Source: Faecalibacterium taiwanense (GTDB lineage: Bacteria; Bacillota; Clostridia; Oscillospirales; Ruminococcaceae). From it: 64,000 nucleotides of DNA. The stretch covers positions 1,302,001 through 1,366,000 of the forward strand of contig NZ_CP155552.1 in assembly GCF_036632915.2 (NCBI RefSeq), in the 5' to 3' direction. Position numbers and translations under genes: made by a program. Positions 1 through 64,000 of the stretch are shown piece after piece (positions within the stretch are counted from its first letter, which is position 1; the number at the start of each line of letters is the position of its first letter). Under the pieces are notes generated by a model. The model made no database searches. It was given only the letters and a program-made list of their open reading frames with translations, and was not told the origin of the DNA.

Positions 1-261
1 GTCGAAGTAGTAGAAGTACAGGCCCGGGTCGTTCAGCGGCAGCTCCACGGAAAAGTGGTTCTGCTGGGGGGTCTGGCCGTCGAACTTCATGCGGTAGTGC
101 ACCGGCACGTCGTATTTTCCCTCTTTCTGGAGCACCAGATGAGGATCGACATAGCCCAGCTCTTCCGGGATGCACAGGGTCAGGCGCACGGTCTGACCGG
201 CCCGCAGCGCACCAAATGGCTGCTTGAAATAGGGGTCGTAGCTATTGAACAGACAAGACAA
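1..261 (-). CDS. Glycoside hydrolase family 13 protein, N-terminal part (cut by window edge)
   Basis: The visible 87 codons run off the left edge. They give the N-terminal beta-sandwich start typical of Firmicute GH13 alpha-amylase or pullulanase-like enzymes: NSYDPYFKQPFGAL near the start, then an Ig-like segment with LTLCIPEELGY and ending in PGLYFYYFD. I chose the TTG at 259-261 because an AGAAAGGA ribosome-binding site lies 10 bases upstream; the in-frame TTG at 280-282 has none. The gene follows glgP on the same strand, behind a terminator, so a role in breaking alpha-glucans such as glycogen or starch fits. The catalytic barrel is outside the window, so specificity (amylase, neopullulanase, branching enzyme) cannot be told. 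Confidence 0.7.
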   Translation of the reverse strand, partial: MSCLFNSYDPYFKQPFGALRAGQTVRLTLCIPEELGYVDPHLVLQKEGKYDVPVHYRMKFDGQTPQQNHFSVELPLNDPGLYFYYFD

Positions 262-280
262 AGCAGGGTCGTCCTTTCTC

Positions 281-314
281 AAAAAAGCCCCGGCGGGCCA
301 AACGCCGCCGGGGC
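281..314 (-). terminator. Rho-independent terminator after glgP
   Basis: On the minus strand a 10-bp perfect GC stem (GCCCCGGCGG with CCGCCGGGGC) is followed directly by six T. It begins about 20 bases after the glgP stop and separates glgP from the GH13 gene. Confidence 0.9.
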
Positions 315-336
315 AAATGGATTTTTTAAGGGAAAA

Positions 337-2742
337 TTACTTGCCCATGGGCACCGGGGAAGCGTACCAGATGTCGTGTGCGTAATCCAGCACAGAGCGG
401 TCGGCGCTGAAGATGCCGCTGTTGGCAATGTTCTTCAGGCTCATGTGTGCCCACTTCTCGCGGTCGGCATACAGCTTCTGCAGGTCGGCCTGTGCGCGGC
501 GGTAATCCTTGAAGTCGGCCATGACCATATACGGGTCGCTGCTGCGCAGGTTCTCGGTCACTTCGTGGAAGTTCTCGCCGTTCCAGCCGCGCTCCAGAAA
601 GTTCAGAGCGTTGTTGGCAACATCGTCGCCCATGATGAAAGCGTTGGGATGGTAGCCCACCTGCTTGAGGTTGTTCACCTCGGGGGTCAGCATACCGAAG
701 ATCAGCTCGTTCTCCTTGCCGGCAGCGTCTGCGATCTCCACGTTTGCGCCGTCCAGAGTGCCCAGAGTGATAGCGCCGTTCAGCATGAACTTCATGTTGC
801 CGGTACCGGAAGCCTCGGTGCCGGCCAGAGAGATCTGCTCAGAGACCTCGGCGGCGGGCATCAGGTGCTCGCTCAGAGAGACGCAGTACTCTTCCAGATA
901 GACCACGCGCAGCTTGTCGCGCACAGCGGGGTCGTTGTTAATGAGGTCGCCCAGCTTGCAGATCATGCGGATCATCTGCTTTGCCATGTAGTAACCGGGA
1001 GCAGCCTTTGCACCGAAAATATAGGTCTTGGGGATGAAGTCGGCGTTGGGGTTCTCTTTCAGGTACAGGTACTGGGCAGCGATGTTCAGCGCGTTCAGGT
1101 GCTGGCGCTTGTACTCGTGCATACGCTTGACCTGACAGTCAAAGATGGAGTTCGGGTCGATGATCTGACCGGTGCTCTTTGCCAGATAGTTGGCAAAGCT
1201 GGTCTTGTTCTCCAGCTTGATCTCGTTCAGGCGCTTGAGAATGGTCTTGTCGTTCTCAAACTTGTTCAGCTTGGACAGATCGGAAGCATCATGCTTGTAG
1301 CCGTCGCCGATGGTCTCGTCCAGCAGCTTGCACAGGCCGGGGTTAGAGGCCAGCAGCCAGCGGCGGTAAGCGATGCCGTTGGTCACGTTCTTGAAGGCCT
1401 GCGGCTTGAACAGGTAGTAATCGTGGAAGACGCTGTCCTTGATGATCTGGCTGTGCAGCTTGGACACGCCGTTGATGCTGTTGGCGGTGTAGGCGCAGAT
1501 GTTTGCCATGCGCACCTGATTGTCGCCGATCAGTGCCATATAGTCGATCTTGCCCTTGTCGCCGGGGAAGACCTTCTCCAGCTCTGCGCGGGCGCGGCGG
1601 TCCATCTCCACCACGATCTGGTAGATGCGGGGCAGGGTCATCTTGAAGATGTCCACGTTCCACTTTTCCAGAGCCTCAGCCATGACGGTGTGGTTGGTAT
1701 AGGAGAAGACCTTCTGGCAGATGTCGAATGCCTTGTCCCAGCCAAAGCCGCACTCATCCAGCAGAATGCGCATCATCTCGGGGATGGCGAGGGTGGGGTG
1801 GGTGTCGTTCAGTTGGATGGCCACCTTGTCGGGCAGGTTCTCGAGGGTCGCATAGCTGGACAGATGGTTCTGGACGATATCGCCGATGGATGCGGCAGAC
1901 AGGAAGTACTGCTGGCGCAGGCGCAGGATCTTGCCCTCAACATGGTTATCGTTGGGGTACAGCACCTTGGAGATCAGCTCTGCATTGGCGTTCTTGCTCA
2001 TTGCAGTGTTGTAGTTGCCCAGAGAGAAGCTGGACATATCAAAGTCCGGGGCCTTTGCCTGCCACAGGCGCAGCTTTGCAACGCCCTTGCCGTCGTAGCC
2101 CTGCACATACATATCAGAGGGAACAGCCATGACGCTGTTGTAGTTGGTGTGCTGGATATAGTGGAAGCCGTTGTCCCAGTTCTCGTGGATCTCGCCGTCA
2201 AAGCGCACTTCCACAGCCTGATCGGGGCGGCTCTTCAGCCAGACCTGACCGCCGGGCAGCCAGTTGTCGGCACGCTCCTGCTGCCAGCCGTCCACGATCT
2301 TCTGCTTGAAGATGCCGTACTCGTACAGGATGGAGTAGCCGGTGCCGCAGATGCCGGTGGTGGCCATGCCGTCCAGATAGCAGGCAGCCAGACGGCCCAG
2401 ACCGCCGTTGCCCAGACCTGCATCCGGCTCTTCCTCAAAGATGCTGTCAATGCTGATATCAGCGTCGGACAGGGCCTTTTTTGCCACCTCGTCCAGACCC
2501 AGGTTCAGCAGGCTGGTCTTCAGGCTGCGGCCCATCAGGAACTCCATGCACAGATAATACACCTGCTTGGTGCCGGTGCCAATGGCCTTGGACTGGAACT
2601 TCTTGTGGTTCTCACTCATCATCTGGCGGCAGATCAGAGCCAGAGAGCGGTAGATCTGCTGGTTGGAAGCAACGCTCAGCTCCACGCCGTACTCGCTGGT
2701 GAGCTTGTCCTGAAGAAGTTTACCGAATTCTTTCGATGTCAT
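337..2742 (-). CDS. glgP: Glycogen/starch/maltodextrin phosphorylase
   Basis: An 801-residue GT35 phosphorylase that releases glucose-1-phosphate from the non-reducing ends of alpha-1,4-glucans, in the cytoplasm, with pyridoxal phosphate as cofactor. The full-length family fold is present: GNGGLGRLAACYLD near residue 100, IQLNDTHPTLAIPE mid-protein, and the PLP-binding signature EASGTGNMKFMLNG at residues 643-656, with the Schiff-base lysine near 651. Length is slightly under the usual 810-840, with a short N-terminal region, as in many bacterial enzymes. The ATG at 2742 has AGGAG 8 bases upstream. It is the first gene of a minus-strand unit leading to a GH13 enzyme and has its own strong promoter at 2850-2878. 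Confidence 0.97.
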   Translation of the reverse strand: MTSKEFGKLLQDKLTSEYGVELSVASNQQIYRSLALICRQMMSENHKKFQSKAIGTGTKQVYYLCMEFLMGRSLKTSLLNLGLDEVAKKALSDADISIDSIFEEEPDAGLGNGGLGRLAACYLDGMATTGICGTGYSILYEYGIFKQKIVDGWQQERADNWLPGGQVWLKSRPDQAVEVRFDGEIHENWDNGFHYIQHTNYNSVMAVPSDMYVQGYDGKGVAKLRLWQAKAPDFDMSSFSLGNYNTAMSKNANAELISKVLYPNDNHVEGKILRLRQQYFLSAASIGDIVQNHLSSYATLENLPDKVAIQLNDTHPTLAIPEMMRILLDECGFGWDKAFDICQKVFSYTNHTVMAEALEKWNVDIFKMTLPRIYQIVVEMDRRARAELEKVFPGDKGKIDYMALIGDNQVRMANICAYTANSINGVSKLHSQIIKDSVFHDYYLFKPQAFKNVTNGIAYRRWLLASNPGLCKLLDETIGDGYKHDASDLSKLNKFENDKTILKRLNEIKLENKTSFANYLAKSTGQIIDPNSIFDCQVKRMHEYKRQHLNALNIAAQYLYLKENPNADFIPKTYIFGAKAAPGYYMAKQMIRMICKLGDLINNDPAVRDKLRVVYLEEYCVSLSEHLMPAAEVSEQISLAGTEASGTGNMKFMLNGAITLGTLDGANVEIADAAGKENELIFGMLTPEVNNLKQVGYHPNAFIMGDDVANNALNFLERGWNGENFHEVTENLRSSDPYMVMADFKDYRRAQADLQKLYADREKWAHMSLKNIANSGIFSADRSVLDYAHDIWYASPVPMGK

Positions 2743-2849
2743 AAAGGTACTCCTATCCGCATAAGTTTTCAGCTTTGCTAAAATAATTGAAATAATTGGC
2801 GCCTGCAGGCACTTTCCCTCACTTGCTCTGCCGCCAACATAACAAAGAT

Positions 2850-2878
2850 ATTATAATATGGCAGAATGACAAATGCAA
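2850..2878 (-). promoter_or_regulatory. Sigma-A promoter of glgP
   Basis: Read on the minus strand: TTGCAT, 17 bases, TATAAT. The -10 lies about 108 bases upstream of the glgP start. No operator-like palindrome overlaps it that I can see. Confidence 0.8.
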
Positions 2879-2958
2879 GGAATCAGGGGATTTTTTCCGT
2901 AACTGACATTTTTTTATTGAACTTTCTGATAAATATGCCAAAATTTCAAAAAATACAC

Positions 2959-2987
2959 TTTTTCTTGATGCTTATTTATATTATAAT
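2959..2987 (+). promoter_or_regulatory. Probable sigma-A promoter of the zapA unit
   Basis: A perfect TATAAT at 2982-2987 with a weak -35 (TTTTTC, 17-base spacing) inside an A/T-rich block. Transcription would begin near 2994 and give a leader of about 175 nt before zapA. Confidence 0.6.
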
Positions 2988-2993
2988 AGGGAA

Positions 2994-3168
2994 AGAAAGC
3001 TGTGTTCCGAAACATTTTCGGGGACAAACTCCGGGAGAAATGTGCCGGGTAACTCGCCCGGCGGGTGACAAGACACCAAAACGGTACCGGGAACGGTACC
3101 GTTTCCCGGCAAAAATCAGAAGATCACTGCCCGCTGCGGGCAAAAAAGGATAAAAAGGGGAAACAGAT
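2994..3168 (+). promoter_or_regulatory. Hairpin-rich leader upstream of zapA
   Basis: Five consecutive hairpins are visible: 3001-3026 (TGTGTTCCGAAA with TTTCGGGGACA), 3044-3062 (GCCGGG with CCCGGC), 3064-3077 (GGTG with CACC), 3079-3104 (11-bp perfect stem AAACGGTACCG closed by a GGAA tetraloop) and 3129-3141 (GCCCG with CGGGC). No T-run follows the last one on this strand, so it is not a terminator. I do not recognise a known riboswitch consensus. It could be a cis-regulatory leader or a processed small RNA. Confidence 0.45.
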
Positions 3169-3600
3169 ATGGTCAACAAGGTACGGGTGAACATTGCAGG
3201 TACGCCGTATGCCATTGCTACGACGGACCCGGAAAAATATATTTTGTCGCTGGCGAAAAAGCTGGATGAAGACATTACCAAGCTTTTGGACGATAATGCG
3301 AATCTTTCGGTGACGAAGGCGGCGGTGTTCTGCGCCATGGATTATCTGGACGAATACCGCAAGAGCACCGGCAGCGCGGAGAATATGCGCAGCCAGATCC
3401 AGGATTACATTGCGGATGCCACCCGCGCAAAGCTGGCGGAAGATAAGGTCAAAGCAGAGAATGAGGTGCTGCGGCGGGAAGCTGCCGCCCTGCGCGAACA
3501 ACTGGAAAAGATGCGCAATAAGGAAGCCCGGCGCGAGGAGCGCGCCCAGCAGGCGGCACAGCAGTCTGCTGCCGAGGGCGAAGCGGACAAGGCGGAATAA
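3169..3600 (+). CDS. zapA: Cell division protein ZapA
   Basis: A 143-residue ZapA-family protein. ZapA is a cytoplasmic dimer or tetramer that binds and bundles FtsZ filaments at the division site. The N-terminal globular part (MVNKVRVNIAGTPYAI, then PEKYILSLAKKLDEDI) is the family signature. From about residue 75 the protein is a charged helix suited to coiled coil, ending in an Ala/Glu/Gln-rich tail. AAAGGGGAAA precedes the ATG. It is followed 25 bases later by the U32 protein gene; zapA next to U32-peptidase genes is a common Firmicute arrangement, so the two are probably co-transcribed. Confidence 0.88.
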   Translation: MVNKVRVNIAGTPYAIATTDPEKYILSLAKKLDEDITKLLDDNANLSVTKAAVFCAMDYLDEYRKSTGSAENMRSQIQDYIADATRAKLAEDKVKAENEVLRREAAALREQLEKMRNKEARREERAQQAAQQSAAEGEADKAE

Positions 3601-3625
3601 GCCGTTTACAGGATAAAGGAGAAGT

Positions 3626-5701
3626 ATGTCAAAGATCGAGATCCTTGCCCCGGTGGGCAATGAAGAAATGCTGCGTGCCGCTGTATTCAGCGGTGCCGAC
3701 GCAGTGTATCTGGGTTTTTCGGGTTTCAATGCCCGCACCAGTGCCAACAATTTTAACGCGGATACGCTGAAAGATGCGGTCACCTTCTGCCATGCGCGGG
3801 GCGTGGCTGTGCATGTGGCGCTGAACACCACCGTCTATGGCGGCGAGCTGCCCGCGCTGGAACAGGCCATCCGTGCCGTTGCAGCCAGCGGTGCCGATGC
3901 GGTCATCTGTCAGGATCTGGCAGTGGCAACGCTGATCGGTAAAATTGCACCGCAGCTGCCGCGCCACGGCTCCACCCAGATGAGCGTGCACAGCCTGCAG
4001 GGTGCGCTGGAGCTCAAGGAGCTGGGCTTCACCCGCGTGGTGCTGGCCCGTGAGCTGAGCATGCCCGAGGTGGAGCATATCACAAAGCACTGCGGCATCG
4101 AGACCGAGTGCTTCGTGCACGGCGCGCTGTGCATGTGCGTCAGCGGCCAGTGCTACATGTCGGCCTTTCTGGGCGGACGCAGCGGCAACCGCGGTTCCTG
4201 TGCCGGCCCGTGCCGCCTGCCGTTTGAGGCAAATACCCTGCCGGAGGGCAAGCCGGGCCGCCTGCACCACCTGTCCTTAAAGGATAATTCGGTCATTGAT
4301 AAGCTGGACAAGCTGCAGGCGCTTGGCGTGGCATCGGCAAAAATCGAGGGCCGTCTGCGCACGCCGGAGTATGTGGCGGCGGCAGTCAGCGCCTGTCTTG
4401 CAGGCCGCGAGGGCCGCGCCTACGACCGCGATCTGTTGAAGAATGCTTTCAGCCGTTCCGGCTTCACCTCCGGCTATCTGGATGGAAAGATCGACGGCAC
4501 CATGTTCGGCGTGCGCAGTGAAGCAGACGCAGAGCAGACCAAAAAGACCCTGCCCATGCTGCGGGAGCTTTACCGCCGTGAGCGCAGCCGCGTGCCGGTA
4601 AAGATGAAGCTGGAAATTGAAGAGGGTGGCGAAAAGCTCACTGTCACCGATGCAGACGGCAGCAAGGCCTTTGCCTATGGGGATGCAGAGCCGCAGCCTG
4701 CCCGTACTGATCCCACCGAAAGCCTGCACCGCAGCCTTGCCAAGACCGGCGGCACGCCTTTTGCGGTGGAAGATCAGGACATTGCCGTGGAAATGGACGG
4801 TGGGCCGTGGTTTATCCCGGGCAGTGCGGTGAACGAGCTGCGCCGCGAAGCGCTGGATGCCCTGCTCAAAAAGCGGGAAGTGCTGCGCCCATGGCCCACC
4901 ACCGAGGAGCATGTGCCTGCCCTGCCGCTGCGCACCCTGCCGCCTCACCGTACCCTGCGTGCCCGGTTTGAGAGCTGGGAGCAGGTGCCGGAGCGGGCGC
5001 TTGACGGCGTCGAGTATCTCATCCTGCCCATTGCGCAGGCCGACCGCGTGCCCCGGGAATGGCGGGCAAAGACCCTTTTGGAACTACCCCGGGTCATGTT
5101 TGGCAAGCTGGAAGAGGATACCGCCCGCCGCATCGCGGCCACGCAGGACTCCGGTTTTGCAGGCTATGAGGTGAGCAATATCGCCCACCTGCGCCTGTGC
5201 CGGGGCCTGCCCATGAGCGGCAGCTTTGGCCTGAACATCACGAACCAGCTGGCCGCGCAGTTCTACGCGGACAACGGCCTTGGCTCCATGCTCATCCTGC
5301 CCGAGGTGAAGGACAGCGACATCAGCACCATTGCGCCCACCCATAACGGCAGGCCGGTGCCCACCGGCGTGCTGGTGTACGGCCATATGCCGCTGATGAT
5401 CACCCGTGCCTGCCCGCTGCAGAACATCCACGACTGCGCCCACTGCGACAAGACCGGCGTGCTGACCGACCGCAAGGCCAAGAAGTTCCCAGTGCGGTGC
5501 GGCCTTGGTGTGCGCACCATCTATAACCCTGTACCTATTTATATGGGGGATAAGCCGGGCGCTTTGACGGTGGACTACGGTGTGGCTTACTTCACGCTGG
5601 AAAGCCGGGAGGAAGCGGCCAAAATTCTGGAGATGATCCGCACCCATGCACCCTTTGAAGGTGATTTTACCCGTGGGTTGTATTTTAAAGGTACGAACTG
5701 A
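3626..5701 (+). CDS. U32 family peptidase-like protein (RlhA/YdcP type)
   Basis: A 691-residue U32-family protein. The N-terminal TIM-barrel-like half begins IEILAPVGNEEMLRAA and carries the Cys-rich U32 signature CMCVSGQCYMSAFLGG followed by RGSCAGPCRLPFE. The C-terminal half (DUF3656-like) has a second Cys group, CPLQNIHDCAHCDKTG. Members of this length include E. coli RlhA, which hydroxylates C2501 of 23S rRNA and depends on iron-sulfur cluster cysteines; shorter members act in tRNA 5-hydroxyuridine formation. The old annotation as a collagenase-type protease is not supported by any catalytic motif I can see. The start has AAAGGAGAAGT close upstream. An inverted repeat element begins right after the stop. 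Confidence 0.85.
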   Translation: MSKIEILAPVGNEEMLRAAVFSGADAVYLGFSGFNARTSANNFNADTLKDAVTFCHARGVAVHVALNTTVYGGELPALEQAIRAVAASGADAVICQDLAVATLIGKIAPQLPRHGSTQMSVHSLQGALELKELGFTRVVLARELSMPEVEHITKHCGIETECFVHGALCMCVSGQCYMSAFLGGRSGNRGSCAGPCRLPFEANTLPEGKPGRLHHLSLKDNSVIDKLDKLQALGVASAKIEGRLRTPEYVAAAVSACLAGREGRAYDRDLLKNAFSRSGFTSGYLDGKIDGTMFGVRSEADAEQTKKTLPMLRELYRRERSRVPVKMKLEIEEGGEKLTVTDADGSKAFAYGDAEPQPARTDPTESLHRSLAKTGGTPFAVEDQDIAVEMDGGPWFIPGSAVNELRREALDALLKKREVLRPWPTTEEHVPALPLRTLPPHRTLRARFESWEQVPERALDGVEYLILPIAQADRVPREWRAKTLLELPRVMFGKLEEDTARRIAATQDSGFAGYEVSNIAHLRLCRGLPMSGSFGLNITNQLAAQFYADNGLGSMLILPEVKDSDISTIAPTHNGRPVPTGVLVYGHMPLMITRACPLQNIHDCAHCDKTGVLTDRKAKKFPVRCGLGVRTIYNPVPIYMGDKPGALTVDYGVAYFTLESREEAAKILEMIRTHAPFEGDFTRGLYFKGTN

Positions 5702-5776
5702 AACTCCTTCCGTCATTGCTGACGCAATGCCACCTCCCTGAGGGAGCTGTCGAGCGTATGCGAGACTGAAGGAGTT
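5702..5776. repeat. 75-bp palindromic MITE-like repeat (short member)
   Basis: Begins AACTCCTTCCGTC and ends GACTGAAGGAGTT, terminal inverted repeats of 13 bp with one mismatch. Inside lie two further hairpins, CATTGC-TGAC-GCAATG and CTCCC-TGA-GGGAG. The left end abuts the stop codon of the U32 gene. The same end sequence starts the longer repeat at 19138. It may also act as a transcription terminator or processing site between the U32 gene and dut. Confidence 0.75.
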
Positions 5777-5802
5777 GCTATAAAATCAAAACGAGGTATA
5801 CT

Positions 5803-6249
5803 ATGGAACCCATCACAGTAAAATATAAGGTATTGGACACCCGTGCCAAGGTGCCCTCTTACGCAACCCCCGGCTCTGCTGCCGCCGACCTGTGCGCCGT
5901 ACTGGACGCGCCGCTCACCCTTGCCCCCATGGAGCGGGCACTGGTGCCCACCGGCCTTGCCATCGAGCTGCCCGGCCCCCACAGCGTGGCACTGGTGTAC
6001 GCACGCAGCGGCCTTTCCATCAAGTACGGCCTGTGCATGGCCAACGGCGTGGGCGTGGTGGACAGCGATTACCGCGGCGAGCTGAAGGTGCCCATGGTCA
6101 ATCTGGGCAGGGAAGCCTACACCATCCAGCCCGGTGAGCGTGTGGCCCAGCTGTGCATCGCACCGGTGTACACCGCTGCCTTTGTGCCTGCCGAAGAGCT
6201 GGGCGATACCCAGCGCGGCGAGGGCGGCTTTGGCTCTACCGGAAAGTGA
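5803..6249 (+). CDS. dut: dUTP diphosphatase (dUTPase)
   Basis: A 148-residue homotrimeric dUTPase that hydrolyses dUTP to dUMP and pyrophosphate, keeping uracil out of DNA and supplying dUMP for dTMP synthesis. All five family motifs are in order: the PGSAAADLCA start, ARSGLSIKYGL, NGVGVVDSDYRGE (nucleotide pocket), GERVAQL, and the C-terminal arginine lid RGEGGFGSTG. The ATG follows ACGAGG at a short distance. maf follows after 9 bases, forming a nucleotide-pool sanitation pair; a TATAAA sequence at 5779-5784 just after the repeat may serve as its -10. Confidence 0.95.
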   Translation: MEPITVKYKVLDTRAKVPSYATPGSAAADLCAVLDAPLTLAPMERALVPTGLAIELPGPHSVALVYARSGLSIKYGLCMANGVGVVDSDYRGELKVPMVNLGREAYTIQPGERVAQLCIAPVYTAAFVPAEELGDTQRGEGGFGSTGK

Positions 6250-6258
6250 GATGGAATA

Positions 6259-6813
6259 ATGAACCTGATCTTAGCTTCCGGCAGCCCGCGCAGGCGGGAG
6301 CTGCTCTCCTTATATACCACCAATTTCACCGTCTGCGTCAGTGACTTTGACGAAAGTGCGGTGCAGGCCGCTACGCCTGCCCATCTGGTGGAACAGCTGG
6401 CCCGGGGCAAGTGCCTTGCTGTTTCGGCCCAGCATCCGGGCGCTGTGGTCATCGGCTGTGATACGGTGGTGGATGTGAATGGCGAGGTGTTCGGCAAGCC
6501 CCACAGCGAAGAGGACGCAAAGCGGATGCTGCGCGCCCTTTCCGGTGCCACCCACGAGGTGCACACCGGTGTGTGCATCTCGGACGGTGCGCGTACTGAA
6601 AGCTTTGTGGACAGCTGCCGCGTTACCTTCTTCCCGCTGGGTGAAGAGGAGATCGACTTCTACGCTTCCACCGCCGAACCCTACGATAAAGCCGGTGCCT
6701 ATGCCATTCAGGGGCGGGCGGCCCTCTGGCTGGACCGTATTGAGGGCGACTACTACACCATCATGGGTCTGCCGGTGAGCCGCACCGTACAGCTGCTGGC
6801 ACATTTTGTGTGA
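6259..6813 (+). CDS. maf: Maf family nucleoside triphosphate pyrophosphatase
   Basis: A 184-residue Maf protein. These cytoplasmic enzymes hydrolyse non-canonical or pyrimidine nucleoside triphosphates to monophosphates, and in Bacillus Maf affects septum formation. Visible signature elements are [14 protein letters not shown] at residues 3-16, the metal/substrate segment [22 protein letters not shown], and [12 protein letters not shown], the last typical of the dTTP/UTP branch. It lies 9 bases after dut, so probably in the same unit, and directly before the mreB promoter. Confidence 0.93.
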
Positions 6814-6850
6814 TAAAACTGGAAAAAACGAAGAAAATTTGCACAAACGC

Positions 6851-6879
6851 TTGAGAAATCATTGCCTTGCGGCTATAAT
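6851..6879 (+). promoter_or_regulatory. Sigma-A promoter of mreB
   Basis: TTGAGA, 17 bases, TATAAT. The -10 ends 94 bases before the mreB ATG, so the cell-shape genes have their own promoter just after maf. Confidence 0.85.
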
Positions 6880-6973
6880 AGAACCGTGTTATTCTGCGCA
6901 AAGGCGGCACAAAAGGGCTGCCGGATGTTCTGGCGCTATAGATAAAATGGGAAGCATAAGGAGAATTTTTACA

Positions 6974-7996
6974 ATGGGCCTGTTTTCTAAAGATGTAGGT
7001 ATCGATCTGGGTACCGCAAATACTCTGGTATATATGAAGGGCAAGGGCATCATCATGCGGGAGCCTTCGGTCGTGGCTGTGGATACCAAGACCGACGAGG
7101 TACGCTGTGTGGGTGCCGAGGCAAAGGCTGTCATTGGCCGTACCCCCGGCAGCATCGTGGCTGTGCGTCCGCTGAAGGATGGCGTGATCGCTGACTTTGA
7201 CATCACCACCAACATGCTGGAAAATTTCCTCAAGAAGGCATGCGGCAACAGCATGTTCTCCCGCCCCCGCGTGGTCATCTGCATCCCGTCCGGCGTTACC
7301 GAGGTGGAGCGCCGCGCTGTGCGCGAGGCTACCCTGAAGGCCGGTGCCCGTCAGGTGTCCGTCATTGAGGAACCCATGGCAGCAGCCATCGGTGCGGGCC
7401 TGCCCATCAGCGAGCCTACCGGCAGCATGATCGTGGATATCGGCGGCGGCACGGCTGAGATCGCTGTGATCTCTCTGGGCGGCATCGTGGCCTCCCGCAG
7501 CGTGCGCATGGCAGGTGATATGTTCGATCAGGCCATCATCGCCTTCATCAAGCGCAAGTACAACCTGCTGATCGGTGAGCGCACCGCAGAGCAGATCAAG
7601 ATCGAGATCGGCTCCGCCTATGCGCTGGACCCCGAAATGACCATGGAGATCAAGGGCCGTAACCTCGTGGACGGCCTGCCCAAGAACATCGTCGTCCACT
7701 CGGAGGATGTGCGCGAAGCTCTGCTGGAGTGTCTGGTCAAGATCACCAGCGCCATCAAGGAAACGCTGGAGCGCACCCCGCCGGAGCTGAGTGCGGATAT
7801 CATCGACCGCGGCATCACCCTGACCGGCGGCGGCGCACTGCTGCGCGGTCTGGATCAGCTGATCCAAAGCGAGACCGGCATCGACGTACACATTGCGGAA
7901 GACCCGCTGGACTGCGTGGCCAAGGGTGCCGGTGCGGTGCTGGATCATGTGGATGTCCTGCATGACGTGCTGGACACCGACGGCGGCCACATGTAA
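6974..7996 (+). CDS. mreB: Rod-shape protein MreB (actin-like)
   Basis: A 340-residue bacterial actin that forms membrane-associated filaments and directs lateral peptidoglycan synthesis. Actin-fold motifs are clear: phosphate 1 ([15 protein letters not shown], residues 8-22), phosphate 2 ([17 protein letters not shown]), and the adenosine motif ([15 protein letters not shown]). I chose the ATG at 6974, preceded by ATAAGGAGAA; the open frame extends 56 codons further upstream but lacks family similarity and covers the promoter. It could be an Mbl-type paralogue, but the mreC-mreD-PBP2 context points to mreB. The next gene lies 149 bases on, past a terminator-like hairpin. Confidence 0.97.
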
Positions 7997-8076
7997 CACG
8001 GGCAAGGCCCACACTTGCGGAAAAAGGCTCTTTTGCGCAGCGTCTGCGCTGATTTCCGCTGCAAACAATGTCTCTT

Positions 8077-8106
8077 GCGCGGATGGCAGGGCTGTCCGCG
8101 CTTTTC
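8077..8106 (+). terminator. Terminator-like hairpin between mreB and mreC
   Basis: GCGCGGA, an 11-base loop, TCCGCGC, then TTTTCTT. A 7-bp GC-rich stem with a short T-run, 80 bases after the mreB stop and 40 before mreC. I see no clear promoter between it and mreC, so partial read-through to lower mreCD/PBP2 levels relative to mreB is plausible. Confidence 0.6.
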
Positions 8107-8145
8107 TTATGGCATGGCATCCACCCGAAACAGGAGGGTACTCCC

Positions 8146-8976
8146 TTGAAGGACTTTTTTGACACATGGAAATTTAAGATATTGGTAGCCGTGGCGGTGT
8201 TTCTGGTGGGCATCATGGCCTATGCCGGTGCCAACGGACGGCTGACTGCTGCCCCGCAGGAACTGCTGGGCGTGGTGCTGATGCCGCTCCAGAAGGTCAC
8301 ATCGGCACTGAGCGGCGGCATTGGCTCGGTGTGGGAAAAATACACCAGCATCGATGAGGTCATGGAACAGAACGAACAGCTGGAAGCGGAGAATGCTGAG
8401 CTGCGCCAGCAGATCGTGGACTATGACCGCATCAAGGCGGAAAACGAAGCCTACAAGGCGCTGGCCCGCATTCAGGATTCCAACACCGAAGCAAGCTATA
8501 TTTCTGCCTTTGTGATCGGTCGCGACCCGCTGGATGAGTTCGGAGGCTTTACGCTGGACTGCGGCACGGTGAACGGCGCAGCCGTGAACGATGCCGTGAT
8601 CAGCGATAAGGGCTATCTGATCGGCATGGTGGTGGAAGCCGATACCACCAGCTGCAAGGTGATGACCATTCTGCACCCCAGCTTCAGCGCTGCGGGCGTG
8701 GTATCCCGCACGCGGGAAAACGGCATTATCAATGGCAGCACCGATTATGCCGGTGACGGCCTGTGCGTGCTGACCAATCTGGAACGCGCCACTGAGACGA
8801 AGATGGGCGATCAGGTGATCACCACCGGTCTTGGCGGAGTGTTCCCGCCGGATCTGCTGGTGGGAACCGTGCAGAAGGTGGAGCCGGAAGTCAGCGGCAA
8901 ATCTTCCATTGCAGTGGTGCGCCCGGGTGCAGACCCGCGCACGGTCAAGCACGTATTCGTTATTACCGACTATTAA
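8146..8976 (+). CDS. mreC: Rod-shape-determining protein MreC
   Basis: A 276-residue bitopic membrane protein of the elongasome that links MreB with PBP2. One transmembrane helix (residues about 8-28, FKILVAVAVFLVGIMAYAG) is followed by a coiled-coil stretch (EQNEQLEAENAELRQQI, about 65-95) and the two-barrel beta domain with DRDPL-like, GYLIGMV and GLGGVFPPDLLVG elements. I chose TTG at 8146: AGGAGGG lies 8 bases upstream and the protein then starts just before the membrane helix. The longer open frame from 8068 would add 26 residues crossing the terminator-like hairpin and is rejected. mreD follows after 14 bases. Confidence 0.9.
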   Translation: MKDFFDTWKFKILVAVAVFLVGIMAYAGANGRLTAAPQELLGVVLMPLQKVTSALSGGIGSVWEKYTSIDEVMEQNEQLEAENAELRQQIVDYDRIKAENEAYKALARIQDSNTEASYISAFVIGRDPLDEFGGFTLDCGTVNGAAVNDAVISDKGYLIGMVVEADTTSCKVMTILHPSFSAAGVVSRTRENGIINGSTDYAGDGLCVLTNLERATETKMGDQVITTGLGGVFPPDLLVGTVQKVEPEVSGKSSIAVVRPGADPRTVKHVFVITDY

Positions 8977-8990
8977 GGGGGTACATTTGT

Positions 8991-9524
8991 ATGGAATCAC
9001 GCCGCATGCGCAGCCGCAGCCAGATCCTGAAATGGGTCTGCTATGCGGTGGCACTGTTTGTGTGCGCGGCACTGCAGACGACCCCCGGCCTGCTCCAGCT
9101 GGGGCAGGCAAAGCCGCTGTTCATTCTGCCGCTGTGTCTGGCTGTGGCTGTGTATGAAGGCGAGTTTGCAGGTGCGCTGTTTGGTGCCGTGAGCGGCCTT
9201 TTGTGGGACTACACCGCCGGGCGCACCGTGGGTATGCTGGCGCTGGAACTGCTGTTGCTCTGCTTTGCGCTTTCGGTGCTGGTTCAGGTGTATCTGCAGG
9301 GCAGCACATGGAACTTTGCGCTCATCAGCACCGGCACGGCCCTTGTGGTGCTCTCGCTGGACTGGCTATTCTTCTACTACATGCCCGGCTACAGCTGGGC
9401 GCTGAGCCGCTGGCTGACCTTTGTGCTGCCTTCGGCCATGATGACGCTGGTGCCGTCGCTGGTGCTGTTCAGTCTGGTGCGGCACATTTACAGCGCATTC
9501 AAAATCGACAACGGCGTAGTCTGA
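8991..9524 (+). CDS. mreD: Rod-shape-determining protein MreD
   Basis: A 177-residue integral membrane protein with about five hydrophobic segments, beginning with a basic N-terminus (ESRRMRSRSQILKW). MreD is poorly conserved, but size, topology, the charged GEFAGALFGAVSGLLWDY segment typical of the family, and position between mreC and the class B PBP identify it. It is part of the elongation complex. AGGGGG lies upstream of the ATG. PBP2 follows after 19 bases. Confidence 0.88.
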   Translation: MESRRMRSRSQILKWVCYAVALFVCAALQTTPGLLQLGQAKPLFILPLCLAVAVYEGEFAGALFGAVSGLLWDYTAGRTVGMLALELLLLCFALSVLVQVYLQGSTWNFALISTGTALVVLSLDWLFFYYMPGYSWALSRWLTFVLPSAMMTLVPSLVLFSLVRHIYSAFKIDNGVV

Positions 9525-9543
9525 ACCGCCGGAGGAAACGCGG

Positions 9544-11847
9544 ATGAACCAAAACGAACGAAAAACCGTTGCGCGCCGGATGATCCTGCTCATTGCAGTG
9601 GCATGTGTTATCATGGGCCTGTACGTGATGCGGCTGATCTTTCTGCAGCTGGTCAACGGCGACGACTTCAAGGCCAAGGCCACCAACACCACCGACTATA
9701 ACTTTACGGTCACGGCGGCCCGCGGCGATATCGTGGACAGCGCCGGGCGGCGCATTGCCACCACAACCACCAGCTACAATGTGGTTCTCAACAAACTGCT
9801 GATGGGCGACCGGGATCTGGACACCATGCTGCAGCAGATCGTGGAGCTGCTGCGTGCGAACGGCGAGAGCTGGAATGATACGCTGCTGATCGGTCAGGCG
9901 GACGCAGCAGGCAATTACGCCTTTACGGACGATGACACGTCCACCAGCGACCAGAAGCAGCTGGCAGACATGAAGGAAACGCTTGGTCTGCAGCAGTACG
10001 CCACCGCCAACGATGTAATGGAAATGCTGGTGGAAAAGAACGATCTGCAGGATTTTTCGCCGGAATGGCAGCGTGTGCTGGCCGGCATCCACTACGAGAT
10101 GGACCGGCAGGCGTTCTCCAATGTGAACAATTTTGTCATGGCGGAGAACGTGAGCACCCTCGCGGTGGCCACCATCAAGGAGCACAGCCTGCAGCTGCCA
10201 GGTGTGGAGATCGTGGAGACCAGCGCCCGCAGCTACGACCAGAGCGATATCGTCCCGGCGGTGCTGGGCCGTGTGGGCAAGATCACGGCGGAAAAGTGGA
10301 AGGTGACCGATTCCAACGGTCAGGTGACCTATCCGCTGCGGGAAAAAGGCTATAACATGAACGATGTTCTGGGCATTTCCGGTCTGGAATCCGTTTATGA
10401 GGACGAGCTGCGCGGCAAGGACGGCGTGGAGACCATCACCCGCAATTCGGACGGCGTGATCGTGGATACAAAGCTCACCACTGTGCCGGAGCCGGGCCAT
10501 ACCGTGCAGCTGACCATTGACAGCAACTTCCAGCGTGCCGTGGACAAGGCACTGGCGGACAACATTGATATGATCAACCGCGTGTACAATACCGGCACCA
10601 TGAAAGCTGCCGCCGGTGCGGTGGTGGTGCTGGACGTGAAGAACGGCAGTGTGCTGGCTGCTTCCAACTATCCCAGCTATGACCAGAACCTGTATGCCGC
10701 TAACTACAGCGAGTACAGCTCCGACCCGAGCCTGCCGCTGTTCAACCGCGCATTGCAGGGCCTATATACACCGGGTTCTACCTTCAAGCCCGCCGTGGCG
10801 GTGGCTGCACTGGACAGCGGCCTCATCAACCAGTATTCTACCGTTTACTGCAACGGCGTGTACAACTACTTCAAGGATTACCACCCCCGCTGTACCCGCC
10901 ACGGCCACAGCGGCAACATCGATGTGGTCACAGCCATCAAGTGGAGCTGCAACATCTTCTTCTATGATGTTGGCCGCCGCCTGACCAGCGATGTGTACGA
11001 TGCCTATGCCTACAAGCTGGGTCTTGGCCAGCGCACCGGTGTGGAGGTGGGCGAGGCCGTGGGCCGTCTGACCACCAAGAGCGACTCCAACTATATGGCA
11101 TCGCTGGATGTGCAGGCCGCCATCGGTCAGGGCAACACGGTGGTCTCGCCCATCCAGCTGGCTACCTACGCGGCAACGCTGGCCAACAACGGCACCCGTT
11201 ACCGCACCCATTTCGTCAAGGCCATTCTGGACACCAACACCGGCGAGGTGCTCAGCGAGACCAAGCCCGAGGTCATGGATGTGATCGAAGGCACCGGCAA
11301 CACCTTTGAGCTGGTGCGGCAGGGCATGAAGCAGGTGCCCAGCACCATCAGCGACAAAATTTCCAGCTATCCGGTGCCGATCGCCTGCAAGACCGGTACA
11401 CCTCAGCGCAGTGAGACCTATGCGCCCGGTAAGCACTATCTGAACGCCATGATGGTGGCTTACCTCCCGGCGGATGATCCGCAGATCGCCATTGGCCTTA
11501 GCATTGAGTACGGAGGCTATGGTGCCCGTACCGGTGATCTGGTGGTGGACATTGCAAATGCCTATTTTGCCCTGAAGGATGGCAGCCTTGCCCAGCAGGC
11601 CGAAGCGGAAAAGGAAGCCGAGCAGGCCCAGCAGGAAGATCAGGCGCAGACCACTGACCCAGCACAGGCCGCTGCAGGCCAGACCACTGGCAATGCCGCA
11701 GCCCAGCCTGCACAGATGACACCCGCCGCAGACACCACTGCGCCGGAAACGGCAGCAGAAGGGGAAGCCCAGCCTGCCGTGCAGGACGAGCAGCAGCCCG
11801 CCGCAGACACCGAGCAGAACCCCGATGCCATTGCGCCGGAGAACTGA
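9544..11847 (+). CDS. mrdA: Penicillin-binding protein 2 (class B transpeptidase, elongasome)
   Basis: A 767-residue class B PBP that cross-links peptidoglycan during elongation. One N-terminal membrane helix (residues 13-35), a pedestal domain beginning TAARGDIVDSAGRRIA, and the transpeptidase domain with all three active-site motifs: SxxK in PGSTFKP (Ser near 411), SxN in KWSCNIF (near 468), and KTG in CKTGTPQR (near 617). The last 85 residues are an Ala/Gln/Glu/Pro/Thr low-complexity tail beyond the catalytic domain, an unusual extension of unknown function. It ends the mreBCD-mrdA unit; mgsA downstream has its own promoter. Confidence 0.95.
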   Translation: MNQNERKTVARRMILLIAVACVIMGLYVMRLIFLQLVNGDDFKAKATNTTDYNFTVTAARGDIVDSAGRRIATTTTSYNVVLNKLLMGDRDLDTMLQQIVELLRANGESWNDTLLIGQADAAGNYAFTDDDTSTSDQKQLADMKETLGLQQYATANDVMEMLVEKNDLQDFSPEWQRVLAGIHYEMDRQAFSNVNNFVMAENVSTLAVATIKEHSLQLPGVEIVETSARSYDQSDIVPAVLGRVGKITAEKWKVTDSNGQVTYPLREKGYNMNDVLGISGLESVYEDELRGKDGVETITRNSDGVIVDTKLTTVPEPGHTVQLTIDSNFQRAVDKALADNIDMINRVYNTGTMKAAAGAVVVLDVKNGSVLAASNYPSYDQNLYAANYSEYSSDPSLPLFNRALQGLYTPGSTFKPAVAVAALDSGLINQYSTVYCNGVYNYFKDYHPRCTRHGHSGNIDVVTAIKWSCNIFFYDVGRRLTSDVYDAYAYKLGLGQRTGVEVGEAVGRLTTKSDSNYMASLDVQAAIGQGNTVVSPIQLATYAATLANNGTRYRTHFVKAILDTNTGEVLSETKPEVMDVIEGTGNTFELVRQGMKQVPSTISDKISSYPVPIACKTGTPQRSETYAPGKHYLNAMMVAYLPADDPQIAIGLSIEYGGYGARTGDLVVDIANAYFALKDGSLAQQAEAEKEAEQAQQEDQAQTTDPAQAAAGQTTGNAAAQPAQMTPAADTTAPETAAEGEAQPAVQDEQQPAADTEQNPDAIAPEN

Positions 11848-11950
11848 AAACGGGAGACAAAACCGACACGGGAAAGGGCACTGCAGCGGGATTTTGAATG
11901 GAAACATCCCTGAAAAGAAAACAAAATTGAATATTCTGTATAAAAACCAG

Positions 11951-11979
11951 TTGTAAAAGATTGGATTTTGTGATATCAT
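11951..11979 (+). promoter_or_regulatory. Sigma-A promoter of mgsA
   Basis: TTGTAA, 17 bases, TATCAT. The -10 lies 62 bases before the mgsA ATG in an A/T-rich gap after PBP2. Confidence 0.75.
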
Positions 11980-12041
11980 TTCAGGCGAAGGACTTTTTTA
12001 CAAAAGCGTTCCAATCGTTTAGGAAGAGGAGAGGGTAACGG

Positions 12042-12446
12042 ATGACGATTGCACTCATTGCGCATGACTCCAAAAAGGAGCTGATGGTTCAGTTTTGTAC
12101 GGCGTACTGCCGCATCCTGAGCCAGCATAAACTGGTAGCGACCGGCACCACCGGTAAACTGATCGCAGAAGCTACCGGCTTACAGGTGCAACGCTTTCTG
12201 GCCGGTGTGCAGGGCGGCGACCAGCAGATCGCATCCCGCATCGCCTGCAATGAGATCGACCTGTTGCTGTTCTTCCGTGATCCCATCAACGCAAAGCCCA
12301 GCGAACCCAACGAAATGACGCTGCTGCGCCTGTGCGATGTGCACAACATCCCCATGGCCACCAACATTGCCACTGCCGAGGTACTGATCCACGGCTTGGA
12401 GCGCGGCGATCTGGATTGGCGCGATATCGTGCATCCCCAGAACTGA
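12042..12446 (+). CDS. mgsA: Methylglyoxal synthase
   Basis: A 134-residue enzyme converting dihydroxyacetone phosphate to methylglyoxal and phosphate, a bypass that relieves sugar-phosphate stress when phosphate is low. Family signature: [14 protein letters not shown] at the start, ATGTTGKLI phosphate-binding loop, [10 protein letters not shown], the catalytic aspartate region [12 protein letters not shown], and [13 protein letters not shown] near the end. GGAAGAGGAGAGGG precedes the ATG. It stands alone after the mre cluster, as in other Firmicutes, and its 3' UTR carries the conserved RNA element described at 12452. Confidence 0.96.
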
Positions 12447-12451
12447 CAAAA

Positions 12452-12511
12452 CGATTTGGAATGGCTCCGCGTGTGCTGCGCCATATTCAGCGGAAATTAT
12501 ATTGATAATGC
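12452..12511 (+). repeat. Conserved 3'-UTR RNA element, copy A (after mgsA)
   Basis: Sense strand, six bases after the mgsA stop. Two helices can form: ATGGC with GCCAT, and TCCGC with GCGGA, in interleaved order (first helix 5' arm, second 5' arm, first 3' arm, second 3' arm). An A/T-rich linker then leads into the terminator at 12512. Copies B (12699-12757) and C (34505-34564) share the flanks and the fold with compensatory changes. Confidence 0.7.
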
Positions 12512-12552
12512 GAAAATCGGGAACATCTGCGGATGTTCCCGATTTTCATTTT
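12512..12552 (+). terminator. Terminator after mgsA (UGCG loop)
   Basis: A 16-bp perfect stem, GAAAATCGGGAACATC, with a TGCG loop, followed by ATTTTC. It is the terminator half of copy A. From 12553 to 12656 I see no gene or recognised motif. Confidence 0.8.
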
Positions 12553-12656
12553 CACGGGAATGGGGTCCGAACCGCAGAATGCATTTCTGCCGCCGTGCGG
12601 CTGTTTCCGCAGGAAGCAAAAACAGCAGATGCCGTGTGCCGCAGCGGCCTTGCCTG

Positions 12657-12698
12657 TAAAAAAGAATTCCGGAAAATCCGCAGATTTTCCGGAATTCT
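12657..12698 (-). terminator. Terminator after the MnmA-like gene (UGCG loop)
   Basis: On the minus strand, a 16-bp perfect stem AGAATTCCGGAAAATC with a TGCG loop followed by TTTTTTA. The stem sequence is unrelated to that of copy A although loop and flank match. Confidence 0.85.
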
Positions 12699-12757
12699 AA
12701 TATAAAAATAATGTTTCCGCTGAATATGGCCAGAGTGCAACGGAGGCCATTTGAAAC
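12699..12757 (-). repeat. Conserved 3'-UTR RNA element, copy B (after MnmA-like gene)
   Basis: Lies in sense orientation directly after the stop of the minus-strand MnmA-like gene. Interleaved helices are ATGGCC with GGCCAT and TCCGTTG with CAGCGGA (one G-U pair). The shared strings CGTTTCAAATGG and GCCATATTCAGCGGAAA align it with copy A. Confidence 0.7.
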
Positions 12758-12763
12758 GTACGG

Positions 12764-13294
12764 TTAAACTTTAAAATCCTCGGCCATCTCCGCCACATCT
12801 TCCGGGGCAAAATCGCCAAGCGGCAAGATCAGCCGTGCCAGCGTTTCCTGCGGCAGAGCTGCAAGAATCGTGCTGTCATCACTGCCGGTGCCTGCGGGCG
12901 GGCAGACGGTGTGCACGCCGTCTGCACCGGTCTCCACCCGGGCACGGTGAGTGGTTGCCACATATTGCATCCCAAGCTTGTCTGCAGCCGTCAGCAGGGC
13001 GGCAAACAGCGGCGTGCCGCCTTCGCCCAGAACGTCTGCGTCCTGCCCGGCCAGTGCTTCGGCGTTCAGCACGATGCACTCGATGCCAAGGGCCTCTGCT
13101 GCCTTTTTGGCGCTTTCCGCATCGGCGGTCTGTTCTGCTGCCAGCCGCACGGCAGCGCCCGCCACGGCAAAGCCCTGCTGCTGTAAAATGCGCACAGCTA
13201 CGGCGCATTCTCTGCTGCCGTCCATCTGCACCAGAACCTTATCCTGACTCTCGTAGGTGTCGAACCCACTGCCGGGCAAAAATGTGTCGCTCAT
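12764..13294 (-). CDS. Degenerate MnmA-like (tRNA 2-thiouridylase-type) PP-loop protein
   Basis: A 176-residue protein resembling a shortened, decayed Mnm[20 protein letters not shown] (residues 19-37) occupies the place of the ATP PP-loop strand, but SGGxDSS has become [22 protein letters not shown] matches the MnmA GADYIATGHYARI region, and [25 protein letters not shown] matches the MnmA segment preceding the tRNA-binding part. The catalytic CNxxIKF-type cysteine and the C-terminal domains are missing, so sulfur transfer activity is unlikely. Its ATG overlaps the rnhA stop by 4 bases, so it is translated from the rnhA transcript. I chose this start over the longer frame, which is an rnhA shadow. 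The family call rests on motif resemblance alone. Confidence 0.6.
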
Positions 13295-13755
13295 GTTCCC
13301 TGCCTCCCGCCATGTGCTTTGCTTTGGGCCACGGCCAGCTGGTCGCAGCGTTCGTTCTCCGGGTGGCCTGCGTGGCCCTTGACCCAGACGTAGGTGATCT
13401 TGTGCCGGGCTTCCTGCTCCAGTGCCTGTGCCCAGAGGTCCGGGTTCAGGGCGGGGGAGCCATCTGCTTTTTTCCAGCCCCGGCGCTGCCAGTTTTTGGC
13501 CCAGCCCTTCTGAAGCCCGTTGATGACATACTGGCTGTCGGAGCACAGCCGTACCTCGCACGGCTCCTTGAGCTGGCGCAGTGCTTCGATAAAGGCTGTC
13601 AGCTCCATGCGGTTGTTGGTGGTGCTGTCGTCGCCGCCGCTCAGCTCTTTTTCGTAAACTTTGCCGTTAAAACGGTAGCGCAGCACGGCACCCCAGCCGC
13701 CCGGGCCGGGATTGCCGCTGCATGCGCCGTCGGTGTACACTTCGACCTGCTTCAT
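13291..13755 (-). CDS. rnhA: Ribonuclease HI
   Basis: A 154-residue RNase HI that cuts the RNA strand of RNA-DNA hybrids. All catalytic residues are visible: Asp9 ([14 protein letters not shown]), Glu51 (NNRMEL), Asp73 ([11 protein letters not shown]), His128 ([13 protein letters not shown]) and Asp138. The basic handle region ([16 protein letters not shown]) is present, as in the E. coli type. AGAAGGAG precedes the ATG. It is the first gene of a two-gene minus-strand unit with the MnmA-like protein and has its own promoter at 13785-13814, back to back with the RNase J promoter. Confidence 0.95.
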
Positions 13756-13784
13756 GCGGTTCTCCTTCTAAAATGAGTTGCTTC

Positions 13785-13814
13785 TATTTAGCGCTATTTT
13801 CCGGCTTCTGTCAA
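13785..13814 (-). promoter_or_regulatory. Sigma-A promoter of rnhA
   Basis: On the minus strand TTGACA, 18 bases, TAAATA, 30 bases upstream of the rnhA ATG. Confidence 0.75.
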
Positions 13815-13856
13815 GTGCGAATGTATATTCCGTGCTGGAGCTGCCAAACCTTGGAA

Positions 13857-13885
13857 TTGACAAAAACGCCGGGAAATACTATACT
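13857..13885 (+). promoter_or_regulatory. Strong sigma-A promoter of the RNase J gene
   Basis: Consensus TTGACA, 17 bases, TATACT. Transcription from about 13892 gives a leader of about 260 nt before the RNase J start. Confidence 0.85.
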
Positions 13886-13891
13886 TATCCT

Positions 13892-14154
13892 AACAAAATG
13901 CGTATAGGGGCGCACCGCAGGCGTGTGCCCGGGCGTTCCAACAGAAAAGCCACGGTCGCATCGAGCAGATGGACCTATCTGGCACAAAACCTCTTACGGA
14001 ACAGGCAGCGGTTTGCAAAAAACACGCTGAGAAATAAATTCTATACGGTGCATCCAACGGAAGCCGATGCGATTTTTCAAGGTGCTTCCCATGCACAGCG
14101 CGGCTGTTCCCACAAGCGGGGACGGCCTGCGCTGTAATTATTTTGGAGGTCAGA
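13892..14154 (+). promoter_or_regulatory. Long folded 5' leader of the RNase J gene
   Basis: About 260 nt without an open frame of its own. Two nested long-range helices span it: CGCAGGC (13916-13922) with GCCTGCG (14125-14131), and TCGCATCG (13956-13963) with CGATGCGA (14065-14072), the inner one extendable by G-U pairs. This closed overall fold resembles a structured RNA more than a simple UTR. It could be a cis element for RNase J self-control or an independent RNA processed from the leader. No known class is recognised; the 3' end carries the GGAGGT ribosome-binding site. Confidence 0.5.
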
Positions 14155-15981
14155 ATGGCACAGTCGAAAGAAAATACCAATAATTCCGCACGCAGCAAGG
14201 CAACAGCTGCTGCTCAGAGCACCGGCGCACCCGCCGCGCAGACGGGCGAAAAGCGCCCCCGCACCACCCGCCGCCCTTATTATAACCGTCGGCCCCGCCG
14301 CCCGCAGCAGCCCAGAGAGGCCGCTGTGCCCATCCACATCTACCCGCTGGGTGGTCTGGGCGAAGTGGGCAAGAACATGACCGTGTACGAGTGCAACGGC
14401 GACATGATCATCGTGGACTGCGGCCTTGTGTTCCCGGACAGCGACATGTACGGCGTGGACATGGTCATCCCGGACTTCACCTTTGTGGTGCAGAACAAGG
14501 ATAAGATCAAGGGCCTGCTCATCACCCACGGCCACGAAGACCACATCGGCAGCATCCCGTATCTGCTGCAGAAATTTGATCTGCCCATCTATGGCACCCG
14601 CCTGACCTGCGGCCTGATCCGCAACAAGCTGGAGGAGTTCGGTCTGGCAGGCAAGACCAAGTTCGTGGAGATCACCCCCAGACAGAAGATCAAGCTGGGC
14701 TGCTTTACCATTGAGCCCATCCATGTGAACCACTCCATCCCGGATGCGGTGGCCTTTGCCATCGACAGCCCGGCTGGCACCATCATCCAGACCGGCGACT
14801 TCAAGATCGATTACACTCCGCTGGCCTGCGGTGTCACCGACCTGTCCACACTGGCCGAGTACGGCCAGCGCGGCGTGCTGGCTCTGCTGAGCGATTCCAC
14901 CAACTCCGAGCGCCCGGGCTTTACCGCCACCGAGCAGAAGGTGGCTGCAGGCGTGCGCAATCTGTTCGCCCGTGCCCGCAACAAGCGGATCATCATTGCC
15001 ACCTTTGCTTCCAACATCTACCGCGTGCAGCAGATCATCGATCTGGCCGTGGAGGATGGCCGCAAGGTGGCATTCAGCGGCCGCAGCATGGTGAACAACA
15101 CCGCCATGGCGCAGGAGCTGGGCTATATGCACATCCCGGAGGGCACCCTCATCAGCGTGGATGAGCTGAACCAGTATCCTCCGGAGCAGGTAGTGCTCAT
15201 TACCACCGGCAGCCAGGGCGAACCCTTGAGTGCCCTTTCCCGTATGGCGTCCTGCAGCCACCGTCAGGTGCGCGTGGGCCCCGGCGACTTCATTATCATT
15301 TCGGCAAATCCCATTCCCGGCAACGAGAAGAGCGTGACCAAGATCGTCAACGGTCTGCTGCTGCTGGGTGCAGAGGTCATTTACGAGAGCATGTACGATG
15401 TGCATGTTTCCGGCCACGCCTGTCAGGAAGAGCAGAAACTCATGCTCACCCTGACGAAGCCCAAGTATTTCCTGCCGGTGCACGGCGAGTACAAGCAGCT
15501 CAAAAAGCATGCCCTCACCGCTGCCAGCCTTGGCATCCCTACCAGCAACATTCTGATCGCGGAGAACGGTTCCAATGTCATTCTCAGCCAGGACGAGATA
15601 AAGCTGGGTGAGCCTGTCACCGCCGGTGCAGTGATGGTGGACGGCCTTGGCGTGGGCGACGTGGGCAATGTGGTCCTGCGCGACCGCAAGCACCTGTCCG
15701 AGGACGGTCTGGTCATCATTGTGGCCACCGTGGACAGCAAGACCGGCAAGGTGCTGGCCGGCCCGGACCTTGTGAGCCGCGGCTTTGTGTATGTGCGCGA
15801 GAACGAGAGCCTGATGGACGGTGCACAGAGCATCGTGGAAAATGCGCTGGACCGCTGCGTGGATGAACATGTGCGCGATTGGAACAGCGTCAAGACCCGC
15901 GTGCGCGAGGCACTGAGCAGCTATATCTATCGGCGCACCAAGCGCAGCCCGATGATCCTTCCCATCCTGATGGAGGTCTAA
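14155..15981 (+). CDS. rnj: Ribonuclease J
   Basis: A 608-residue metallo-beta-lactamase/beta-CASP ribonuclease with 5'-3' exonuclease and endonuclease activity in mRNA decay and rRNA maturation. The zinc motif HGHEDHIG is at residues 125-132, followed by beta-CASP elements (FSGRSM, ITTGSQGEP), HVSGHA and the C-terminal domain (GFVYVRENESLM). Residues 1-57 form an Ala/Gln/Arg-rich, probably disordered extension (RPRTTRRPYYNRRPRRPQQ) that could bind RNA or partners. The ATG at 14155 has GGAGGT 5 bases upstream. gdpP follows after 46 bases. Whether it is J1 or J2 type cannot be settled here. Confidence 0.95.
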   Translation: MAQSKENTNNSARSKATAAAQSTGAPAAQTGEKRPRTTRRPYYNRRPRRPQQPREAAVPIHIYPLGGLGEVGKNMTVYECNGDMIIVDCGLVFPDSDMYGVDMVIPDFTFVVQNKDKIKGLLITHGHEDHIGSIPYLLQKFDLPIYGTRLTCGLIRNKLEEFGLAGKTKFVEITPRQKIKLGCFTIEPIHVNHSIPDAVAFAIDSPAGTIIQTGDFKIDYTPLACGVTDLSTLAEYGQRGVLALLSDSTNSERPGFTATEQKVAAGVRNLFARARNKRIIIATFASNIYRVQQIIDLAVEDGRKVAFSGRSMVNNTAMAQELGYMHIPEGTLISVDELNQYPPEQVVLITTGSQGEPLSALSRMASCSHRQVRVGPGDFIIISANPIPGNEKSVTKIVNGLLLLGAEVIYESMYDVHVSGHACQEEQKLMLTLTKPKYFLPVHGEYKQLKKHALTAASLGIPTSNILIAENGSNVILSQDEIKLGEPVTAGAVMVDGLGVGDVGNVVLRDRKHLSEDGLVIIVATVDSKTGKVLAGPDLVSRGFVYVRENESLMDGAQSIVENALDRCVDEHVRDWNSVKTRVREALSSYIYRRTKRSPMILPILMEV

Positions 15982-16027
15982 TCCGGGCACGCTGCCGCAA
16001 ACAATGCGGCGGAAGGCAGGAGATTTG

Positions 16028-18007
16028 ATGAAACAAAAACCAAGATGGACATTGGAGATGCTCACCGCCAGTCTGGCCGTGCTGTGCGGCCTGCTGGTGC
16101 TGGTGCTGCTGATCCAGCGGCCCACGGCATGGCCGGCGCTGCTGGCACTGGTGGTGCTGTGGGGCGTTGTGGTGGTGCTGTTCCGCTGCCAGCTGCGCAA
16201 GTGGGTGGCCCGGTGGATGTGCGGCGGCAGCTTTGAAGGCTCCAAGCTGCAGTTCAGTCTGGAGCCGCTCTCTCAGCCGGCCGCGCTGCTTTCCGGTGAG
16301 ACGGTGCTGTGGTACAATGCACAGTTCCGCACCCGCCTGTTGAACGGACAGGATGCGCTGGTGAACCGCGTGCAGAAGGTGCTGCCCGGCCTTGATCTGC
16401 AGCAGTGCCGCAAGCAGGAGGGCCAGCTGCTGACCCTCGCGGACGGCATGTGGAGCGTACACAGCTCCACGGTGCCCGGCGATGCGGAGAGCATGACCCT
16501 TCTGGTGCTGAACGAGGAGACCGCCCTGCGCAAGGTGGAGGCGGAATACAAAGCCAGCCGTCCGGGCTATCTGGTGTTTCTGGTGGACGGCTACGACGAT
16601 GTGTTCGGTGACATGCTGGACAGCGAGCGTGCCCGCCTGCTGGAAGGCATCAACCGCACGCTGGAGGATATGATCGGCCGGGGCAGCGGCTTTTTGCGCC
16701 GTGTGGCCAGCGGCCGCTATATCGCTGTGGTGGAAGAGCGCCAGATGGAGCAGTTCGCCAACCGGGGCTACGATGTGCTGGACAAGATCCGTGCGCTGGA
16801 TCCCAGCGTGAACCTTTCGCTGTCCATCGGCATTGGCCGCGGGGCCAAGACCCTGCGGGAAGCCCAGGATATGGCCGTGCAGGCGCTGGATATGGCGCAG
16901 GGCCGCGGCGGCGATCAGGCCGCTGAAATGACACCGGACGGCTTTACGTTCTACGGCGGCGTGAGCCACGGTGTGGAAAAGCGCAGCAAGGTGCGCAGCC
17001 GCATCGTGGCCGATCAGCTGGTGAAGCTGATCAAGGAAGCCGACCATGTGGTCATCATGGGCCACCGCATGAGCGACCTGGATGCCATCGGCTCTGCCGA
17101 GGGCGTGCTGCGCATCTGCAAAATATGCGATGTCCCGGCGGTGATCGCGGTGCGGCGTGACGCTACCCTTGCGGGCAGCCTGATCGATGCATTGTGCCGT
17201 GCAGGCCAGAAGGACGACTTTATCGACCCGAAGGACGCACTGCCCATCATCTCCAAGCGCACCTTGTGCATCGTGGTGGATACATATCAGGTGGGCCTTG
17301 TGGAAAGCAAGGATATTCTGGAAAAATGCGGCAAGGTAGCCGTAATCGACCACCACCGCAAGGGCGTGGGCTATATCGAGAACCCGGCGCTGGTCTGTCA
17401 TGAGCCGTATTCTTCCTCGGCCAGTGAGCTGGTCACGGAGCTTTTGCAGTACGTGGGCGAGCGCGACGACAAGCCCAACCGTGTGGAGGCCGAGGGCCTT
17501 TTGTCCGGCATCATGCTGGATACCCGCGATTTTACCCTGCACACCGGTGTGCGTACCTTTGAAGCTGCCGCTGCGCTGCGCCGCTATGGCGCGGAGACGG
17601 AGCGGGTGCGCCAGCTGTTCGATGTGACAATGGTGGAGTACAATGCCAAGGCAGATCTGGTGGAAAAAGCACGCATGTACAAAAATTGCGCGATCTCCGT
17701 CAGCGGCGAGGTGGCGCCGGAAGCCCGCGTGGCCATTGCACAGGCGGCAAACGATCTGCTGACCATTCAGGGCGTGGATGCCAGCTTTGTGGCAGTGCAG
17801 GTGGGCACAGGCGTGAACATTTCGGCCCGCAGTCTGGGTGCCGTGAACGTGCAGGTGATCATGGAATCTTTGGGCGGCGGCGGCCACCAGACCATGGCAG
17901 CAGCACAGCTCAAGCATATCACGCCGGAAGCAGCCCGTGCCCGCATCGAAGGTGCCATCGACAAATACTATGCATCGCAGAAAAAGGGCGATGTAGAAGG
18001 AAAATAA
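16028..18007 (+). CDS. gdpP: c-di-AMP phosphodiesterase GdpP (DHH/DHHA1)
   Basis: A 659-residue membrane phosphodiesterase that opens c-di-AMP to pApA. Two N-terminal membrane helices (about 11-30 and 34-52) are followed by a PAS-like part, a degenerate GGDEF domain, then DHH/DHHA1. Metal ligands are present: GHRMSDLDAIG (near 342), VVDT, IDHHR (near 439), and the DHHA1 signature GGGHQTMAAA (near 615). The ATG at 16028 has GGCAGGAG upstream; the earlier in-frame start lacks one. It sits 46 bases after rnj. The matching synthase CdaA is at 58729 in this window. Confidence 0.93.
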   Translation: MKQKPRWTLEMLTASLAVLCGLLVLVLLIQRPTAWPALLALVVLWGVVVVLFRCQLRKWVARWMCGGSFEGSKLQFSLEPLSQPAALLSGETVLWYNAQFRTRLLNGQDALVNRVQKVLPGLDLQQCRKQEGQLLTLADGMWSVHSSTVPGDAESMTLLVLNEETALRKVEAEYKASRPGYLVFLVDGYDDVFGDMLDSERARLLEGINRTLEDMIGRGSGFLRRVASGRYIAVVEERQMEQFANRGYDVLDKIRALDPSVNLSLSIGIGRGAKTLREAQDMAVQALDMAQGRGGDQAAEMTPDGFTFYGGVSHGVEKRSKVRSRIVADQLVKLIKEADHVVIMGHRMSDLDAIGSAEGVLRICKICDVPAVIAVRRDATLAGSLIDALCRAGQKDDFIDPKDALPIISKRTLCIVVDTYQVGLVESKDILEKCGKVAVIDHHRKGVGYIENPALVCHEPYSSSASELVTELLQYVGERDDKPNRVEAEGLLSGIMLDTRDFTLHTGVRTFEAAAALRRYGAETERVRQLFDVTMVEYNAKADLVEKARMYKNCAISVSGEVAPEARVAIAQAANDLLTIQGVDASFVAVQVGTGVNISARSLGAVNVQVIMESLGGGGHQTMAAAQLKHITPEAARARIEGAIDKYYASQKKGDVEGK

Positions 18008-18030
18008 ACGGAACAGAGAGGATCACACCC

Positions 18031-19134
18031 ATGAAACAGTACGATTACCTGATCGTTGGTGCCGGCCTTTACGGCGCGGTCTTTGCACAGGAAGCAAAAA
18101 AGGCAGGCAAGAAGTGTCTTGTGATCGATAAGCGCAGCCACATTGCAGGCAATATCTACACGGAGCCGGTGGAGGGCATCAACGTCCACCGCTACGGTGC
18201 ACATATCTTCCACACCAACAACAAGGCTGTGTGGCAGTATGTGAACCAGTTTGCAGAGTTCAACCGCTACACCAACAGCCCGGTGGCAAACTACCACGGC
18301 GAGATCTACAACCTGCCCTTCAATATGAACACCTTTAATAAGATGTGGGGCGTTGTTACCCCTGCCGAAGCCAAGGCCAAGATCGAAGAGCAGAAGAAGG
18401 AAGCAGGCATCACCGACCCGCAGAATCTGGAAGAGCAGGCCATCAGCCTTGTGGGCACCGATATCTACGAAAAGCTTATCAAGGGCTACACTGGCAAGCA
18501 GTGGGGCCGCCCCTGCACCGAACTGCCGGCCTTCATTATCAAGCGTCTGCCAGTGCGCTTCACCTACGACGACAACTATTTCAACGCACTGTATCAGGGC
18601 ATTCCCAATGGCGGCTACACCGCCATGGTGGAAAAGATGCTGGACGGCACCGAGGTGCGGCTGAATGTGGACTATCTGGCCGACCGCGAAAATCTGAACG
18701 CTCTGGCCGAGAAGGTGGTCTACACCGGCCCGGTGGATGCCTACTTTGGCTACAAGCTGGGTGCTCTGCAGTACCGCAGCGTCCGCTTTGAGACCGAGGT
18801 GATGGACACCGACAACTATCAGGGCAACGCAGTGGTCAACTATACCGATGCGGAAACTCCCTACACCCGCATCATCGAGCACAAGCACTTTGAGTTCGGC
18901 ACCCAGCCCAAAACGGTCATCAGCCGCGAGTACAGCGCTGAGTGGAAGAAGGGCGACGAGCCGTACTACCCCGTCAATGACGAGAAGAACGGTGCCCTGT
19001 ATGCCGAGTACAAGAAGCTGGCCGATGCGGAGCCGGACGTGATCTTTGGCGGCCGTCTGGGCGAGTATAAGTACTATGACATGGACAAGGTCATTGAGGT
19101 AGCTCTGGACGTGGCGGCAAAGGAACTGAAATAA
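18031..19134 (+). CDS. glf: UDP-galactopyranose mutase
   Basis: A 367-residue flavoenzyme interconverting UDP-galactopyranose and UDP-galactofuranose, the donor of galactofuranose for surface glycans. The N-terminal FAD-binding fold is YLIVGAGLYGAVFAQEA (residues 5-21). Family signatures RYGAHIFHTNN, GYTGKQWG and IPNGGYTAMVEKML follow, and the C-terminus has GRLGEYKYYDMDKVI. ATG at 18031 follows GAGAGGA. It is 23 bases after gdpP and closes that run; a 179-bp repeat begins 3 bases after its stop. Confidence 0.96.
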   Translation: MKQYDYLIVGAGLYGAVFAQEAKKAGKKCLVIDKRSHIAGNIYTEPVEGINVHRYGAHIFHTNNKAVWQYVNQFAEFNRYTNSPVANYHGEIYNLPFNMNTFNKMWGVVTPAEAKAKIEEQKKEAGITDPQNLEEQAISLVGTDIYEKLIKGYTGKQWGRPCTELPAFIIKRLPVRFTYDDNYFNALYQGIPNGGYTAMVEKMLDGTEVRLNVDYLADRENLNALAEKVVYTGPVDAYFGYKLGALQYRSVRFETEVMDTDNYQGNAVVNYTDAETPYTRIIEHKHFEFGTQPKTVISREYSAEWKKGDEPYYPVNDEKNGALYAEYKKLADAEPDVIFGGRLGEYKYYDMDKVIEVALDVAAKELK

Positions 19135-19137
19135 GAA

Positions 19138-19316
19138 AACTCCTTCAGTCATCACTTGCGTGATGCCAGCTGTTCCCCTTCTGGCACTTTGTGCCACCTC
19201 CCCCGGCCGGGGGAGTCTGTCTCAAAGAAGGAGCCTCTGGCGAAAAGGACAAGCCTTCGGTTTTGCCAAAGGCCCCATCTCAGAGGGGGCTGTCTGCGAA
19301 GCGGACTGGGGGAGTT
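19138..19316. repeat. 179-bp MITE-like repeat with imperfect terminal inverted repeats
   Basis: Starts AACTCCTTCAGTC and ends GACTGGGGGAGTT, 13-bp inverted ends with 3 mismatches. Internal hairpins are ATCACTTGCGTGAT and CTCCCCCGGCCGGGGGAG. It encodes no protein of its own. Its left end matches that of the 75-bp repeat at 5702. It lies between glf and the rplI promoter, where it may also stop transcription of glf. Confidence 0.75.
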
Positions 19317-19350
19317 CACTTGAGGATAATGCTGCAATGCGCGCTTCCTC

Positions 19351-19379
19351 TTGCCCAAAAGCGACAAATGCGCTATACT
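19351..19379 (+). promoter_or_regulatory. Sigma-A promoter of rplI
   Basis: TTGCCC, 17 bases, TATACT, 51 bases before the rplI ATG and just after the 179-bp repeat. Confidence 0.8.
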
Positions 19380-19430
19380 ATAAACACAACAACTGCACCG
19401 GTTTTCCGGTGAGAAGTGAGGGATAACATC

Positions 19431-19886
19431 ATGAAAGTGATTCTCAAGCAGGATATCAAGGGCATTGGCAAGAAGGACGAGATCCACGAGGTCTCCGACG
19501 GCTACGCCCGCAACTATCTGTTCCCGCGCAAGCTGGCCGCTGTGGCAGATGCCAGCGCTGTGAACGTTGCCCGCAGCAAGGAAGCTGCTGCCGATTTCCA
19601 CGAGGCTGAGACCGTAGCTGCTGCCAAGGATCTGGCCGCAAAGATCGAGGGCAAGACCGTGACCATCAAGGCCAAGGGCGGTGCATCCGGCCGTCTGCAC
19701 GGCAAAGTCACCGGCAAGGAAGTTGCCGATGCTTTGGCTCAGCTGGCAGGCGCACCCATCGATAAGAAGAAGATCGAGCTGGAGACCAAGGATATCAAGG
19801 ATGCCGGTGTGTTCAACGGCAAGGTTCGTCTGCACGTTGGTGTGGTCGCTTCTTTCAAGATCATGGTGGAAGTGGAACAGGCCTGA
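19431..19886 (+). CDS. rplI: 50S ribosomal protein L9
   Basis: A 151-residue L9. The N-terminal rRNA-binding domain has the L9 signature: [20 protein letters not shown], then [17 protein letters not shown] long connecting helix (Ala/Lys/Glu rich, about 40-75) and the C-terminal domain ([22 protein letters not shown]) complete the family architecture and length. I chose ATG at 19431, preceded by GTGAGGG; an earlier start 5 codons upstream would remove the conserved MKVIL terminus. It has its own promoter and terminator; dnaB lies downstream, a frequent order in Firmicutes. Confidence 0.97.
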
Positions 19887-19900
19887 TTTTTCTGCCATCT

Positions 19901-19929
19901 GCGCCCCCTCACAGCAGGGGGCGCTTTTT
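19901..19929 (+). terminator. Rho-independent terminator after rplI
   Basis: GCGCCCCCT, a 6-base loop, AGGGGGCGC, then five T. Confidence 0.9.
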
Positions 19930-19966
19930 GGCTTTTCAGCGAAATGATGCAAAAGGATAAACTACC

Positions 19967-21367
19967 ATGCCGAACGAACGACATTATTCCAATGAACTGA
20001 ATCTGGAAAGCGTGGGCATCAACCTGCCCTACAACATGCAGGCAGAGCAGAGCGTGCTGGGTGCGGTGCTGCTCAAACCGGAAACGCTCACCGACTTGGT
20101 GGAGATCATCCGGCCGGAGATGTTCTACACCCGGCAGAACGCGCAGATCTACTCCGAAATGCTGCGCCTGTTCACCGCCGACCAGACCATCGACTTTGTG
20201 ACATTGCTGGACGCTGTTATCTCGGACGGCGTGTTCCCCAGTGCCGACGAAGCAAAGGTGTACCTGACCGGCCTTGCCGAGACGGTGCCCAGCATCTCCA
20301 ATGTGAAGGCCTATGCCCAGATCGTGCAGGAAAAGTATCTGGTGCGCCAGCTGATGGGCGTTGCAAAGGACATCCTGCAGGATGCCGGAGATGAGCCGGA
20401 TGCCGACCTGCTGCTGGAAAACGCGGAGCAGCGCATTTATGAGATCCGCTCCGGCCGCGATTCCAGCGCACTGACACCGCTTTCCTCCAGCATGGTGGAG
20501 ACCCTGACCAACCTGCAGAAGATCAGCGGCCCGGATGCGGACAAATACAAGGGCATCCCCACAGGCTTCCGCCTGCTGGATACGGTGCTCACCGGCCTTG
20601 GCCGCGGCGACCTCATCATCCTTGCGGCCCGCCCCGGTATGGGCAAGACCAGCTTTGCGCTGAACATCGCCACCCGCGTGGCCATGCAGCAGAAGGTGCC
20701 GGTGGCCATTTTCAGCTTGGAAATGACCAAGGAACAACTCACGAACCGCATCCTTTCTGCCGAGGCCGGCATCGACAGTCAGGCATTCCGCACCGGTGCC
20801 CTGCGCGCCGAGGACTGGGAATATCTGGCCCTTGCCACCGAAAAGCTGCACGATGCACCCATCTATATGGACGATACCTCCGGCATCACCATCACCGAGA
20901 TGAAGGCGAAGATCCGCCGGGTGAATCAGGACCCCACCCGCCCGAATGTGGGTCTCATCGTCATCGACTATCTGCAGCTGATGACCACCGGCCAGCGCAG
21001 CGAGAACCGCGTGCAGGAGATCAGCTCCATCACCCGAAACCTCAAGATCATGGCAAAGGAAATGAATGTGCCCATCATCGCACTTTCTCAGCTGTCCCGT
21101 GCGGTGGAAAAGCAGGGCAACAATTCCAGCCACCGGCCCCAGCTTTCCGACCTGCGCGATTCTGGTTCTATCGAGCAGGATGCCGACTGCGTTCTGTTCC
21201 TGTACCGCGATTCCTACTATGCCAGCCAGAACCCGGACGGCGCTGAGGTGGATGCCGATACGGCAGAGTGCATCGTGGCGAAGAACCGTCACGGCGAGAC
21301 CAGCACGGTGCCGCTGGGCTGGGATGGTGCCCACACCCGCTTTATGGATGTGGACTTTAAACGCTGA
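19967..21367 (+). CDS. dnaB: Replicative DNA helicase DnaB
   Basis: A 466-residue hexameric helicase that unwinds DNA ahead of the fork. The N-terminal domain begins LPYNMQAEQSVLGAVLL, a primase-interacting segment. The RecA-like domain has Walker A in ARPGMGKTSFALNIA (near residue 221), Walker B in LIVIDYLQLM, and the QLSRAVE and SDLRDSGSIEQDAD segments. No intein is present. It heads the dnaB-tilS-hpt-ftsH run: its stop TGA shares one base with the tilS ATG. No clear own promoter is seen in the 37-base gap after the rplI terminator, so the promoter may lie in the terminator region or read-through may occur. Confidence 0.96.
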   Translation: MPNERHYSNELNLESVGINLPYNMQAEQSVLGAVLLKPETLTDLVEIIRPEMFYTRQNAQIYSEMLRLFTADQTIDFVTLLDAVISDGVFPSADEAKVYLTGLAETVPSISNVKAYAQIVQEKYLVRQLMGVAKDILQDAGDEPDADLLLENAEQRIYEIRSGRDSSALTPLSSSMVETLTNLQKISGPDADKYKGIPTGFRLLDTVLTGLGRGDLIILAARPGMGKTSFALNIATRVAMQQKVPVAIFSLEMTKEQLTNRILSAEAGIDSQAFRTGALRAEDWEYLALATEKLHDAPIYMDDTSGITITEMKAKIRRVNQDPTRPNVGLIVIDYLQLMTTGQRSENRVQEISSITRNLKIMAKEMNVPIIALSQLSRAVEKQGNNSSHRPQLSDLRDSGSIEQDADCVLFLYRDSYYASQNPDGAEVDADTAECIVAKNRHGETSTVPLGWDGAHTRFMDVDFKR

Positions 21368-22824
21368 TGAACAATGAAAAAATTCTGGCGCATGTGCGCA
21401 TGTTTGCTCTGCGAGAAAAGCTGCTTTGTCCGGGTGAGCCGCTGCACTTGGCTGCGGCAGTGTCCGGCAGGGCAGACAGCATGGCACTGCTGCGTATCCT
21501 GCTGGCCCTGCAGCCGGAATTCGGGTTTGTGCTTTCGGCCTGCCATGTGAACCACGGCATGCGCGGTGAGAGCGCCGACCGGGACGAAGCCTTTGTGCGG
21601 GCGGAATGCGCCCGGCTGGGTGTGCCGCTGCGGGTGTTCCATGCTGCAGAGATGGCCGACGAAGTGGGCCTGCCGTCGGAACATGCCGGGGAGGACTGGG
21701 CGCGCCGCCTGCGCTATGCCTGCTTTGCGCGTTTGTGCGGGGAGGGGATAGATGTCGTTGCAACGGCCCATACTGCAAATGATCAGGCTGAGACCCTGCT
21801 GCTGCGGCTGGCCCGGGGCACGGGGCTGCACGGTGCGGCAGGCATCCGGCCAAAGCGCGGGTGCTACCTGCGGCCATTGCTGGCCCTTACCCGGCAGGAT
21901 ACCGAAAGCTTCTGCCGTGCAGCCGGGCAGGCATGGGTCACAGATGAGACGAACGCGACCGATGCCTATGCCCGCAACCGGGTGCGCCGTGCGGCGCTGC
22001 CTGCGCTGCAAAGCACCAACGGCGCAGCGGCGGAAAACCTTGCCCGCTTCTGCGAGAAGGCAGCCCGCGCGGATGCCTATTTTGCCCGGAAGGCCGAAGA
22101 GCTGCTTTCTGCTGCACGTCTGGATGCGGCACAGGCTGCCATCAAAAGCCCGGAAGCCTGCACGGTGTGGCGGCTGGGCCCACTTTCCGCTGCGGATGCG
22201 CTTATTTTGGAAGCAGCCATGCATTCGCTGACGGCTCCCGTGCGTGACGCAGAGGAAAAATATGTGCAGCTGCTGTGCGGCCTTGTGCGGCGCGGCAGCG
22301 GTGCGGTACAGCTGACTGACCGGGTGCGCTTTTGTGCCGGAGACGGATGCTTCTGGCAGGAGATTGTGCCGGAACGGCCCCGGCAGCAGGAAGACAAACG
22401 GCCGGAAAGCCAGCCCTTTCAGCCGGAAAAACAGGCAGAATACTGCCTTGCGGGCGGCTGGAAGGTGACTGCAGGGCTTTTTACGGCTGATTTTGAAGAA
22501 AAAATACAAGTCGTTCATAAAAAAGACTTAAAAAATCAGGCGGATTATGCTAGAATAACTACGTTGTATGCTGGTCTTGTCCTGCGCACCCGCCAGCCGG
22601 GAGATGTCTACCGCCCGGCGGGGCGAAGTGTACACAACCGGCTGCGCAAGTGGATGAACGAAACGGGCATCCCGGCCAGCCAGCGCGATCAGCTGCCACT
22701 GCTGGCGGCGGGCAGCGAAGTACTGTGGGTCTGCGGTGCGGGCTTTGCCGAGGGCCTTGCCCCGGATGCAGACACTGCGCAGGTGCTGCAGATGGAAATG
22801 GAACATAGGGAGGAAATAACATGA
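21367..22824 (+). CDS. tilS: tRNA(Ile)-lysidine synthase
   Basis: A 485-residue PP-loop enzyme that attaches lysine to C34 of tRNA-Ile(CAU), changing its reading from AUG to AUA. Family landmarks: [46 protein letters not shown] and [18 protein letters not shown], then the TilS C-terminal domain ([18 protein letters not shown]). The PP-loop reads SGRADSMAL (residues 33-41) where the family has SGGxDSMAL, so the second glycine is arginine. The start overlaps dnaB by one base and the end overlaps hpt by 4. An A/T-rich patch near 22500-22560 carries a promoter-like sequence. Confidence 0.92.
22528..22556 (+). promoter_or_regulatory. Candidate internal promoter for hpt-ftsH inside tilS
   Basis: TTAAAA, 17 bases, TAGAAT with an extended -10 (TGC before TAGAAT), in an unusually A/T-rich patch of an otherwise GC-rich gene, 265 bases upstream of hpt. 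Confidence 0.45.
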
Positions 22825-23369
22825 GTATGCATGATGATATCAAGACTGTTCTGGTCAGTGAAGAAGAGTTAAAGGCAAAGGTTGCTGAGCTGGGTGCCCA
22901 GATCAGCAAGGATTACGAGGGCAAGAACCTTGTTCTGGTGTCCATCCTCAAGGGCTCGGTGGTGTTTATGGCCGACCTGATGCGTGCGGTGAGCATTCCC
23001 TGCAGCATCGATTTTATGGTGGTGTCCAGCTACGGTGGCAGCAACACTGTTACCAGCGGCCTTGTAAAGATCATCAAGGATCTGGACGGTGATCTGTCCG
23101 GCAAGGATGTGCTGATCGTGGAGGATATTCTGGATACCGGCGTCACCCTCTCGAATCTGGTGCCCATGCTCAAGATGCGCAACCCCAACTCGGTAAAGAT
23201 CTGCACCATTCTGGACAAGCCCAGCCGCCGCAAGGCCGATATCCAGCCTGACTACGAGGGCTTCCAGGTGCCGGACGAGTTCGTGGTGGGCTACGGTCTG
23301 GACTACGATGAAAAATACCGCAATCTGCCTTATGTGGGTGTGCTCAAGCCTGAAGTCTACGAGAAGTGA
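22821..23369 (+). CDS. hpt: Hypoxanthine phosphoribosyltransferase
   Basis: A 182-residue purine salvage enzyme making IMP or GMP from hypoxanthine or guanine and PRPP. The PRPP-binding motif [17 protein letters not shown] is at about residues 95-111; [14 protein letters not shown] and the C-terminal [22 protein letters not shown] are family-typical. It overlaps tilS by 4 bases (ATGA), with AGGGAGGAA before the start. The tilS-hpt-ftsH order is conserved widely in Firmicutes. ftsH starts 42 bases later. Confidence 0.96.
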
Positions 23370-23411
23370 TTTCTCACACTATAATTCATCCAAGAACTGG
23401 AGTTGATTTTT

Positions 23412-25574
23412 TTGCAATCCAAAAGACCCCGTTTCAATCCGCTGATCCTTGCTCTGGCGCTGGCGGCGGTGCTGATGGTCTGGTCGGTGCTGGGCGGCAC
23501 CGGCGCTGCCAGCAGCTCTTCCATGGAATATTCCACGGTGGTGCATTATTTTGAAAGCCTGCAGGTCACGCAGTTCTCGCTGGACCTGAACACCGGTGTC
23601 ATCACCATGAACCTCAAGGAAGGCGGCAAGAACAACCTGCCCCTGCCCGATACCACGTCCCAGAGCACCACGCAGGCCACCGGTGGACTGCTGAGCGGTA
23701 TGCTGTCCTCCTCGGATGAGGATACTGCTGCGCAGAAGAACAGCGACGGCACTGTGACTGTGCGCTACAAGCTGCCCTATGCATCCATGTTCGTCAAGTA
23801 TGTGGGCGACTACATTGCCGCCTACGATGCCGCAAACCCGGATGCTCCCATGGTGTACGATTATACCCCTGTCAAGGAAAACATCCCATGGATGGAGATC
23901 CTGTTCTATCTGGCAATGCTGGGCTGCACCGGCTTCCTGCTGTTCTCCATGATGCGCGGCGGTGCTGGCGGCGGCGGAATCATGAACGTTGGCAAAGCCA
24001 AGGTGAAGGACGAGCACGAGAACCAAAAGACAGCCACCTTTGCCGATGTTGCCGGTGAGGACGAGGAAAAGGAAGAGCTGAAAGAGGTCGTGGAGTTCCT
24101 GAAAAGCCCGGAAAAGTTCAACACTCTGGGCGCACGCATTCCCCACGGCGTGCTGCTGGTAGGCCCTCCGGGCACCGGCAAGACCCTGCTGGCCCGCGCC
24201 TGCGCAGGAGAGGCCGGTGTGCCCTTCTATTCCATTTCCGGCTCTGACTTTGTGGAAATGTACGTCGGCGTGGGTGCATCCCGCGTGCGTGACCTGTTCG
24301 ATAAGGCAAAGAAGTCCATGCCCTGCATCATCTTCATTGATGAGATCGATGCTGTGGGCCGTCAGCGCGGTGCCGGTCTGGGCGGCGGCCACGATGAACG
24401 CGAGCAGACCCTGAACCAGCTGCTGGTGGAAATGGACGGCTTTGAGGCCAACGACGGCATCATCGTCATGGCGGCCACCAACCGTGCCGACATTCTGGAT
24501 AAGGCCCTGCTGCGGCCGGGCCGCTTTGACCGTCAGGTCTATGTGGGCCTTCCGGATGTCAAGGGCCGTGAGGAGATCCTCAAGGTCCACACCAAAAAGA
24601 AGCCGCTGGCCCCGGATGTCTCTCTCAGGGTCATTGCACAGCGCACCGCAGGCTTTGCAGGCGCAGACCTTGAGAACCTTGTCAACGAAGCGGCTCTGCT
24701 GGCTGCACGCCGCAACCGCAAGGCCATTACCATGGAGGATATCGAGGAAGCTTCCATGAAGGTGATGGCTGGCCCGGAGAAGAAGAGCCGCGTTGTGACC
24801 CCGGAGGAAAAGAAGCTGACTGCTTACCACGAGGCAGGCCACGCTGTGGCGGGCTTCTACTGCAAGCATCACCCCCGTGTGCACGAGATCACCATTATCC
24901 CGCGTGGTCAGGCTGGCGGCTACACCATGTATCTGCCTGAGAAAGACCGCAGCTACGTGACAAAGGGCGAAATGTTCGAGGATATTGTTTCCAGTCTGGG
25001 CGGCCGCGTGGCCGAACAGCTGATCCTGGAGGATATCTCCACCGGTGCTTCCAATGATCTGCAGCAGGCCACCAACATTGCCCGCCAGATGATCACCAAG
25101 TACGGCTTCTCGGAGCGGCTTGGCCCTGTGGTGTACGGTACCTCGCAGGAGGAAACCTTCCTGGGCCGCGATCTGGGTCAGGGCAAGGGCTACAGCGAGA
25201 CCACCGCTGCCGAGATCGACGGCGAGATGCGGGATATCATCGATGAAGCCTACGAGACCTGCCGCCGCACCCTGACCGAGCACATCGATCAGCTGCACGC
25301 GCTGGCACAGGCCCTGATGGAACGCGAGAAGCTCAACGAGCAGGAGTTCAACATCATTATGGCGGGCGGTACACTGCCCCCGCGTGAAGGCGATGAGCCG
25401 AAGCCGGAACAGCCTGCTCAGACCGTGCAGGCTGCCCCTGCAGAGACTGCTCAGCAGGCCGAAACTGCTGAATCTGCAGAGACCGCTGAGCCTGCCGAAC
25501 AGGCCGAAACGGCCCAGCCGCTGCCGGAGACCGCTGCACCGGAAACGCCGGATGCACAGGATCCGCAGAACTGA
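23412..25574 (+). CDS. ftsH: ATP-dependent zinc metalloprotease FtsH
   Basis: A 720-residue membrane AAA+ protease that degrades misfolded and regulatory membrane and cytosolic proteins. Two membrane helices (about 9-29 and 160-180) flank an extracytoplasmic domain. AAA: Walker A GPPGTGKT (near 251-258), Walker [13 protein letters not shown] (near 308), second region of homology with [22 protein letters not shown]. Protease: zinc motif HEAGH (near 473). The last 50 residues are a Glu/Ala/Pro/Thr tail. I chose TTG at 23412: the first TTG at 23403 directly abuts GGAG, leaving no spacing, whereas 23412 sits 9 bases from it. Confidence 0.96.
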
Positions 25575-25603
25575 TTTGATCCAAACGGAAAGGAGCGAGT
25601 GTC

Positions 25604-26638
25604 GTGGAGGAAAATTTTAACCCGGTCGCACGGACCCGCGCAAACTATTACACCCCCGGCAGCCCGGTGCAGTTCGTCTGCGTGGAGCTGCTCAAGGGTG
25701 ATGTCAGCGGGGAGCACGCGGTCTGCCTGACCTTCAAGAATATTTCCAAGGTGACCCTGACCGCGCTGGAGATCCACTTCAAGTGCAAGGGCGTGGACGG
25801 CGTGATTCTGTGCGAGGACCGGTTCGAGTACCGTGACTTGGAAGTAAAGCCTGGCGAACTGTTTGGCATGGACGATGCGGTGTTCGTTACCGCAAAGGCC
25901 ATCACCAGCGTGGATGTTTCGCTGTGCAACGTGTACAACGGCAAGCGGGTGGTGCATCTGGACGGCATCAAGCGCGTGCGCCTGCCTGCCCCCAAGCGCC
26001 TGTCTGCTGAGCTGGAAAAGGCGCTGGAGACCCGCATGAACCGCCCGGAGCTGAAGTATCAGCCGCAGGTGTTTGAAAATGGCTGGTACTGCGCCTGCGG
26101 TGCCTTCCACCCGAAGGAGGAGGATACCGTGTACTGCTCGGAGTGCGGCTGCGACCGCATCCTGCTGCAGAACGCGCTGAACACCCTGCTGCAGCCGGAA
26201 CAGCCTGCCCAGACCGAGCCGGAACTGGAAACGCCTCTTGCCCCGCAGGCCGAAGAGCCTACCCGCATTATGGGCGCAGCGCCCGTGCAGGAGGAGCCGA
26301 CCCGGATCATGGGTGCACCGTGCCGTGAAGCAGAACCACAGCCGGAAGAACCTGCTGCAGAGCAGACCCGTGTGATGGATGCCGGAATGCGGGCACAGTT
26401 CCCGGGCAGGGCATCCCATGCAGCTGCGGACGAAGGCACCCGTGTGATGCCTGCTGCAGCCCGCCGTGCACAGCCGATATCTCAGCAGCCGGAGCCTGCC
26501 TATGACGACGAGGAAGAATACGAGGACGAGCGCGACAGCGTGGCCGAAGCGCTGATCCGCTGGGTGCCGCCCATCACTGCCATTGTCTGTGCAGCAGTGG
26601 CACTGTGCGGCTTCGTGTATTACCAGTTCGTGCTGTAA
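25604..26638 (+). CDS. Zinc-ribbon membrane protein with TR(I/V)M repeats, function unknown
   Basis: A 344-residue protein I cannot assign to a pathway. Residues 1-140 look like a beta-rich domain (LTFKNISKVTLTALEIHFKCKG). A zinc ribbon follows near 163-190 with paired cysteines in WYCACGAF and VYCSECGCD. Residues 200-300 are Glu/Pro/Ala-rich and hold four short repeats, TRIM, TRIM, TRVM and TRVM, with the threonines at about 220, 233, 255 and 279, each preceded by an acidic residue nearby. One helix at about 320-342 anchors the C-terminus in the membrane. GTG start with AAAGGAG 7 bases upstream. It lies 29 bases after ftsH and ends with a terminator, so it is probably in that operon. Confidence 0.75.
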   Translation: MEENFNPVARTRANYYTPGSPVQFVCVELLKGDVSGEHAVCLTFKNISKVTLTALEIHFKCKGVDGVILCEDRFEYRDLEVKPGELFGMDDAVFVTAKAITSVDVSLCNVYNGKRVVHLDGIKRVRLPAPKRLSAELEKALETRMNRPELKYQPQVFENGWYCACGAFHPKEEDTVYCSECGCDRILLQNALNTLLQPEQPAQTEPELETPLAPQAEEPTRIMGAAPVQEEPTRIMGAPCREAEPQPEEPAAEQTRVMDAGMRAQFPGRASHAAADEGTRVMPAAARRAQPISQQPEPAYDDEEEYEDERDSVAEALIRWVPPITAIVCAAVALCGFVYYQFVL

Positions 26639-26649
26639 CACAAACAGCA

Positions 26650-26682
26650 GCGGAGAGGGCGGTATGCCTTCTCCGCTTTTTT
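26650..26682 (+). terminator. Rho-independent terminator closing the dnaB-ftsH run
   Basis: GCGGAGA, a 13-base loop, TCTCCGC, then six T, 12 bases after the zinc-ribbon gene. Confidence 0.85.
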
Positions 26683-26708
26683 GTATGCCAGAAGAAGGGA
26701 GAACCATT

Positions 26709-27509
26709 ATGCCGGAAGAAGCCTTACAGGCTGCCTTTGAGATCAAGACTGCCTGCGATGAGATCAGCCGCCGCCTGCTGCGCTGGCACTGGGAGCACAA
26801 ACCCGGTGCGCACAGCTTGGGTGCATTGCTGGATCACGTTGCACAGCGCCAGCAGGAAAGCCCGGACTACTACGACCGTATGCCGGATCTTTCCGGCAAA
26901 AACAGCTGGCAGCAGCTGGATACCACCATTTGTATGCGGGTTCTGCTGGACCCGGAAAAGGATGCCGCCAAACCGCTGGACCTGCTGGGCAATACCAGCA
27001 ATCCGGGTGCGGCCCGCCGCGCCTGCAATGCTGTGCGCACCGCTCGCAACGAAGCCGCCCACGCCACCGATCACACCGATGCCGCTCAGGCGGCGATCCT
27101 GTTCAACGAGGCGGTGGAGAGCTTGGAAGACGGCTATGTGGGCACGGCTTTCCGCGAGAATGAACTTGCCCGCTATTACCGCGATGCAGAAAATTATCTG
27201 GCGCGCTGCGGCGCAAAGGAGCCGATCGTATCCAGCCGTGCGCCGGAAGAAAAAACGGCTGCGCACGAGCCAGCCCGCCAGAGCACAAAGCAGGGCCAGA
27301 ACCGCAGCACCCAGAGCCGCAAAACGGCCGGCAGCCGTTCCTCCGGCAGCAGAAGCACCACAGCGCGCAGCAGCTCGGCCAAAAGCCGCAGCACGGCAGG
27401 CCGCAAAAAGAAACAGAGAAGAACTGGCAATAAAACCGTGTTCATCGTTCTGCTGGTGGTCCTGCTGCTGGGGCTTGCCGTGCGTGCATGGAGCATGGGC
27501 GCAGCCTGA
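26709..27509 (+). CDS. Membrane-anchored HEPN-like domain protein
   Basis: A 266-residue protein in three parts. Residues 1-165 are predicted helical and contain RTARNEAAHATD, giving R113-N-E-A-A-H118, the R-X4-H pattern of HEPN ribonuclease and nucleotide-binding domains; KNSWQQLDTTICMRVLLDP precedes it. Residues 187-240 are a Ser/Arg/Lys-rich low-complexity linker. Residues 243-259 form a membrane helix, so the HEPN part faces the cytoplasm on a basic tether. I chose ATG at 26709 with AGAAGGGAG upstream; an earlier ATG at 26664 lies inside the terminator hairpin. The family call rests on the motif and helicity only. No toxin-antitoxin partner is adjacent. Confidence 0.65.
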   Translation: MPEEALQAAFEIKTACDEISRRLLRWHWEHKPGAHSLGALLDHVAQRQQESPDYYDRMPDLSGKNSWQQLDTTICMRVLLDPEKDAAKPLDLLGNTSNPGAARRACNAVRTARNEAAHATDHTDAAQAAILFNEAVESLEDGYVGTAFRENELARYYRDAENYLARCGAKEPIVSSRAPEEKTAAHEPARQSTKQGQNRSTQSRKTAGSRSSGSRSTTARSSSAKSRSTAGRKKKQRRTGNKTVFIVLLVVLLLGLAVRAWSMGAA

Positions 27510-27607
27510 CCGCCTGTAATGCCCTGCTTCTCAGAAAAAAGCCGTCTTTTGTACACAGTTGCCAGAAAAACAAAAATGCGTTCGGAATAAACCGGGAAAA
27601 GCGCATC

Positions 27608-27636
27608 TTGCGGGATGGGTGAAAGCGGTTTATAAT
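27608..27636 (+). promoter_or_regulatory. Sigma-A promoter of the LacI-family regulator
   Basis: TTGCGG, 17 bases, TATAAT; transcription would start near 27642, on the operator that follows. Confidence 0.8.
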
Positions 27637-27641
27637 AAGCA

Positions 27642-27655
27642 TGAAAACGTTTACA
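27642..27655 (+). promoter_or_regulatory. LacI-family operator (autoregulatory)
   Basis: TGAAAACGTTTACA, one mismatch from the classical LacI/GalR palindrome TGTAAACGTTTACA, positioned at the expected transcription start of the regulator gene. Confidence 0.8.
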
Positions 27656-27691
27656 CATAACAATGCATCCCAAAAGAGAGAAGTACTGCAA

Positions 27692-28681
27692 ATGACCATC
27701 AGTGATATTGCAAAAATGGCGGGTGTATCCAGTGCGGCGGTCAGCCGCTACCTGAACGGAGGCCCCCTGAGCGAACAGAAGAGGGCTGTCATCCACGAGG
27801 TAGTGGAAAAGACCGGCTACCGCCCGGATACCGCCGCCCAGACTCTGCGCACCGGAAAAGTGAATCAGGTGGGGGTGATCGCTCCCAGCATCGGTTCCCA
27901 GTCGGTGGGGCAGATCACGGCAGGCATTGCCAGTGAGCTGGATGCAAAGAGCTATCTGATGCTGCTGGGAAACACCGAGCTGGACGCCCAGCGGGAATTG
28001 GGCTATCTGACTGCCATGCAGCGCAACCACGTGGCGGGCATCATCCTGCTGGGCAGCTATTATACCCCTCAGCTGGCGCAGGCGCTGAAAAACTGCCGTG
28101 TGCCGGTGGTGGTAACAGGCCAGCGTTTTCAGGATGTGGCCTGCGTGTACAACGACGACCGCACTGCAGCCCGGGAACTTGCCCAGCGGATGCTGGACCA
28201 TGGCCGCAGAAGGATCGTTTATATTGGCGGTACAGAGAGGGACGATGCCACCGGCGTGCAGCGCCGTGAGGGCGTGCAGGATGCGCTGAACGCTGCCGGA
28301 CTGAACGGCGAACAGATGCCCCGCATCTGCTGCAACGCCTTTACCATGGAGGAGGGCCAGCGCTGTATGCAGGAACTGCTGGTGCGCTGCCCGGATCTGG
28401 ACGGTGTGGTCTGCGTGACCGACACGGTGGCCTTTGGTGCCATGCGTGCCCTGCGGGAAGCAGGACGGCATGTGGGGCAGGATGTGGGTCTTGCAGGCGT
28501 TGGCGACAGCTGGGCTGGCAGCATGATGGAACCGGGGCTGGCAACGGTGCGCTTTTACCAGAAGCAGGTGGGGCAGGAGGCTGCCCGGATCCTGCTGCAG
28601 ATGCTGGAAGAAAATGGGAGCAGCGGGCCTGTGCGTCAGGTGACGCTGGACTATCAGATCGTGGAGCGAGGCTCCCTTTGA
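27692..28681 (+). CDS. LacI/GalR family transcriptional regulator
   Basis: A 329-residue DNA-binding repressor. The N-terminal helix-turn-helix reads TISDIAKMAGVSSAAVSRYLNG (residues 2-23) with the hinge-helix motif PDTAAQTLRTGK; a periplasmic-binding-like domain (QVGVIAPSIGSQ onward) should bind a small sugar-type effector. I chose ATG at 27692, directly before the TISDIA motif, because the upstream in-frame ATG at 27641 lies on the transcription start and operator. The operator overlapping its own promoter indicates autorepression. The HAD phosphatase gene follows after 17 bases and may be co-regulated; the effector is not evident. Confidence 0.92.
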   Translation: MTISDIAKMAGVSSAAVSRYLNGGPLSEQKRAVIHEVVEKTGYRPDTAAQTLRTGKVNQVGVIAPSIGSQSVGQITAGIASELDAKSYLMLLGNTELDAQRELGYLTAMQRNHVAGIILLGSYYTPQLAQALKNCRVPVVVTGQRFQDVACVYNDDRTAARELAQRMLDHGRRRIVYIGGTERDDATGVQRREGVQDALNAAGLNGEQMPRICCNAFTMEEGQRCMQELLVRCPDLDGVVCVTDTVAFGAMRALREAGRHVGQDVGLAGVGDSWAGSMMEPGLATVRFYQKQVGQEAARILLQMLEENGSSGPVRQVTLDYQIVERGSL

Positions 28682-28698
28682 TGATAAAGGATAAAAGT

Positions 28699-29547
28699 AT
28701 GGGTCGTAAGCTGATTTTTCTGGATATTGACGGCACGCTGCTGCCGCCGGGTGATATGCTCATCCCGGAAAGCACTCTGGCTGCACTGGATCGCGCCAGA
28801 GCAAACGGACACAAGCTGTTTTTGTGCACCGGCCGCAACCACCGCATGACCGAACCGCTGCTGCGGCACGACTGCTTTGCGGGCGCAGTGTGCAGCGCCG
28901 GCGGCTATGTGCTGTGCGATGGCAAGACTCTGGTGGATATCCCCATGGAGCCGCAGCAGGCTGAAGGCGTGCGCGCGGCGCTGGAACGCAATGGCGTGGA
29001 GTGCACGCTGGAAGCCCGGGATGCCACCTTTGGCGGAAGCAAGATGGCTGAGAGGTGGAACTTTATCCACAAAAAGAACGATGCACCGCTGAACAGCGAA
29101 GCAGAACGCTGGCGCAAAGCCATGGAAGAGGGCATGTCCATCCTGCCGCTTTCCGATTACAAAGGGGAACCGCTGTATAAGATCGTGTTCATTGCCGACC
29201 ACGAGAGCGACCTTGCCGAGGCAAAGCAGCTCTATGCCGACCAGTTCGTGTTCTGCGAGAGCAAGCTGGACAGCCTGACCGATGGCTTTGTGAATGGTGA
29301 GCTCATCAACCGCAAATTTGATAAGGGCACCGGAATCAAGGCCATCTGTGATCATCTGGGCTGCACGCTGGCGGATACCATCGGCTTTGGTGACAGCGAT
29401 AATGACCTGCAGATGACCGATGTGGCGGGCATCAGTGTGTGTATGGCCAATGGCTCCGAAAACCTGAAAAAGCGGTGCGACCGCATTGCTCCCTCGGTAT
29501 ACGAGGACGGCATTGCAAAGGAGTTCAAGGCGCTGGGTCTGATCTGA
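28699..29547 (+). CDS. HAD-superfamily phosphatase, Cof type (HAD-IIB)
   Basis: A 282-residue hydrolase with HAD motif I LIFLDIDGTLLPPGD (nucleophile Asp near residue 9), motif II LCTGRNHR, motif III lysine in the INRKFDKGTGIKAI segment, and motif IV IGFGDSDNDLQM. The C2B cap places it in the Cof/YidA group, which dephosphorylates sugar phosphates, FMN or related small molecules. ATG at 28699 has AAAGGA 8 bases upstream; earlier in-frame starts overlap the LacI stop. Substrate is not evident. Confidence 0.9.
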   Translation: MGRKLIFLDIDGTLLPPGDMLIPESTLAALDRARANGHKLFLCTGRNHRMTEPLLRHDCFAGAVCSAGGYVLCDGKTLVDIPMEPQQAEGVRAALERNGVECTLEARDATFGGSKMAERWNFIHKKNDAPLNSEAERWRKAMEEGMSILPLSDYKGEPLYKIVFIADHESDLAEAKQLYADQFVFCESKLDSLTDGFVNGELINRKFDKGTGIKAICDHLGCTLADTIGFGDSDNDLQMTDVAGISVCMANGSENLKKRCDRIAPSVYEDGIAKEFKALGLI

Positions 29548-29560
29548 AAAAACAACAAAG

Positions 29561-29596
29561 GCTGCGGCAGGGATAAGACCCGGGCCGCAGCTTTTT
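29561..29596 (+). terminator. Rho-independent terminator after the LacI-HAD unit
   Basis: GCTGCGGC, a 15-base loop, GCCGCAGC, then five T. Confidence 0.85.
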
Positions 29597-29608
29597 GCTG
29601 CCACAGGG

Positions 29609-29637
29609 TTTTATAAAACGGAAAAACGTGGTAGAAT
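29609..29637 (+). promoter_or_regulatory. Weak promoter candidate for cutC
   Basis: TAGAAT at 29632-29637 with a poor -35 (TTTTAT) 17 bases upstream, 48 bases before the cutC start. Confidence 0.4.
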
Positions 29638-29684
29638 AAACCAGAATACCGGGTTCAAGGCCCGGCAAAAAGGGAGGAATTGAA

Positions 29685-30461
29685 ATGCGTTCCGTTCTGG
29701 AAGTATGTGTGGACAGCACTGCCAGTGCACTGGCAGCAAAGCGCGGCGGTGCCAGCAGGCTGGAACTGTGTGCCGACCTGATCGTGGGCGGTACAACGCC
29801 CAGCCTTGCGCTGGTGCGTCAGGTCAAGGCGGAGACCGGCCTGCCGGTGCGTGCTCTGCTGCGGCCCCGGTTCGGAGATTTCTGTTACGACAGCTACGAG
29901 CTTGCCCAGATGGAACAGCTGGCCGCAGAGCTGGTGGAGGCCGGGGCGGATGGTATCGTGACCGGTGTGCTGACCCCGGAAGGGCAGCTGGATGCGGAGG
30001 CCATGCGGCCCATTTATGCGGCTGCGCGCAGGGCAGCGGAAAAGGCAGGCCGTCCGGTGGCGTGTACCCTGCACCGTGCCTTTGATGTCAGCGCCGACCC
30101 CTTTGCGGCACTGGAAACGGTCCGGAGCATGGGCCTTTGTACCATCCTCACCAGCGGGCAGGCGGCGAGTGCCCCAGAGGGAGCGGAGCTTCTCGGCCGA
30201 CTGGTGGAGCGGGCAGGGGACAGCGTGGAAATTCTGGTAGGTGCCGGTGTCACGGCACAAAACATCCCGGCACTGGCCGCACAGACCGGGGCACATGCGT
30301 TCCACCTTTCCGGCAAGCAGGTGCTGCAAAGCCGCATGACCTTCCGCCGCGAGGGTGTGCCCATGGGGCTGCCGGGCTTTTCAGAGTTTGAGGTATGGCA
30401 GACGGGTGAAGAAAACATCCGTGCTGCACGGCAGGCACTGGATGCGATCAAGAACAACTAA
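29685..30461 (+). CDS. cutC: CutC family protein
   Basis: A 258-residue TIM-barrel protein of the CutC family, historically linked to copper homeostasis in E. coli; the biochemical role remains unsettled. Signature: LEVCVDSTASALAAKRGGASRLELCADLIVGGTTPS at the start, then LLRPRFGDFCYD, ADGIVTGVLTPEGQLD, CTLHRAFDVSADP and LTSGQAASAPEGAELL. AAGGGAGGAA precedes the ATG. It is a single-gene unit convergent with luxS. Confidence 0.93.
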   Translation: MRSVLEVCVDSTASALAAKRGGASRLELCADLIVGGTTPSLALVRQVKAETGLPVRALLRPRFGDFCYDSYELAQMEQLAAELVEAGADGIVTGVLTPEGQLDAEAMRPIYAAARRAAEKAGRPVACTLHRAFDVSADPFAALETVRSMGLCTILTSGQAASAPEGAELLGRLVERAGDSVEILVGAGVTAQNIPALAAQTGAHAFHLSGKQVLQSRMTFRREGVPMGLPGFSEFEVWQTGEENIRAARQALDAIKNN

Positions 30462-30465
30462 AACG

Positions 30466-30508
30466 AAAGCGCTCTCCCAACGGAAACCCAGTGGGAGAGC
30501 GCTTTTTT
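30466..30508. terminator. Bidirectional terminator between cutC and luxS
   Basis: A 12-bp stem, AGCGCTCTCCCA with TGGGAGAGCGCT, and a T-run on the plus strand; the minus strand has an interrupted T-run, so it can serve the convergent luxS transcript too. Confidence 0.85.
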
Positions 30509-30538
30509 ATGATGATGAATTTGAAGGGTGAAGATAGC

Positions 30539-30991
30539 TTAGTAATGCAGCTCGTCGCCGGTCAGTGCTTCCAGCACCGGCAGCATGGCAGCGGCTTCGG
30601 CTTTGGCAGCGGGCAGATCCATATCGCGGTAGTTGCCGCATTCCACTTCGCTGGCACCGGGCACAGCGCCCTCAAAGCCAGCCATGAAGCGGAAGGATTC
30701 CACCGTCAGCTCCAGTGCCTCGGCGGGAGTCAGGCCGCGGGTGAGCAGATAGAAGCCGGTGCGGCAGCCCATGGGGCCAACGTAGATCACGCTGTCTTTA
30801 AAGGCGCTGTTGCGTGCATAGGTGGCAAACAGATGCTCCAGCGTGTGGGCGGCACCGGTGGACAGGTAATCGCCGTGATTGGGCCTTTTCATGCGGATGT
30901 CCCATGTGAGAACATCGCCGTCCTGACGGCTCGGATACATGCCGCGGTCCAGTTTGGTATGGTCAACACAGAAGCTTGCAATGCGTTCCAT
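30539..30991 (-). CDS. luxS: S-ribosylhomocysteine lyase (AI-2 synthase)
   Basis: A 150-residue metalloenzyme splitting S-ribosylhomocysteine to homocysteine and DPD, the precursor of autoinducer-2, within the methyl cycle. Metal ligands are His49 and His53 (HTLEH) and Cys118 (VECGNY); the catalytic Cys76 is in GPMGCRTGFY. It lies 16 bases after pyk on the same strand, an unusual pairing that ties AI-2 formation to the glycolytic transcript; no separate promoter is seen. Confidence 0.97.
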   Translation of the reverse strand: MERIASFCVDHTKLDRGMYPSRQDGDVLTWDIRMKRPNHGDYLSTGAAHTLEHLFATYARNSAFKDSVIYVGPMGCRTGFYLLTRGLTPAEALELTVESFRFMAGFEGAVPGASEVECGNYRDMDLPAAKAEAAAMLPVLEALTGDELHY

Positions 30992-31007
30992 GATCTTCTC
31001 CTTTGGC

Positions 31008-32762
31008 TTATGCCTGCAGGCGCTGCACGCTGCCGTGAGCGCAGTCCACAGCGATCATCAGACCGTCACGGATGTGGCTGGTAGCACCGGCGGCACCCAC
31101 AACGGTAGGCTTGAGCAGGGCCTTGCCGGCAATGGCAGCGTGGCTGTTCAGGCCCGGCTCTTCCACCACCAGAGCGGCGGCATCACGCACGTAACTCAGC
31201 ATTTCGTTGCTGGTGGAGGGCACCACCAGAACCATGCCGGGCTTGAACTTTGCACGCACCTCTTCCAGCGTGCGGCAGACGCAGGCCTTGCCGGTGGCGC
31301 TGGTCACGTCGGCATTCTCGCGGCCAACGCCCACACCGGTAGCCAGACAGTTGCCTACCATGTGGATCTTGATCATGTTAGTGGTGCCGGACACGCCCAC
31401 AGGCACGCCTGCGGTCACAACGGCCAGCTCACCGTTGTGCAGGTAGCCGTTCTCCTTGGCCAGAGAGGTGGACATCTCGATCAGCTCATCGGTGCTGTGT
31501 GCCAGAGGCATCATCAGCGGGGTGATGCCCCAGCTCAGGGCCAGCTGACGCTGCACCTGCTCCTTCATCACGCAGGCGATGATGGGCTGCTCCGGGCGGT
31601 ACTTGCTCAGCAGACGGGCGGTGTTGCCGGACTCGGACACGGTGACGATGGCGGCAGCGTTCACGTCCTTGGCGGTCAGGCAGGCAGCGTGTGCAGTTGC
31701 ATCGCTCACGCTGATCTTGCCGGTGTTCTCGGTGAGGGGAACAAAGCGGGCGTGATTCTCCTGCTCGGTGCGCTCAGCAATGGCAGACATGGTCTTGAGG
31801 GCCTCCACGGGGTAAGCACCGGCAGCAGTCTCGCCGGAAAGCATGATGGCAGAGGTGCCGTCGTAGATGGCATTTGCCACGTCAGAGATCTCGGCGCGGG
31901 TGGGACGGGGGTTCACGATCATGCTGTCCAGCATCTGGGTAGCGGTGACGATGGGCTTGCCAAAGGAGAAGGAGCGCTCGATGATATTCTTCTGAATGCC
32001 GGGCAGCTCGGTAAAGTCAATCTCAACGCCCAGATCGCCGCGGGCCACCATGACAGCATCGGCTGCAGCCAGAATGCTGTCGATGTTGTTCACGCCCTCA
32101 CGGTTCTCGATCTTGGCGATGATGCGGATATCGGAATCATATTCGTTGAGCAGGTTACGGATATCGTACACATCCTGCGCGGTGCGCACGAAGGAAGCAG
32201 CGATGAAGTCAAAGCCCTGCTGTGCGCCAAAGATGATATCGTCGCGGTCGCGCTGGCTCATATACGGCATGGACAGATGCACGCCGGGCACATTGACACC
32301 CTTCTTGTTCTTGATCTTGCCGTTGTTCAGCACCTTGCACACGATGTCGGTGTCGTTCACGGTGATGATCTGCAGCTTGATCAGGCCGTCGTCCAGCATG
32401 ATGGTGCCGCCGGGCTGCACGTCCTGCGGCAGGTCCTTATAGGTGATGGAGCAGATCTCCTTGGTGCCTTCCACCTCGCGGGTGGTCAGGGTGAAGGTCT
32501 GGCCGGCTTCCAGCATTTCAGTGCCGTTCTTGAAGTCCTTCAGGCGGATCTCGGGGCCTTTGGTGTCCAGCAGGGCGGCGACCGGCTTGCCCAGCTCTTC
32601 ACGAATGGCCTTCAGCTTTTCAAAGCGGCCCAAATGCTCTTCGTGAGAGCCGTGGGAAAAATTAAAACGGGCAACATTCATGCCGTTGGCGACCAGCTCG
32701 CGCAGAACGCCTTCCTGATCGGTGGACGGGCCCAGAGTGCAGATGATCTTTGTTTTTCTCAT
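31008..32762 (-). CDS. pyk: Pyruvate kinase
   Basis: A 584-residue enzyme converting PEP and ADP to pyruvate and ATP. Barrel signatures: TKIICTLGPSTDQ at the start, NFSHGSHEEH, the catalytic segment IIAKIENREGV, ARGDLGVEI and ATQMLDSMI. The usual ~475-residue enzyme is extended by a C-terminal PEP-utilising-type domain (about 490-584, with GLNSHAAIAGKALLKPTVVG), as in many Bacillota. It heads the pyk-luxS unit and has a promoter at 32917-32945 with a leader of about 150 nt. Confidence 0.97.
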   Translation of the reverse strand: MRKTKIICTLGPSTDQEGVLRELVANGMNVARFNFSHGSHEEHLGRFEKLKAIREELGKPVAALLDTKGPEIRLKDFKNGTEMLEAGQTFTLTTREVEGTKEICSITYKDLPQDVQPGGTIMLDDGLIKLQIITVNDTDIVCKVLNNGKIKNKKGVNVPGVHLSMPYMSQRDRDDIIFGAQQGFDFIAASFVRTAQDVYDIRNLLNEYDSDIRIIAKIENREGVNNIDSILAAADAVMVARGDLGVEIDFTELPGIQKNIIERSFSFGKPIVTATQMLDSMIVNPRPTRAEISDVANAIYDGTSAIMLSGETAAGAYPVEALKTMSAIAERTEQENHARFVPLTENTGKISVSDATAHAACLTAKDVNAAAIVTVSESGNTARLLSKYRPEQPIIACVMKEQVQRQLALSWGITPLMMPLAHSTDELIEMSTSLAKENGYLHNGELAVVTAGVPVGVSGTTNMIKIHMVGNCLATGVGVGRENADVTSATGKACVCRTLEEVRAKFKPGMVLVVPSTSNEMLSYVRDAAALVVEEPGLNSHAAIAGKALLKPTVVGAAGATSHIRDGLMIAVDCAHGSVQRLQA

Positions 32763-32851
32763 ATACTTTTACTACCTCCAACTACAACTTCACATTCTCT
32801 ATTTTGCGGCAGGCTGTCCGCTGTCATACAGGCAGCTGCACGTGGCCAACG

Positions 32852-32902
32852 GGAAAAATCCCGTGCTGTGGTACAAAAGCGGAAAAATCCTGTGGTTCAA
32901 AA
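32852..32902. repeat. Two direct repeats in the pyk leader
   Basis: GGAAAAATCC followed by TGTGGT(A/T)CAAAA occurs at 32852-32878 and again at 32881-32902, the first copy with five extra bases in the middle. It is within the transcribed pyk leader, 90-140 bases from the start codon. The rest of 32763-33199 holds only the two divergent promoters; I see nothing else there. Confidence 0.5.
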
Positions 32903-32916
32903 CTTTTCCACCTATT

Positions 32917-32945
32917 ATTATATCCGCTGGGATACAATAGGGCAA
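32917..32945 (-). promoter_or_regulatory. Sigma-A promoter of pyk-luxS
   Basis: On the minus strand TTGCCC, 17 bases, TATAAT. Confidence 0.85.
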
Positions 32946-33107
32946 GGAAAACTTTGCGCTGTGGCTGAATTTTTTAGGCGGTCAAGAAATCTTTGCCACG
33001 GAATGACGCATTTACGTTTAAAAATGAAAAAACGCCCGGTCAATTCGTGAACAAAATGACGAACATTTTGGTGAAAATGACGGATATTTGCGGGAAGGCG
33101 AAAAAGC

Positions 33108-33136
33108 TTGCATCCGGCACAGGATTTGCTTATAAT
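33108..33136 (+). promoter_or_regulatory. Sigma-A promoter of deoB
   Basis: TTGCAT, 17 bases, TATAAT, 63 bases before the deoB ATG. Confidence 0.85.
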
Positions 33137-33199
33137 GATAAGTAAAGATAGTATCACTTATCCGGGGCAGGTCCCCGGAAGAAATGGAGAAAAAACGAT

Positions 33200-34378
33200 A
33201 TGGAAAAGCGTGTTTTTCTGATCGTCCTCGACAGCTTTGGAATCGGTGCAGAGCCGGATGCCGCCGCCTTTGGCGATGAGGGCACCAACACCCTGGGTGC
33301 CATTGCAAAACACCCCAACTTCAACTGCCCCAACCTGCAAAAGATGGGCATGTTCAACATTGATGGCGTGACCGCAGGCGAAAAGACCGCAGCGCCCATC
33401 TGCTCCTTTGCCCGCCTGCAGGAGCAGAGCATGGGCAAGGATACCACCATTGGTCACTGGGAGATCGCCGGTGTGGTAAGCCCCAAGCCGCTGCCCACCT
33501 TCCCGAACGGCTTCCCGGATGAGCTGATCCACGAGTTTGAGGAAAAGACCGGCCACAAGGTGCTGTGCAACAAGCCTTACTCCGGCACGCAGGTGCTGAA
33601 GGATTACGGCGAGCAGGCCATGAAAGAAAACGCCCTTATCGTCTACACCAGTGCCGACAGCGTATTTCAGGTGGCCGCCAACGAAGAGCTGGTGCCGGTG
33701 CATGAGCTGTACCGCTACTGCGAGATCGCCCGCGAGATGCTCAAGGGTGAGTACGGCGTGGGCCGCGTGATCGCACGCCCCTTCCTGGGCCACACTGCGG
33801 ATACCTTCTACCGCACCACCAACCGCCACGACCTGAGCCTCAAGCCGCCCCGCGCTACCATGCTGGATCTGCTGAAAGATGCTGGCAGGGATGTGATCGC
33901 TGTTGGTAAGATCTTTGACATCTTCGACGGTGAGGGTGTGACCGAGAAAATCAAAACCACTGGCAATACCAACGGCATCGCCTTTACCAAGGCCCTGCAG
34001 ACCCGCGACTTTGAGGGCCTTGCCTTTGTAAATCTGGTGGACTTCGATATGCTCTACGGACACCGCCGCGATGTAGCAGGCTATGCCGCCGCTGCCACCG
34101 AGTTTGACAAGTTCGTGGCCGACTTCATCCCCGGAATGCGGGAGGGCGATCTCCTCATGGTCACCGCCGACCATGGCTGCGACCCGTCCTATACCAAGAC
34201 CACCGACCACACCCGCGAGTATGTGCCGTACCTGATCTGCGGCAAGGGCGTGAAGCCTGGCGTTGACCTTGGCACCCGTCTGTGCTTTGGCACCATCGCC
34301 CAGACCATCTGCGAGTATCTTGATGTGGATGCTTCCTCTCTGGACGGCAAGAGCGTCTGGAACGAGATCAAGGCATAA
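33200..34378 (+). CDS. deoB: Phosphopentomutase
   Basis: A 392-residue manganese enzyme of the alkaline phosphatase superfamily that converts (deoxy)ribose-1-phosphate to the 5-phosphate, linking nucleoside phosphorolysis with central carbon metabolism. Metal-site motifs: LIVLDSFGIGAEPDA near the N-terminus, KDTTIGHWE, and near the C-terminus TADHGCDPSYTKTTDHTREYVP. Length is as expected. It is a single-gene unit here, away from its partners deoD and pdp at 42-50 kb. Confidence 0.96.
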   Translation: MEKRVFLIVLDSFGIGAEPDAAAFGDEGTNTLGAIAKHPNFNCPNLQKMGMFNIDGVTAGEKTAAPICSFARLQEQSMGKDTTIGHWEIAGVVSPKPLPTFPNGFPDELIHEFEEKTGHKVLCNKPYSGTQVLKDYGEQAMKENALIVYTSADSVFQVAANEELVPVHELYRYCEIAREMLKGEYGVGRVIARPFLGHTADTFYRTTNRHDLSLKPPRATMLDLLKDAGRDVIAVGKIFDIFDGEGVTEKIKTTGNTNGIAFTKALQTRDFEGLAFVNLVDFDMLYGHRRDVAGYAAAATEFDKFVADFIPGMREGDLLMVTADHGCDPSYTKTTDHTREYVPYLICGKGVKPGVDLGTRLCFGTIAQTICEYLDVDASSLDGKSVWNEIKA

Positions 34379-34395
34379 TTATTTTGAATGAGAAA

Positions 34396-34432
34396 GCCGC
34401 CTGCATTGGTTCAAGATGCAGGCGGCATTTTT
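34396..34432 (+). terminator. Rho-independent terminator after deoB
   Basis: GCCGCCTGCAT, a 9-base loop, ATGCAGGCGGC, then ATTTTT. Confidence 0.9.
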
Positions 34433-34462
34433 ATGCAGTTTATCGGCACGGACTTTCTGGTG

Positions 34463-34504
34463 AAAAAGCAAAACAGGAAATGACCGCAGTCGTTTCCTGT
34501 TTTG
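34463..34504 (-). terminator. Terminator after the LCP gene (UGCG loop)
   Basis: On the minus strand CAAAACAGGAAACGAC, loop TGCG, GTCATTTCCTGTTTTG, then CTTTTT: a 16-bp stem with one G-T pair. It is the terminator half of copy C of the 3'-UTR element. Confidence 0.85.
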
Positions 34505-34564
34505 CAAATAAAATAATATTTCCGCGATAGAGTCCGGAGCTTGCGCGGAGGACATTTCAAATCG
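34505..34564 (-). repeat. Conserved 3'-UTR RNA element, copy C (after the LCP gene)
   Basis: Sense orientation, starting at the LCP stop: CGATTTGAAATG, then interleaved helices GTCC with GGAC and TCCGCG with CGCGGA, then AAATATTATTTTAT leading to the terminator. Relative to copies A and B both arms of each helix have changed while pairing is kept. Confidence 0.7.
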
Positions 34565-36268
34565 TCAGGCCGCGTCGTTCTGCTGCGAAGCAGCATCCTG
34601 AATGGCACCCCAGATGGAGGAAGCCGCATTGTAGATGGACGATGCAGCCTGTTCCACCTCTTCCTGCGTGGGCAGGGAGATAGACGGGGCTTCGGCAGGT
34701 GTGTCCCCGCCGGTCTCGCCCTCGGCGGGAGCTTCCGGCTCCGGCGTCTGGGTGTCGGCAGGCTGCTCTGCAGGCTGGTCAGCCGGGACGGTCTCTTCCG
34801 GCAGGCTGTCGGCGGGCACTTCTTCGGGAACGCTCTCCGCAGGCACCTCCGAAACGGCAGCGTTCGGGTCGGTGGTGGGGGTGAACACATCGGTCTTTTC
34901 CGGCTTCTGGGTGGTGTCGGCAACGGTGCCCTCACCGCCCAGCACGGACGCGATCATTTCCCTGGCCTTGCTCACAGAAGCATCGTCCGGTTTCATGACG
35001 TAGAGCTTCTGTCCCTTGGCAGAGTAGCACTTGGTGCTGCTGGAGCTTGTGCCGGTGACGGTATAGCTTTCAATATCCCACTCGGCAAAGTCGCTCAGTT
35101 GCATCCGTACCAGCGCACTGATCTGATCCTGTGAAAAGCTGGTCACAAAGCAGTCGGAGGCGGCATCCATGATCTTGGAAAAGCCCATCAGCAGGGCAGG
35201 GGACTTGATCTTGTTCAGCATGGCATCGATCACCTTCATCTGGTTGATGCCGCGCTGGATATCGCCGGACGCAAAGGCGTGGCGTTCGCGGGCAAAGGCC
35301 AGTGCGGACTTACCGTCCAGATGGTTCCAGCCCTCCACAAAGGTGGTGGGGTCATAGTAGCCGGGGCTGCCCACAGAAGTGAACGCCTGATCGGAGTAGA
35401 CATCCACGCCGCCCAGCGCATCGATGATGCTGATGAAGCCCGCAAAGTTGATGCGGATGTAATGGTCCACATTGACACCGTACAGATTGCCCAGTGTGGC
35501 CATGCTGGTTTCCACGCCGTACAGACCGGCGTGAGTCAGCTTATCCTTGCTGTCAGTGCCGGCAAGGTCTACGTAGTAGTCGCGCGGGGTGTTGATCAGG
35601 GCCACCCTCTTGGTGACAGGGTTCACGGCAGCAAGGATATTCACGTCGCTGCGGGCATTTTCGGTCAACTCGCCGCGGGTGTCCACGCCGCTGAGGTAGA
35701 TCACAAACGGCTCCTTGGTGATCTTGTTGGCCTCGGCACCGGTGAGCAGGCCAGAGGTCATGCTGCCCAAGGCAGAAAGGCCCTGCTGGGCCCAGAAGCA
35801 GCCCAGTGCCATGGCAGCGCACAGGAACACCGAAAATACCCGGGCCACCTTGCCGGGAACATTGTACTCCTGACAGCGCTTTACCAGCAGCCACAAAAGC
35901 GCCAGCAGCGCGGCCAGAATGACCAGATACAGCACCGGCAGCATCTGGGTGCGCCACAGCTGCACCAGTGCCAGAATGCTTAAAATACCTTGTAAGATCA
36001 GCAAAATTTTCCCCCACTTGGAAGGTACTGCCACGGCTCCATCCACGGGCGGATGGGCCTTGGGCGGTACGGGTGTGTTGTGGCCGCTGCGCGGCGGCTT
36101 CTGGGGAGGCTGGGCCGGAGGCGGTGTGCTGGGCTGTTCCGGCGGCAGCTCGGAAAAAAACGCCGAGCTGTCTACCTCGATGGGCGCAGTATCCTCAGAG
36201 CCTTCCTTGCGGCTGATGTGCCGCAGAGAACGGTAATCTTCGTGGGAACGATCGTTTTCATCCATCAT
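34565..36268 (-). CDS. LytR-CpsA-Psr (LCP) family glycopolymer transferase
   Basis: A 567-residue membrane protein of the LCP family, which attaches polyprenyl-linked teichoic acids or capsular glycans to peptidoglycan. A Pro-rich cytoplasmic N-terminus (about 40-80) is followed by three hydrophobic helices between about 85 and 165, then the extracellular LCP domain (about 190-370) with NARSDVNILAAVNP, LINTPRDYYVDL and ARERHAFASGDIQRGINQM, carrying the Arg/Asp residues that bind the lipid pyrophosphate. Residues about 460-567 are a Pro/Glu/Ala/Thr tail. The ATG has AGGAG 9 bases upstream. It is the last gene after nadE and the NusG-II protein. Confidence 0.92.
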   Translation of the reverse strand: MMDENDRSHEDYRSLRHISRKEGSEDTAPIEVDSSAFFSELPPEQPSTPPPAQPPQKPPRSGHNTPVPPKAHPPVDGAVAVPSKWGKILLILQGILSILALVQLWRTQMLPVLYLVILAALLALLWLLVKRCQEYNVPGKVARVFSVFLCAAMALGCFWAQQGLSALGSMTSGLLTGAEANKITKEPFVIYLSGVDTRGELTENARSDVNILAAVNPVTKRVALINTPRDYYVDLAGTDSKDKLTHAGLYGVETSMATLGNLYGVNVDHYIRINFAGFISIIDALGGVDVYSDQAFTSVGSPGYYDPTTFVEGWNHLDGKSALAFARERHAFASGDIQRGINQMKVIDAMLNKIKSPALLMGFSKIMDAASDCFVTSFSQDQISALVRMQLSDFAEWDIESYTVTGTSSSSTKCYSAKGQKLYVMKPDDASVSKAREMIASVLGGEGTVADTTQKPEKTDVFTPTTDPNAAVSEVPAESVPEEVPADSLPEETVPADQPAEQPADTQTPEPEAPAEGETGGDTPAEAPSISLPTQEEVEQAASSIYNAASSIWGAIQDAASQQNDAA

Positions 36269-36287
36269 TCAAAACCACTCCTTTTTG

Positions 36288-36641
36288 TCAGGAAACAGGT
36301 ACAATGGTCAGCACTGCACGGGCCGGAAGGCAGGTGGCGGTCTGATCTTCGTTGGAAAGCCAGCCAAAGCCTTCACAGATGTGATCCGGGCAGGGCGAAT
36401 CCACGAACCGGGCTGCACCGTCCTTGATCTGAATGTGGACGGTATAGTAACCGGTGTCCACATCATAGGTCTCATCCACGTCCAGCGGCAGGTTCATGGT
36501 GGTGTTGTTGTCGCCGTAGATCAGCTCGGCCCGCAGCCCGGAGCCGGAAGCGTGCACGCGGCGCACCACCAGCAGCACAGCGGCAATGGCCAGAATGACC
36601 ACGGCAAAGAGAAGATTGGTAAGCAGCTTTTTGTTTTTCAT
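36288..36641 (-). CDS. NusG domain II-containing membrane protein
   Basis: A 117-residue protein with a basic start (MKNKKLL), one membrane helix (about 8-26) and an extracytoplasmic NusG-II-type beta domain ending in PCPDHICEGFGWLSNEDQ and CLPARAVLTIV, the conserved Cys-containing signature of this family. Such proteins are common in Clostridia, often beside genes for electron transport or thiamine lipoproteins; function is not established. It starts 3 bases after the nadE stop, so the two are translationally close, and LCP follows after 19 bases. Confidence 0.85.
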   Translation of the reverse strand: MKNKKLLTNLLFAVVILAIAAVLLVVRRVHASGSGLRAELIYGDNNTTMNLPLDVDETYDVDTGYYTVHIQIKDGAARFVDSPCPDHICEGFGWLSNEDQTATCLPARAVLTIVPVS

Positions 36642-36644
36642 GCG

Positions 36645-38570
36645 TTAATCCTTGATCTGTAATTGTTCCAGCTCGGCCAGCCACAGTGCGGCACAGGCAT
36701 CGCTGGGCATCCGCCAGTCGCCGCGGGGCGAAAGGGTCACGCTGCCCACCTTGGGGCCGTCGGGCAGGCAGCTGCGCTTGAACTGTTGGGCAAAGAACCG
36801 CCAGTAGAAGTTGCGCAGCCACTTGTACAGCACGCTGTCTGGGTACTCCGGCCGGCCTGCGAATGCAGCCTTTGCCAGCCGGAAGATCTTGGCCGGGCCA
36901 AAGCCGAAGCGCAGCACCTGATACAGGTAGAAATCGTGCAGCTCGTAGGGTCCCACAAGGTCCTCGGTCTTCTGCGCGATCTCGCCGTCCTTGGCAGGCA
37001 GCAGCTCCGGGGAGACGGGCGTATCCAGAATATCCAGCAGTACCGTGCGCAGAGCATCGGTGGCGGCAATGTCGGCTTCGTAGCGCACAAGGTGGCGCAC
37101 CAGCGTTTTGGGCACACCGGCGTTCACACCGTACATGCTCATGTGGTCGCCGTTGTAGGTGGCCCAGCCCAGCGCCAGCTCCGAAAGGTCGCCGGTGCCC
37201 ACTACAAGGCCTCCGGTGCGGTTGGCGGTATCCATCAGCTCCAACGTGCGCACGCGGGCCTGTCCGTTTTCAAAGGTGACATCCAGCACGCTCTCGTCCT
37301 GACCGATGTCCGCAAAATGGCTGTGCACGGTGTTGGCGATATCGATCTCTTTAAAGGAGACCTGCAGCTCATCGCACAGGATCTCTGCGTTGCTGCGGGT
37401 GCGCTTCGTGGTGCCAAAGCAGGGCATGGTCACAGCCAGCACATCCCGGGCGGGGCGGCCCAGCTGCTTCATGGCACGCACGGCCACCAGCAGCGCAAGA
37501 CAGCTGTCCAAGCCGCCGGAAATGCCGATGACCGCCGTTTTGGCGTGGGCATGATCCAGCCGTTTGGCAAGGCCGTCCGCCTGCATCTTCAAAATAAGCT
37601 CACAGCGCTCGGCGCGGCGCTTGGGGTCGCCGGGCACAAAGGGCGCGGGGTCGATCCAGCGGGTCAGCGTGGTCTCTGCCGGTTCCAGATCGAACTCCAC
37701 GGTCTGGTAGCCCTCGCCGCTCAGCTCAAAACTGGTGTTGCGGGCACGCTCGGCTTCCATGCGCTGGCAGTCAATCTCGGTCTCGGCACAGCCGCCATCA
37801 AAGGGAGCGTTCTCCGCCAGAATAGTGCCGTTCTCGGCGATCAGGTCGTGGCCGGCGAACACCATGTCCTGCGTGCTCTCACCGTGCCCGGCGGAAGCAT
37901 ACAGGTAGCCGCACAGCAGGCGGGCAGACTGGTTGGACACCAGCGCCCGGCGGTACTCGGCCTTGCCGACGGTCTCATCGCTGGCGGAAAGATTTGCGAT
38001 CACGGTCGCACCGGCCAGCGCGTGGAAGGTGGAGGGCGGCAGGGCGCTCCACAGATCCTCGCAGATCTCCACACCCAGCACAAAGCTGGGCATCTGGCGG
38101 CAGCGGAACAGCAGGGAGGTGCCAAAGGGCACCTGCTGACCACACACCTCCACCAGCTCCACCTCGGTGCTGCCCGGGGTGAACTGGCGCTTTTCGTAGA
38201 ACTCGCCGTAGTTGGGCAGATAGGTCTTGGGCACAAGACCCAGAATGCGGCCATGGCATAGCACGGCGGCGCAGTTGTACAGCTTGCCGTGCACCAGCAG
38301 CGGCAGGCCCACCAGCGTGACAACGTCCAGTGCTTTTGTTTCATCAAGCAGGGTGCTCAGGGCATCCAGTGCACCGGTCTGCAGCGTGCGCTGCAGAAAC
38401 AGGTCGCCGCAGGTATAGCCGGTCAGGCAGAACTCGGGGAACACGGCCAGCTTTACGCCGCGGGCTGCAGCTTTGTGCAAAGCATCCGTGATCTGCCGGA
38501 CATTATAGGCGCAGTCGGCCACCCGCAGTGCGGGAGAAAGGGCGGCTGCTTTCAAAAAACCATCTTTCAT
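36645..38570 (-). CDS. nadE: Glutamine-dependent NAD+ synthetase
   Basis: A 641-residue two-domain enzyme making NAD from nicotinic acid adenine dinucleotide, ATP and glutamine. The N-terminal nitrilase-type glutaminase (1-270) has the triad Glu46 (FPEFCLTGYTCGDLF), Lys115 (VPKTYLPNYGEFY) and Cys170 (GVEICEDLW). The C-terminal synthetase has the PP-loop ISGGLDSCLALL near 347 and GTGDLSELALGW. It is the first gene of a minus-strand unit nadE-NusGII-LCP. The initiating ATG at 38570 has GGAGG close upstream. Confidence 0.96.
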   Translation of the reverse strand: MKDGFLKAAALSPALRVADCAYNVRQITDALHKAAARGVKLAVFPEFCLTGYTCGDLFLQRTLQTGALDALSTLLDETKALDVVTLVGLPLLVHGKLYNCAAVLCHGRILGLVPKTYLPNYGEFYEKRQFTPGSTEVELVEVCGQQVPFGTSLLFRCRQMPSFVLGVEICEDLWSALPPSTFHALAGATVIANLSASDETVGKAEYRRALVSNQSARLLCGYLYASAGHGESTQDMVFAGHDLIAENGTILAENAPFDGGCAETEIDCQRMEAERARNTSFELSGEGYQTVEFDLEPAETTLTRWIDPAPFVPGDPKRRAERCELILKMQADGLAKRLDHAHAKTAVIGISGGLDSCLALLVAVRAMKQLGRPARDVLAVTMPCFGTTKRTRSNAEILCDELQVSFKEIDIANTVHSHFADIGQDESVLDVTFENGQARVRTLELMDTANRTGGLVVGTGDLSELALGWATYNGDHMSMYGVNAGVPKTLVRHLVRYEADIAATDALRTVLLDILDTPVSPELLPAKDGEIAQKTEDLVGPYELHDFYLYQVLRFGFGPAKIFRLAKAAFAGRPEYPDSVLYKWLRNFYWRFFAQQFKRSCLPDGPKVGSVTLSPRGDWRMPSDACAALWLAELEQLQIKD

Positions 38571-38626
38571 CGGAGGATTTCACATCCTGTCTTTCTTAGT
38601 TGACTGCAATTTCCTGCAGTGCACAT

Positions 38627-38655
38627 AGTATACCACAAACAGACCCAAACGGGAA
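38627..38655 (-). promoter_or_regulatory. Candidate promoter of nadE
   Basis: TATACT on the minus strand (plus 38627-38632) with only a poor -35. The leader holds a small palindrome, ACTGCA-ATTTCC-TGCAGT read on the plus strand. The remaining bases up to 38732 show no gene. Confidence 0.45.
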
Positions 38656-38732
38656 GTAAAAGAACAATGACAAAAACAAAACAGCCGCGCTCTCTCCATC
38701 TCGCACTGCCCGACGGAGAAAGCGGGCAAGAC

Positions 38733-38768
38733 AAAAAATAAAAAATCCCACACAAAAATGTGCGGGAA
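38733..38768 (-). terminator. Rho-independent terminator of rnpB
   Basis: On the minus strand TCCCGCACA, a 5-base T-rich loop, TGTGTGGGA, then TTTTTTATTTTTT, 17 bases past the RNase P RNA. Confidence 0.9.
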
Positions 38769-38785
38769 TCAAAGACTGAAAAAAT

Positions 38786-39135
38786 GGAAAACGAGATAGA
38801 CCGTAAGCCGGGTTCTGTATTAAACGACGATCTGTCTAGACCTGCCATTGCTGACAGGTTCGTGCCGCCTTCGGGACACGCGAGCAGCGCTGTACGTCCC
38901 ATATAGGCGTTGCTTCCGGTAGGGTTTACAAAGCCGCATGGTCACCCATGCGCTGGTGAGCTCTTACCTCGCCGTTTCATCCTTACCGCATTGCTGCGGC
39001 GGTTTGTTTTCTGTTGCACTTTCCCTAAGGTCACCCTCGGCTGCCGTTAGCAGTTACCGTGCTCTGTGAGGCCCGGACTTTCCTCAGAGCGGTCAAAGCC
39101 GCCCCGCCGCCGTATGTTCCACTCGTTTTCCGCTC
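38786..39135 (-). ncRNA. rnpB: RNase P RNA, class A
   Basis: About 350 nt. The catalytic RNA of RNase P, which removes 5' leaders from tRNA precursors. On the minus strand the conserved CR I region GAGGAAAGTCCGGGC lies near 39083, GGTAAGAGCTCACC marks the P11-P12 region, GGTGACCATGCGG follows, and the 3' universal segment ACAGAACCCGGCTTA is near 38812. The 5' end GGAAAACGAG pairs with the 3' end CTCGTTTTCC to close helix P1. Ends are set by P1 and are accurate to a few bases. It has a promoter at 39139-39167 and its own terminator. Confidence 0.97.
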
Positions 39136-39138
39136 CTC

Positions 39139-39167
39139 ATGATACCATAAAAAAGCAGGATTTGCAA
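39139..39167 (-). promoter_or_regulatory. Sigma-A promoter of rnpB
   Basis: On the minus strand TTGCAA, 17 bases, TATCAT; start near 39133 agrees with the RNA 5' end. Its -35 hexamer is the same six bases used by the opposing promoter. Confidence 0.85.
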
Positions 39168-39190
39168 GTAGAAGCCTTTTTTGATATAAT
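39162..39190 (+). promoter_or_regulatory. Sigma-A promoter of the RluA-type gene
   Basis: TTGCAA, 17 bases, TATAAT. The palindromic -35 at 39162-39167 also serves the rnpB promoter on the other strand. Confidence 0.8.
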
Positions 39191-39236
39191 ATCTTATATA
39201 TTTTTATGTTTTTTTGCGCAGGAGGTGGGGGTGCAT

Positions 39237-40163
39237 ATGCGGCTGTTTTTTACGGTGCCCGATACGCCGCAGACCCAAAACGGAGTGCTTCTGCGCAATT
39301 TTCTGCGCCAGTGTGCCGTTTCTACCGACCTTGCCCGTGCAGTCAAGTTCCGGGGCAGCGGCTTTTTTGCGGATGGAGAGCCTGTCCTTGCCAACCGCAG
39401 GGTGTACCCGGGGCAGACGGTCAGCTTTGAGCTGCCGCCGGAAGGGGAAGGCGTGGCCCCGCAGCCGGAGATCCCGGTAAACGTGGTCTATGAGGATGCC
39501 TTTGCAGTGGTGCTGGAAAAGCCGCCGCATCTGGCCGTGCACCCTACCCTGAACTACCCCTACGATACCCTTGCCAACGGGTATGCGGCATGGGCTGCGC
39601 AGCAGGGCATCAGCCCGGTGTTCCGCCCGGTGAACCGTATCGATAAGGACACCAGCGGCCTTGTTCTGGCTGCAAAGCACGCCTACGCTGCGCCGCTGCT
39701 GGCCCGGAATGTGGAAAAACTCTACTATGCCGTTGTGGAGGGAGAGCTGCCGCTGGGTCCGGGCGTGATCGACGCGCCCATTGGCCGCCAGACGGAGAGC
39801 ATCATTGGCCGCTGCGTGACCCCGGACGGCAAGCCCAGCCGTACCGAGTATACCATATTAAAAGCAGAAAACGGCCTGAGCCTTGCAGCCTGTGTGCCGG
39901 TAACGGGCCGCACCCATCAGATCCGGGTGCATTTTGCGTCCATCGGCCACCCGCTGGCTGGGGATGACCTTTACGGCGGGAGCCGGGAGCGCATTGGGCG
40001 GCAGGCGCTGCACTGTGTAAGGCAGAGCTTCCGGGTGCCGGTGTACACCCCGGTTGAGGGTGGAATCCGGGTGGAATGCCCGGCAAATGGAAATAACTGG
40101 AAGACTGCTGCGGCGGAAAGCCCGCTGCCGCAGGATATGAAACAGCTTTTTGGTGAAAAGTAA
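39237..40163 (+). CDS. RluA family pseudouridine synthase
   Basis: A 308-residue pseudouridine synthase of the RluA/RluD group, acting on rRNA or tRNA uridines. The catalytic aspartate is Asp136 in NRIDKDTSGLVL. KPPHLAVHP, the VEKLYYAVVEG strand and the GRTHQIRVHFASIGHPLAGDDLYG block are family-typical. Residues 1-70 form an S4-like or short N-terminal region (FFADGEPVLANRRVYPGQTV). I chose ATG at 39237 with AGGAGGTG 9 bases upstream; the open frame extends upstream into rnpB but without similarity. The target site cannot be predicted. Confidence 0.9.
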   Translation: MRLFFTVPDTPQTQNGVLLRNFLRQCAVSTDLARAVKFRGSGFFADGEPVLANRRVYPGQTVSFELPPEGEGVAPQPEIPVNVVYEDAFAVVLEKPPHLAVHPTLNYPYDTLANGYAAWAAQQGISPVFRPVNRIDKDTSGLVLAAKHAYAAPLLARNVEKLYYAVVEGELPLGPGVIDAPIGRQTESIIGRCVTPDGKPSRTEYTILKAENGLSLAACVPVTGRTHQIRVHFASIGHPLAGDDLYGGSRERIGRQALHCVRQSFRVPVYTPVEGGIRVECPANGNNWKTAAAESPLPQDMKQLFGEK

Positions 40164-40195
40164 GTGAAAGAACCGCCCAAATTTTGTGACAATGC

Positions 40196-40223
40196 TTGTT
40201 TCAAAGACGGCAGGGTGTATAAT
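40196..40223 (+). promoter_or_regulatory. Promoter of the M23 peptidase gene
   Basis: TTGTTT, 16 bases, TATAAT, followed by a 110-base leader to the TTG start. Confidence 0.65.
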
Positions 40224-40337
40224 AAAATAAGAATGTTGTGTGCATGAGCCTGCTGGAAAGGGCATGTGCGCCCAAGACCGCCGCCGTCTTATCCCGGCAC
40301 CGTGTGTGCATTGGCGGCAAGGAAGGAGAAAAACCTT

Positions 40338-42221
40338 TTGATCGAAGACAAGACAAAGGAGCAGCAGCCCGCTTCACCGGTAAAACCGAAACGCGGCCAG
40401 AGGCTGCGCTCCCTTTGGGCACAGCTGCAATGCATGGGGCTTTTGCACCGGCACCGGCTGCGCCGTAAAACCCAGAATCATGTGAATGATTTTGGCAGAA
40501 AGCTTGCCCAGAATTCTGCCGTGCCAGTCATCGGGGAGACGCTGTATGCACTGGGCTATTCTACAGAGTATGGATTCGTCCGCGTTGGGCGCGGCCTGCG
40601 CAGCGGCTGGCTGTGGCTGTGGCAGGCATTTACGACACTGCTGGCAAATGCTGCGGCAATGGCGTTCCCGGGGGCAGCGCAGATGTTCCGGGACCTGTTC
40701 GGCCCGATCTGGCTGTTCTTCCGGGGCTGCGGTTCGCTGCTGGTGCACGCCCAACGGGTGCGGAAAGAAAAAGGCTTTGCCGCAGCCTGCAAAGCCAGCG
40801 TACATTATCTGGCCAGCGGCGTGCGCCGCAACCTGAAAACACTGCCGCGCATGGCCATGTATGTGCTGCCGGTGTGCGCACTGGCCGTTATGGTGACCGT
40901 GTTCAACCATACCGTCCGCCAGCCTTATGCGCTGGAGGTGCAGGTGAACGGTCAGACCGTCGGCTATGTGGCCAATGAGGATGTGTTCAACTCGGCCCGC
41001 GAGGCGGTGCAGGAGCGTATCAACTACGCAGACACCGACCATGCAAAGTGGACCGTGGAGCCTACCTACACCGTTACCGTGGCCCACAAGACCATGGATG
41101 AAAACGAGATGGCGGACGCGATCCTGAAGAGCGCCAGCGACGAGATCAGCGAGGGCACGGCCCTGTATCTGGATGGTGAGCTGACCGCAGTATGCAGCGA
41201 TGGTGTCAGCCTGCAGAGCTACCTGAGCAGCCTGCTGGAACCCTATGAGGACCCTGAGAACTCCAACGTGACCGTGGGCTTCAACAAGGAAGTCACGCTG
41301 GAAAACGGCATCTACTTCAACGACAGCTTTCAGGACGAAGCGGATGTGGAAAAGGAACTTTCCGGTGTGCAGCAGCAGGAAAAGATCTACACAGTGGGCA
41401 CAGGCGACACGCTATGGAGCATCGCCCAGAAAAACGACCTCACCTTCCGTGAGCTGTGCGAACTGAATACCAATTTCAAGGGCGCGCCCCTGAACGAGAA
41501 ATCTAACATTCAGGCCGGTGATGAGCTGATCGTGACCAAGCAGGAAGCTACGCTGGAAGTGCGCATCACCAAGGTGGAGACCTGGCAGGAGGAGATCCCC
41601 TATACCACCGAGACCACCACCTCCAACGAGTACACGGTGGGTACCAAGAAAACGGTGCAGAACGGTGTGAACGGCCTGCGTCAGATCACGGCGCAGCGTG
41701 TTTATAACACCGATGGCATCCAGCTTTCCCAGAAGATCCTGAGCACGGAAGTGGTGCAGGAGCCTGTCACGGAAAAGATCGTGAAGGGCACCAAAAAGGT
41801 GACCAGCAGCACCAGCTACATCACCGGCAGCGGTCAGTTCATCTGGCCGGTGCCCGGCTACCGGAACTGCTCGCGCTGGTACGGCGGCAGCCACAAGGGT
41901 GTGGATATCTGTGCGGCTGCCGGTACGCCCATCTACGCATCGGCGGGCGGCACCGTGACCAAGGCCGGCTACAACAAGGCCGGTGCCGGTACGGGTTATG
42001 GCTACTCCATCATCATCAGCCACGGCAGCGGCTACACCACGGTGTATGCGCACTGTCTGTCGCTGGCGGTGCACTCTGGTCAGTCGGTCAAGCAGGGCCA
42101 GCTGATCGGCTATGTGGGCAGCACCGGACGCTCCAGTGGCAACCACTGCCACTTTGAGATCCGCCGCAACGGCAGCTACATCGCGCCGCAGAATGTGTTC
42201 AACCGCAGAAAGTATAGGTAA
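40338..42221 (+). CDS. M23 family metallopeptidase with LysM and G5 domains
   Basis: A 627-residue bitopic cell-wall peptidase. A long cytoplasmic basic N-terminus leads to a membrane helix at about 172-192. Outside follow a stalk, a LysM peptidoglycan-binding module (YTVGTGDTLWSIAQKNDLTF, about 350-399), a G5 domain (about 403-487) and the M23 lysostaphin-type domain (about 503-620), whose zinc ligands are in HKGVDI and HCHFE. The complete active site suggests real endopeptidase activity. TTG at 40338 has AAGGAGA 8 bases upstream; the in-frame ATG at 40266 would add 24 residues without a binding site. Confidence 0.9.
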   Translation: MIEDKTKEQQPASPVKPKRGQRLRSLWAQLQCMGLLHRHRLRRKTQNHVNDFGRKLAQNSAVPVIGETLYALGYSTEYGFVRVGRGLRSGWLWLWQAFTTLLANAAAMAFPGAAQMFRDLFGPIWLFFRGCGSLLVHAQRVRKEKGFAAACKASVHYLASGVRRNLKTLPRMAMYVLPVCALAVMVTVFNHTVRQPYALEVQVNGQTVGYVANEDVFNSAREAVQERINYADTDHAKWTVEPTYTVTVAHKTMDENEMADAILKSASDEISEGTALYLDGELTAVCSDGVSLQSYLSSLLEPYEDPENSNVTVGFNKEVTLENGIYFNDSFQDEADVEKELSGVQQQEKIYTVGTGDTLWSIAQKNDLTFRELCELNTNFKGAPLNEKSNIQAGDELIVTKQEATLEVRITKVETWQEEIPYTTETTTSNEYTVGTKKTVQNGVNGLRQITAQRVYNTDGIQLSQKILSTEVVQEPVTEKIVKGTKKVTSSTSYITGSGQFIWPVPGYRNCSRWYGGSHKGVDICAAAGTPIYASAGGTVTKAGYNKAGAGTGYGYSIIISHGSGYTTVYAHCLSLAVHSGQSVKQGQLIGYVGSTGRSSGNHCHFEIRRNGSYIAPQNVFNRRKYR

Positions 42222-42299
42222 AGGCAAGTTTGCAGAGGGCTTTTTCTCCGGAGAAGGCCCATCTGCTGTATTATGTAACAGAAAAGGAGAGATGATCTT

Positions 42300-43019
42300 A
42301 TGTCTACCCCTCACATCAGTGCTGAAAAAGGCGATTTTGCAAAGACCGTCCTGATGCCGGGCGATCCCCTGCGTGCAAAATTCATTGCGGACACCTTCCT
42401 TAAGGATGTCCGTCAGGTGACCGGCGTGCGCGGCATGCTTGGCTTTACCGGCACTTACGAGGGCCGGCCCATCAGCGTGATGGGCAGCGGCATGGGTATG
42501 CCGTCCATCGGCATTTATTCCTATGAGCTGTTCAAGTTCTACGATGTAGAGAACATCATCCGCATCGGCTCTGCCGGCAGCTATACCGACAAGGCCAGAC
42601 TGTTTGATACGGTGCTGGCCGCCGGTGCTGTGAGTGAAAGCAACTATGCCCGTGTGCAGAGCGGCTTTGAAGGGGACATCACGCTGCCCAGCCAGAGCCT
42701 GAACGACAAGCTGCGCGCATCTGCCGCAAAGCAGGGCATCCCCCTCATCGAGGGAAACATCCACTCTTCGGATGTGTTCTACCGTCAGCCCTCCGATGCA
42801 AAGCCCACCTACTGGGAAAAGCTGCGCGACGAGCGCGGCTGCCTGTGCGTGGAGATGGAGAGCTTTGCCCTGTTTGCCAATGCACAGGTGCTGGGCAAGA
42901 ACGCTGCCTGCCTGCTGACCATTTCCGACAGCTTTGTTTCGCCGGAGATCACCACGGCAGAACAGCGCCAGAAGAGCTTTACCGATATGATGAAGGTGGC
43001 ACTGGGTGCAGAATACTAA
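42300..43019 (+). CDS. deoD: Purine nucleoside phosphorylase, DeoD type
   Basis: A 239-residue hexameric phosphorylase splitting purine (deoxy)nucleosides to base and (deoxy)ribose-1-phosphate. Signature: STPHISAEKGDFAKTVLMPGDPLRAKFIAD, GMGMPSIGIYSYEL, RIGSAGSY, the nucleoside pocket VEMESFALFANAQ, and LTISDSF with the catalytic aspartate. AAAGGAGA lies upstream. It opens the nucleoside salvage block; cdd follows after a weak hairpin. Confidence 0.97.
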   Translation: MSTPHISAEKGDFAKTVLMPGDPLRAKFIADTFLKDVRQVTGVRGMLGFTGTYEGRPISVMGSGMGMPSIGIYSYELFKFYDVENIIRIGSAGSYTDKARLFDTVLAAGAVSESNYARVQSGFEGDITLPSQSLNDKLRASAAKQGIPLIEGNIHSSDVFYRQPSDAKPTYWEKLRDERGCLCVEMESFALFANAQVLGKNAACLLTISDSFVSPEITTAEQRQKSFTDMMKVALGAEY

Positions 43020-43036
43020 GCGTTAAAAACGCATTT

Positions 43037-43076
43037 CAGCGCGGTTTGCCTGCAAAAGGGCTTGCCGCGCTGTTTT
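43037..43076 (+). terminator. Weak terminator or attenuator between deoD and cdd
   Basis: CAGCGCGG, a 20-base loop, CCGCGCTG, then TTTT. No separate cdd promoter is evident, so partial read-through is likely. Confidence 0.55.
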
Positions 43077-43109
43077 CGACCCCTGAAAACCAAAAAAGGA
43101 GTGACGGAT

Positions 43110-43556
43110 ATGACAAACCTGACCCTGGAAGAAAAGAAGGAGCTCATCCGCATGGCACTGGCTGCACGGGAAAAAGCCTATGTACCCTACAGCGATTTTA
43201 TGGTAGGCGCTGCCCTGCGCGCCAAGGATGGCCGCATTTTTACCGGCTGCAACGTGGAGAACGCTGCCTTTACCCCCACCAGCTGTGCAGAGCGCACGGC
43301 TCTGTTCAAGGCGGTGGCCGAGGGTGTGACCGAGTTCACCGACATTGCTGTGGTGGGCAGCCGCCGCGGCGAGGTGAACGAGCAGATCACTTCTCCCTGC
43401 GGGGTGTGCCGCCAGGCTCTGTTTGAATTCGGCGGGCCGGAACTGAACGTTATCATGGCAAAGACACCAGAAGATTTTATCGAGCGCAGCATGGACGAAC
43501 TGCTTCCCTTCGGTTTTGGCCCCTCCAATGTGGCGGGCAACCGTGCCGTGAGGTAA
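43110..43556 (+). CDS. cdd: Cytidine deaminase
   Basis: A 148-residue tetrameric zinc enzyme converting (deoxy)cytidine to (deoxy)uridine. Zinc ligands Cys59 (SCAERTA), Cys97 and Cys100 (PCGVCRQ) and the catalytic Glu61 are present; CNVENAAF binds the nucleoside. ATG at 43110 has AAAGGAGTG just upstream. The upstream extension of the frame overlaps the deoD-cdd hairpin and is rejected. Product uridine feeds Pdp downstream. It has about 10 extra residues compared with the usual ~135. Confidence 0.96.
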   Translation: MTNLTLEEKKELIRMALAAREKAYVPYSDFMVGAALRAKDGRIFTGCNVENAAFTPTSCAERTALFKAVAEGVTEFTDIAVVGSRRGEVNEQITSPCGVCRQALFEFGGPELNVIMAKTPEDFIERSMDELLPFGFGPSNVAGNRAVR

Positions 43557-43734
43557 CGGGATAAAAGCGCAGAGGCACACTGCAGGACAATAAAGCAACG
43601 GAAATACGTGCATTGTGCGGCAAAACACAGGGAGTGCACGGAAAATGGCCGGAACTACGGCAAATTTGTGCATAAATACTACTTTTGATAAAAACTTACA
43701 AAATTATTGTAAAGATTTTGTAATCGGAATTCGC

Positions 43735-43763
43735 TTGCATCTGACACGGCTTGCCGTTATACT
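43735..43763 (+). promoter_or_regulatory. Sigma-A promoter of the BMP lipoprotein gene
   Basis: TTGCAT, 17 bases, TATACT, 77 bases before the ATG. The stretch from 43557 to 43734 is A/T-rich and shows no gene or structured motif. Confidence 0.8.
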
Positions 43764-43840
43764 TGAGCCAGTAAATGTGCAGTTCTGCGCATTTTATTTG
43801 TTTGACGCAATTTTATTAAAAATAAAAGGAGAGTTTGATT

Positions 43841-45016
43841 ATGATGATTTCTCGTCGTAATTTCCTGGCTGTGGCTGGTGCCGCTGCCGCTGCCGCTGCT
43901 CTGACCGCTTGCGGCGGTTCTTCCGCTTCTTCTACCAGCACCGCTTCTTCCGCTGCTGCTTCTACTGCTTCCTCTGCTGCTGAGGGCGGTGAGAAGATCG
44001 TCAAGGTCGCTCTGACCTGCGATACCGGCACGATCGATGATGAGAGCTTCAACCAGGCATGCTGGACTGCTGTTTCCAGCTACATGGGCGATGACTGCCA
44101 GTACTACATTCCCGAGGCTGACGCTTCCGATGAGGACCGCGAGACCATGATCCGTCAGGCTGTCAACGACGGCGCTGATGTGATCGTCTGCGTCGGCTAC
44201 CTGTACGGCGCTTCTCTGGCATGGGCTGCTGACCAGTATCCCGATGTCAAGTTCATCGCCGTCGATGTGACGCAGGGCGATATCGGCACCGACGCTATCC
44301 CTGCTAACTGCTACTGCATCACCTTCAAGGAGGAGCAGGCAGGCTATCTGGCAGGCTACGCCATCGCAAAGGACGGCAAGACCAAGCTGGGCTTCCTGGG
44401 CGGCATGGCTGTTCCCGCTGTTATCCGTTACGGCTACGGCTTCGTGCAGGGCGCTGACGCTGCTGCTGCTGAGCTGGGTCAGAACATCGAGATCAACTAC
44501 TTCTATGGCGGCCAGTTCTACGGCGATGCAAACATCACCTCCCGTATGGAGGGCTGGTACTCCAACGGCACTCAGGTCGTCTTTGCCTGCGGCGGCGGCA
44601 TCTACACCTCCGCTGTTGAGGCTGCTCTGAAGAACAATGGCTACGTCATCGGCGTTGACGTTGACCAGAACTACATCGGTGCAAACGGCGTTGCAGATGG
44701 CACCTACGCTTATAACCCGTTCATCACCTCTGCTATGAAGGGCCTGTCCGAGGCTGTCAACACTGCTCTGGCTGATATCGATGCCGGCAGCTGGGGCGAC
44801 ATCGCAGGTTCCAATGGCAACTTCGGTCTGGAGGACGGCGATTATATCGGCCTGCCCACCGATGCAGACAGCTGGAACTTCGAGTCCTTCACCACCGACG
44901 AGTACGAGGAAGTCAAGGGCAAGATCAAGAGCGGCGAGATCACTGTTGATAACAGCTCCGACGACGCTACCAAGCCCACCGTCAGCGAGTTCACCACTGT
45001 CAACTACATCCAGTAA
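43841..45016 (+). CDS. BMP family nucleoside-binding lipoprotein
   Basis: A 391-residue substrate-binding lipoprotein of the BMP/Med family, which binds purine or pyrimidine nucleosides for the adjacent ABC transporter. The signal peptide reads SRRNFLAVAGAAAAAAALTAC: a lipobox LTAC (lipidated Cys24) preceded by a twin-arginine motif, so export may be by Tat. A Ser/Ala/Thr linker leads to the two-lobe domain (VALTCDTGTIDDESFNQ, GADVIVCVGYLYG, FKEEQAGYLAGYAIA). Codon use is strongly biased to GCT and similar codons, unlike its neighbours, suggesting high expression. It has its own promoter and terminator, separating it from the ATPase gene. Confidence 0.93.
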   Translation: MMISRRNFLAVAGAAAAAAALTACGGSSASSTSTASSAAASTASSAAEGGEKIVKVALTCDTGTIDDESFNQACWTAVSSYMGDDCQYYIPEADASDEDRETMIRQAVNDGADVIVCVGYLYGASLAWAADQYPDVKFIAVDVTQGDIGTDAIPANCYCITFKEEQAGYLAGYAIAKDGKTKLGFLGGMAVPAVIRYGYGFVQGADAAAAELGQNIEINYFYGGQFYGDANITSRMEGWYSNGTQVVFACGGGIYTSAVEAALKNNGYVIGVDVDQNYIGANGVADGTYAYNPFITSAMKGLSEAVNTALADIDAGSWGDIAGSNGNFGLEDGDYIGLPTDADSWNFESFTTDEYEEVKGKIKSGEITVDNSSDDATKPTVSEFTTVNYIQ

Positions 45017-45062
45017 GCTGTTGTCCGGCAGGCCTGCCTGCGGACGATCGATAGTTCTTTTC

Positions 45063-45100
45063 AAAGCGGGGCATCCTGTAACGGGGTGTCCCGCTTTTTT
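45063..45100 (+). terminator. Rho-independent terminator after the BMP gene
   Basis: AAGCGGG...CC paired with GG...CCCGCTT and six T. Allows the binding protein to be made in excess over the transporter. Confidence 0.8.
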
Positions 45101-45206
45101 CTGTCTTCTATTGGTGTAATGCGGGAAAAATGCAGCGTACTCTTCGTGAAAAGAGTACAAAAGTAATACTATTGTCTGTGCTTTCTGCCAAAAAGCAAAA
45201 AAGACA

Positions 45207-45235
45207 TGTGCAAATTGCCGCAAATCAGGTATAAT
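45207..45235 (+). promoter_or_regulatory. Promoter of the nucleoside ABC transporter operon
   Basis: TATAAT at 45230-45235 with a poor -35 (TGTGCA, 17-base spacing). An ATG that overlaps the -10 is in frame with the ATPase but is not a usable start. Confidence 0.6.
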
Positions 45236-45254
45236 GGAACTTAAAGAAGTATCG

Positions 45255-45269
45255 GTGTCGAAACGACAC
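45255..45269 (+). promoter_or_regulatory. Hairpin next to the ATPase ribosome-binding site
   Basis: GTGTCG-AAA-CGACAC ends one base before AAAGGAGAG. A stem this close to the Shine-Dalgarno could limit ribosome access or protect the 5' end. Confidence 0.5.
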
Positions 45270-45287
45270 GAAAGGAGAGTGAGCAGA

Positions 45288-46826
45288 TTGGCAGAGGATT
45301 TTGTGATCGAAATGCTCCACATTACCAAGGAGTTCCCTGGAATCAAGGCAAACGACGATATCACCCTGCAGCTGCGCAAAGGCGAGGTACATGCCCTGCT
45401 GGGCGAGAACGGCGCCGGCAAAAGTACACTGATGAGCGTGCTGTTTGGCCTGTACCAACCGGAAGCTGGTCAGATCCGCAAAAACGGCAAGGAGGTTGTC
45501 ATCCGCAACCCCAATGATGCAAACGCACTGGGCATCGGCATGGTGCACCAGCACTTCAAGCTGGTGGAATGCTTCAGCGTGCTGGACAACATCATTCTGG
45601 GGGTGGAACCCAACAAGATGGGCTTTTTGCAGAAGGCCGAGGCACGCAAAAAGGTGATGGCCCTGAGCGAAAAGTACGGCCTGCGCGTGGACCCGGATGC
45701 ACTGATCAGCGATATCTCTGTTGGTATGCAGCAGCGCGTTGAGATCCTGAAGATGCTGTACCGCGACAACGAGATCCTGATCTTCGACGAGCCTACCGCA
45801 GTGCTGACCCCGCAGGAGATCGACGAACTGATGGAGATCATGCGCGGGTTCAAGAAGGAAGGCAAGTCCATCCTGTTTATTACCCACAAGCTCAACGAGA
45901 TCATGGCGGTGGCAGACCGCTGCACTGTTCTGCGCAAGGGCAAGTATATGGGCACCGTGGACATCAGAGACACCACCAAGGAAGAGCTTTCCCGCATGAT
46001 GGTTGGCCGTGATGTGCAGCTGCAGGTGGACAAAAAGCCTGCCAACCCCGGCGAAGTGGTGCTGGATGTGGAAAACGTCACCATGCACAACGCCCAGCGC
46101 AAGAAGGACGCAGTCCGGGATGTCTCTTTTCAGGTGCACGCGGGCGAGATCGTCTGCCTTGCAGGCATTGAGGGCAACGGCCAGACCGAGCTTGTCTACG
46201 GCCTGACCGGTCTGGAAAAGATCGGCAGCGGCAAGATCATGCTGGACGGCAAGGACATCACCAATGAGACCATCCGTCAGCGCTCCAAGGACGGCATGAG
46301 CCACATCCCGGAGGACCGTCACAAGCACGGTCTGGTGCTGGACTACAGTCTGGAAAATAACATGGTGCTGCAGCGTTACTGGCAGCCGGAGTTCCAGAAG
46401 GGCGGCTTTATCCGCAGTGATAAGGTGCGCGAATACTCCGATAAGCTGATCGCGCAGTATGATGTGCGCAGCGGTCAGGGCAGCCTGACCACCGTGCGCA
46501 GCATGTCCGGCGGCAACCAGCAGAAGGCCATCATTGCCCGCGAGATCGATAAGGACCCGAAGCTCTTGGTGGCAGTCCAGCCCACCCGCGGTCTGGACGT
46601 TGGTGCAATTGAATACATCCACCGTCAGATCGTGGCCGAGCGCGATAAGGGTACGGCCGTGCTGCTGGTCAGTCTGGAGCTGGACGAGGTGATGAACCTG
46701 TCCGACCGCATCCTTGTGATGTACGAGGGCGAGGTCGTGGGCGAATTTGACCCCAAGACCACCACCGTGCAGGAGCTGGGCCTGTATATGGCAGGCGCAC
46801 GCAAGCAGGGAAAGGAGAGCAAATAA
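45288..46826 (+). CDS. Nucleoside ABC transporter, ATP-binding protein (two ABC domains)
   Basis: A 512-residue tandem ATPase that powers nucleoside uptake (YufO/NupA-type). First domain: Walker [10 protein letters not shown] at about 40-48, Q-loop [10 protein letters not shown], signature [15 protein letters not shown], Walker [14 protein letters not shown]. Second domain: a degenerate Walker A ([13 protein letters not shown]) and signature [16 protein letters not shown], the asymmetry usual for this family. TTG at 45288 has AAAGGAGAG 8 bases upstream. The permease genes follow after 3 and 1 bases. Confidence 0.94.
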
Positions 46827-46829
46827 CAC

Positions 46830-47999
46830 ATGAACAAGAAAAAACTTTCCCACAGCAGTCTGAACAGCTCCATCACCAGTGTGCTGGCTGCTCTGCTGTG
46901 CATCCTGATCGGCCTTGTGGTCGGTTTTCTGGTGCTGCTGGCCATCAACCCGGCGCACGCATGGGGCGACGGCTTTGTGCGCATCCTGAAGGGCGGCTTC
47001 CATGACGCACCCTATGGCGTCGGCAAGGAGCTGGCAAATGCGGCTCCCCTTATTATGACCGGTCTGTCCGTGGCGTTTGCCTTCAAGACCGGCCTGTTCA
47101 ACATCGGTGCGGCGGGTCAGTACACGCTGGGCGCTTACGGCGCTCTGTACTGCGCCATCATGCTCAAGCTGCCGTGGTTCGTCTGTCTGATCGCAGCCAC
47201 CATTCTGGGCGGCATCTGGGGTGCGATCCCCGGCTTCTTCAAGGCCTACTTCAACATCAACGAAGTCATTACCTCCATCATGTTCAACTGGATCGGCCTG
47301 TATCTGGTCAATGAGCTCATTTACCAGAACGGCACCGGCCCCATGTACGATGTGCGCAACACCCGTACCATCAACATCAGCAAGAACGCCGATTACGCTC
47401 AGTCCATCATCCCGGATTTCGGCCTGAACAAGCTGTTCCAGACCAACAGCACCACCATCGCCATCTTCTTGGCGGCAGCAGTGGCAGTTCTGATCTGGGT
47501 GGTGCTGAACAAGACCACCTTCGGCTATGAGCTCAAGGCTGTGGGCCTGAACAAGAGCGCTGCCCGCTACGCCGGCATCAACGAGAAGAAGAACATCATC
47601 CTCTCCATGGCCATTGCCGGTGCGCTGGCCGGTTTTGGTGCGGGCCTGTACTATCTGTCCAATGTGTCCCAGTGGAACCCGCTGAACTCCACCAGCCTGC
47701 CGACAATGGGCTTCAACGGCATTTCCGTTGCACTGCTGGCAAGCTCCAACCCCATTGGCACCATTTTCTCGGCAATCTTCATTTCCCATATCTCGGTGGG
47801 CGGCTCCTTCCTTTCCACCAAGTATTACCCCACTGAGATCTCGGACCTGATCAGCGGTATCATCATCTACCTGTGTGCATTCTCCATGCTGTTCCGCGGC
47901 AAGATCCACGCACTGCTGTTCAAGAATGCCGATAAAACCAATGTGAACGCAGAGCCTGCTGCTCCTGCAAAATCTGCAACCGAAAAGGAGGGCAAGTGA
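46830..47999 (+). CDS. Nucleoside ABC transporter permease 1
   Basis: A 389-residue membrane protein of the branched-chain-type permease family (BPD_transp_2), larger of the pair (YufP/NupB-like). About ten hydrophobic segments; the coupling region and the family motif [22 protein letters not shown] before a Gly/Ala-rich helix are visible. An Ala/Pro-rich cytoplasmic tail closes it. AAAGGAGAG precedes the ATG. Forms the translocation pore with the next gene product. Confidence 0.92.
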
Positions 48000-48000
48000 T

Positions 48001-48918
48001 ATGCTGCTTCTGATCAAATATACGCTGCTGTATGGCATCGTTCTGATGCTGGTGGCACTGGGCGGTATGTTCAGTGAGCACTCCGGCATCATCAACATTG
48101 CACTGGAAGGCATCATGGTCATTGGCGGTGTGGCGGGTGTTCTCACCCTGACCATGCTGCCTGCCGAAATGCCGGTCTTCCTCGTGGTGCTGATCTCTGT
48201 TCTGGTGGCGGCACTGGCCGGTATGGTGTACAGTCTGCTGCTGGCCTTTGCCTCCATCAACCTGAAGGCGGATCAGACCATCGGCGGCACGGCCCTGAAC
48301 CTGCTGGCCACGGCCATCGCGGTGGTCCTTGCCAAGAATTTCAGCGAGAGCGGCAGTGCAAAGCTGAACTACACCAACAAGCCCTTCCTGTTCAGCATCG
48401 GCGGGCTGGAGCTGAGCATTTTTGTGCCGCTGGGCATCATTCTGCTGATCATCAGCTATGTGGTGCTGTACAAGACCCGCTTTGGCCTGCGCCTGCGTGC
48501 CTGCGGCGAGCATCCGCAGGCAGCGGACTCTGTGGGCATCAATGTCTACAAGATGCGCTATGCCGGTGTTGTCATTTCCGGTGCACTGGGTGCGATCGGC
48601 GGTATGGCCTACATTGTGCCCCCGGTGCAGACCTGGAACTTTGAGGTGGGTGTGGCCGGCGCAGGCTTCCTTGCCATGGCTGTTATGATCTTTGGCCAGT
48701 GGAAGCCCTTCAACATCTTTGGCGCAGCCATGTTCTTTGCTGTGTTCAAGAGTCTGGCAAACATTGCAGACTCCACCTTCCTGGCACAGCTGCACTGGTC
48801 CAGCAACATCTACAACATGATGCCGTTCGTGGCGTCCATGATCATTCTTGCGTTTACCTCCAAGAACAGCATGGCACCCAAGGCAGAGGGCATCCCCTAC
48901 GACAAGGGATCCCGCTAA
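48001..48918 (+). CDS. Nucleoside ABC transporter permease 2
   Basis: A 305-residue membrane protein, smaller partner permease (YufQ/NupC-like). Signature: LGGMFSEHSGIINIALEGIMVIGG near the N-terminus, ADQTIGGTALNLLA, and RACGEHPQAADSVGINVYKMRY, the conserved EHP..A...G motif of this transporter class. It begins one base after the stop of permease 1, so they are translationally coupled. A strong terminator follows. Confidence 0.93.
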   Translation: MLLLIKYTLLYGIVLMLVALGGMFSEHSGIINIALEGIMVIGGVAGVLTLTMLPAEMPVFLVVLISVLVAALAGMVYSLLLAFASINLKADQTIGGTALNLLATAIAVVLAKNFSESGSAKLNYTNKPFLFSIGGLELSIFVPLGIILLIISYVVLYKTRFGLRLRACGEHPQAADSVGINVYKMRYAGVVISGALGAIGGMAYIVPPVQTWNFEVGVAGAGFLAMAVMIFGQWKPFNIFGAAMFFAVFKSLANIADSTFLAQLHWSSNIYNMMPFVASMIILAFTSKNSMAPKAEGIPYDKGSR

Positions 48919-48942
48919 AACGACGATTTGTGTTCCCAAAAC

Positions 48943-48982
48943 AAGGGCGCAGCTGCTTTTTCGGGCGGCTGCGCCCTTTTTG
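48943..48982 (+). terminator. Rho-independent terminator after the transporter operon
   Basis: AAGGGCGCAGC(TGC), a loop, GGCTGCGCCCTT and a T-run. Confidence 0.9.
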
Positions 48983-49015
48983 GTTTAAAATTGGGCAAAG
49001 TTTACAGAATGATAC

Positions 49016-49043
49016 TTGCTTTTGTTTGGAATTTTGCTATACT
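49016..49043 (+). promoter_or_regulatory. Promoter of pdp
   Basis: TTGCTT, 16 bases, TATACT, 46 bases before the pdp ATG. Confidence 0.7.
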
Positions 49044-49089
49044 ATATCTTACAATGTCGTACTATTGAAAAAACGAGGAGCGTGATACG

Positions 49090-50409
49090 ATGCGCGTTTA
49101 TGATCTGATTGCAAAAAAGCGTGATGGCGGTACGCACAGCCGTGAGGAGCTGGAGCAGATCGTCAATGGCTATGTCAGCGGAGAAGTGACTGATTACCAG
49201 ATGGCTGCATGGATGATGGCTGTCTATCTGCGCGGCATGACCGATGAGGAGACCGCAGAGCTGACCGATGTGATGGCTCACAGCGGTGTGATGGTGGATC
49301 TTTCGCCCATTCCGGGCATCAAGGTGGACAAGCACTCCACCGGCGGCGTGGGCGACAAGACCACGCTGGTCATTGCCCCCATCGTGGCGGCCTGCGGCGT
49401 GAAGATCGCCAAGATGAGCGGCCGGGGCCTTGGCCATACCGGCGGCACCATCGATAAGATGGAGAGCGTGCCCGGCACCAGAACCGCCCTCTCACAGGAG
49501 GAGTTCTTTGCGCAGGTGAACAGGATCGGCCTGTCGGTCATTGGCCAGAGCGAGGGCATTGCCATTGCCGACAAAAAGATGTACGCCCTGCGGGATGTGA
49601 CCGCGACCGTCAGCTGCATCCCACTCATCGCATCCAGCATTATGTCCAAGAAACTGGCTTCCGGCTCGGATGCCATCCTGCTGGATGTGACCACCGGCAC
49701 CGGAGCTTTTATGAAAACGGTAGACCAGAGCATTGAGCTGGCCAAGCTGATGGTATCCATTGGCACCCATCACGGCCGCCGGGTGGCTGCCATGATCACC
49801 GATATGGACACCCCGCTGGGCCATAACATTGGCAACAGTCTGGAAGTCATGGAAAGCATGGATGTGCTCAAGGGCCATGGCCCCGCCGACCTGACCGAGG
49901 TCTGCCTGCAGCTGGCGGCGAACATGCTGGTGCTGGCCGATAAGGGCACTCCTGCCGAGTGCCGCGCCATGGCCGAGGCGGTGATTGCCGACGGTTCTGC
50001 CTTTGCAAAGTGCAAGGAGATGTTTGCGGCGCAGGGCGGCGATACCCGCGTGCTGGACGATTACAGCCTGTTTGAGCAGCCTGCGGCAAGCTTTGAGCTG
50101 CTGGCAGAGCAGGACGGTTACATTGTGGCGAACGATGCCGAGAAGATTGGCTCTGCCAGCGTGCTGCTGGGTGCGGGCCGACAGAAAAAGGGCGACCCGC
50201 TGGATTTTGCCGCCGGCATCACCCTGCATAAAAAGCGCGGCGACTACGTAAAGAAGGGCGAGAGTCTGGCTACCTTCTACGGCGCAGCCGATAAGTTTGA
50301 AGCTGCCGCCGCCGAGTACCGCAGCGGCCTTGGATACGGCCCTGAGAAGCCGGAGGAAGCCCCGCTGGTGTATGCCCTTGTAACGAAGGACGGCGTGGAG
50401 CGCTATTAA
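49090..50409 (+). CDS. pdp: Pyrimidine-nucleoside phosphorylase
   Basis: A 439-residue homodimeric phosphorylase splitting uridine, thymidine or deoxyuridine to base and (deoxy)ribose-1-phosphate. Signature KHSTGGVGDKTTLVIAPIVAA is at about residues 80-100; MSGRGLGHTGGTIDKME and the C-terminal domain (AGRQKKGDPLDFAAGITLHKKRGDYVKKG) are complete. Length and the KHSTGGVGD form fit Pdp rather than the narrower DeoA, but the two are hard to separate by eye. It receives uridine from Cdd, and its sugar-phosphate product is the substrate of DeoB. Confidence 0.94.
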   Translation: MRVYDLIAKKRDGGTHSREELEQIVNGYVSGEVTDYQMAAWMMAVYLRGMTDEETAELTDVMAHSGVMVDLSPIPGIKVDKHSTGGVGDKTTLVIAPIVAACGVKIAKMSGRGLGHTGGTIDKMESVPGTRTALSQEEFFAQVNRIGLSVIGQSEGIAIADKKMYALRDVTATVSCIPLIASSIMSKKLASGSDAILLDVTTGTGAFMKTVDQSIELAKLMVSIGTHHGRRVAAMITDMDTPLGHNIGNSLEVMESMDVLKGHGPADLTEVCLQLAANMLVLADKGTPAECRAMAEAVIADGSAFAKCKEMFAAQGGDTRVLDDYSLFEQPAASFELLAEQDGYIVANDAEKIGSASVLLGAGRQKKGDPLDFAAGITLHKKRGDYVKKGESLATFYGAADKFEAAAAEYRSGLGYGPEKPEEAPLVYALVTKDGVERY

Positions 50410-50417
50410 ATGAAATA

Positions 50418-50452
50418 AAAGCTTCCGGGACGGTTTCTCCCGGGGCTTTTTT
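50418..50452 (+). terminator. Rho-independent terminator after pdp
   Basis: AAGCTTCCGGGA, a 7-base loop, TCCCGGGGCTT and six T. Confidence 0.85.
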
Positions 50453-50516
50453 GCGTCATTTGGCAGGTTTTTGTTGCATAATGTGGAAAACAGTGGAACT
50501 TTGGCAGGAGATATGG

Positions 50517-50522
50517 TATACT
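50517..50522 (+). promoter_or_regulatory. -10 element of the trkA-trkH promoter
   Basis: TATACT 56 bases before trkA. The -35 is unclear (TGGAAC at 17-base spacing), suggesting a weak or activated promoter. Confidence 0.5.
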
Positions 50523-50577
50523 ATGATGGATTTGTGCTGTCCCGGCAGAAGGGACGCGGAAAGAGAAAGGACTTGTT

Positions 50578-51948
50578 ATGAAGATCATTCTGGTGGGCGG
50601 CGGCAAGGTTGGTACTGCGCTGGCGCGGCAGCTCAGTGAGGAAGACCATAATGTGACCATTGTGGATACCAACAAAGCGCGTGTAGAGCACCTGACTGAA
50701 AGCTACGATGTGCTGGGCATCGTGGGCAACGGTTCCTCGATCACCACGCTGGCAGAGGCCGGCATTGAAGACGCGGATGTGTTCATTGCCGTGACCGGTT
50801 CGGATGAGCTAAACCTGCTGTGCTGCATGTTTGCCAAAAAGGCGGGCCACTGTCATGCAATTGCCCGTGTGCGCAACCCGTCCTACAGTCATGAGCTGGA
50901 CTTTATCAAAAAGCAGATCGGCATTTCGGCCATCATCAATCCGGAAATGGCTGCAGCAAAGGAGATCTCCCATCTGCTGCGCTTCCCGGGTGCAAGCAAG
51001 ATCGACACCTTTGCAGACGGCCGTGTGCGGCTGATCAAGTTTGCACTCACTGCAGAGCAGGGGCTGGATGGCGTGGCCATCCGCGAGATCCCCACCCGCC
51101 TGAAGAGCGACATTCTGGTGTGTGCAGTGGAGCGCAGCGGCGGCGTGATCATCCCGAACGGTAACTTTGTACTGCAGAACGGCGATCAGGTCACCTTCCT
51201 TGCAACACAGGATAAGGCCCACGAGTTCTTCCAGCGCATCCACCTGCCGGTGCGCCCGGTGCGCAATGCCTTCATCGTGGGCGGCGGTGCCATCGCCTTC
51301 TATCTGAGCCAGGAGCTGCTGGAAAACCACGTGCGTGTGCGCATCGTGGAGCGCGACCCTGCCCGCTGCATGGAGCTGGCCGAGCAGCTGCCCGGCGCAC
51401 AGATCCTGAACGAGGACGGCTCCAACCGCGAATTCCTGCTCTCGGAGGGCATGGAGTCCACCGAGGCTTTTGTGGCCCTGACCAACATCGACGAGGAGAA
51501 TGTGCTGCTGACCCTGTTTGCCAAAAAGCACTCCAAGGGCAAGCTGGTCACCAAAGTCAACCGTCTGGAATTTGATGATATTCTGGCCGGTCTGGATCTG
51601 GGCAGCGTGGTCTACCCCAAGTACATGACCTGCGATTACATCGTGCAGTATGTGCGTGCACTGCAGAACGAAGCGGGCAGCAACATCAAGACGCTGTACC
51701 GCATTCTGGACGACCGCGTGGAAGCGCTGGAATTTACCGTCCACGAGAAGAGCGCTGCCACCGGTGTCCCCCTGAGCCAGCTGCACCTGAAAAAGAATCT
51801 GCTGCTGTGCTGCATCACCCGCGGCCATCAGATCCTGATCCCGCGCGGCGGCGACCAGATCCAGGTGGGCGACAACGTGATCGTGGTCACGCTGGAGCAT
51901 GGTCTGCATGACCTGCGCGATATTCTGGACAAGGGCGCAGAGGGTTGA
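50578..51948 (+). CDS. trkA: Trk potassium uptake regulatory subunit TrkA
   Basis: A 456-residue cytoplasmic regulator with duplicated RCK domains. First Rossmann fold: MKIILVGGGKVGTALARQL with the acidic strand end VTIVDTN; RCK_C near 140-220. Second Rossmann: AFIVGGGAIAFYLSQEL near 230, and a second RCK_C ending at the C-terminus. It binds NAD(H)/ATP and gates TrkH; RCK_C domains of related KtrA/KtrC proteins bind c-di-AMP. trkH starts 12 bases downstream, forming a two-gene unit. Confidence 0.95.
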   Translation: MKIILVGGGKVGTALARQLSEEDHNVTIVDTNKARVEHLTESYDVLGIVGNGSSITTLAEAGIEDADVFIAVTGSDELNLLCCMFAKKAGHCHAIARVRNPSYSHELDFIKKQIGISAIINPEMAAAKEISHLLRFPGASKIDTFADGRVRLIKFALTAEQGLDGVAIREIPTRLKSDILVCAVERSGGVIIPNGNFVLQNGDQVTFLATQDKAHEFFQRIHLPVRPVRNAFIVGGGAIAFYLSQELLENHVRVRIVERDPARCMELAEQLPGAQILNEDGSNREFLLSEGMESTEAFVALTNIDEENVLLTLFAKKHSKGKLVTKVNRLEFDDILAGLDLGSVVYPKYMTCDYIVQYVRALQNEAGSNIKTLYRILDDRVEALEFTVHEKSAATGVPLSQLHLKKNLLLCCITRGHQILIPRGGDQIQVGDNVIVVTLEHGLHDLRDILDKGAEG

Positions 51949-51960
51949 CGGAGGCAGACT

Positions 51961-53400
51961 ATGAATTATGCGATCGTTTTCCGTCTGCTGGGCTATGTCA
52001 TGCTGATCGAGGGTGCGCTGCTGCTGCTGCCCGCAGCGGCCAGCTGGATCTACGGCGAATGGTTCGTGCTGGGCGTGTTTCTGATCACGGCGGCAGTCAG
52101 CGCCGCCATCGGCTACGCCCTGCGCGGCATCAAGCCCCAAAGCAAGGTGTTCTATATGCGGGAGGGCTTTGCTGCTACCTCGCTGAGCTGGATCGTCATT
52201 TCCATCGTGGGTGCCGTTCCGTTTGTGGTGACGGGCTGCATCCCGAACCCGGTGGATGCCCTGTTTGAGACGGTGTCCGGCTTTACCACCACCGGTGCCA
52301 GCATCCTGCCCGGGGTGGAGGATCTGCCCAAGGGCATCCTGTTCTGGCGCAGCTTCACCCACTGGATCGGCGGCATGGGCGTTCTGGTGTTCCTGCTCTC
52401 GCTGCTGCCCCTGACCGGCGGCTCCCACGTCAACCTGATGAAGGCAGAAAGCCCCGGTCCGCAGGTGGATAAGCTGGTGCCCAAGGTGCAGTCTACCGCA
52501 AAGATCCTGTACGGCATCTATTTTGCACTCACCGTGCTGGAGGTGGTATTCCTGCTGCTGGGCGGCATGCCGCTGTTTGAGTCCATGCTCACGGCCTTCG
52601 GTACGGCGGGCACCGGCGGCTTCGGCTTCAAGAACGACAGCTTTACCAGCTTTTCTCCCTACATCCAGTGGGTCGTGACCATCTTCATGATCCTGTTTGG
52701 TGTCAACTTCAATGCCTACTTCCTGCTGTTGCTGCGCAAATTCAACCGCGCCATCAGCGAGGAAGTGCGCGGCTACTTCGCCATTATTCTGGTGGCAATT
52801 GGCATTATCACGGCCAATATCTACAGCCTTTATAACAGCTTTGGCGAAGCGGTGCGTCAGGCAGCCTTTCAGGTGGGTTCCATCATTACGACCACTGGCT
52901 TTTCCAGCTGCGATTTTGACTTGTGGCCCACCCTCTCCAAAGAAATTCTGGTGGTGCTCATGTTCATTGGTGCCTGCGCAGGCAGCACCGGCGGCGGCAT
53001 CAAGGTGAGCCGCCTCCTCATTCTGGGCAAGACCTTGGGCAAGGAGCTCAAGCAGGCACTGCACCCGCAGGTGGTGGCCCCCGTCCGCATGGACGGCAAG
53101 CTGCTCAACCACGAGACCATCCGCACCACCAATGTGTTTATGGGCGCGTATTTCTTCATCTTCGTGGTATCCTTCCTGCTCATCAGTCTGGATGGCTTTG
53201 ATATGGTGACGAACTTCACAGCCATTGCAGCTACTTTGAACAACATCGGCCCGGGCCTTGCGCAGGTAGGCCCCATGATGAACTTTGGCAGCTTTACGAA
53301 CCCTGCAAAGCTGGTGATGATCTTTGACATGCTGGCCGGCCGTCTGGAGATCTTCCCGATGCTGGTGCTGTTCCTGCCGGACACATGGCGCAGATTCTAA
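51961..53400 (+). CDS. trkH: Trk/Ktr potassium uptake channel subunit TrkH
   Basis: A 479-residue membrane protein with about ten helices arranged as four pore repeats. Filter-type segments are visible: SGFTTTGASILPG, AFGTAGTGGFGFKN, SIITTTGFSSCDFD and LNNIGPGLAQVGP, each with the single filter glycine of the family. GSTGGGIKVSRLLIL is the SKT-family signature. With TrkA it imports K+ driven by membrane potential. Confidence 0.95.
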   Translation: MNYAIVFRLLGYVMLIEGALLLLPAAASWIYGEWFVLGVFLITAAVSAAIGYALRGIKPQSKVFYMREGFAATSLSWIVISIVGAVPFVVTGCIPNPVDALFETVSGFTTTGASILPGVEDLPKGILFWRSFTHWIGGMGVLVFLLSLLPLTGGSHVNLMKAESPGPQVDKLVPKVQSTAKILYGIYFALTVLEVVFLLLGGMPLFESMLTAFGTAGTGGFGFKNDSFTSFSPYIQWVVTIFMILFGVNFNAYFLLLLRKFNRAISEEVRGYFAIILVAIGIITANIYSLYNSFGEAVRQAAFQVGSIITTTGFSSCDFDLWPTLSKEILVVLMFIGACAGSTGGGIKVSRLLILGKTLGKELKQALHPQVVAPVRMDGKLLNHETIRTTNVFMGAYFFIFVVSFLLISLDGFDMVTNFTAIAATLNNIGPGLAQVGPMMNFGSFTNPAKLVMIFDMLAGRLEIFPMLVLFLPDTWRRF

Positions 53401-53411
53401 AAAGCAATTAT

Positions 53412-53473
53412 AAAAAGCCATCTGTGATCTTCTGCTCGTATTGAGCATTTGGAAAGATACAGATGGCTTTTTT
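53412..53473. terminator. Bidirectional terminator between trkH and comM
   Basis: AAAAAGCCATCTGT paired with ACAGATGGCTTTTTT around a 32-base loop that holds its own small hairpin TGCTC-GTATT-GAGCA. T-runs flank both sides. From 53474 to 53548 nothing else is seen. Confidence 0.8.
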
Positions 53474-53548
53474 GCGCGTAACGGTAAGCTGCACAAACCC
53501 CTCTCTTTTCGTGGAAGGCGGATCTGCGAAGCAAAGACGAAGAAGTTT

Positions 53549-55087
53549 TTATACTTCCACTTTTTCCTGTGCCCGGTACTGCAGGGCTTCCAGCACACAG
53601 TCCTCATCCAGCAGCTGTTTGCCTGCCAGATCGGCCACCGTGCGGGCCACCCGCAGGATACGGTCATGGGCGCGGGCGGAAAGGCCCAAAGCGTCGTAGG
53701 AGGCGCGCAGCAGCCGCTCGGCGGCGGGGGTCATGCGGCAGACGCGCCGCACCTGCCCGGCGGTGAGCTGGGCATTGCAGAGCACACCCTCAAAACCCGG
53801 GGCGGTATAGCGCTTTGCCTGAATGGCCCGGGCGCTAAGCACCTGTTTGCGCAGATCGGCGCTGCTCTCGGAAGGGACGACGGCGTGCAGCTCGTCAAAG
53901 GCGATGGGATCCATCTCCACGCACAGGTCGATACGATCCAGCAGCGGACCGGACACCCGGCTGCGGTACTGCCGCACGGCACTGGGCGAACAGGTGCACT
54001 GCCGGGTGGGGTGGCCGTAGTAGCCGCACTTACAGGGGTTCATGGCGGCTACCAGCTGGAAGCGGCTGGGATAGGTGGCACTGCCTGCCGCTCGGCTCAC
54101 GGTGATCTGGCCGTCCTCCAGCGGCTGGCGCAGCACTTCCAGACTCTCGCGGGAGAACTCCGGCAATTCGTCTAAAAACAGCACACCGCAGTTGGCAAGG
54201 CTGCACTCGCCGGGCCGGAACTGTGCGCCGCCGCCAGCCAGAGCCGCGGCACTGGCCGAGTGGTGCGGACTGCGGAAAGGCCGTGCAGAGATCAGGCCCC
54301 GGCCTTGCGGCAGCTGCCCTGCAATGGAATAAATTTTAGTGGTCTCCACGGCTTCCTCGCGGGTGAGCGGCGGCAGGATGCCGGGCAGACGCTTTGCCAG
54401 CATGGATTTGCCGGTGCCGGGTGCGCCAATAAGCAAAACATTGTGTCCGCCTGCGGCAGCAATGACCATAGCCCGCCGCGCCAGCGACTGGCCCATCACG
54501 TCCGCAAAATCCGGCACCTGTGCCCATGCGTCTGCAGGGTCAAAGGGAACAACAGCCGCCGGGGCAAGCGGGGAGATGCCGCGCAGGGCATCTACAACTT
54601 CGCGTGCCGTGTGGGCGGGGTAGACGGCCATGCTGTCGGCACAGGCCTCGGCTGCTTCGGCGGCATTCTCGGCAGGTACATACAGGGCGTGGGTGCCATT
54701 TTCTGCTGCAGCCAGCGCCATGGGCAGCACGCCGGAAACCGGCCGCAGGGTGCCGTCCAGTGCCAGTTCGCCCAGAAATGCCGCGTCGGCAGGCACATCC
54801 TCCAGCTGGCCGCTGGCAGTGAGCACTGCCAGCAGAAGCGGCAGGTCGTACACCGGGCCGGTCTTGCGCACATCCGCCGGGGCAAGATTGATGGTAATGC
54901 GCCGGTCCGGGAACTTGAAGCCCAGATTTTTGATGGCGGCGCGCACACGGTCGGCGCTTTCACGCACAGCGGAATCCGGCAGGCCCACGATGGAAAAGGC
55001 GGGCAGACCGCCGGAAATGTCGGCCTCCACTGCCACGGCAAAGCCGCTCAGGCCGTTCAGACCAAAGCTTCTGGTAACAGAATACAT
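53549..55087 (-). CDS. comM: ComM/YifB family Mg-chelatase-like AAA ATPase
   Basis: A 512-residue protein. The N-terminal Lon-S5-like domain begins YSVTRSFGLNGLSGFAVAVE and FSIVGLPDSAVRESADRVRAAIKNLG; the AAA part has Walker A LIGAPGTGKSMLAKRLPGI, Walker B GVLFLDELPEFS and sensor REPLEDGQITVSRA-like; a zinc-type Cys group (CKCGYYGHPTRQCTC) precedes the C-terminal Mg-chelatase domain. In transformable bacteria ComM is a branch-migration helicase for integration of donor DNA. It is monocistronic here. The start ATG has GGGAGAA upstream. Confidence 0.94.
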   Translation of the reverse strand: MYSVTRSFGLNGLSGFAVAVEADISGGLPAFSIVGLPDSAVRESADRVRAAIKNLGFKFPDRRITINLAPADVRKTGPVYDLPLLLAVLTASGQLEDVPADAAFLGELALDGTLRPVSGVLPMALAAAENGTHALYVPAENAAEAAEACADSMAVYPAHTAREVVDALRGISPLAPAAVVPFDPADAWAQVPDFADVMGQSLARRAMVIAAAGGHNVLLIGAPGTGKSMLAKRLPGILPPLTREEAVETTKIYSIAGQLPQGRGLISARPFRSPHHSASAAALAGGGAQFRPGECSLANCGVLFLDELPEFSRESLEVLRQPLEDGQITVSRAAGSATYPSRFQLVAAMNPCKCGYYGHPTRQCTCSPSAVRQYRSRVSGPLLDRIDLCVEMDPIAFDELHAVVPSESSADLRKQVLSARAIQAKRYTAPGFEGVLCNAQLTAGQVRRVCRMTPAAERLLRASYDALGLSARAHDRILRVARTVADLAGKQLLDEDCVLEALQYRAQEKVEV

Positions 55088-55247
55088 GTTGTTCTCCCTT
55101 ATCCCAGCGGATGATATGACGGAAAAGAATTGGCAAAAGTGGAAAATATTGGATGATTATGTCATACTTCGACACAAAAATACTTCTGAATTCATTATAG
55201 TAAAGGGCAGGAAAGATGTCAATGCGATAGAGAGGAGAGAGTTTTCC

Positions 55248-55604
55248 ATGATGAGCAAAGAATACTGCCGCTATATCCGTACATATTCAGAACTGGAAGG
55301 GCTGCAGCATGCCCACACCCTTGTATATTGCGGCGCCGCCGCTGCGCAGGGCGTTGTAATGGAGCTGCGGCAGGAGCAGGATGGCCGGGTGCGCCGCAGC
55401 GCGGTGCTGCTGCAGAACAGTTTTGCCCGGGCAATGCAGCTGCTGCGCTACCTGTGTGAAAACAGCGTCGGTTTGGAGCAGTGGCTGGACGTTCTGGACG
55501 ATGCAGGCCAGAGTTATGAACTGCTGGAAAATGCAGGCGAGGCCGGGATGGTTCCCGACTTTACCGGGAAAAACTTGGATTTTTGTGCCATATGCCGGTT
55601 TTGA
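55248..55604 (+). CDS. Small protein, possibly DUF6514 family
   Basis: A 118-residue cytoplasmic protein with no membrane segment or catalytic motif. The N-terminal half is beta-like (YCRYIRTYSELEGLQHAHTLVYCGAAA) and the C-terminal half reads VLLQNSFARAMQLLRYLCENSVGLEQWLDVLDD, similar in layout to the small Clostridial DUF6514 proteins. Three cysteines sit near the end (CAIC). AGAGGAGAGAG precedes the ATG at 55248; the in-frame ATG at 55251 is an alternative. It is divergent from comM and upstream of the phosphoglucomutase gene. Function unknown. Confidence 0.6.
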   Translation: MMSKEYCRYIRTYSELEGLQHAHTLVYCGAAAAQGVVMELRQEQDGRVRRSAVLLQNSFARAMQLLRYLCENSVGLEQWLDVLDDAGQSYELLENAGEAGMVPDFTGKNLDFCAICRF

Positions 55605-55632
55605 ACTGCAAATCTTGTTGCAGATTACGCAA

Positions 55633-55661
55633 TTGACACATGGATGCGGAGAGTTTATATT
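55633..55661 (+). promoter_or_regulatory. Sigma-A promoter of the phosphoglucomutase gene
   Basis: TTGACA, 17 bases, TATATT, 65 bases before the start. Confidence 0.75.
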
Positions 55662-55726
55662 ATAAGTAGGTTTAACCAAACCTGTTCTTTTTTGCGGAAA
55701 AATTTACAAAAGGTAAGGTGTGCAAG

Positions 55727-57409
55727 ATGTATTTGGATGAATATAAGCGCTGGATGGCTGCAGAGCTGGAAGACGCTGATCTGAAGCCGGAGCTGGCCAA
55801 GATCGAGGGAAATGACGACGAGATCAAGGACCGCTTTGCTGTGGCTTTGAAGTTTGGCACCGCTGGTCTGCGCGGCGTTCTGGGCGCTGGCACCAACCGT
55901 ATGAATATCTATGTTGTGCGTCAGGCCACGCAGGGTCTGGCAAACTGGGTCAAGACTCAGGGCGGCAGCCAGACTGTGGCGATCAGCTACGACAGCCGCC
56001 TGAAGAGCGATATCTTTGCCAAGACCGCCGCAGGCGTTCTGGCGGCAAACGGTATCAAGGTGCGCATTTACGATGCTCTGATGCCTGTGCCTGCACTGAG
56101 CTTTGCTACCCGTTACTACCAGTGCAATGCTGGTATCATGGTCACGGCTTCTCACAACCCGGCCAAGTACAACGGCTACAAGGCCTACGGCCCGGATGGC
56201 TGCCAGATGACCGATGATGCTGCTGCCATCGTATACGATGAGATCCAGAAGACGGATGTGCTGACCGGTGCAAAGTACATATCCTTTGCCGAGGGCGTGG
56301 AGCAGGGCCTGATCCGCTTTGTGGGCGACGACTGCAAGAAGGCACTGTATGATGCCATTGAGGCCCGTCAGGTGCGCCCGGGCCTGTGCAAGACTGCCGG
56401 CCTGAAGCTGGTGTACAGCCCGCTGAATGGTTCCGGTCTGGTGCCGGTCACCCACGTGCTGAACGATATGGGCATCACCGATATCACCATCGTGCCCGAG
56501 CAGGAGTACCCCAACGGCTACTTTACCACCTGCTCCTACCCGAACCCCGAAATTTTCGAGGCTCTGAAGCTGGGTCTGGAGCTGGCAACCAAGACTGGTG
56601 CCGATCTGATGCTGGCCACCGACCCCGATGCCGACCGCGTGGGCATTGCCATGAAGTGCCCGGATGGCAGCTATGAGCTGGTATCCGGCAACGAGATGGG
56701 CGCTCTGCTGCTGGATTACATCTGCGCAGGCCGCATCGAGAAGGGCACCATGCCCAAAAACCCGGTGGCCGTCAAGTCCATCGTATCCACTCCGCTGGCC
56801 GATGCCATTGCCGCACACTACGGCGTGGAAATGCGCAGCGTGCTGACCGGCTTCAAGTGGATCGGCGACCAGATCGCAAATCTGGAAGCTGCCGGTGAGG
56901 TGGACCGCTTCATCTTTGGCTTCGAGGAGAGCTACGGCTATCTGGCCGGCCCCTATGTACGCGATAAGGATGCCGTCATCGGTTCCATGCTGATCTGCGA
57001 AATGGCCGCTTACTACCGCAGCATCGGTTCCTCCATCAAGCAGCGTCTGGAAGAGATCTATAAACAGTATGGCCGCTACCTGAACAAGGTGGACAGCTTC
57101 GAGTTCCCCGGCCTGACCGGCATGGAGAAGATGGCTTCCATCATGCAGAAGCTGCGTGATAACCCGCCCGCCGAGCTGGCTGGCCACAAGGTGGTCAAGG
57201 TGACCGACTACAAGAAGCCCGAGGAGACCGGCCTGCCCGCTGCAAACGTGCTGATCTACAGTCTGGAAAACGGTGCGACCGTTGTGGTGCGTCCCTCCGG
57301 CACGGAGCCGAAGATCAAGACCTACTTCACCACTCTGGGCAAGGATCTGGCTGAAGCACAGGCACAGAAGGATGCTCTGGCTGCTGCCATCGAGCCGATC
57401 CTGAAGTAA
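55727..57409 (+). CDS. pgm: Phospho-sugar mutase (phosphoglucomutase type)
   Basis: A 560-residue alpha-D-phosphohexomutase interconverting glucose-1- and glucose-6-phosphate (possibly also mannose or pentose phosphates). Family landmarks: [19 protein letters not shown], the phosphoserine loop [15 protein letters not shown], metal loop [12 protein letters not shown], sugar loop [10 protein letters not shown], and phosphate-binding loop [17 protein letters not shown] at 55727 has TAAGG 9 bases upstream; the GTG at 55718 is too close to it. Glucose-1-phosphate from GlgP is a natural substrate. Codon use suggests high expression. A strong terminator follows. Confidence 0.95.
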
Positions 57410-57430
57410 ACTCCATCAAGAACAAGTTTG

Positions 57431-57462
57431 TGCCCCTCTGCTGTGTGCAGAGGGGCATTTTT
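57431..57462 (+). terminator. Rho-independent terminator after pgm
   Basis: TGCCCCTCTGC, a 5-base loop, GCAGAGGGGCA and TTTTT. Confidence 0.9.
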
Positions 57463-57477
57463 GCTGTAGAATATTGG

Positions 57478-57506
57478 TTGCAGTTTGGGAAGTTATACGC
57501 TATAAT
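57478..57506 (+). promoter_or_regulatory. Sigma-A promoter of the ispDF-cdaA run
   Basis: TTGCAG, 17 bases, TATAAT, about 40 bases before the ispDF start. Confidence 0.85.
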
Positions 57507-57545
57507 AAAATATGGCTTACTATAGGAATCGGGCAGGTGAAGAAA

Positions 57546-58712
57546 TTGGAAAAGAGAGTATCCGCGGTACTGGTGGCGGCGGGGTCTTCCACACGCATGG
57601 GCTTTGACAAGCTCAGCTTTGATCTGGGCGGCGAGACCGTGCTGCACCGCAGCATCCGCGCGTTTGAACAGGACCCGCTTGTCACGGAGATCGTGCTGGT
57701 GGCCGGTAAGAACCGCGCCTTTGTGGAGCAGCAGGCAGCAGACTGCACAAAGCCTGTGCAGATCGCAACGGGCGGCACCACCCGCGCCGAGAGCGCAAAA
57801 AACGGCGTGCTGGCGGCAGCAGGGGAGCTTGTGGCAGTGCACGACGCGGCAAGACCCTTCGTCAGTCAGGCCGTCATCACAGCAGCGCTGGAAGCAGCGG
57901 CCCGGTGCGGCGCAGCTGCACCTGCCGTACCGGTAAAGGATACCATCAAGGCTGCAGCGCGCGGCAACGGAAAGACCGTGCCGGATGCCTGCCTTGTGTA
58001 CACAACGCCCGACCGCAGCACCCTGTATGCGGTGCAGACCCCTCAGTGCTTTGACCGCGCAGAGTACCTTGCTGCGCTGGAAGAGCTGGATGCCGAAAAA
58101 GCCCGCCTTGTCACCGACGACTGCAGCCTGTTCGAGCTGACCGGCCGCGCCGTGCAGCTGACGCAGGGCGATTACGCCAATTATAAGATCACGACCCGCG
58201 AGGACTTGCCCCGCCCGGAACAGAAAGAGGAACACAAAATGCGCATTGGACATGGTTATGACGTGCACCGTCTGGTGGAAGGCCGCAAGTTGATTCTGGG
58301 CGGCGTGGAAGTGCCTTTTGAAAAAGGCCTGCTGGGCCACTCGGATGCAGATGTGCTGGCCCATGCGGTGATGGATGCTGTGCTGGGTGCCGCTGCGCTG
58401 GGGGATATCGGCCAGCATTTCCCGGATAATGACCCGGCCTACTCTGGTGCCGACAGCCTGAAGCTGGCCCGCCGTGTGGCCGAAATTTTAAAGGAGCACG
58501 GCTTCCGCATTGAAAATATCGACGCGACGCTGTTGTGTCAGCGGCCCAAGCTTGCGCCGTACATTCCGGCCATGCGCCAGAATCTGGCCGATGCCTTCGG
58601 CCTGCCGGTGGATGCCGTGAGCGTAAAGGCCACCACCGAGGAACATCTGGGCTTTACCGGCGAGGGGCTGGGCATTGCCGCCCACGCCGTTGCCCTGATC
58701 GAAACACTGTAA
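57546..58712 (+). CDS. ispDF: Bifunctional IspD/IspF isoprenoid enzyme
   Basis: A 388-residue fusion of two non-consecutive MEP-pathway enzymes. IspD (residues 1 to about 228): [17 protein letters not shown] nucleotide-binding start, [10 protein letters not shown], and TPQCF, making CDP-methylerythritol. IspF (from about residue 232): [15 protein letters not shown] with Asp/His zinc ligands, [16 protein letters not shown] and [13 protein letters not shown], making the cyclodiphosphate. TTG at 57546 with GGCAGGTGA upstream is preferred; GTG at 57537 is an alternative. An AAAGAGGA site 7 bases before the internal ATG at 58239 could also give free IspF. IspE must be elsewhere. Confidence 0.92.
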
Positions 58713-58728
58713 ACGGGAGCGTGTACCA

Positions 58729-59628
58729 ATGACTCTGAACGCGATCATTGCAAATTTCCAGACCTTCAAACTGGTCGATTTGCTGGATATCATCATCATT
58801 TCCTTCCTGATTTACCAGCTGCTGGGCATTGTCAACCGCACCCGCGCCGGCCAGCTGTTCAAGGGCGCGCTGCTGGTGATGGCAGTTTATCTGGTGGCCA
58901 ACACCCTGAATATGCGCACGGTGACCTGGCTGCTGAACTCACTGCTGCAGGTGGGCCTGCTGACGCTGGTGGTGTTGTTCCAGCCGGAGATCCGCCGTGC
59001 ACTGGAGCGCATGGGCCAGACCGACCAGTGGGCTGCCAAGCTGTTCAATGTCAAGGGCCGCTACAACGACCCCAGCCTCAAGGGCGCATGGCGCAGTGCC
59101 ATCATTGCCATCTGCGATGCGGCAGAGCGCTTTTCTGAGACCAAGACCGGTGCACTGATCGTGCTGGAACGCCACACGAACCTTTCGGAGATCGTGCGCA
59201 CTGGCACGCCGGTGAACAGTGCGGTCAATCTGGAAGTGCTGGGCACCATTTTCTACGAGGGCACGCCCCTGCACGATGGTGCTGCCATCATTGAGAATGG
59301 CCGCATCAAAGCCGCGGGCTGTGTGCTGCCGCTTTCCAACAATCTGGATCTTGGCAAGGATATGGGCACCCGTCACCGCGCCTGCCTTGGCATTGCCGAA
59401 AATTCCGATGCAATTGCCATCGTGGTCAGCGAGGAGACCGGCATCATCTCCATGGCAAAGAACGGCGTGCTGATCCGCCATTTTGACCGCCAGACCCTGT
59501 ATACCCGTCTGGTGGATGAGATGATCCCTAAGGAGACCACCACCGAAAAGACGACGGTCAGCGGCTGGCGCGGTCAGCTGGACCGTCTGTGGAAATGGGT
59601 CAGCCAGAAGGAGGACGATGCGCAATGA
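58729..59628 (+). CDS. cdaA: Diadenylate cyclase CdaA
   Basis: A 299-residue membrane enzyme making c-di-AMP from two ATP. Three N-terminal helices (within about 12-80, IIIISFLIYQLLGIV; LLVMAVYLVANTL; LLQVGLLTLVVLF) precede the DAC domain, with PLHDGAAIIENG (DGA motif near 180) and GTRHRACLGIAE (RHR motif near 218). The C-terminus is a short charged helix. cdaR overlaps its stop by 4 bases, the conserved cdaA-cdaR pair. glmM, often third in this locus, is absent here. Confidence 0.96.
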   Translation: MTLNAIIANFQTFKLVDLLDIIIISFLIYQLLGIVNRTRAGQLFKGALLVMAVYLVANTLNMRTVTWLLNSLLQVGLLTLVVLFQPEIRRALERMGQTDQWAAKLFNVKGRYNDPSLKGAWRSAIIAICDAAERFSETKTGALIVLERHTNLSEIVRTGTPVNSAVNLEVLGTIFYEGTPLHDGAAIIENGRIKAAGCVLPLSNNLDLGKDMGTRHRACLGIAENSDAIAIVVSEETGIISMAKNGVLIRHFDRQTLYTRLVDEMIPKETTTEKTTVSGWRGQLDRLWKWVSQKEDDAQ

Positions 59629-60929
59629 ACAACGAACCCAACAAGAAAAATGGCGCAAAGCCGGCGGTCGCCCATAAGAAAAACATTCTGGACGACCGCC
59701 GCATCCGGCTGGCACTTTCGGTGCTGGGTGCCATCGTTGCATGGATGGTGGTCACCATCATCGTGCAGCCCGGCACCAGCAACACCATCTACAATGTGCC
59801 GGTGGATTATACCTACGATTCCGCTGCTTACACCTCCCGGGGCCTGAGCATCGTCAGCGCTGAGGATAAGACCGTGAACCTGAAGATCTCCGGCGACGGC
59901 TACACCATCGGCGGGCTGACGGCTTCCGACTTTGTGGTCTACCCGGATTTTTCCAGCGTACGCGACAGCGGCGAAAAGACCCTGCGCCTGCTGGTACGCG
60001 GTGCCAACGGCCTGCTGAACGGTGTGACCGTGACCATGGAAGGCAATGACAACACGGTGGATGTGGTGTTTGACGTGGTGGAGGAAAAGACCCTGCCCGT
60101 TACCATTACCACCAACTACCTGACCATCGCGGACGGTTATATCCTTTATAGTACGGATGTTTCCAAGGAGAATATCACCCTTTCCGGCCCCAGCAGTGAG
60201 CTGGATAAAGTTGCTACCTGCACAGCAGAGGTGACCTACAGCGGCGAACTGACCGAGTCCATCACGCTGAACACGCCGCTGCGCTTCTATACCTCCGGCG
60301 GCAAGGAAGTCAAGTTTGAGTACACGGAGCTGGAAGAGAACAGCGTGGATGTGACCTTGCAGGTGTACAAGATGGCAACGCTGCCGGTGGACGTGAATTT
60401 CATCAATGCACCGCGTGATTTTGATGATTCGATGCTGGTATATGCACTCAGCCGCAAGCAGCTCAAGGTGGCAGGTCCGGCAGCTAAGATCGATATGCTG
60501 TCCACGCTGCCCATCGGCAATATCGACCTTTCCACCTTTACACTGAACAAGAGCTATGAGCTGCCCATCGACCTGCCCGCAGACATCTATCTGCTGGATA
60601 ACATTTCCACCATAATGGTCAGCTTTGACTGCTCCAATCTGGGAACCAAGACCATGAACCTGCCCAATACCTGCGTGCAGGTGGTCAACCTGCCCTCTAC
60701 CTACCAGCTGACGGTGCAGACCGAACGCCTGATGAATGTAACGCTCTGCGGCCCCAAGGGCGCGATCGAAACGCTGACCCCGGAGCAGGTGGTCATTGAG
60801 ATCGATGCCGAGGATTTCTCGGTGGCGACCGGCGAGCAGAACATTGCCTGCCGCCTGTATGTGCCCTCCAACGGCAAGATTTTTGCACTGGGCAGCTATG
60901 TGCTGCAGTGCCGCATCGAAAGCAACTGA
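59625..60929 (+). CDS. cdaR: CdaR, YbbR-domain regulator of CdaA
   Basis: A 434-residue protein with one N-terminal membrane helix (about 28-48) and four YbbR-type beta repeats outside, e.g. KTVNLKISGDGYTIGGL, PVTITTNYLTIADGYIL, ENITLSGPSSELDKVATC and LKVAGPAAKIDMLSTL. CdaR binds and modulates CdaA in Firmicutes. The ATG overlaps the cdaA TGA (ATGA), so translation is coupled. The shared position indicates a membrane complex sensing envelope state. Confidence 0.92.
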   Translation: MNNEPNKKNGAKPAVAHKKNILDDRRIRLALSVLGAIVAWMVVTIIVQPGTSNTIYNVPVDYTYDSAAYTSRGLSIVSAEDKTVNLKISGDGYTIGGLTASDFVVYPDFSSVRDSGEKTLRLLVRGANGLLNGVTVTMEGNDNTVDVVFDVVEEKTLPVTITTNYLTIADGYILYSTDVSKENITLSGPSSELDKVATCTAEVTYSGELTESITLNTPLRFYTSGGKEVKFEYTELEENSVDVTLQVYKMATLPVDVNFINAPRDFDDSMLVYALSRKQLKVAGPAAKIDMLSTLPIGNIDLSTFTLNKSYELPIDLPADIYLLDNISTIMVSFDCSNLGTKTMNLPNTCVQVVNLPSTYQLTVQTERLMNVTLCGPKGAIETLTPEQVVIEIDAEDFSVATGEQNIACRLYVPSNGKIFALGSYVLQCRIESN

Positions 60930-60952
60930 AACAAAAAGGAACACACGATAAC

Positions 60953-62548
60953 ATGATTCTGGTTCGCAACATCCGTCTGCCGCTCTCTGCCGGAGAGCCG
61001 CAGGCATTTGAAAAAGCCCTGCACGCTGCCCGCATCCCGCGCGGAAAGGTGCAGCATCTGGGCGTGGCAAAGCTCTCGGTGGATGCCCGCCATGGCCAGC
61101 CCAAGCTGGTGTATACCGTGGCTGTCACCCTGAAAGAACCTGCCGAGGAAGCGGCTCTTGCAGCCCGCTGTGGTGATGCTTCTCTGCAGCAGAAGGTGGA
61201 TTTTTCGGTGCAGAATGGCATCCAGCCACTGGCACATCGGCCTGTGGTGTGCGGCCTTGGCCCGGCGGGCCTGTTTGCAGCGCTGCTGCTGGCCCGGCAG
61301 GGCTATCAGCCCATTGTGCTGGAGCGCGGCCCGGCGCTGGACGAGCGCGTAAAGGCGGTGGAACATTTTTCTGCTACCGGCGAACTGGATGTGAATGCGA
61401 ATATTCAATTTGGCGAGGGCGGTGCCGGTACCTTTTCGGACGGCAAGCTGACCACCCGCATCGGCGATGAGCTGTGCGGCTTTGTTACCGAGGTGTTCCT
61501 GCAGCACGGTGCGCCGGAGGAGATCGCCTGGAAGCAGAAGCCCCATGTGGGCACCGACCTGCTGCGCGGTGTGATCACATCTATCCGCAAGGAGATCGAA
61601 GCTCTGGGCGGTGAGGTGCATTTCAACACGGCCCTGACCGGCTTTGAACAGAAAAATGGTCAGCTCACCGGCATTTTTACCACAAATGGCACCTTTGCCT
61701 GCGAAGCTTTGGTGTTCGCGGTGGGCCACTCGGCCCGCGATACCTTCGGGATGCTGATGGACGGCGGCCTGCAGCTGGAATGCAAGCCGTTCAGTGTGGG
61801 CTTCCGCGCCGAGCATCTGCAGAGTGAGATCGAAAAGAGCTTATATCACGAGGCTGCCGGGCATCCGGCTTTGCCGCGGGGCGAGTATCAGCTTTCCCAG
61901 CATGTGGGGGAGCGGTGCGTTTACACCTTCTGCATGTGCCCCGGCGGGCAGGTGGTGGCATCGGCCAGCGAGGAAGGCCGTGTAGTGACCAACGGCATGA
62001 GCTTCCACGCCCGCAATGGCAAAAATGCCAACGCGGCCGTGGTAGTGAGCGTGGGAGGCAAGGACTTTGCAGACGATCCGCGCCGGGCCATCGCGTTCCA
62101 GCGGGAGCTGGAAGCCAAAGCCTACGCCGCTGGGCGCAGTGCAGGGGAGTATGCCGCTCCGGCAGAGAACATCCAGAGCTTTCTGGAAGGGCGCGGTCAG
62201 CTGAACATTGGACGCGTGCAGCCTACCTATGACCGCGGCGTTGCTGCGGCAGACCTCGGCGCACTGCTGCCGCAGGAGCTGGCCGAAACGCTGCGGGCGG
62301 GCCTGCGCGCCTACGAGCGCAAAATTGCGGGTTATACCGCGCCGGAAGCGATCCTTACGGGTCTTGAGACCCGCACCAGCAGCCCGGTGCGGCTGAAGCG
62401 GGAAGAAAATTTTGAATGCACCCAGCTGGCAGGTCTGTATCCCTGCGGCGAGGGTGCCGGATATGCGGGCGGCATCATGAGCGCCGCCGTGGATGGCCTG
62501 CGGGTGGCCCGCGCCATCATCAGCCGGTATGCACCGGCAGAAGGGTGA
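60953..62548 (+). CDS. FAD-dependent oxidoreductase of unknown substrate
   Basis: A 531-residue flavoprotein of the uncharacterised FAD-dependent dehydrogenase group common in Firmicutes. Residues 1-85 are a small N-terminal domain (MILVRNIRLPLSAGEPQAFEKAL), then the FAD dinucleotide motif VVCGLGPAGLFAALLLARQGYQPIVLERG near 97-125, GEGGAGTFSDGKL, VFAVGHSARDT, and the C-terminal FAD loop GLYPCGEGAGYAGGIMSAAVDG. ATG at 60953 has AAAAAGGAA upstream. It follows cdaR by 23 bases and precedes the XpaC-like gene by 10, so is likely in the same transcript. Substrate unknown. Confidence 0.88.
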   Translation: MILVRNIRLPLSAGEPQAFEKALHAARIPRGKVQHLGVAKLSVDARHGQPKLVYTVAVTLKEPAEEAALAARCGDASLQQKVDFSVQNGIQPLAHRPVVCGLGPAGLFAALLLARQGYQPIVLERGPALDERVKAVEHFSATGELDVNANIQFGEGGAGTFSDGKLTTRIGDELCGFVTEVFLQHGAPEEIAWKQKPHVGTDLLRGVITSIRKEIEALGGEVHFNTALTGFEQKNGQLTGIFTTNGTFACEALVFAVGHSARDTFGMLMDGGLQLECKPFSVGFRAEHLQSEIEKSLYHEAAGHPALPRGEYQLSQHVGERCVYTFCMCPGGQVVASASEEGRVVTNGMSFHARNGKNANAAVVVSVGGKDFADDPRRAIAFQRELEAKAYAAGRSAGEYAAPAENIQSFLEGRGQLNIGRVQPTYDRGVAAADLGALLPQELAETLRAGLRAYERKIAGYTAPEAILTGLETRTSSPVRLKREENFECTQLAGLYPCGEGAGYAGGIMSAAVDGLRVARAIISRYAPAEG

Positions 62549-62558
62549 GAAGAGTTTG

Positions 62559-63908
62559 ATGAACGATCGTGAAAACGATACAATGAGAGAGAATGAGGGC
62601 CGTCAGGTGCAGCAGGAGCTGGAAAACCAGCTGCGCGCCTTTGGCGATACCGTGTCGGATGCCTTTGCCCATGGCTTTGAGGGCAAAGGGGAGGACATTG
62701 GCGACCGCGCCTATGGTGTGGGCCGTGCGGCGGTGAATGCTGCAAACTTTGGCCTTGGCGAAGCGGCAAAGGCGTTCCGCAGCAGCCGGGAGGAATACTA
62801 CCGCAGCCGTCAGAATGCGCAGAAGACGAAACAGGGCTTGAATGAGGACTGTATCAACGCGCAGGCCGCAGGTGTTTCCGGCTGGTTCCGGCAGATGTTC
62901 GGCAAGGCAGAGACGACCCCGGCAGACGAGATCCGCGCCAGTGCCAAAAAGCGCTACAGCGCAGGCTGTGCATTGCTGGCAGTCGGCATCACGTTTACGG
63001 TGATCTTTGGCATCACGGCGGTTTCCTGTCTGGGTGCGGCGGGCCTGTTTACGCCCAATGCGGCGGTTCTGCAGGCTCTTCTGCAGGACAGCTTTATGGC
63101 TGAAAATGCTGCAGCCATGGGCAGCTTTGCGCTGGGGGCGGTGCGGATCACCGGCTGGTGCTTTGCGGCTGTCACCGCCGTGTTCGTGTGGATGATCACT
63201 GCCGGTGCGTCCCGCCTGAAGGCCAGCAAGACGCTGCTCCGTCTGGCCGAGGCAGCAGAAGGCTTTGACTGCAAAAAGGGCCTGCCGCTGGAAGCCGTGG
63301 ACGAGAAAAAGGCCCGGGCACTCAAGCGGGTGCGCAGATTCATCCGCAATGGCTGGCTGAGTGCATGGGTGGACGAAAAAGCGGAAAAGCTTTACCTGAC
63401 TGCTGAGGATTACCGTGCCGCGCAGGAGGCTGCCGCAGCCTCCAAGGCACCGCCGCAGCCGGAACCGGAGGCAGAAAAAACGGACGATGTGCCGCTCAAT
63501 CTTGAGACAGCGCGCCGCTTTGCTGCCGTGTTGCAGCAGGAAAAACAGCTGATGCAGGATGCGCAGGGCCGCGAAGAGCTGGACCATATGCAGACCACCA
63601 CCACTGCCATCTGTGACTGGCTGGAAGCACACCCGGAAAGCCTGCCCAAGGCCCGCCGCTTTGCGGAATACTATATCCCCACCACCCTCAAGCTGCTGCA
63701 CACCTACAACGATGTGCAGGGCCAGCAGGGCGAAAACGCCGAGACCATCCGCCGCGATATCGCGGGCATCCTTCACACGCTGAATCAGGCCTACGACACC
63801 CTGTATGATACGCTGCTCTCGGATGTAGCGATGGATGTCTCTTCTGAGATCGCCGCCCTGCAGGGAATGCTGGCCAACGACGGCCTGACGGGAGGAAATT
63901 TTGAATGA
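62559..63908 (+). CDS. XpaC-like 5-bromo-4-chloroindolyl phosphate hydrolysis family protein
   Basis: A 449-residue membrane protein. N-terminal soluble helices (QVQQELENQLRAFGDTVSDAF), two membrane helices at about 135-160 and 193-213, then a cytoplasmic part ending in the XpaC-type helical domain: CDWLEAHPESLPKARRFAEYYIPTTLKLLHTYNDV. The name comes from a Bacillus plasmid phenotype; in Bacillus XpaC lies next to the toxic-anion-resistance gene yceH/telA, not seen here. ATG at 62559 is preceded by a GA-rich AGAAGAG; TTG at 62556 is an alternative. Its TGA overlaps the next start by 4 bases. Confidence 0.8.
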   Translation: MNDRENDTMRENEGRQVQQELENQLRAFGDTVSDAFAHGFEGKGEDIGDRAYGVGRAAVNAANFGLGEAAKAFRSSREEYYRSRQNAQKTKQGLNEDCINAQAAGVSGWFRQMFGKAETTPADEIRASAKKRYSAGCALLAVGITFTVIFGITAVSCLGAAGLFTPNAAVLQALLQDSFMAENAAAMGSFALGAVRITGWCFAAVTAVFVWMITAGASRLKASKTLLRLAEAAEGFDCKKGLPLEAVDEKKARALKRVRRFIRNGWLSAWVDEKAEKLYLTAEDYRAAQEAAAASKAPPQPEPEAEKTDDVPLNLETARRFAAVLQQEKQLMQDAQGREELDHMQTTTTAICDWLEAHPESLPKARRFAEYYIPTTLKLLHTYNDVQGQQGENAETIRRDIAGILHTLNQAYDTLYDTLLSDVAMDVSSEIAALQGMLANDGLTGGNFE

Positions 63909-64000
63909 CCTACCGTGCATGGAATCTGAAGCCGCTGGACCGTGCCGCGCTGCGGGAGCTGACGCAGGCGATTGCGGAGCAGGCCACCGAAGAACTGGAA
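63905..64000 (+). CDS. recJ: Probable single-stranded-DNA exonuclease RecJ, N-terminal fragment (cut by window edge)
   Basis: Only 32 codons are in the window: MTYRAWNLKPLDRAALRELT and a Glu/Ala-rich helix. The opening Y-x-x-W-N-x-x-P pattern and size of the leader are typical of Clostridial RecJ, before the DHH domain. The ATG overlaps the XpaC-like stop and has GGGAGGAAAT upstream. The identity needs the downstream DHH motif, which is outside. Confidence 0.5.
   Translation, partial: MTYRAWNLKPLDRAALRELTQAIAEQATEELE

Follow-up and report, generated by a model that had tools for sequence, protein, structure and literature searches.

A motif of about 60 bases recurs after three genes in the window, a 64,000-nucleotide stretch of the Faecalibacterium taiwanense genome (contig NZ_CP155552.1, positions 1,302,001 to 1,366,000), and precedes a terminator in each case. 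What is this element, and why does it lie at the ends of genes? The original prediction described a 3′-UTR RNA element, always in sense orientation, in which two interleaved helices with matched changes would form an H-type pseudoknot or two alternative folds. We analyzed its copies in the window, in the genome of the window (the home genome; coordinates written G000:C1), in a strain of the same species (G061), in a sister species (G029), and in further relatives.

The motif was found after the mgsA-like, MnmA-like, and LCP genes as described, and copies A, B, and C and their helix strings were all present at the predicted places. Arm A was matched by a covariance model at 12451-12555 on the plus strand (G000:C1:1314451-1314555, 93.5 bits), 4 nt past the TGA at 12444-12446 that ends an MGS-like gene (methylglyoxal synthase type; 12042-12446, plus strand; Pfam PF02142). 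It consists of the head AYGATTTnAAATG, the hairpin H1, GCGGAAA, an AT-rich spacer, a terminator hairpin, and TTTTCAC. Its H1 hairpin is located at 12461-12484, with 12461-12465 pairing with 12480-12484, and corresponds to the covarying helix 1 (columns 11-16/31-36 of a 33-copy alignment). The terminator hairpin, seen in the sequence and the RNA fold, spans 12512-12547 and has a 16-bp stem and a TGCG loop followed by ATTTTCAC. Arm B is inverted, at 12656-12759 on the minus strand (G000:C1:1314656-1314759, 102.8 bits), 4 nt past the stop of a gene with a tRNA_Me_trans domain (MnmA-like; tRNA methyl transferase HUP domain; Pfam PF03054), which occupies 12764-13561 on the minus strand with an uncertain start, 13561 as listed and 13294 by our home-made gene caller. 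Covariation and RNA folding placed the H1 hairpin of arm B at 12726-12750 (ATGGCC at 12750-12745 with GGCCAT at 12731-12726), and its terminator hairpin at 12663-12698 on the same strand has 16 bp and a TGCG loop, followed by TTTTTTAC. A simple terminator scan listed terminator B, as did the RNA fold, and terminator A was absent from that scan.

Arm C is a solo arm at 34460-34565 on the minus strand (G000:C1:1336460-1336565, 83.5 bits), whose first base is the A of the TGA of the LytR_cpsA_psr (LCP) gene (34565-36268, minus strand; Pfam PF03816). Its terminator stem, at 34468-34505 in the RNA fold, has 17 bp with one mismatch. The UGCG loops and differing stems of the three terminators held up; a stem of 16 bp for all of them did not. 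The convergent gene with a Metalloenzyme domain has its own ordinary terminator-like hairpin (AAAGCCGCCTGCATTGGTTCAAGATGCAGGCGGCATTTTT) at 34385-34440, facing arm C. That no described class accounts for the motif was borne out by Rfam, in which RNase P was the only family at gathering score in the window, and by a literature search, with subscription literature mostly outside its reach, that found no earlier description of the repeat family. A permissive Rfam scan of 12440-12765 gave weak matches alone, the best scoring 27 bits, far short of its gathering score of 86. The RNase P RNA, of bacterial class A, is located at 38788-39125 on the minus strand (267.7 bits).

Arms A and B are the two facing arms of one palindrome of about 310 bp, with a centre at 12556-12655 between them, and sequence conservation extends beyond the terminator to TTTTTCAC and further; both features had been missed by the original prediction. 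The home genome contains 19 adjacent arm pairs no more than 1 kb apart, A/B among them, and all 19 face inward, providing terminal inverted repeats of the kind found in MITEs. Unit length is 261-426 bp in 16 of the 19 pairs, and most whole units are about 260-330 bp. Units of 573 and 581 bp apparently have other DNA inserted inside, and a unit of 1124 bp has other sequence within its gap of 910 bp. The remaining neighbors within 1 kb are only those involving two matches below 33 bits, one of them 562 bp from an arm of the same orientation and the other overlapping an arm pair, which are omitted from the pair and site counts. Solo arms are in the majority: 52 that overlap no gene were counted, compared with 36 arms in pairs less than 600 bp apart.

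To describe the arm, 33 copies from the home genome were aligned, namely 43 listed matches minus 6 unlike the element and 5 with an interrupted terminator or an insert, plus copy A, all cut at the TTTTTCAC-type tail. The arm is about 106 nt long and contains AYGATTTnAAATG, the H1 stem-loop with a conserved loop, GCGGAAA, the AT-rich spacer, a terminator-like hairpin (mostly with a UGCG loop and usually 16 bp), and TTTTTCAC. In H1, a 2-bp inner helix, and the terminator stem taken together, 18 of 23 pairs showed two-sided changes, in 197 cells altogether, and the covariation score was 0.696 compared with 0.175 in shuffles. Covariation was strong in H1 and the terminator stem, and the second pair of the inner helix, which is formed by columns 20-21 of the proposed helix 2, also covaried (CG in 29 copies, UA in 4). 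The significant covariation of helix 1 supports a conserved structured element tied to terminator-like hairpins.

The same alignment gave a different result for helix 2, the second helix of the proposed pseudoknot. Changes said to be matched on the other arm were so in helix 1 and the terminator stem, but helix 2 had no compensated change in the 33 copies, and its covariation was no better than that of shuffles. Among 77 full arms (the best 77 of 101 model matches), helix 2 again had no compensated change, and G.A occurred at its first pair in 18 arms and at its fourth in 15. With no compensated changes and many breaks, the H-type pseudoknot and the alternative fold through helix 2 are unsupported as a property of the family and were rejected on the covariation in both sets of copies. 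This corrects a hypothesis that would have misdirected probing experiments. Copy C is an exception in that its minimum-energy fold uses helix 2, and a local alternative fold may occur in single copies of this kind.

The terminator stem is 14-21 bp long in 77/77 full arms and exactly 16 bp in 54/77, as found by a scan that imposed a 4-base loop. Each full arm combines a conserved head hairpin with a second, strong hairpin that resembles an intrinsic terminator and is followed by a U-tract. A stable hairpin with an immediate U-tract, the sequence criterion for an intrinsic terminator, was seen in the 77 stems, the TTTTTCAC-type tail of the 33 aligned arms, and the folds of A, B, and C. The stem sequence varies between copies while pairing is kept: of 1238 pairs in the 77 arms, 1191 were Watson-Crick, 20 G.U, 9 A.C, and 18 other. 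The G.U fraction (20/1238, about 1.6%) is lower than that in terminator-like hairpins lying outside elements in the same DNA (119/1441, 8%; Fisher P ~4e-16), a contrast that is indicative because the two scans differ in their rules, the ordinary-hairpin scan allowing up to one mismatch.

The element is not confined to the window. The 18-mer GATTTGAAATGGCCTCCG occurred twice in the window with up to 3 mismatches (0.05 expected), and the 18-base head pattern at the same tolerance occurred 43 times in the 2.96-Mb home genome, compared with once for a reversed control. The covariance model, built from the 33 home-genome copies and counted at E <=1e-3, gave at least 94 matches in the home genome, at least 78 in G061, and at least 135 in G029; these are lower bounds because 150 candidates were scored per genome. 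Among 30 Faecalibacterium genomes searched, seven had at least 64 matches each and the other 23 had 0-3; G061, from beyond that first search, is an eighth element-rich genome. In a tree built from a 601-bp marker of 27 genomes, the eight rich genomes form one clade (support 87/89). The repeat is an inverted-repeat interspersed DNA family that is abundant in one Faecalibacterium clade.

Outside the genus, one weak match was found in the search that included the 30 Faecalibacterium genomes. In 197 genomes from the family, with 20 candidates scored in each, strong matches occurred only in Faecalibacterium (the home genome and G007), and three genomes had one or two weak matches. A 21-base pattern with one N, searched in a collection that represents 84,980 species by a single genome each, gave 26 stretches, all in Faecalibacterium, including F. 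prausnitzii ATCC 27768 and CNCM I 4541. One exact pattern gave no stretches in IMG/VR, and none of 72,556 plasmid records contained the element. Partial matches were present in 10 of 50,697 INPHARED phage records, all of them unannotated fecal contigs of 4-12 kb; these 'Bacteriophage sp.' contigs, MT838183.1, MT838672.1, and eight others, may be bacterial DNA.

Placement relative to genes was strongly non-random, yet not purely sense. Among the 89 arms in the home genome that do not overlap a gene predicted by the home-made caller, 65 lie sense-downstream of a gene, at a median of 3 nt past the stop, so that sense arms mostly start a few bases from the stop codon; the other 24 have an oppositely oriented gene upstream. 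The rule that copies are always in sense holds in the window and does not hold genome-wide. At 70 sites, counted without solo arms that overlap a predicted gene, the flanking genes were convergent, codirectional, and divergent in 28, 39, and 3 cases, respectively, compared with 24, 128, and 35 in an intergenic sample (P ~1e-6), which was non-random, being made of pieces of the same-species strain plus the window, and used a stricter gene-call threshold. Solo arms were sense in 40 cases and not in 12 (P 1.3e-4); within codirectional gaps the sense bias was non-significant (19 vs 10, P 0.14).

Conservation was then compared between the home genome and the sister species G029. In 26 orthologous arms, identical positions were 206/206 in the tail, 818/832 in the stem, 1171/1207 in the head, and 385/402 in the spacer, rates that are biased upward because 7 of 33 arms, less than 85% identical and judged replaced or inverted, were left out. 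The corresponding values were 14557/15543 for 600-bp flanks, 80908/86895 for coding DNA, 12074/14514 for 4-fold sites, and 9589/10448 for other alignable intergenic DNA. All aligned element DNA, at 5497/5838, was close to coding DNA. To judge from these sequences, the retained loci look selected, and the constraint on stem and tail fits intrinsic termination. We consider it probable that the family is a formerly amplified repeat whose copies would now serve as back-to-back intrinsic terminators.

Conservation also extended to the CAC that follows the U-tract and to the palindrome centres, which were identical at 500/518 positions in 7 pairs other than A/B. In 21 hand-listed arms, head identity in 7 non-sense arms (324/329) was like that in 14 sense arms (638/657). 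A pure 3′-end role does not predict the conserved non-sense arms, and a terminator does not need the CAC and the centre. These observations bear on the proposal that the family is a genome-wide 3′-UTR RNA regulator, in which a protein or sRNA is bound by the head hairpin of sense transcripts and the role of the terminator is limited to ending the message. Covariation of the head, its conservation above the flanks, and the sense arms close to stop codons agree with such a regulator. We nevertheless consider it unlikely, since the 24 arms outside the sense 3′ position include the 7 that proved equally conserved, the genes preceding arms A, B, and C belong to unrelated families according to Pfam, and the pseudoknot fails. 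A strictly sense 3′-UTR element, as first proposed, does not agree with the genome as a whole.

A role at the DNA level would accommodate these observations: pairing of the DNA or a bound protein would explain the conserved non-sense arms, CAC, centre, and head, and the scarcity of G.U leans the same way. In its strict form, this proposal makes the family an architectural repeat, a BIME-like cruciform or protein-binding site between converging genes with termination as an incidental property, and the enrichment of convergent sites is in its favor. The T-tract after each stem, with every tail position kept in the 26 arms, and the excess of solo arms beside stop codons argue against termination being incidental, and we regard the strict form as improbable.

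The age of the family was estimated from orthologous and paralogous copies. Of the 61 G029 arms examined, 24 had a counterpart in the home genome with 95-100% identity, whereas the nearest paralogous arm was at most 91.6% identical in the home genome (median 81.3%) and at most 91.7% among the 61 G029 arms. Because orthologues are closer than any paralogue, the family is old, with amplification before the split of the home genome and G029 and no recent copying seen. Recent transposition in the home genome was ruled out by these paralogue identities. Former mobility may be inferred from the copy number and the inverted structure.

Sites nonetheless differ between genomes. The site survey of G029 used 123 of the 135 matches (the 12 lowest-scoring were omitted) and covered 37 sites in 20 regions, mostly around pairs: 22 sites had a home-genome arm no more than 60 nt from one or both mapped flank edges, 7 had the flank in the home genome with no arm there, and 8 had no flank match in the home-genome element loci. 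At site A/B, the home genome, G061, and G029 have the palindrome, and four other rich and five poor relatives have, as judged by eye, an ordinary terminator-like hairpin instead, one of them with other repeats added. At another convergent pair, the palindrome is in G029 and an ordinary terminator in the home genome. Seven home-genome sites picked as candidates were inspected in G061; six had unrelated sequence there, often an ordinary terminator, and the seventh kept a remnant. What the palindrome replaces can be seen from the ordinary terminator-like hairpins that relatives have in its position. In the relative G028, the two genes bordering site A/B are separated by about 1.5 kb of other DNA (G028:C11:263518-265060).

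An inversion and a possible exchange were also seen. The core of site A/B is inverted in G029, with an inner identity of 0.74 in inverted and 0.62 in direct alignment; of 14 pairs compared between the two genomes, 12 were clearly collinear, A/B was inverted, and one (2239877) was ambiguous. In deeper relatives, 9 of 31 arms share their site with the home genome, and 8 of those 9 are no more than 80% identical; the 31 were drawn from 42 arms by omitting 8 same-species, 2 weak, and 1 short-flank arms. The home-genome arm at 946281 and its deeper-relative counterpart have a fully compensated two-pair difference in H1, and this arm may be an exchanged copy.

The differences between genomes also raise the question of whether the family is a MITE or REPIN-type mobile element that is still active today and inserts preferentially at gene ends. 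Many dispersed copies with inverted arms, presence or absence at a site between strains of one species, and the distribution of a candidate transposase speak for it: in a search that covered the Y1 family, matches occurred in 6 of the 8 rich genomes and in 5 of the 23 others of the genus (Fisher P 0.012, kinship ignored), and 3 of 17 Y1 loci had a strong arm. Against it, no paralogue exceeds the identities given above, the home genome and G006 are both rich and without a Y1 match, and, of the three arms near Y1 genes, two come immediately after another gene. No target-site duplication, which together with transposon-like spread would have counted against the original prediction, was apparent by eye at the presence/absence junctions inspected, including the seven G061 sites, and most of these junctions resemble replacements, not clean insertions. 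The element at 1492371 is missing in the same-species strain and about 98% identical in G029, and its absence in G061 is therefore ascribed to loss or recombination. Taken together, these points make current activity very improbable. The three Y1 loci with strong arms (L145, L155, and L158; G022 and G061) are about 3 kb each. At 1492371 and G061:C1:2985232-2985303, the flanks in these two strains of one species are about 98% identical, and quite different terminator-like hairpins follow the same gene, suggesting that ordinary terminators, too, are replaced quickly.

If the copies are domesticated terminators, as we favor, the course of events may have been as follows. After an old amplification, copies would have been retained as transcription terminators, the palindrome taking over the place of ordinary ones, and each of two back-to-back arms would stop transcription arriving from its own side, inward from the adjoining gene. 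Purifying selection would hold individual copies, with matched double substitutions accounting for most change in the stems and with occasional inversion or exchange of whole arms. The head hairpin was probably once the recognition site of whatever mobilized the repeat and, more speculatively, may today protect the 3′ end of the mRNA as well. A further-reaching version, which we put forward tentatively and with some doubt, is a dispersed, exchangeable terminator module flush with stop codons that replaces ordinary terminators, with stems kept Watson-Crick on both strands, possibly through hairpin-templated copying, a core that inverts, arms that swap, and a constraint at retained loci greater than that on adjoining coding DNA.

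Several known systems share part of these features. In Neisseria, paired inverted DNA-uptake sequences after genes double as terminators, the uptake word of about 10-12 nt forming the stem itself. The present family likewise has inverted pairs of a repeat downstream of genes, but each Faecalibacterium arm has its own stem, and the stem sequences differ between copies. Intrinsic terminators of Bacillus cereus are described as showing compensatory stem evolution by matched double substitutions, with convergent genes as a special case (PMC5381666). The Faecalibacterium element resembles them in its post-gene stem, U-tract, and matched double substitutions. It differs in that many terminators here belong to a single dispersed palindromic family and have a conserved hairpin upstream, a mostly fixed stem length, a T5-CAC tail, and the low G.U fraction given above. 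AU-GC switches made up 81 of 145 nearest-copy double changes in the 77 arms, compared with 79% of switches in B. cereus, a rough comparison since our count is not tree-based (PMC5381666).

REP, BIME, and REPIN sequences (GTAG- and CGTC-tagged) are extragenic palindromes 3′ of genes with alternative complementary stem residues and proposed roles in termination and mRNA stability, and the present family is like them in being an extragenic palindrome downstream of genes with complementary stem variation (PMC3733652). In contrast to REP/REPIN, it has no GTAG/CGTC tag at the foot of a 20-40 bp hairpin; the consensus starts with ACGATTTaAAATG, whose ATG is the first part of a stem, and the unit is far longer and carries terminators, with no Y1 match in the home genome. 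Stem-loop repeat families are known in many genomes (PMC2267715). The bcr1-bcr18 repeats of B. cereus are lineage-specific and dispersed, some MITE-like and some structured and in UTRs, according to the part of the account available; the Faecalibacterium family is likewise lineage-specific, dispersed, and structured, and it is set apart by description, the bcr families not being presented there as paired terminator arms abutting stop codons (PMC3446304). The family agrees only in part with the definitions of REP and MITE. Compensatory terminator evolution and interspersed repeats in UTRs are known already; what is new, judged by the literature search, is this Faecalibacterium family.

If the terminator reading is right, one domesticated repeat would determine where many transcripts end in a major human gut commensal, and each genome would offer dozens of natural replicates of how terminators arise, swap, and persist. 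The repeat would also be a source of strong candidates for natural terminators, and its conserved head hairpin raises a sharp question.

Other repeats were observed inside several elements. A repeat that starts in the manner of CTTGTCGGGGCAAnGCCCC and contains hairpins of its own lies within the terminator hairpin of the arms at G000:C1:62128-62245, 510656-510744, and 181629-181739, and in these three arms the TGCGG loop region looks like its landing site. A second intergenic repeat, of the CCTCTCAGTC...GGGAGAGC type, interrupts or truncates several elements, for example at G000:C1:1492476-1492845 and G000:C1:2239984-2240195.
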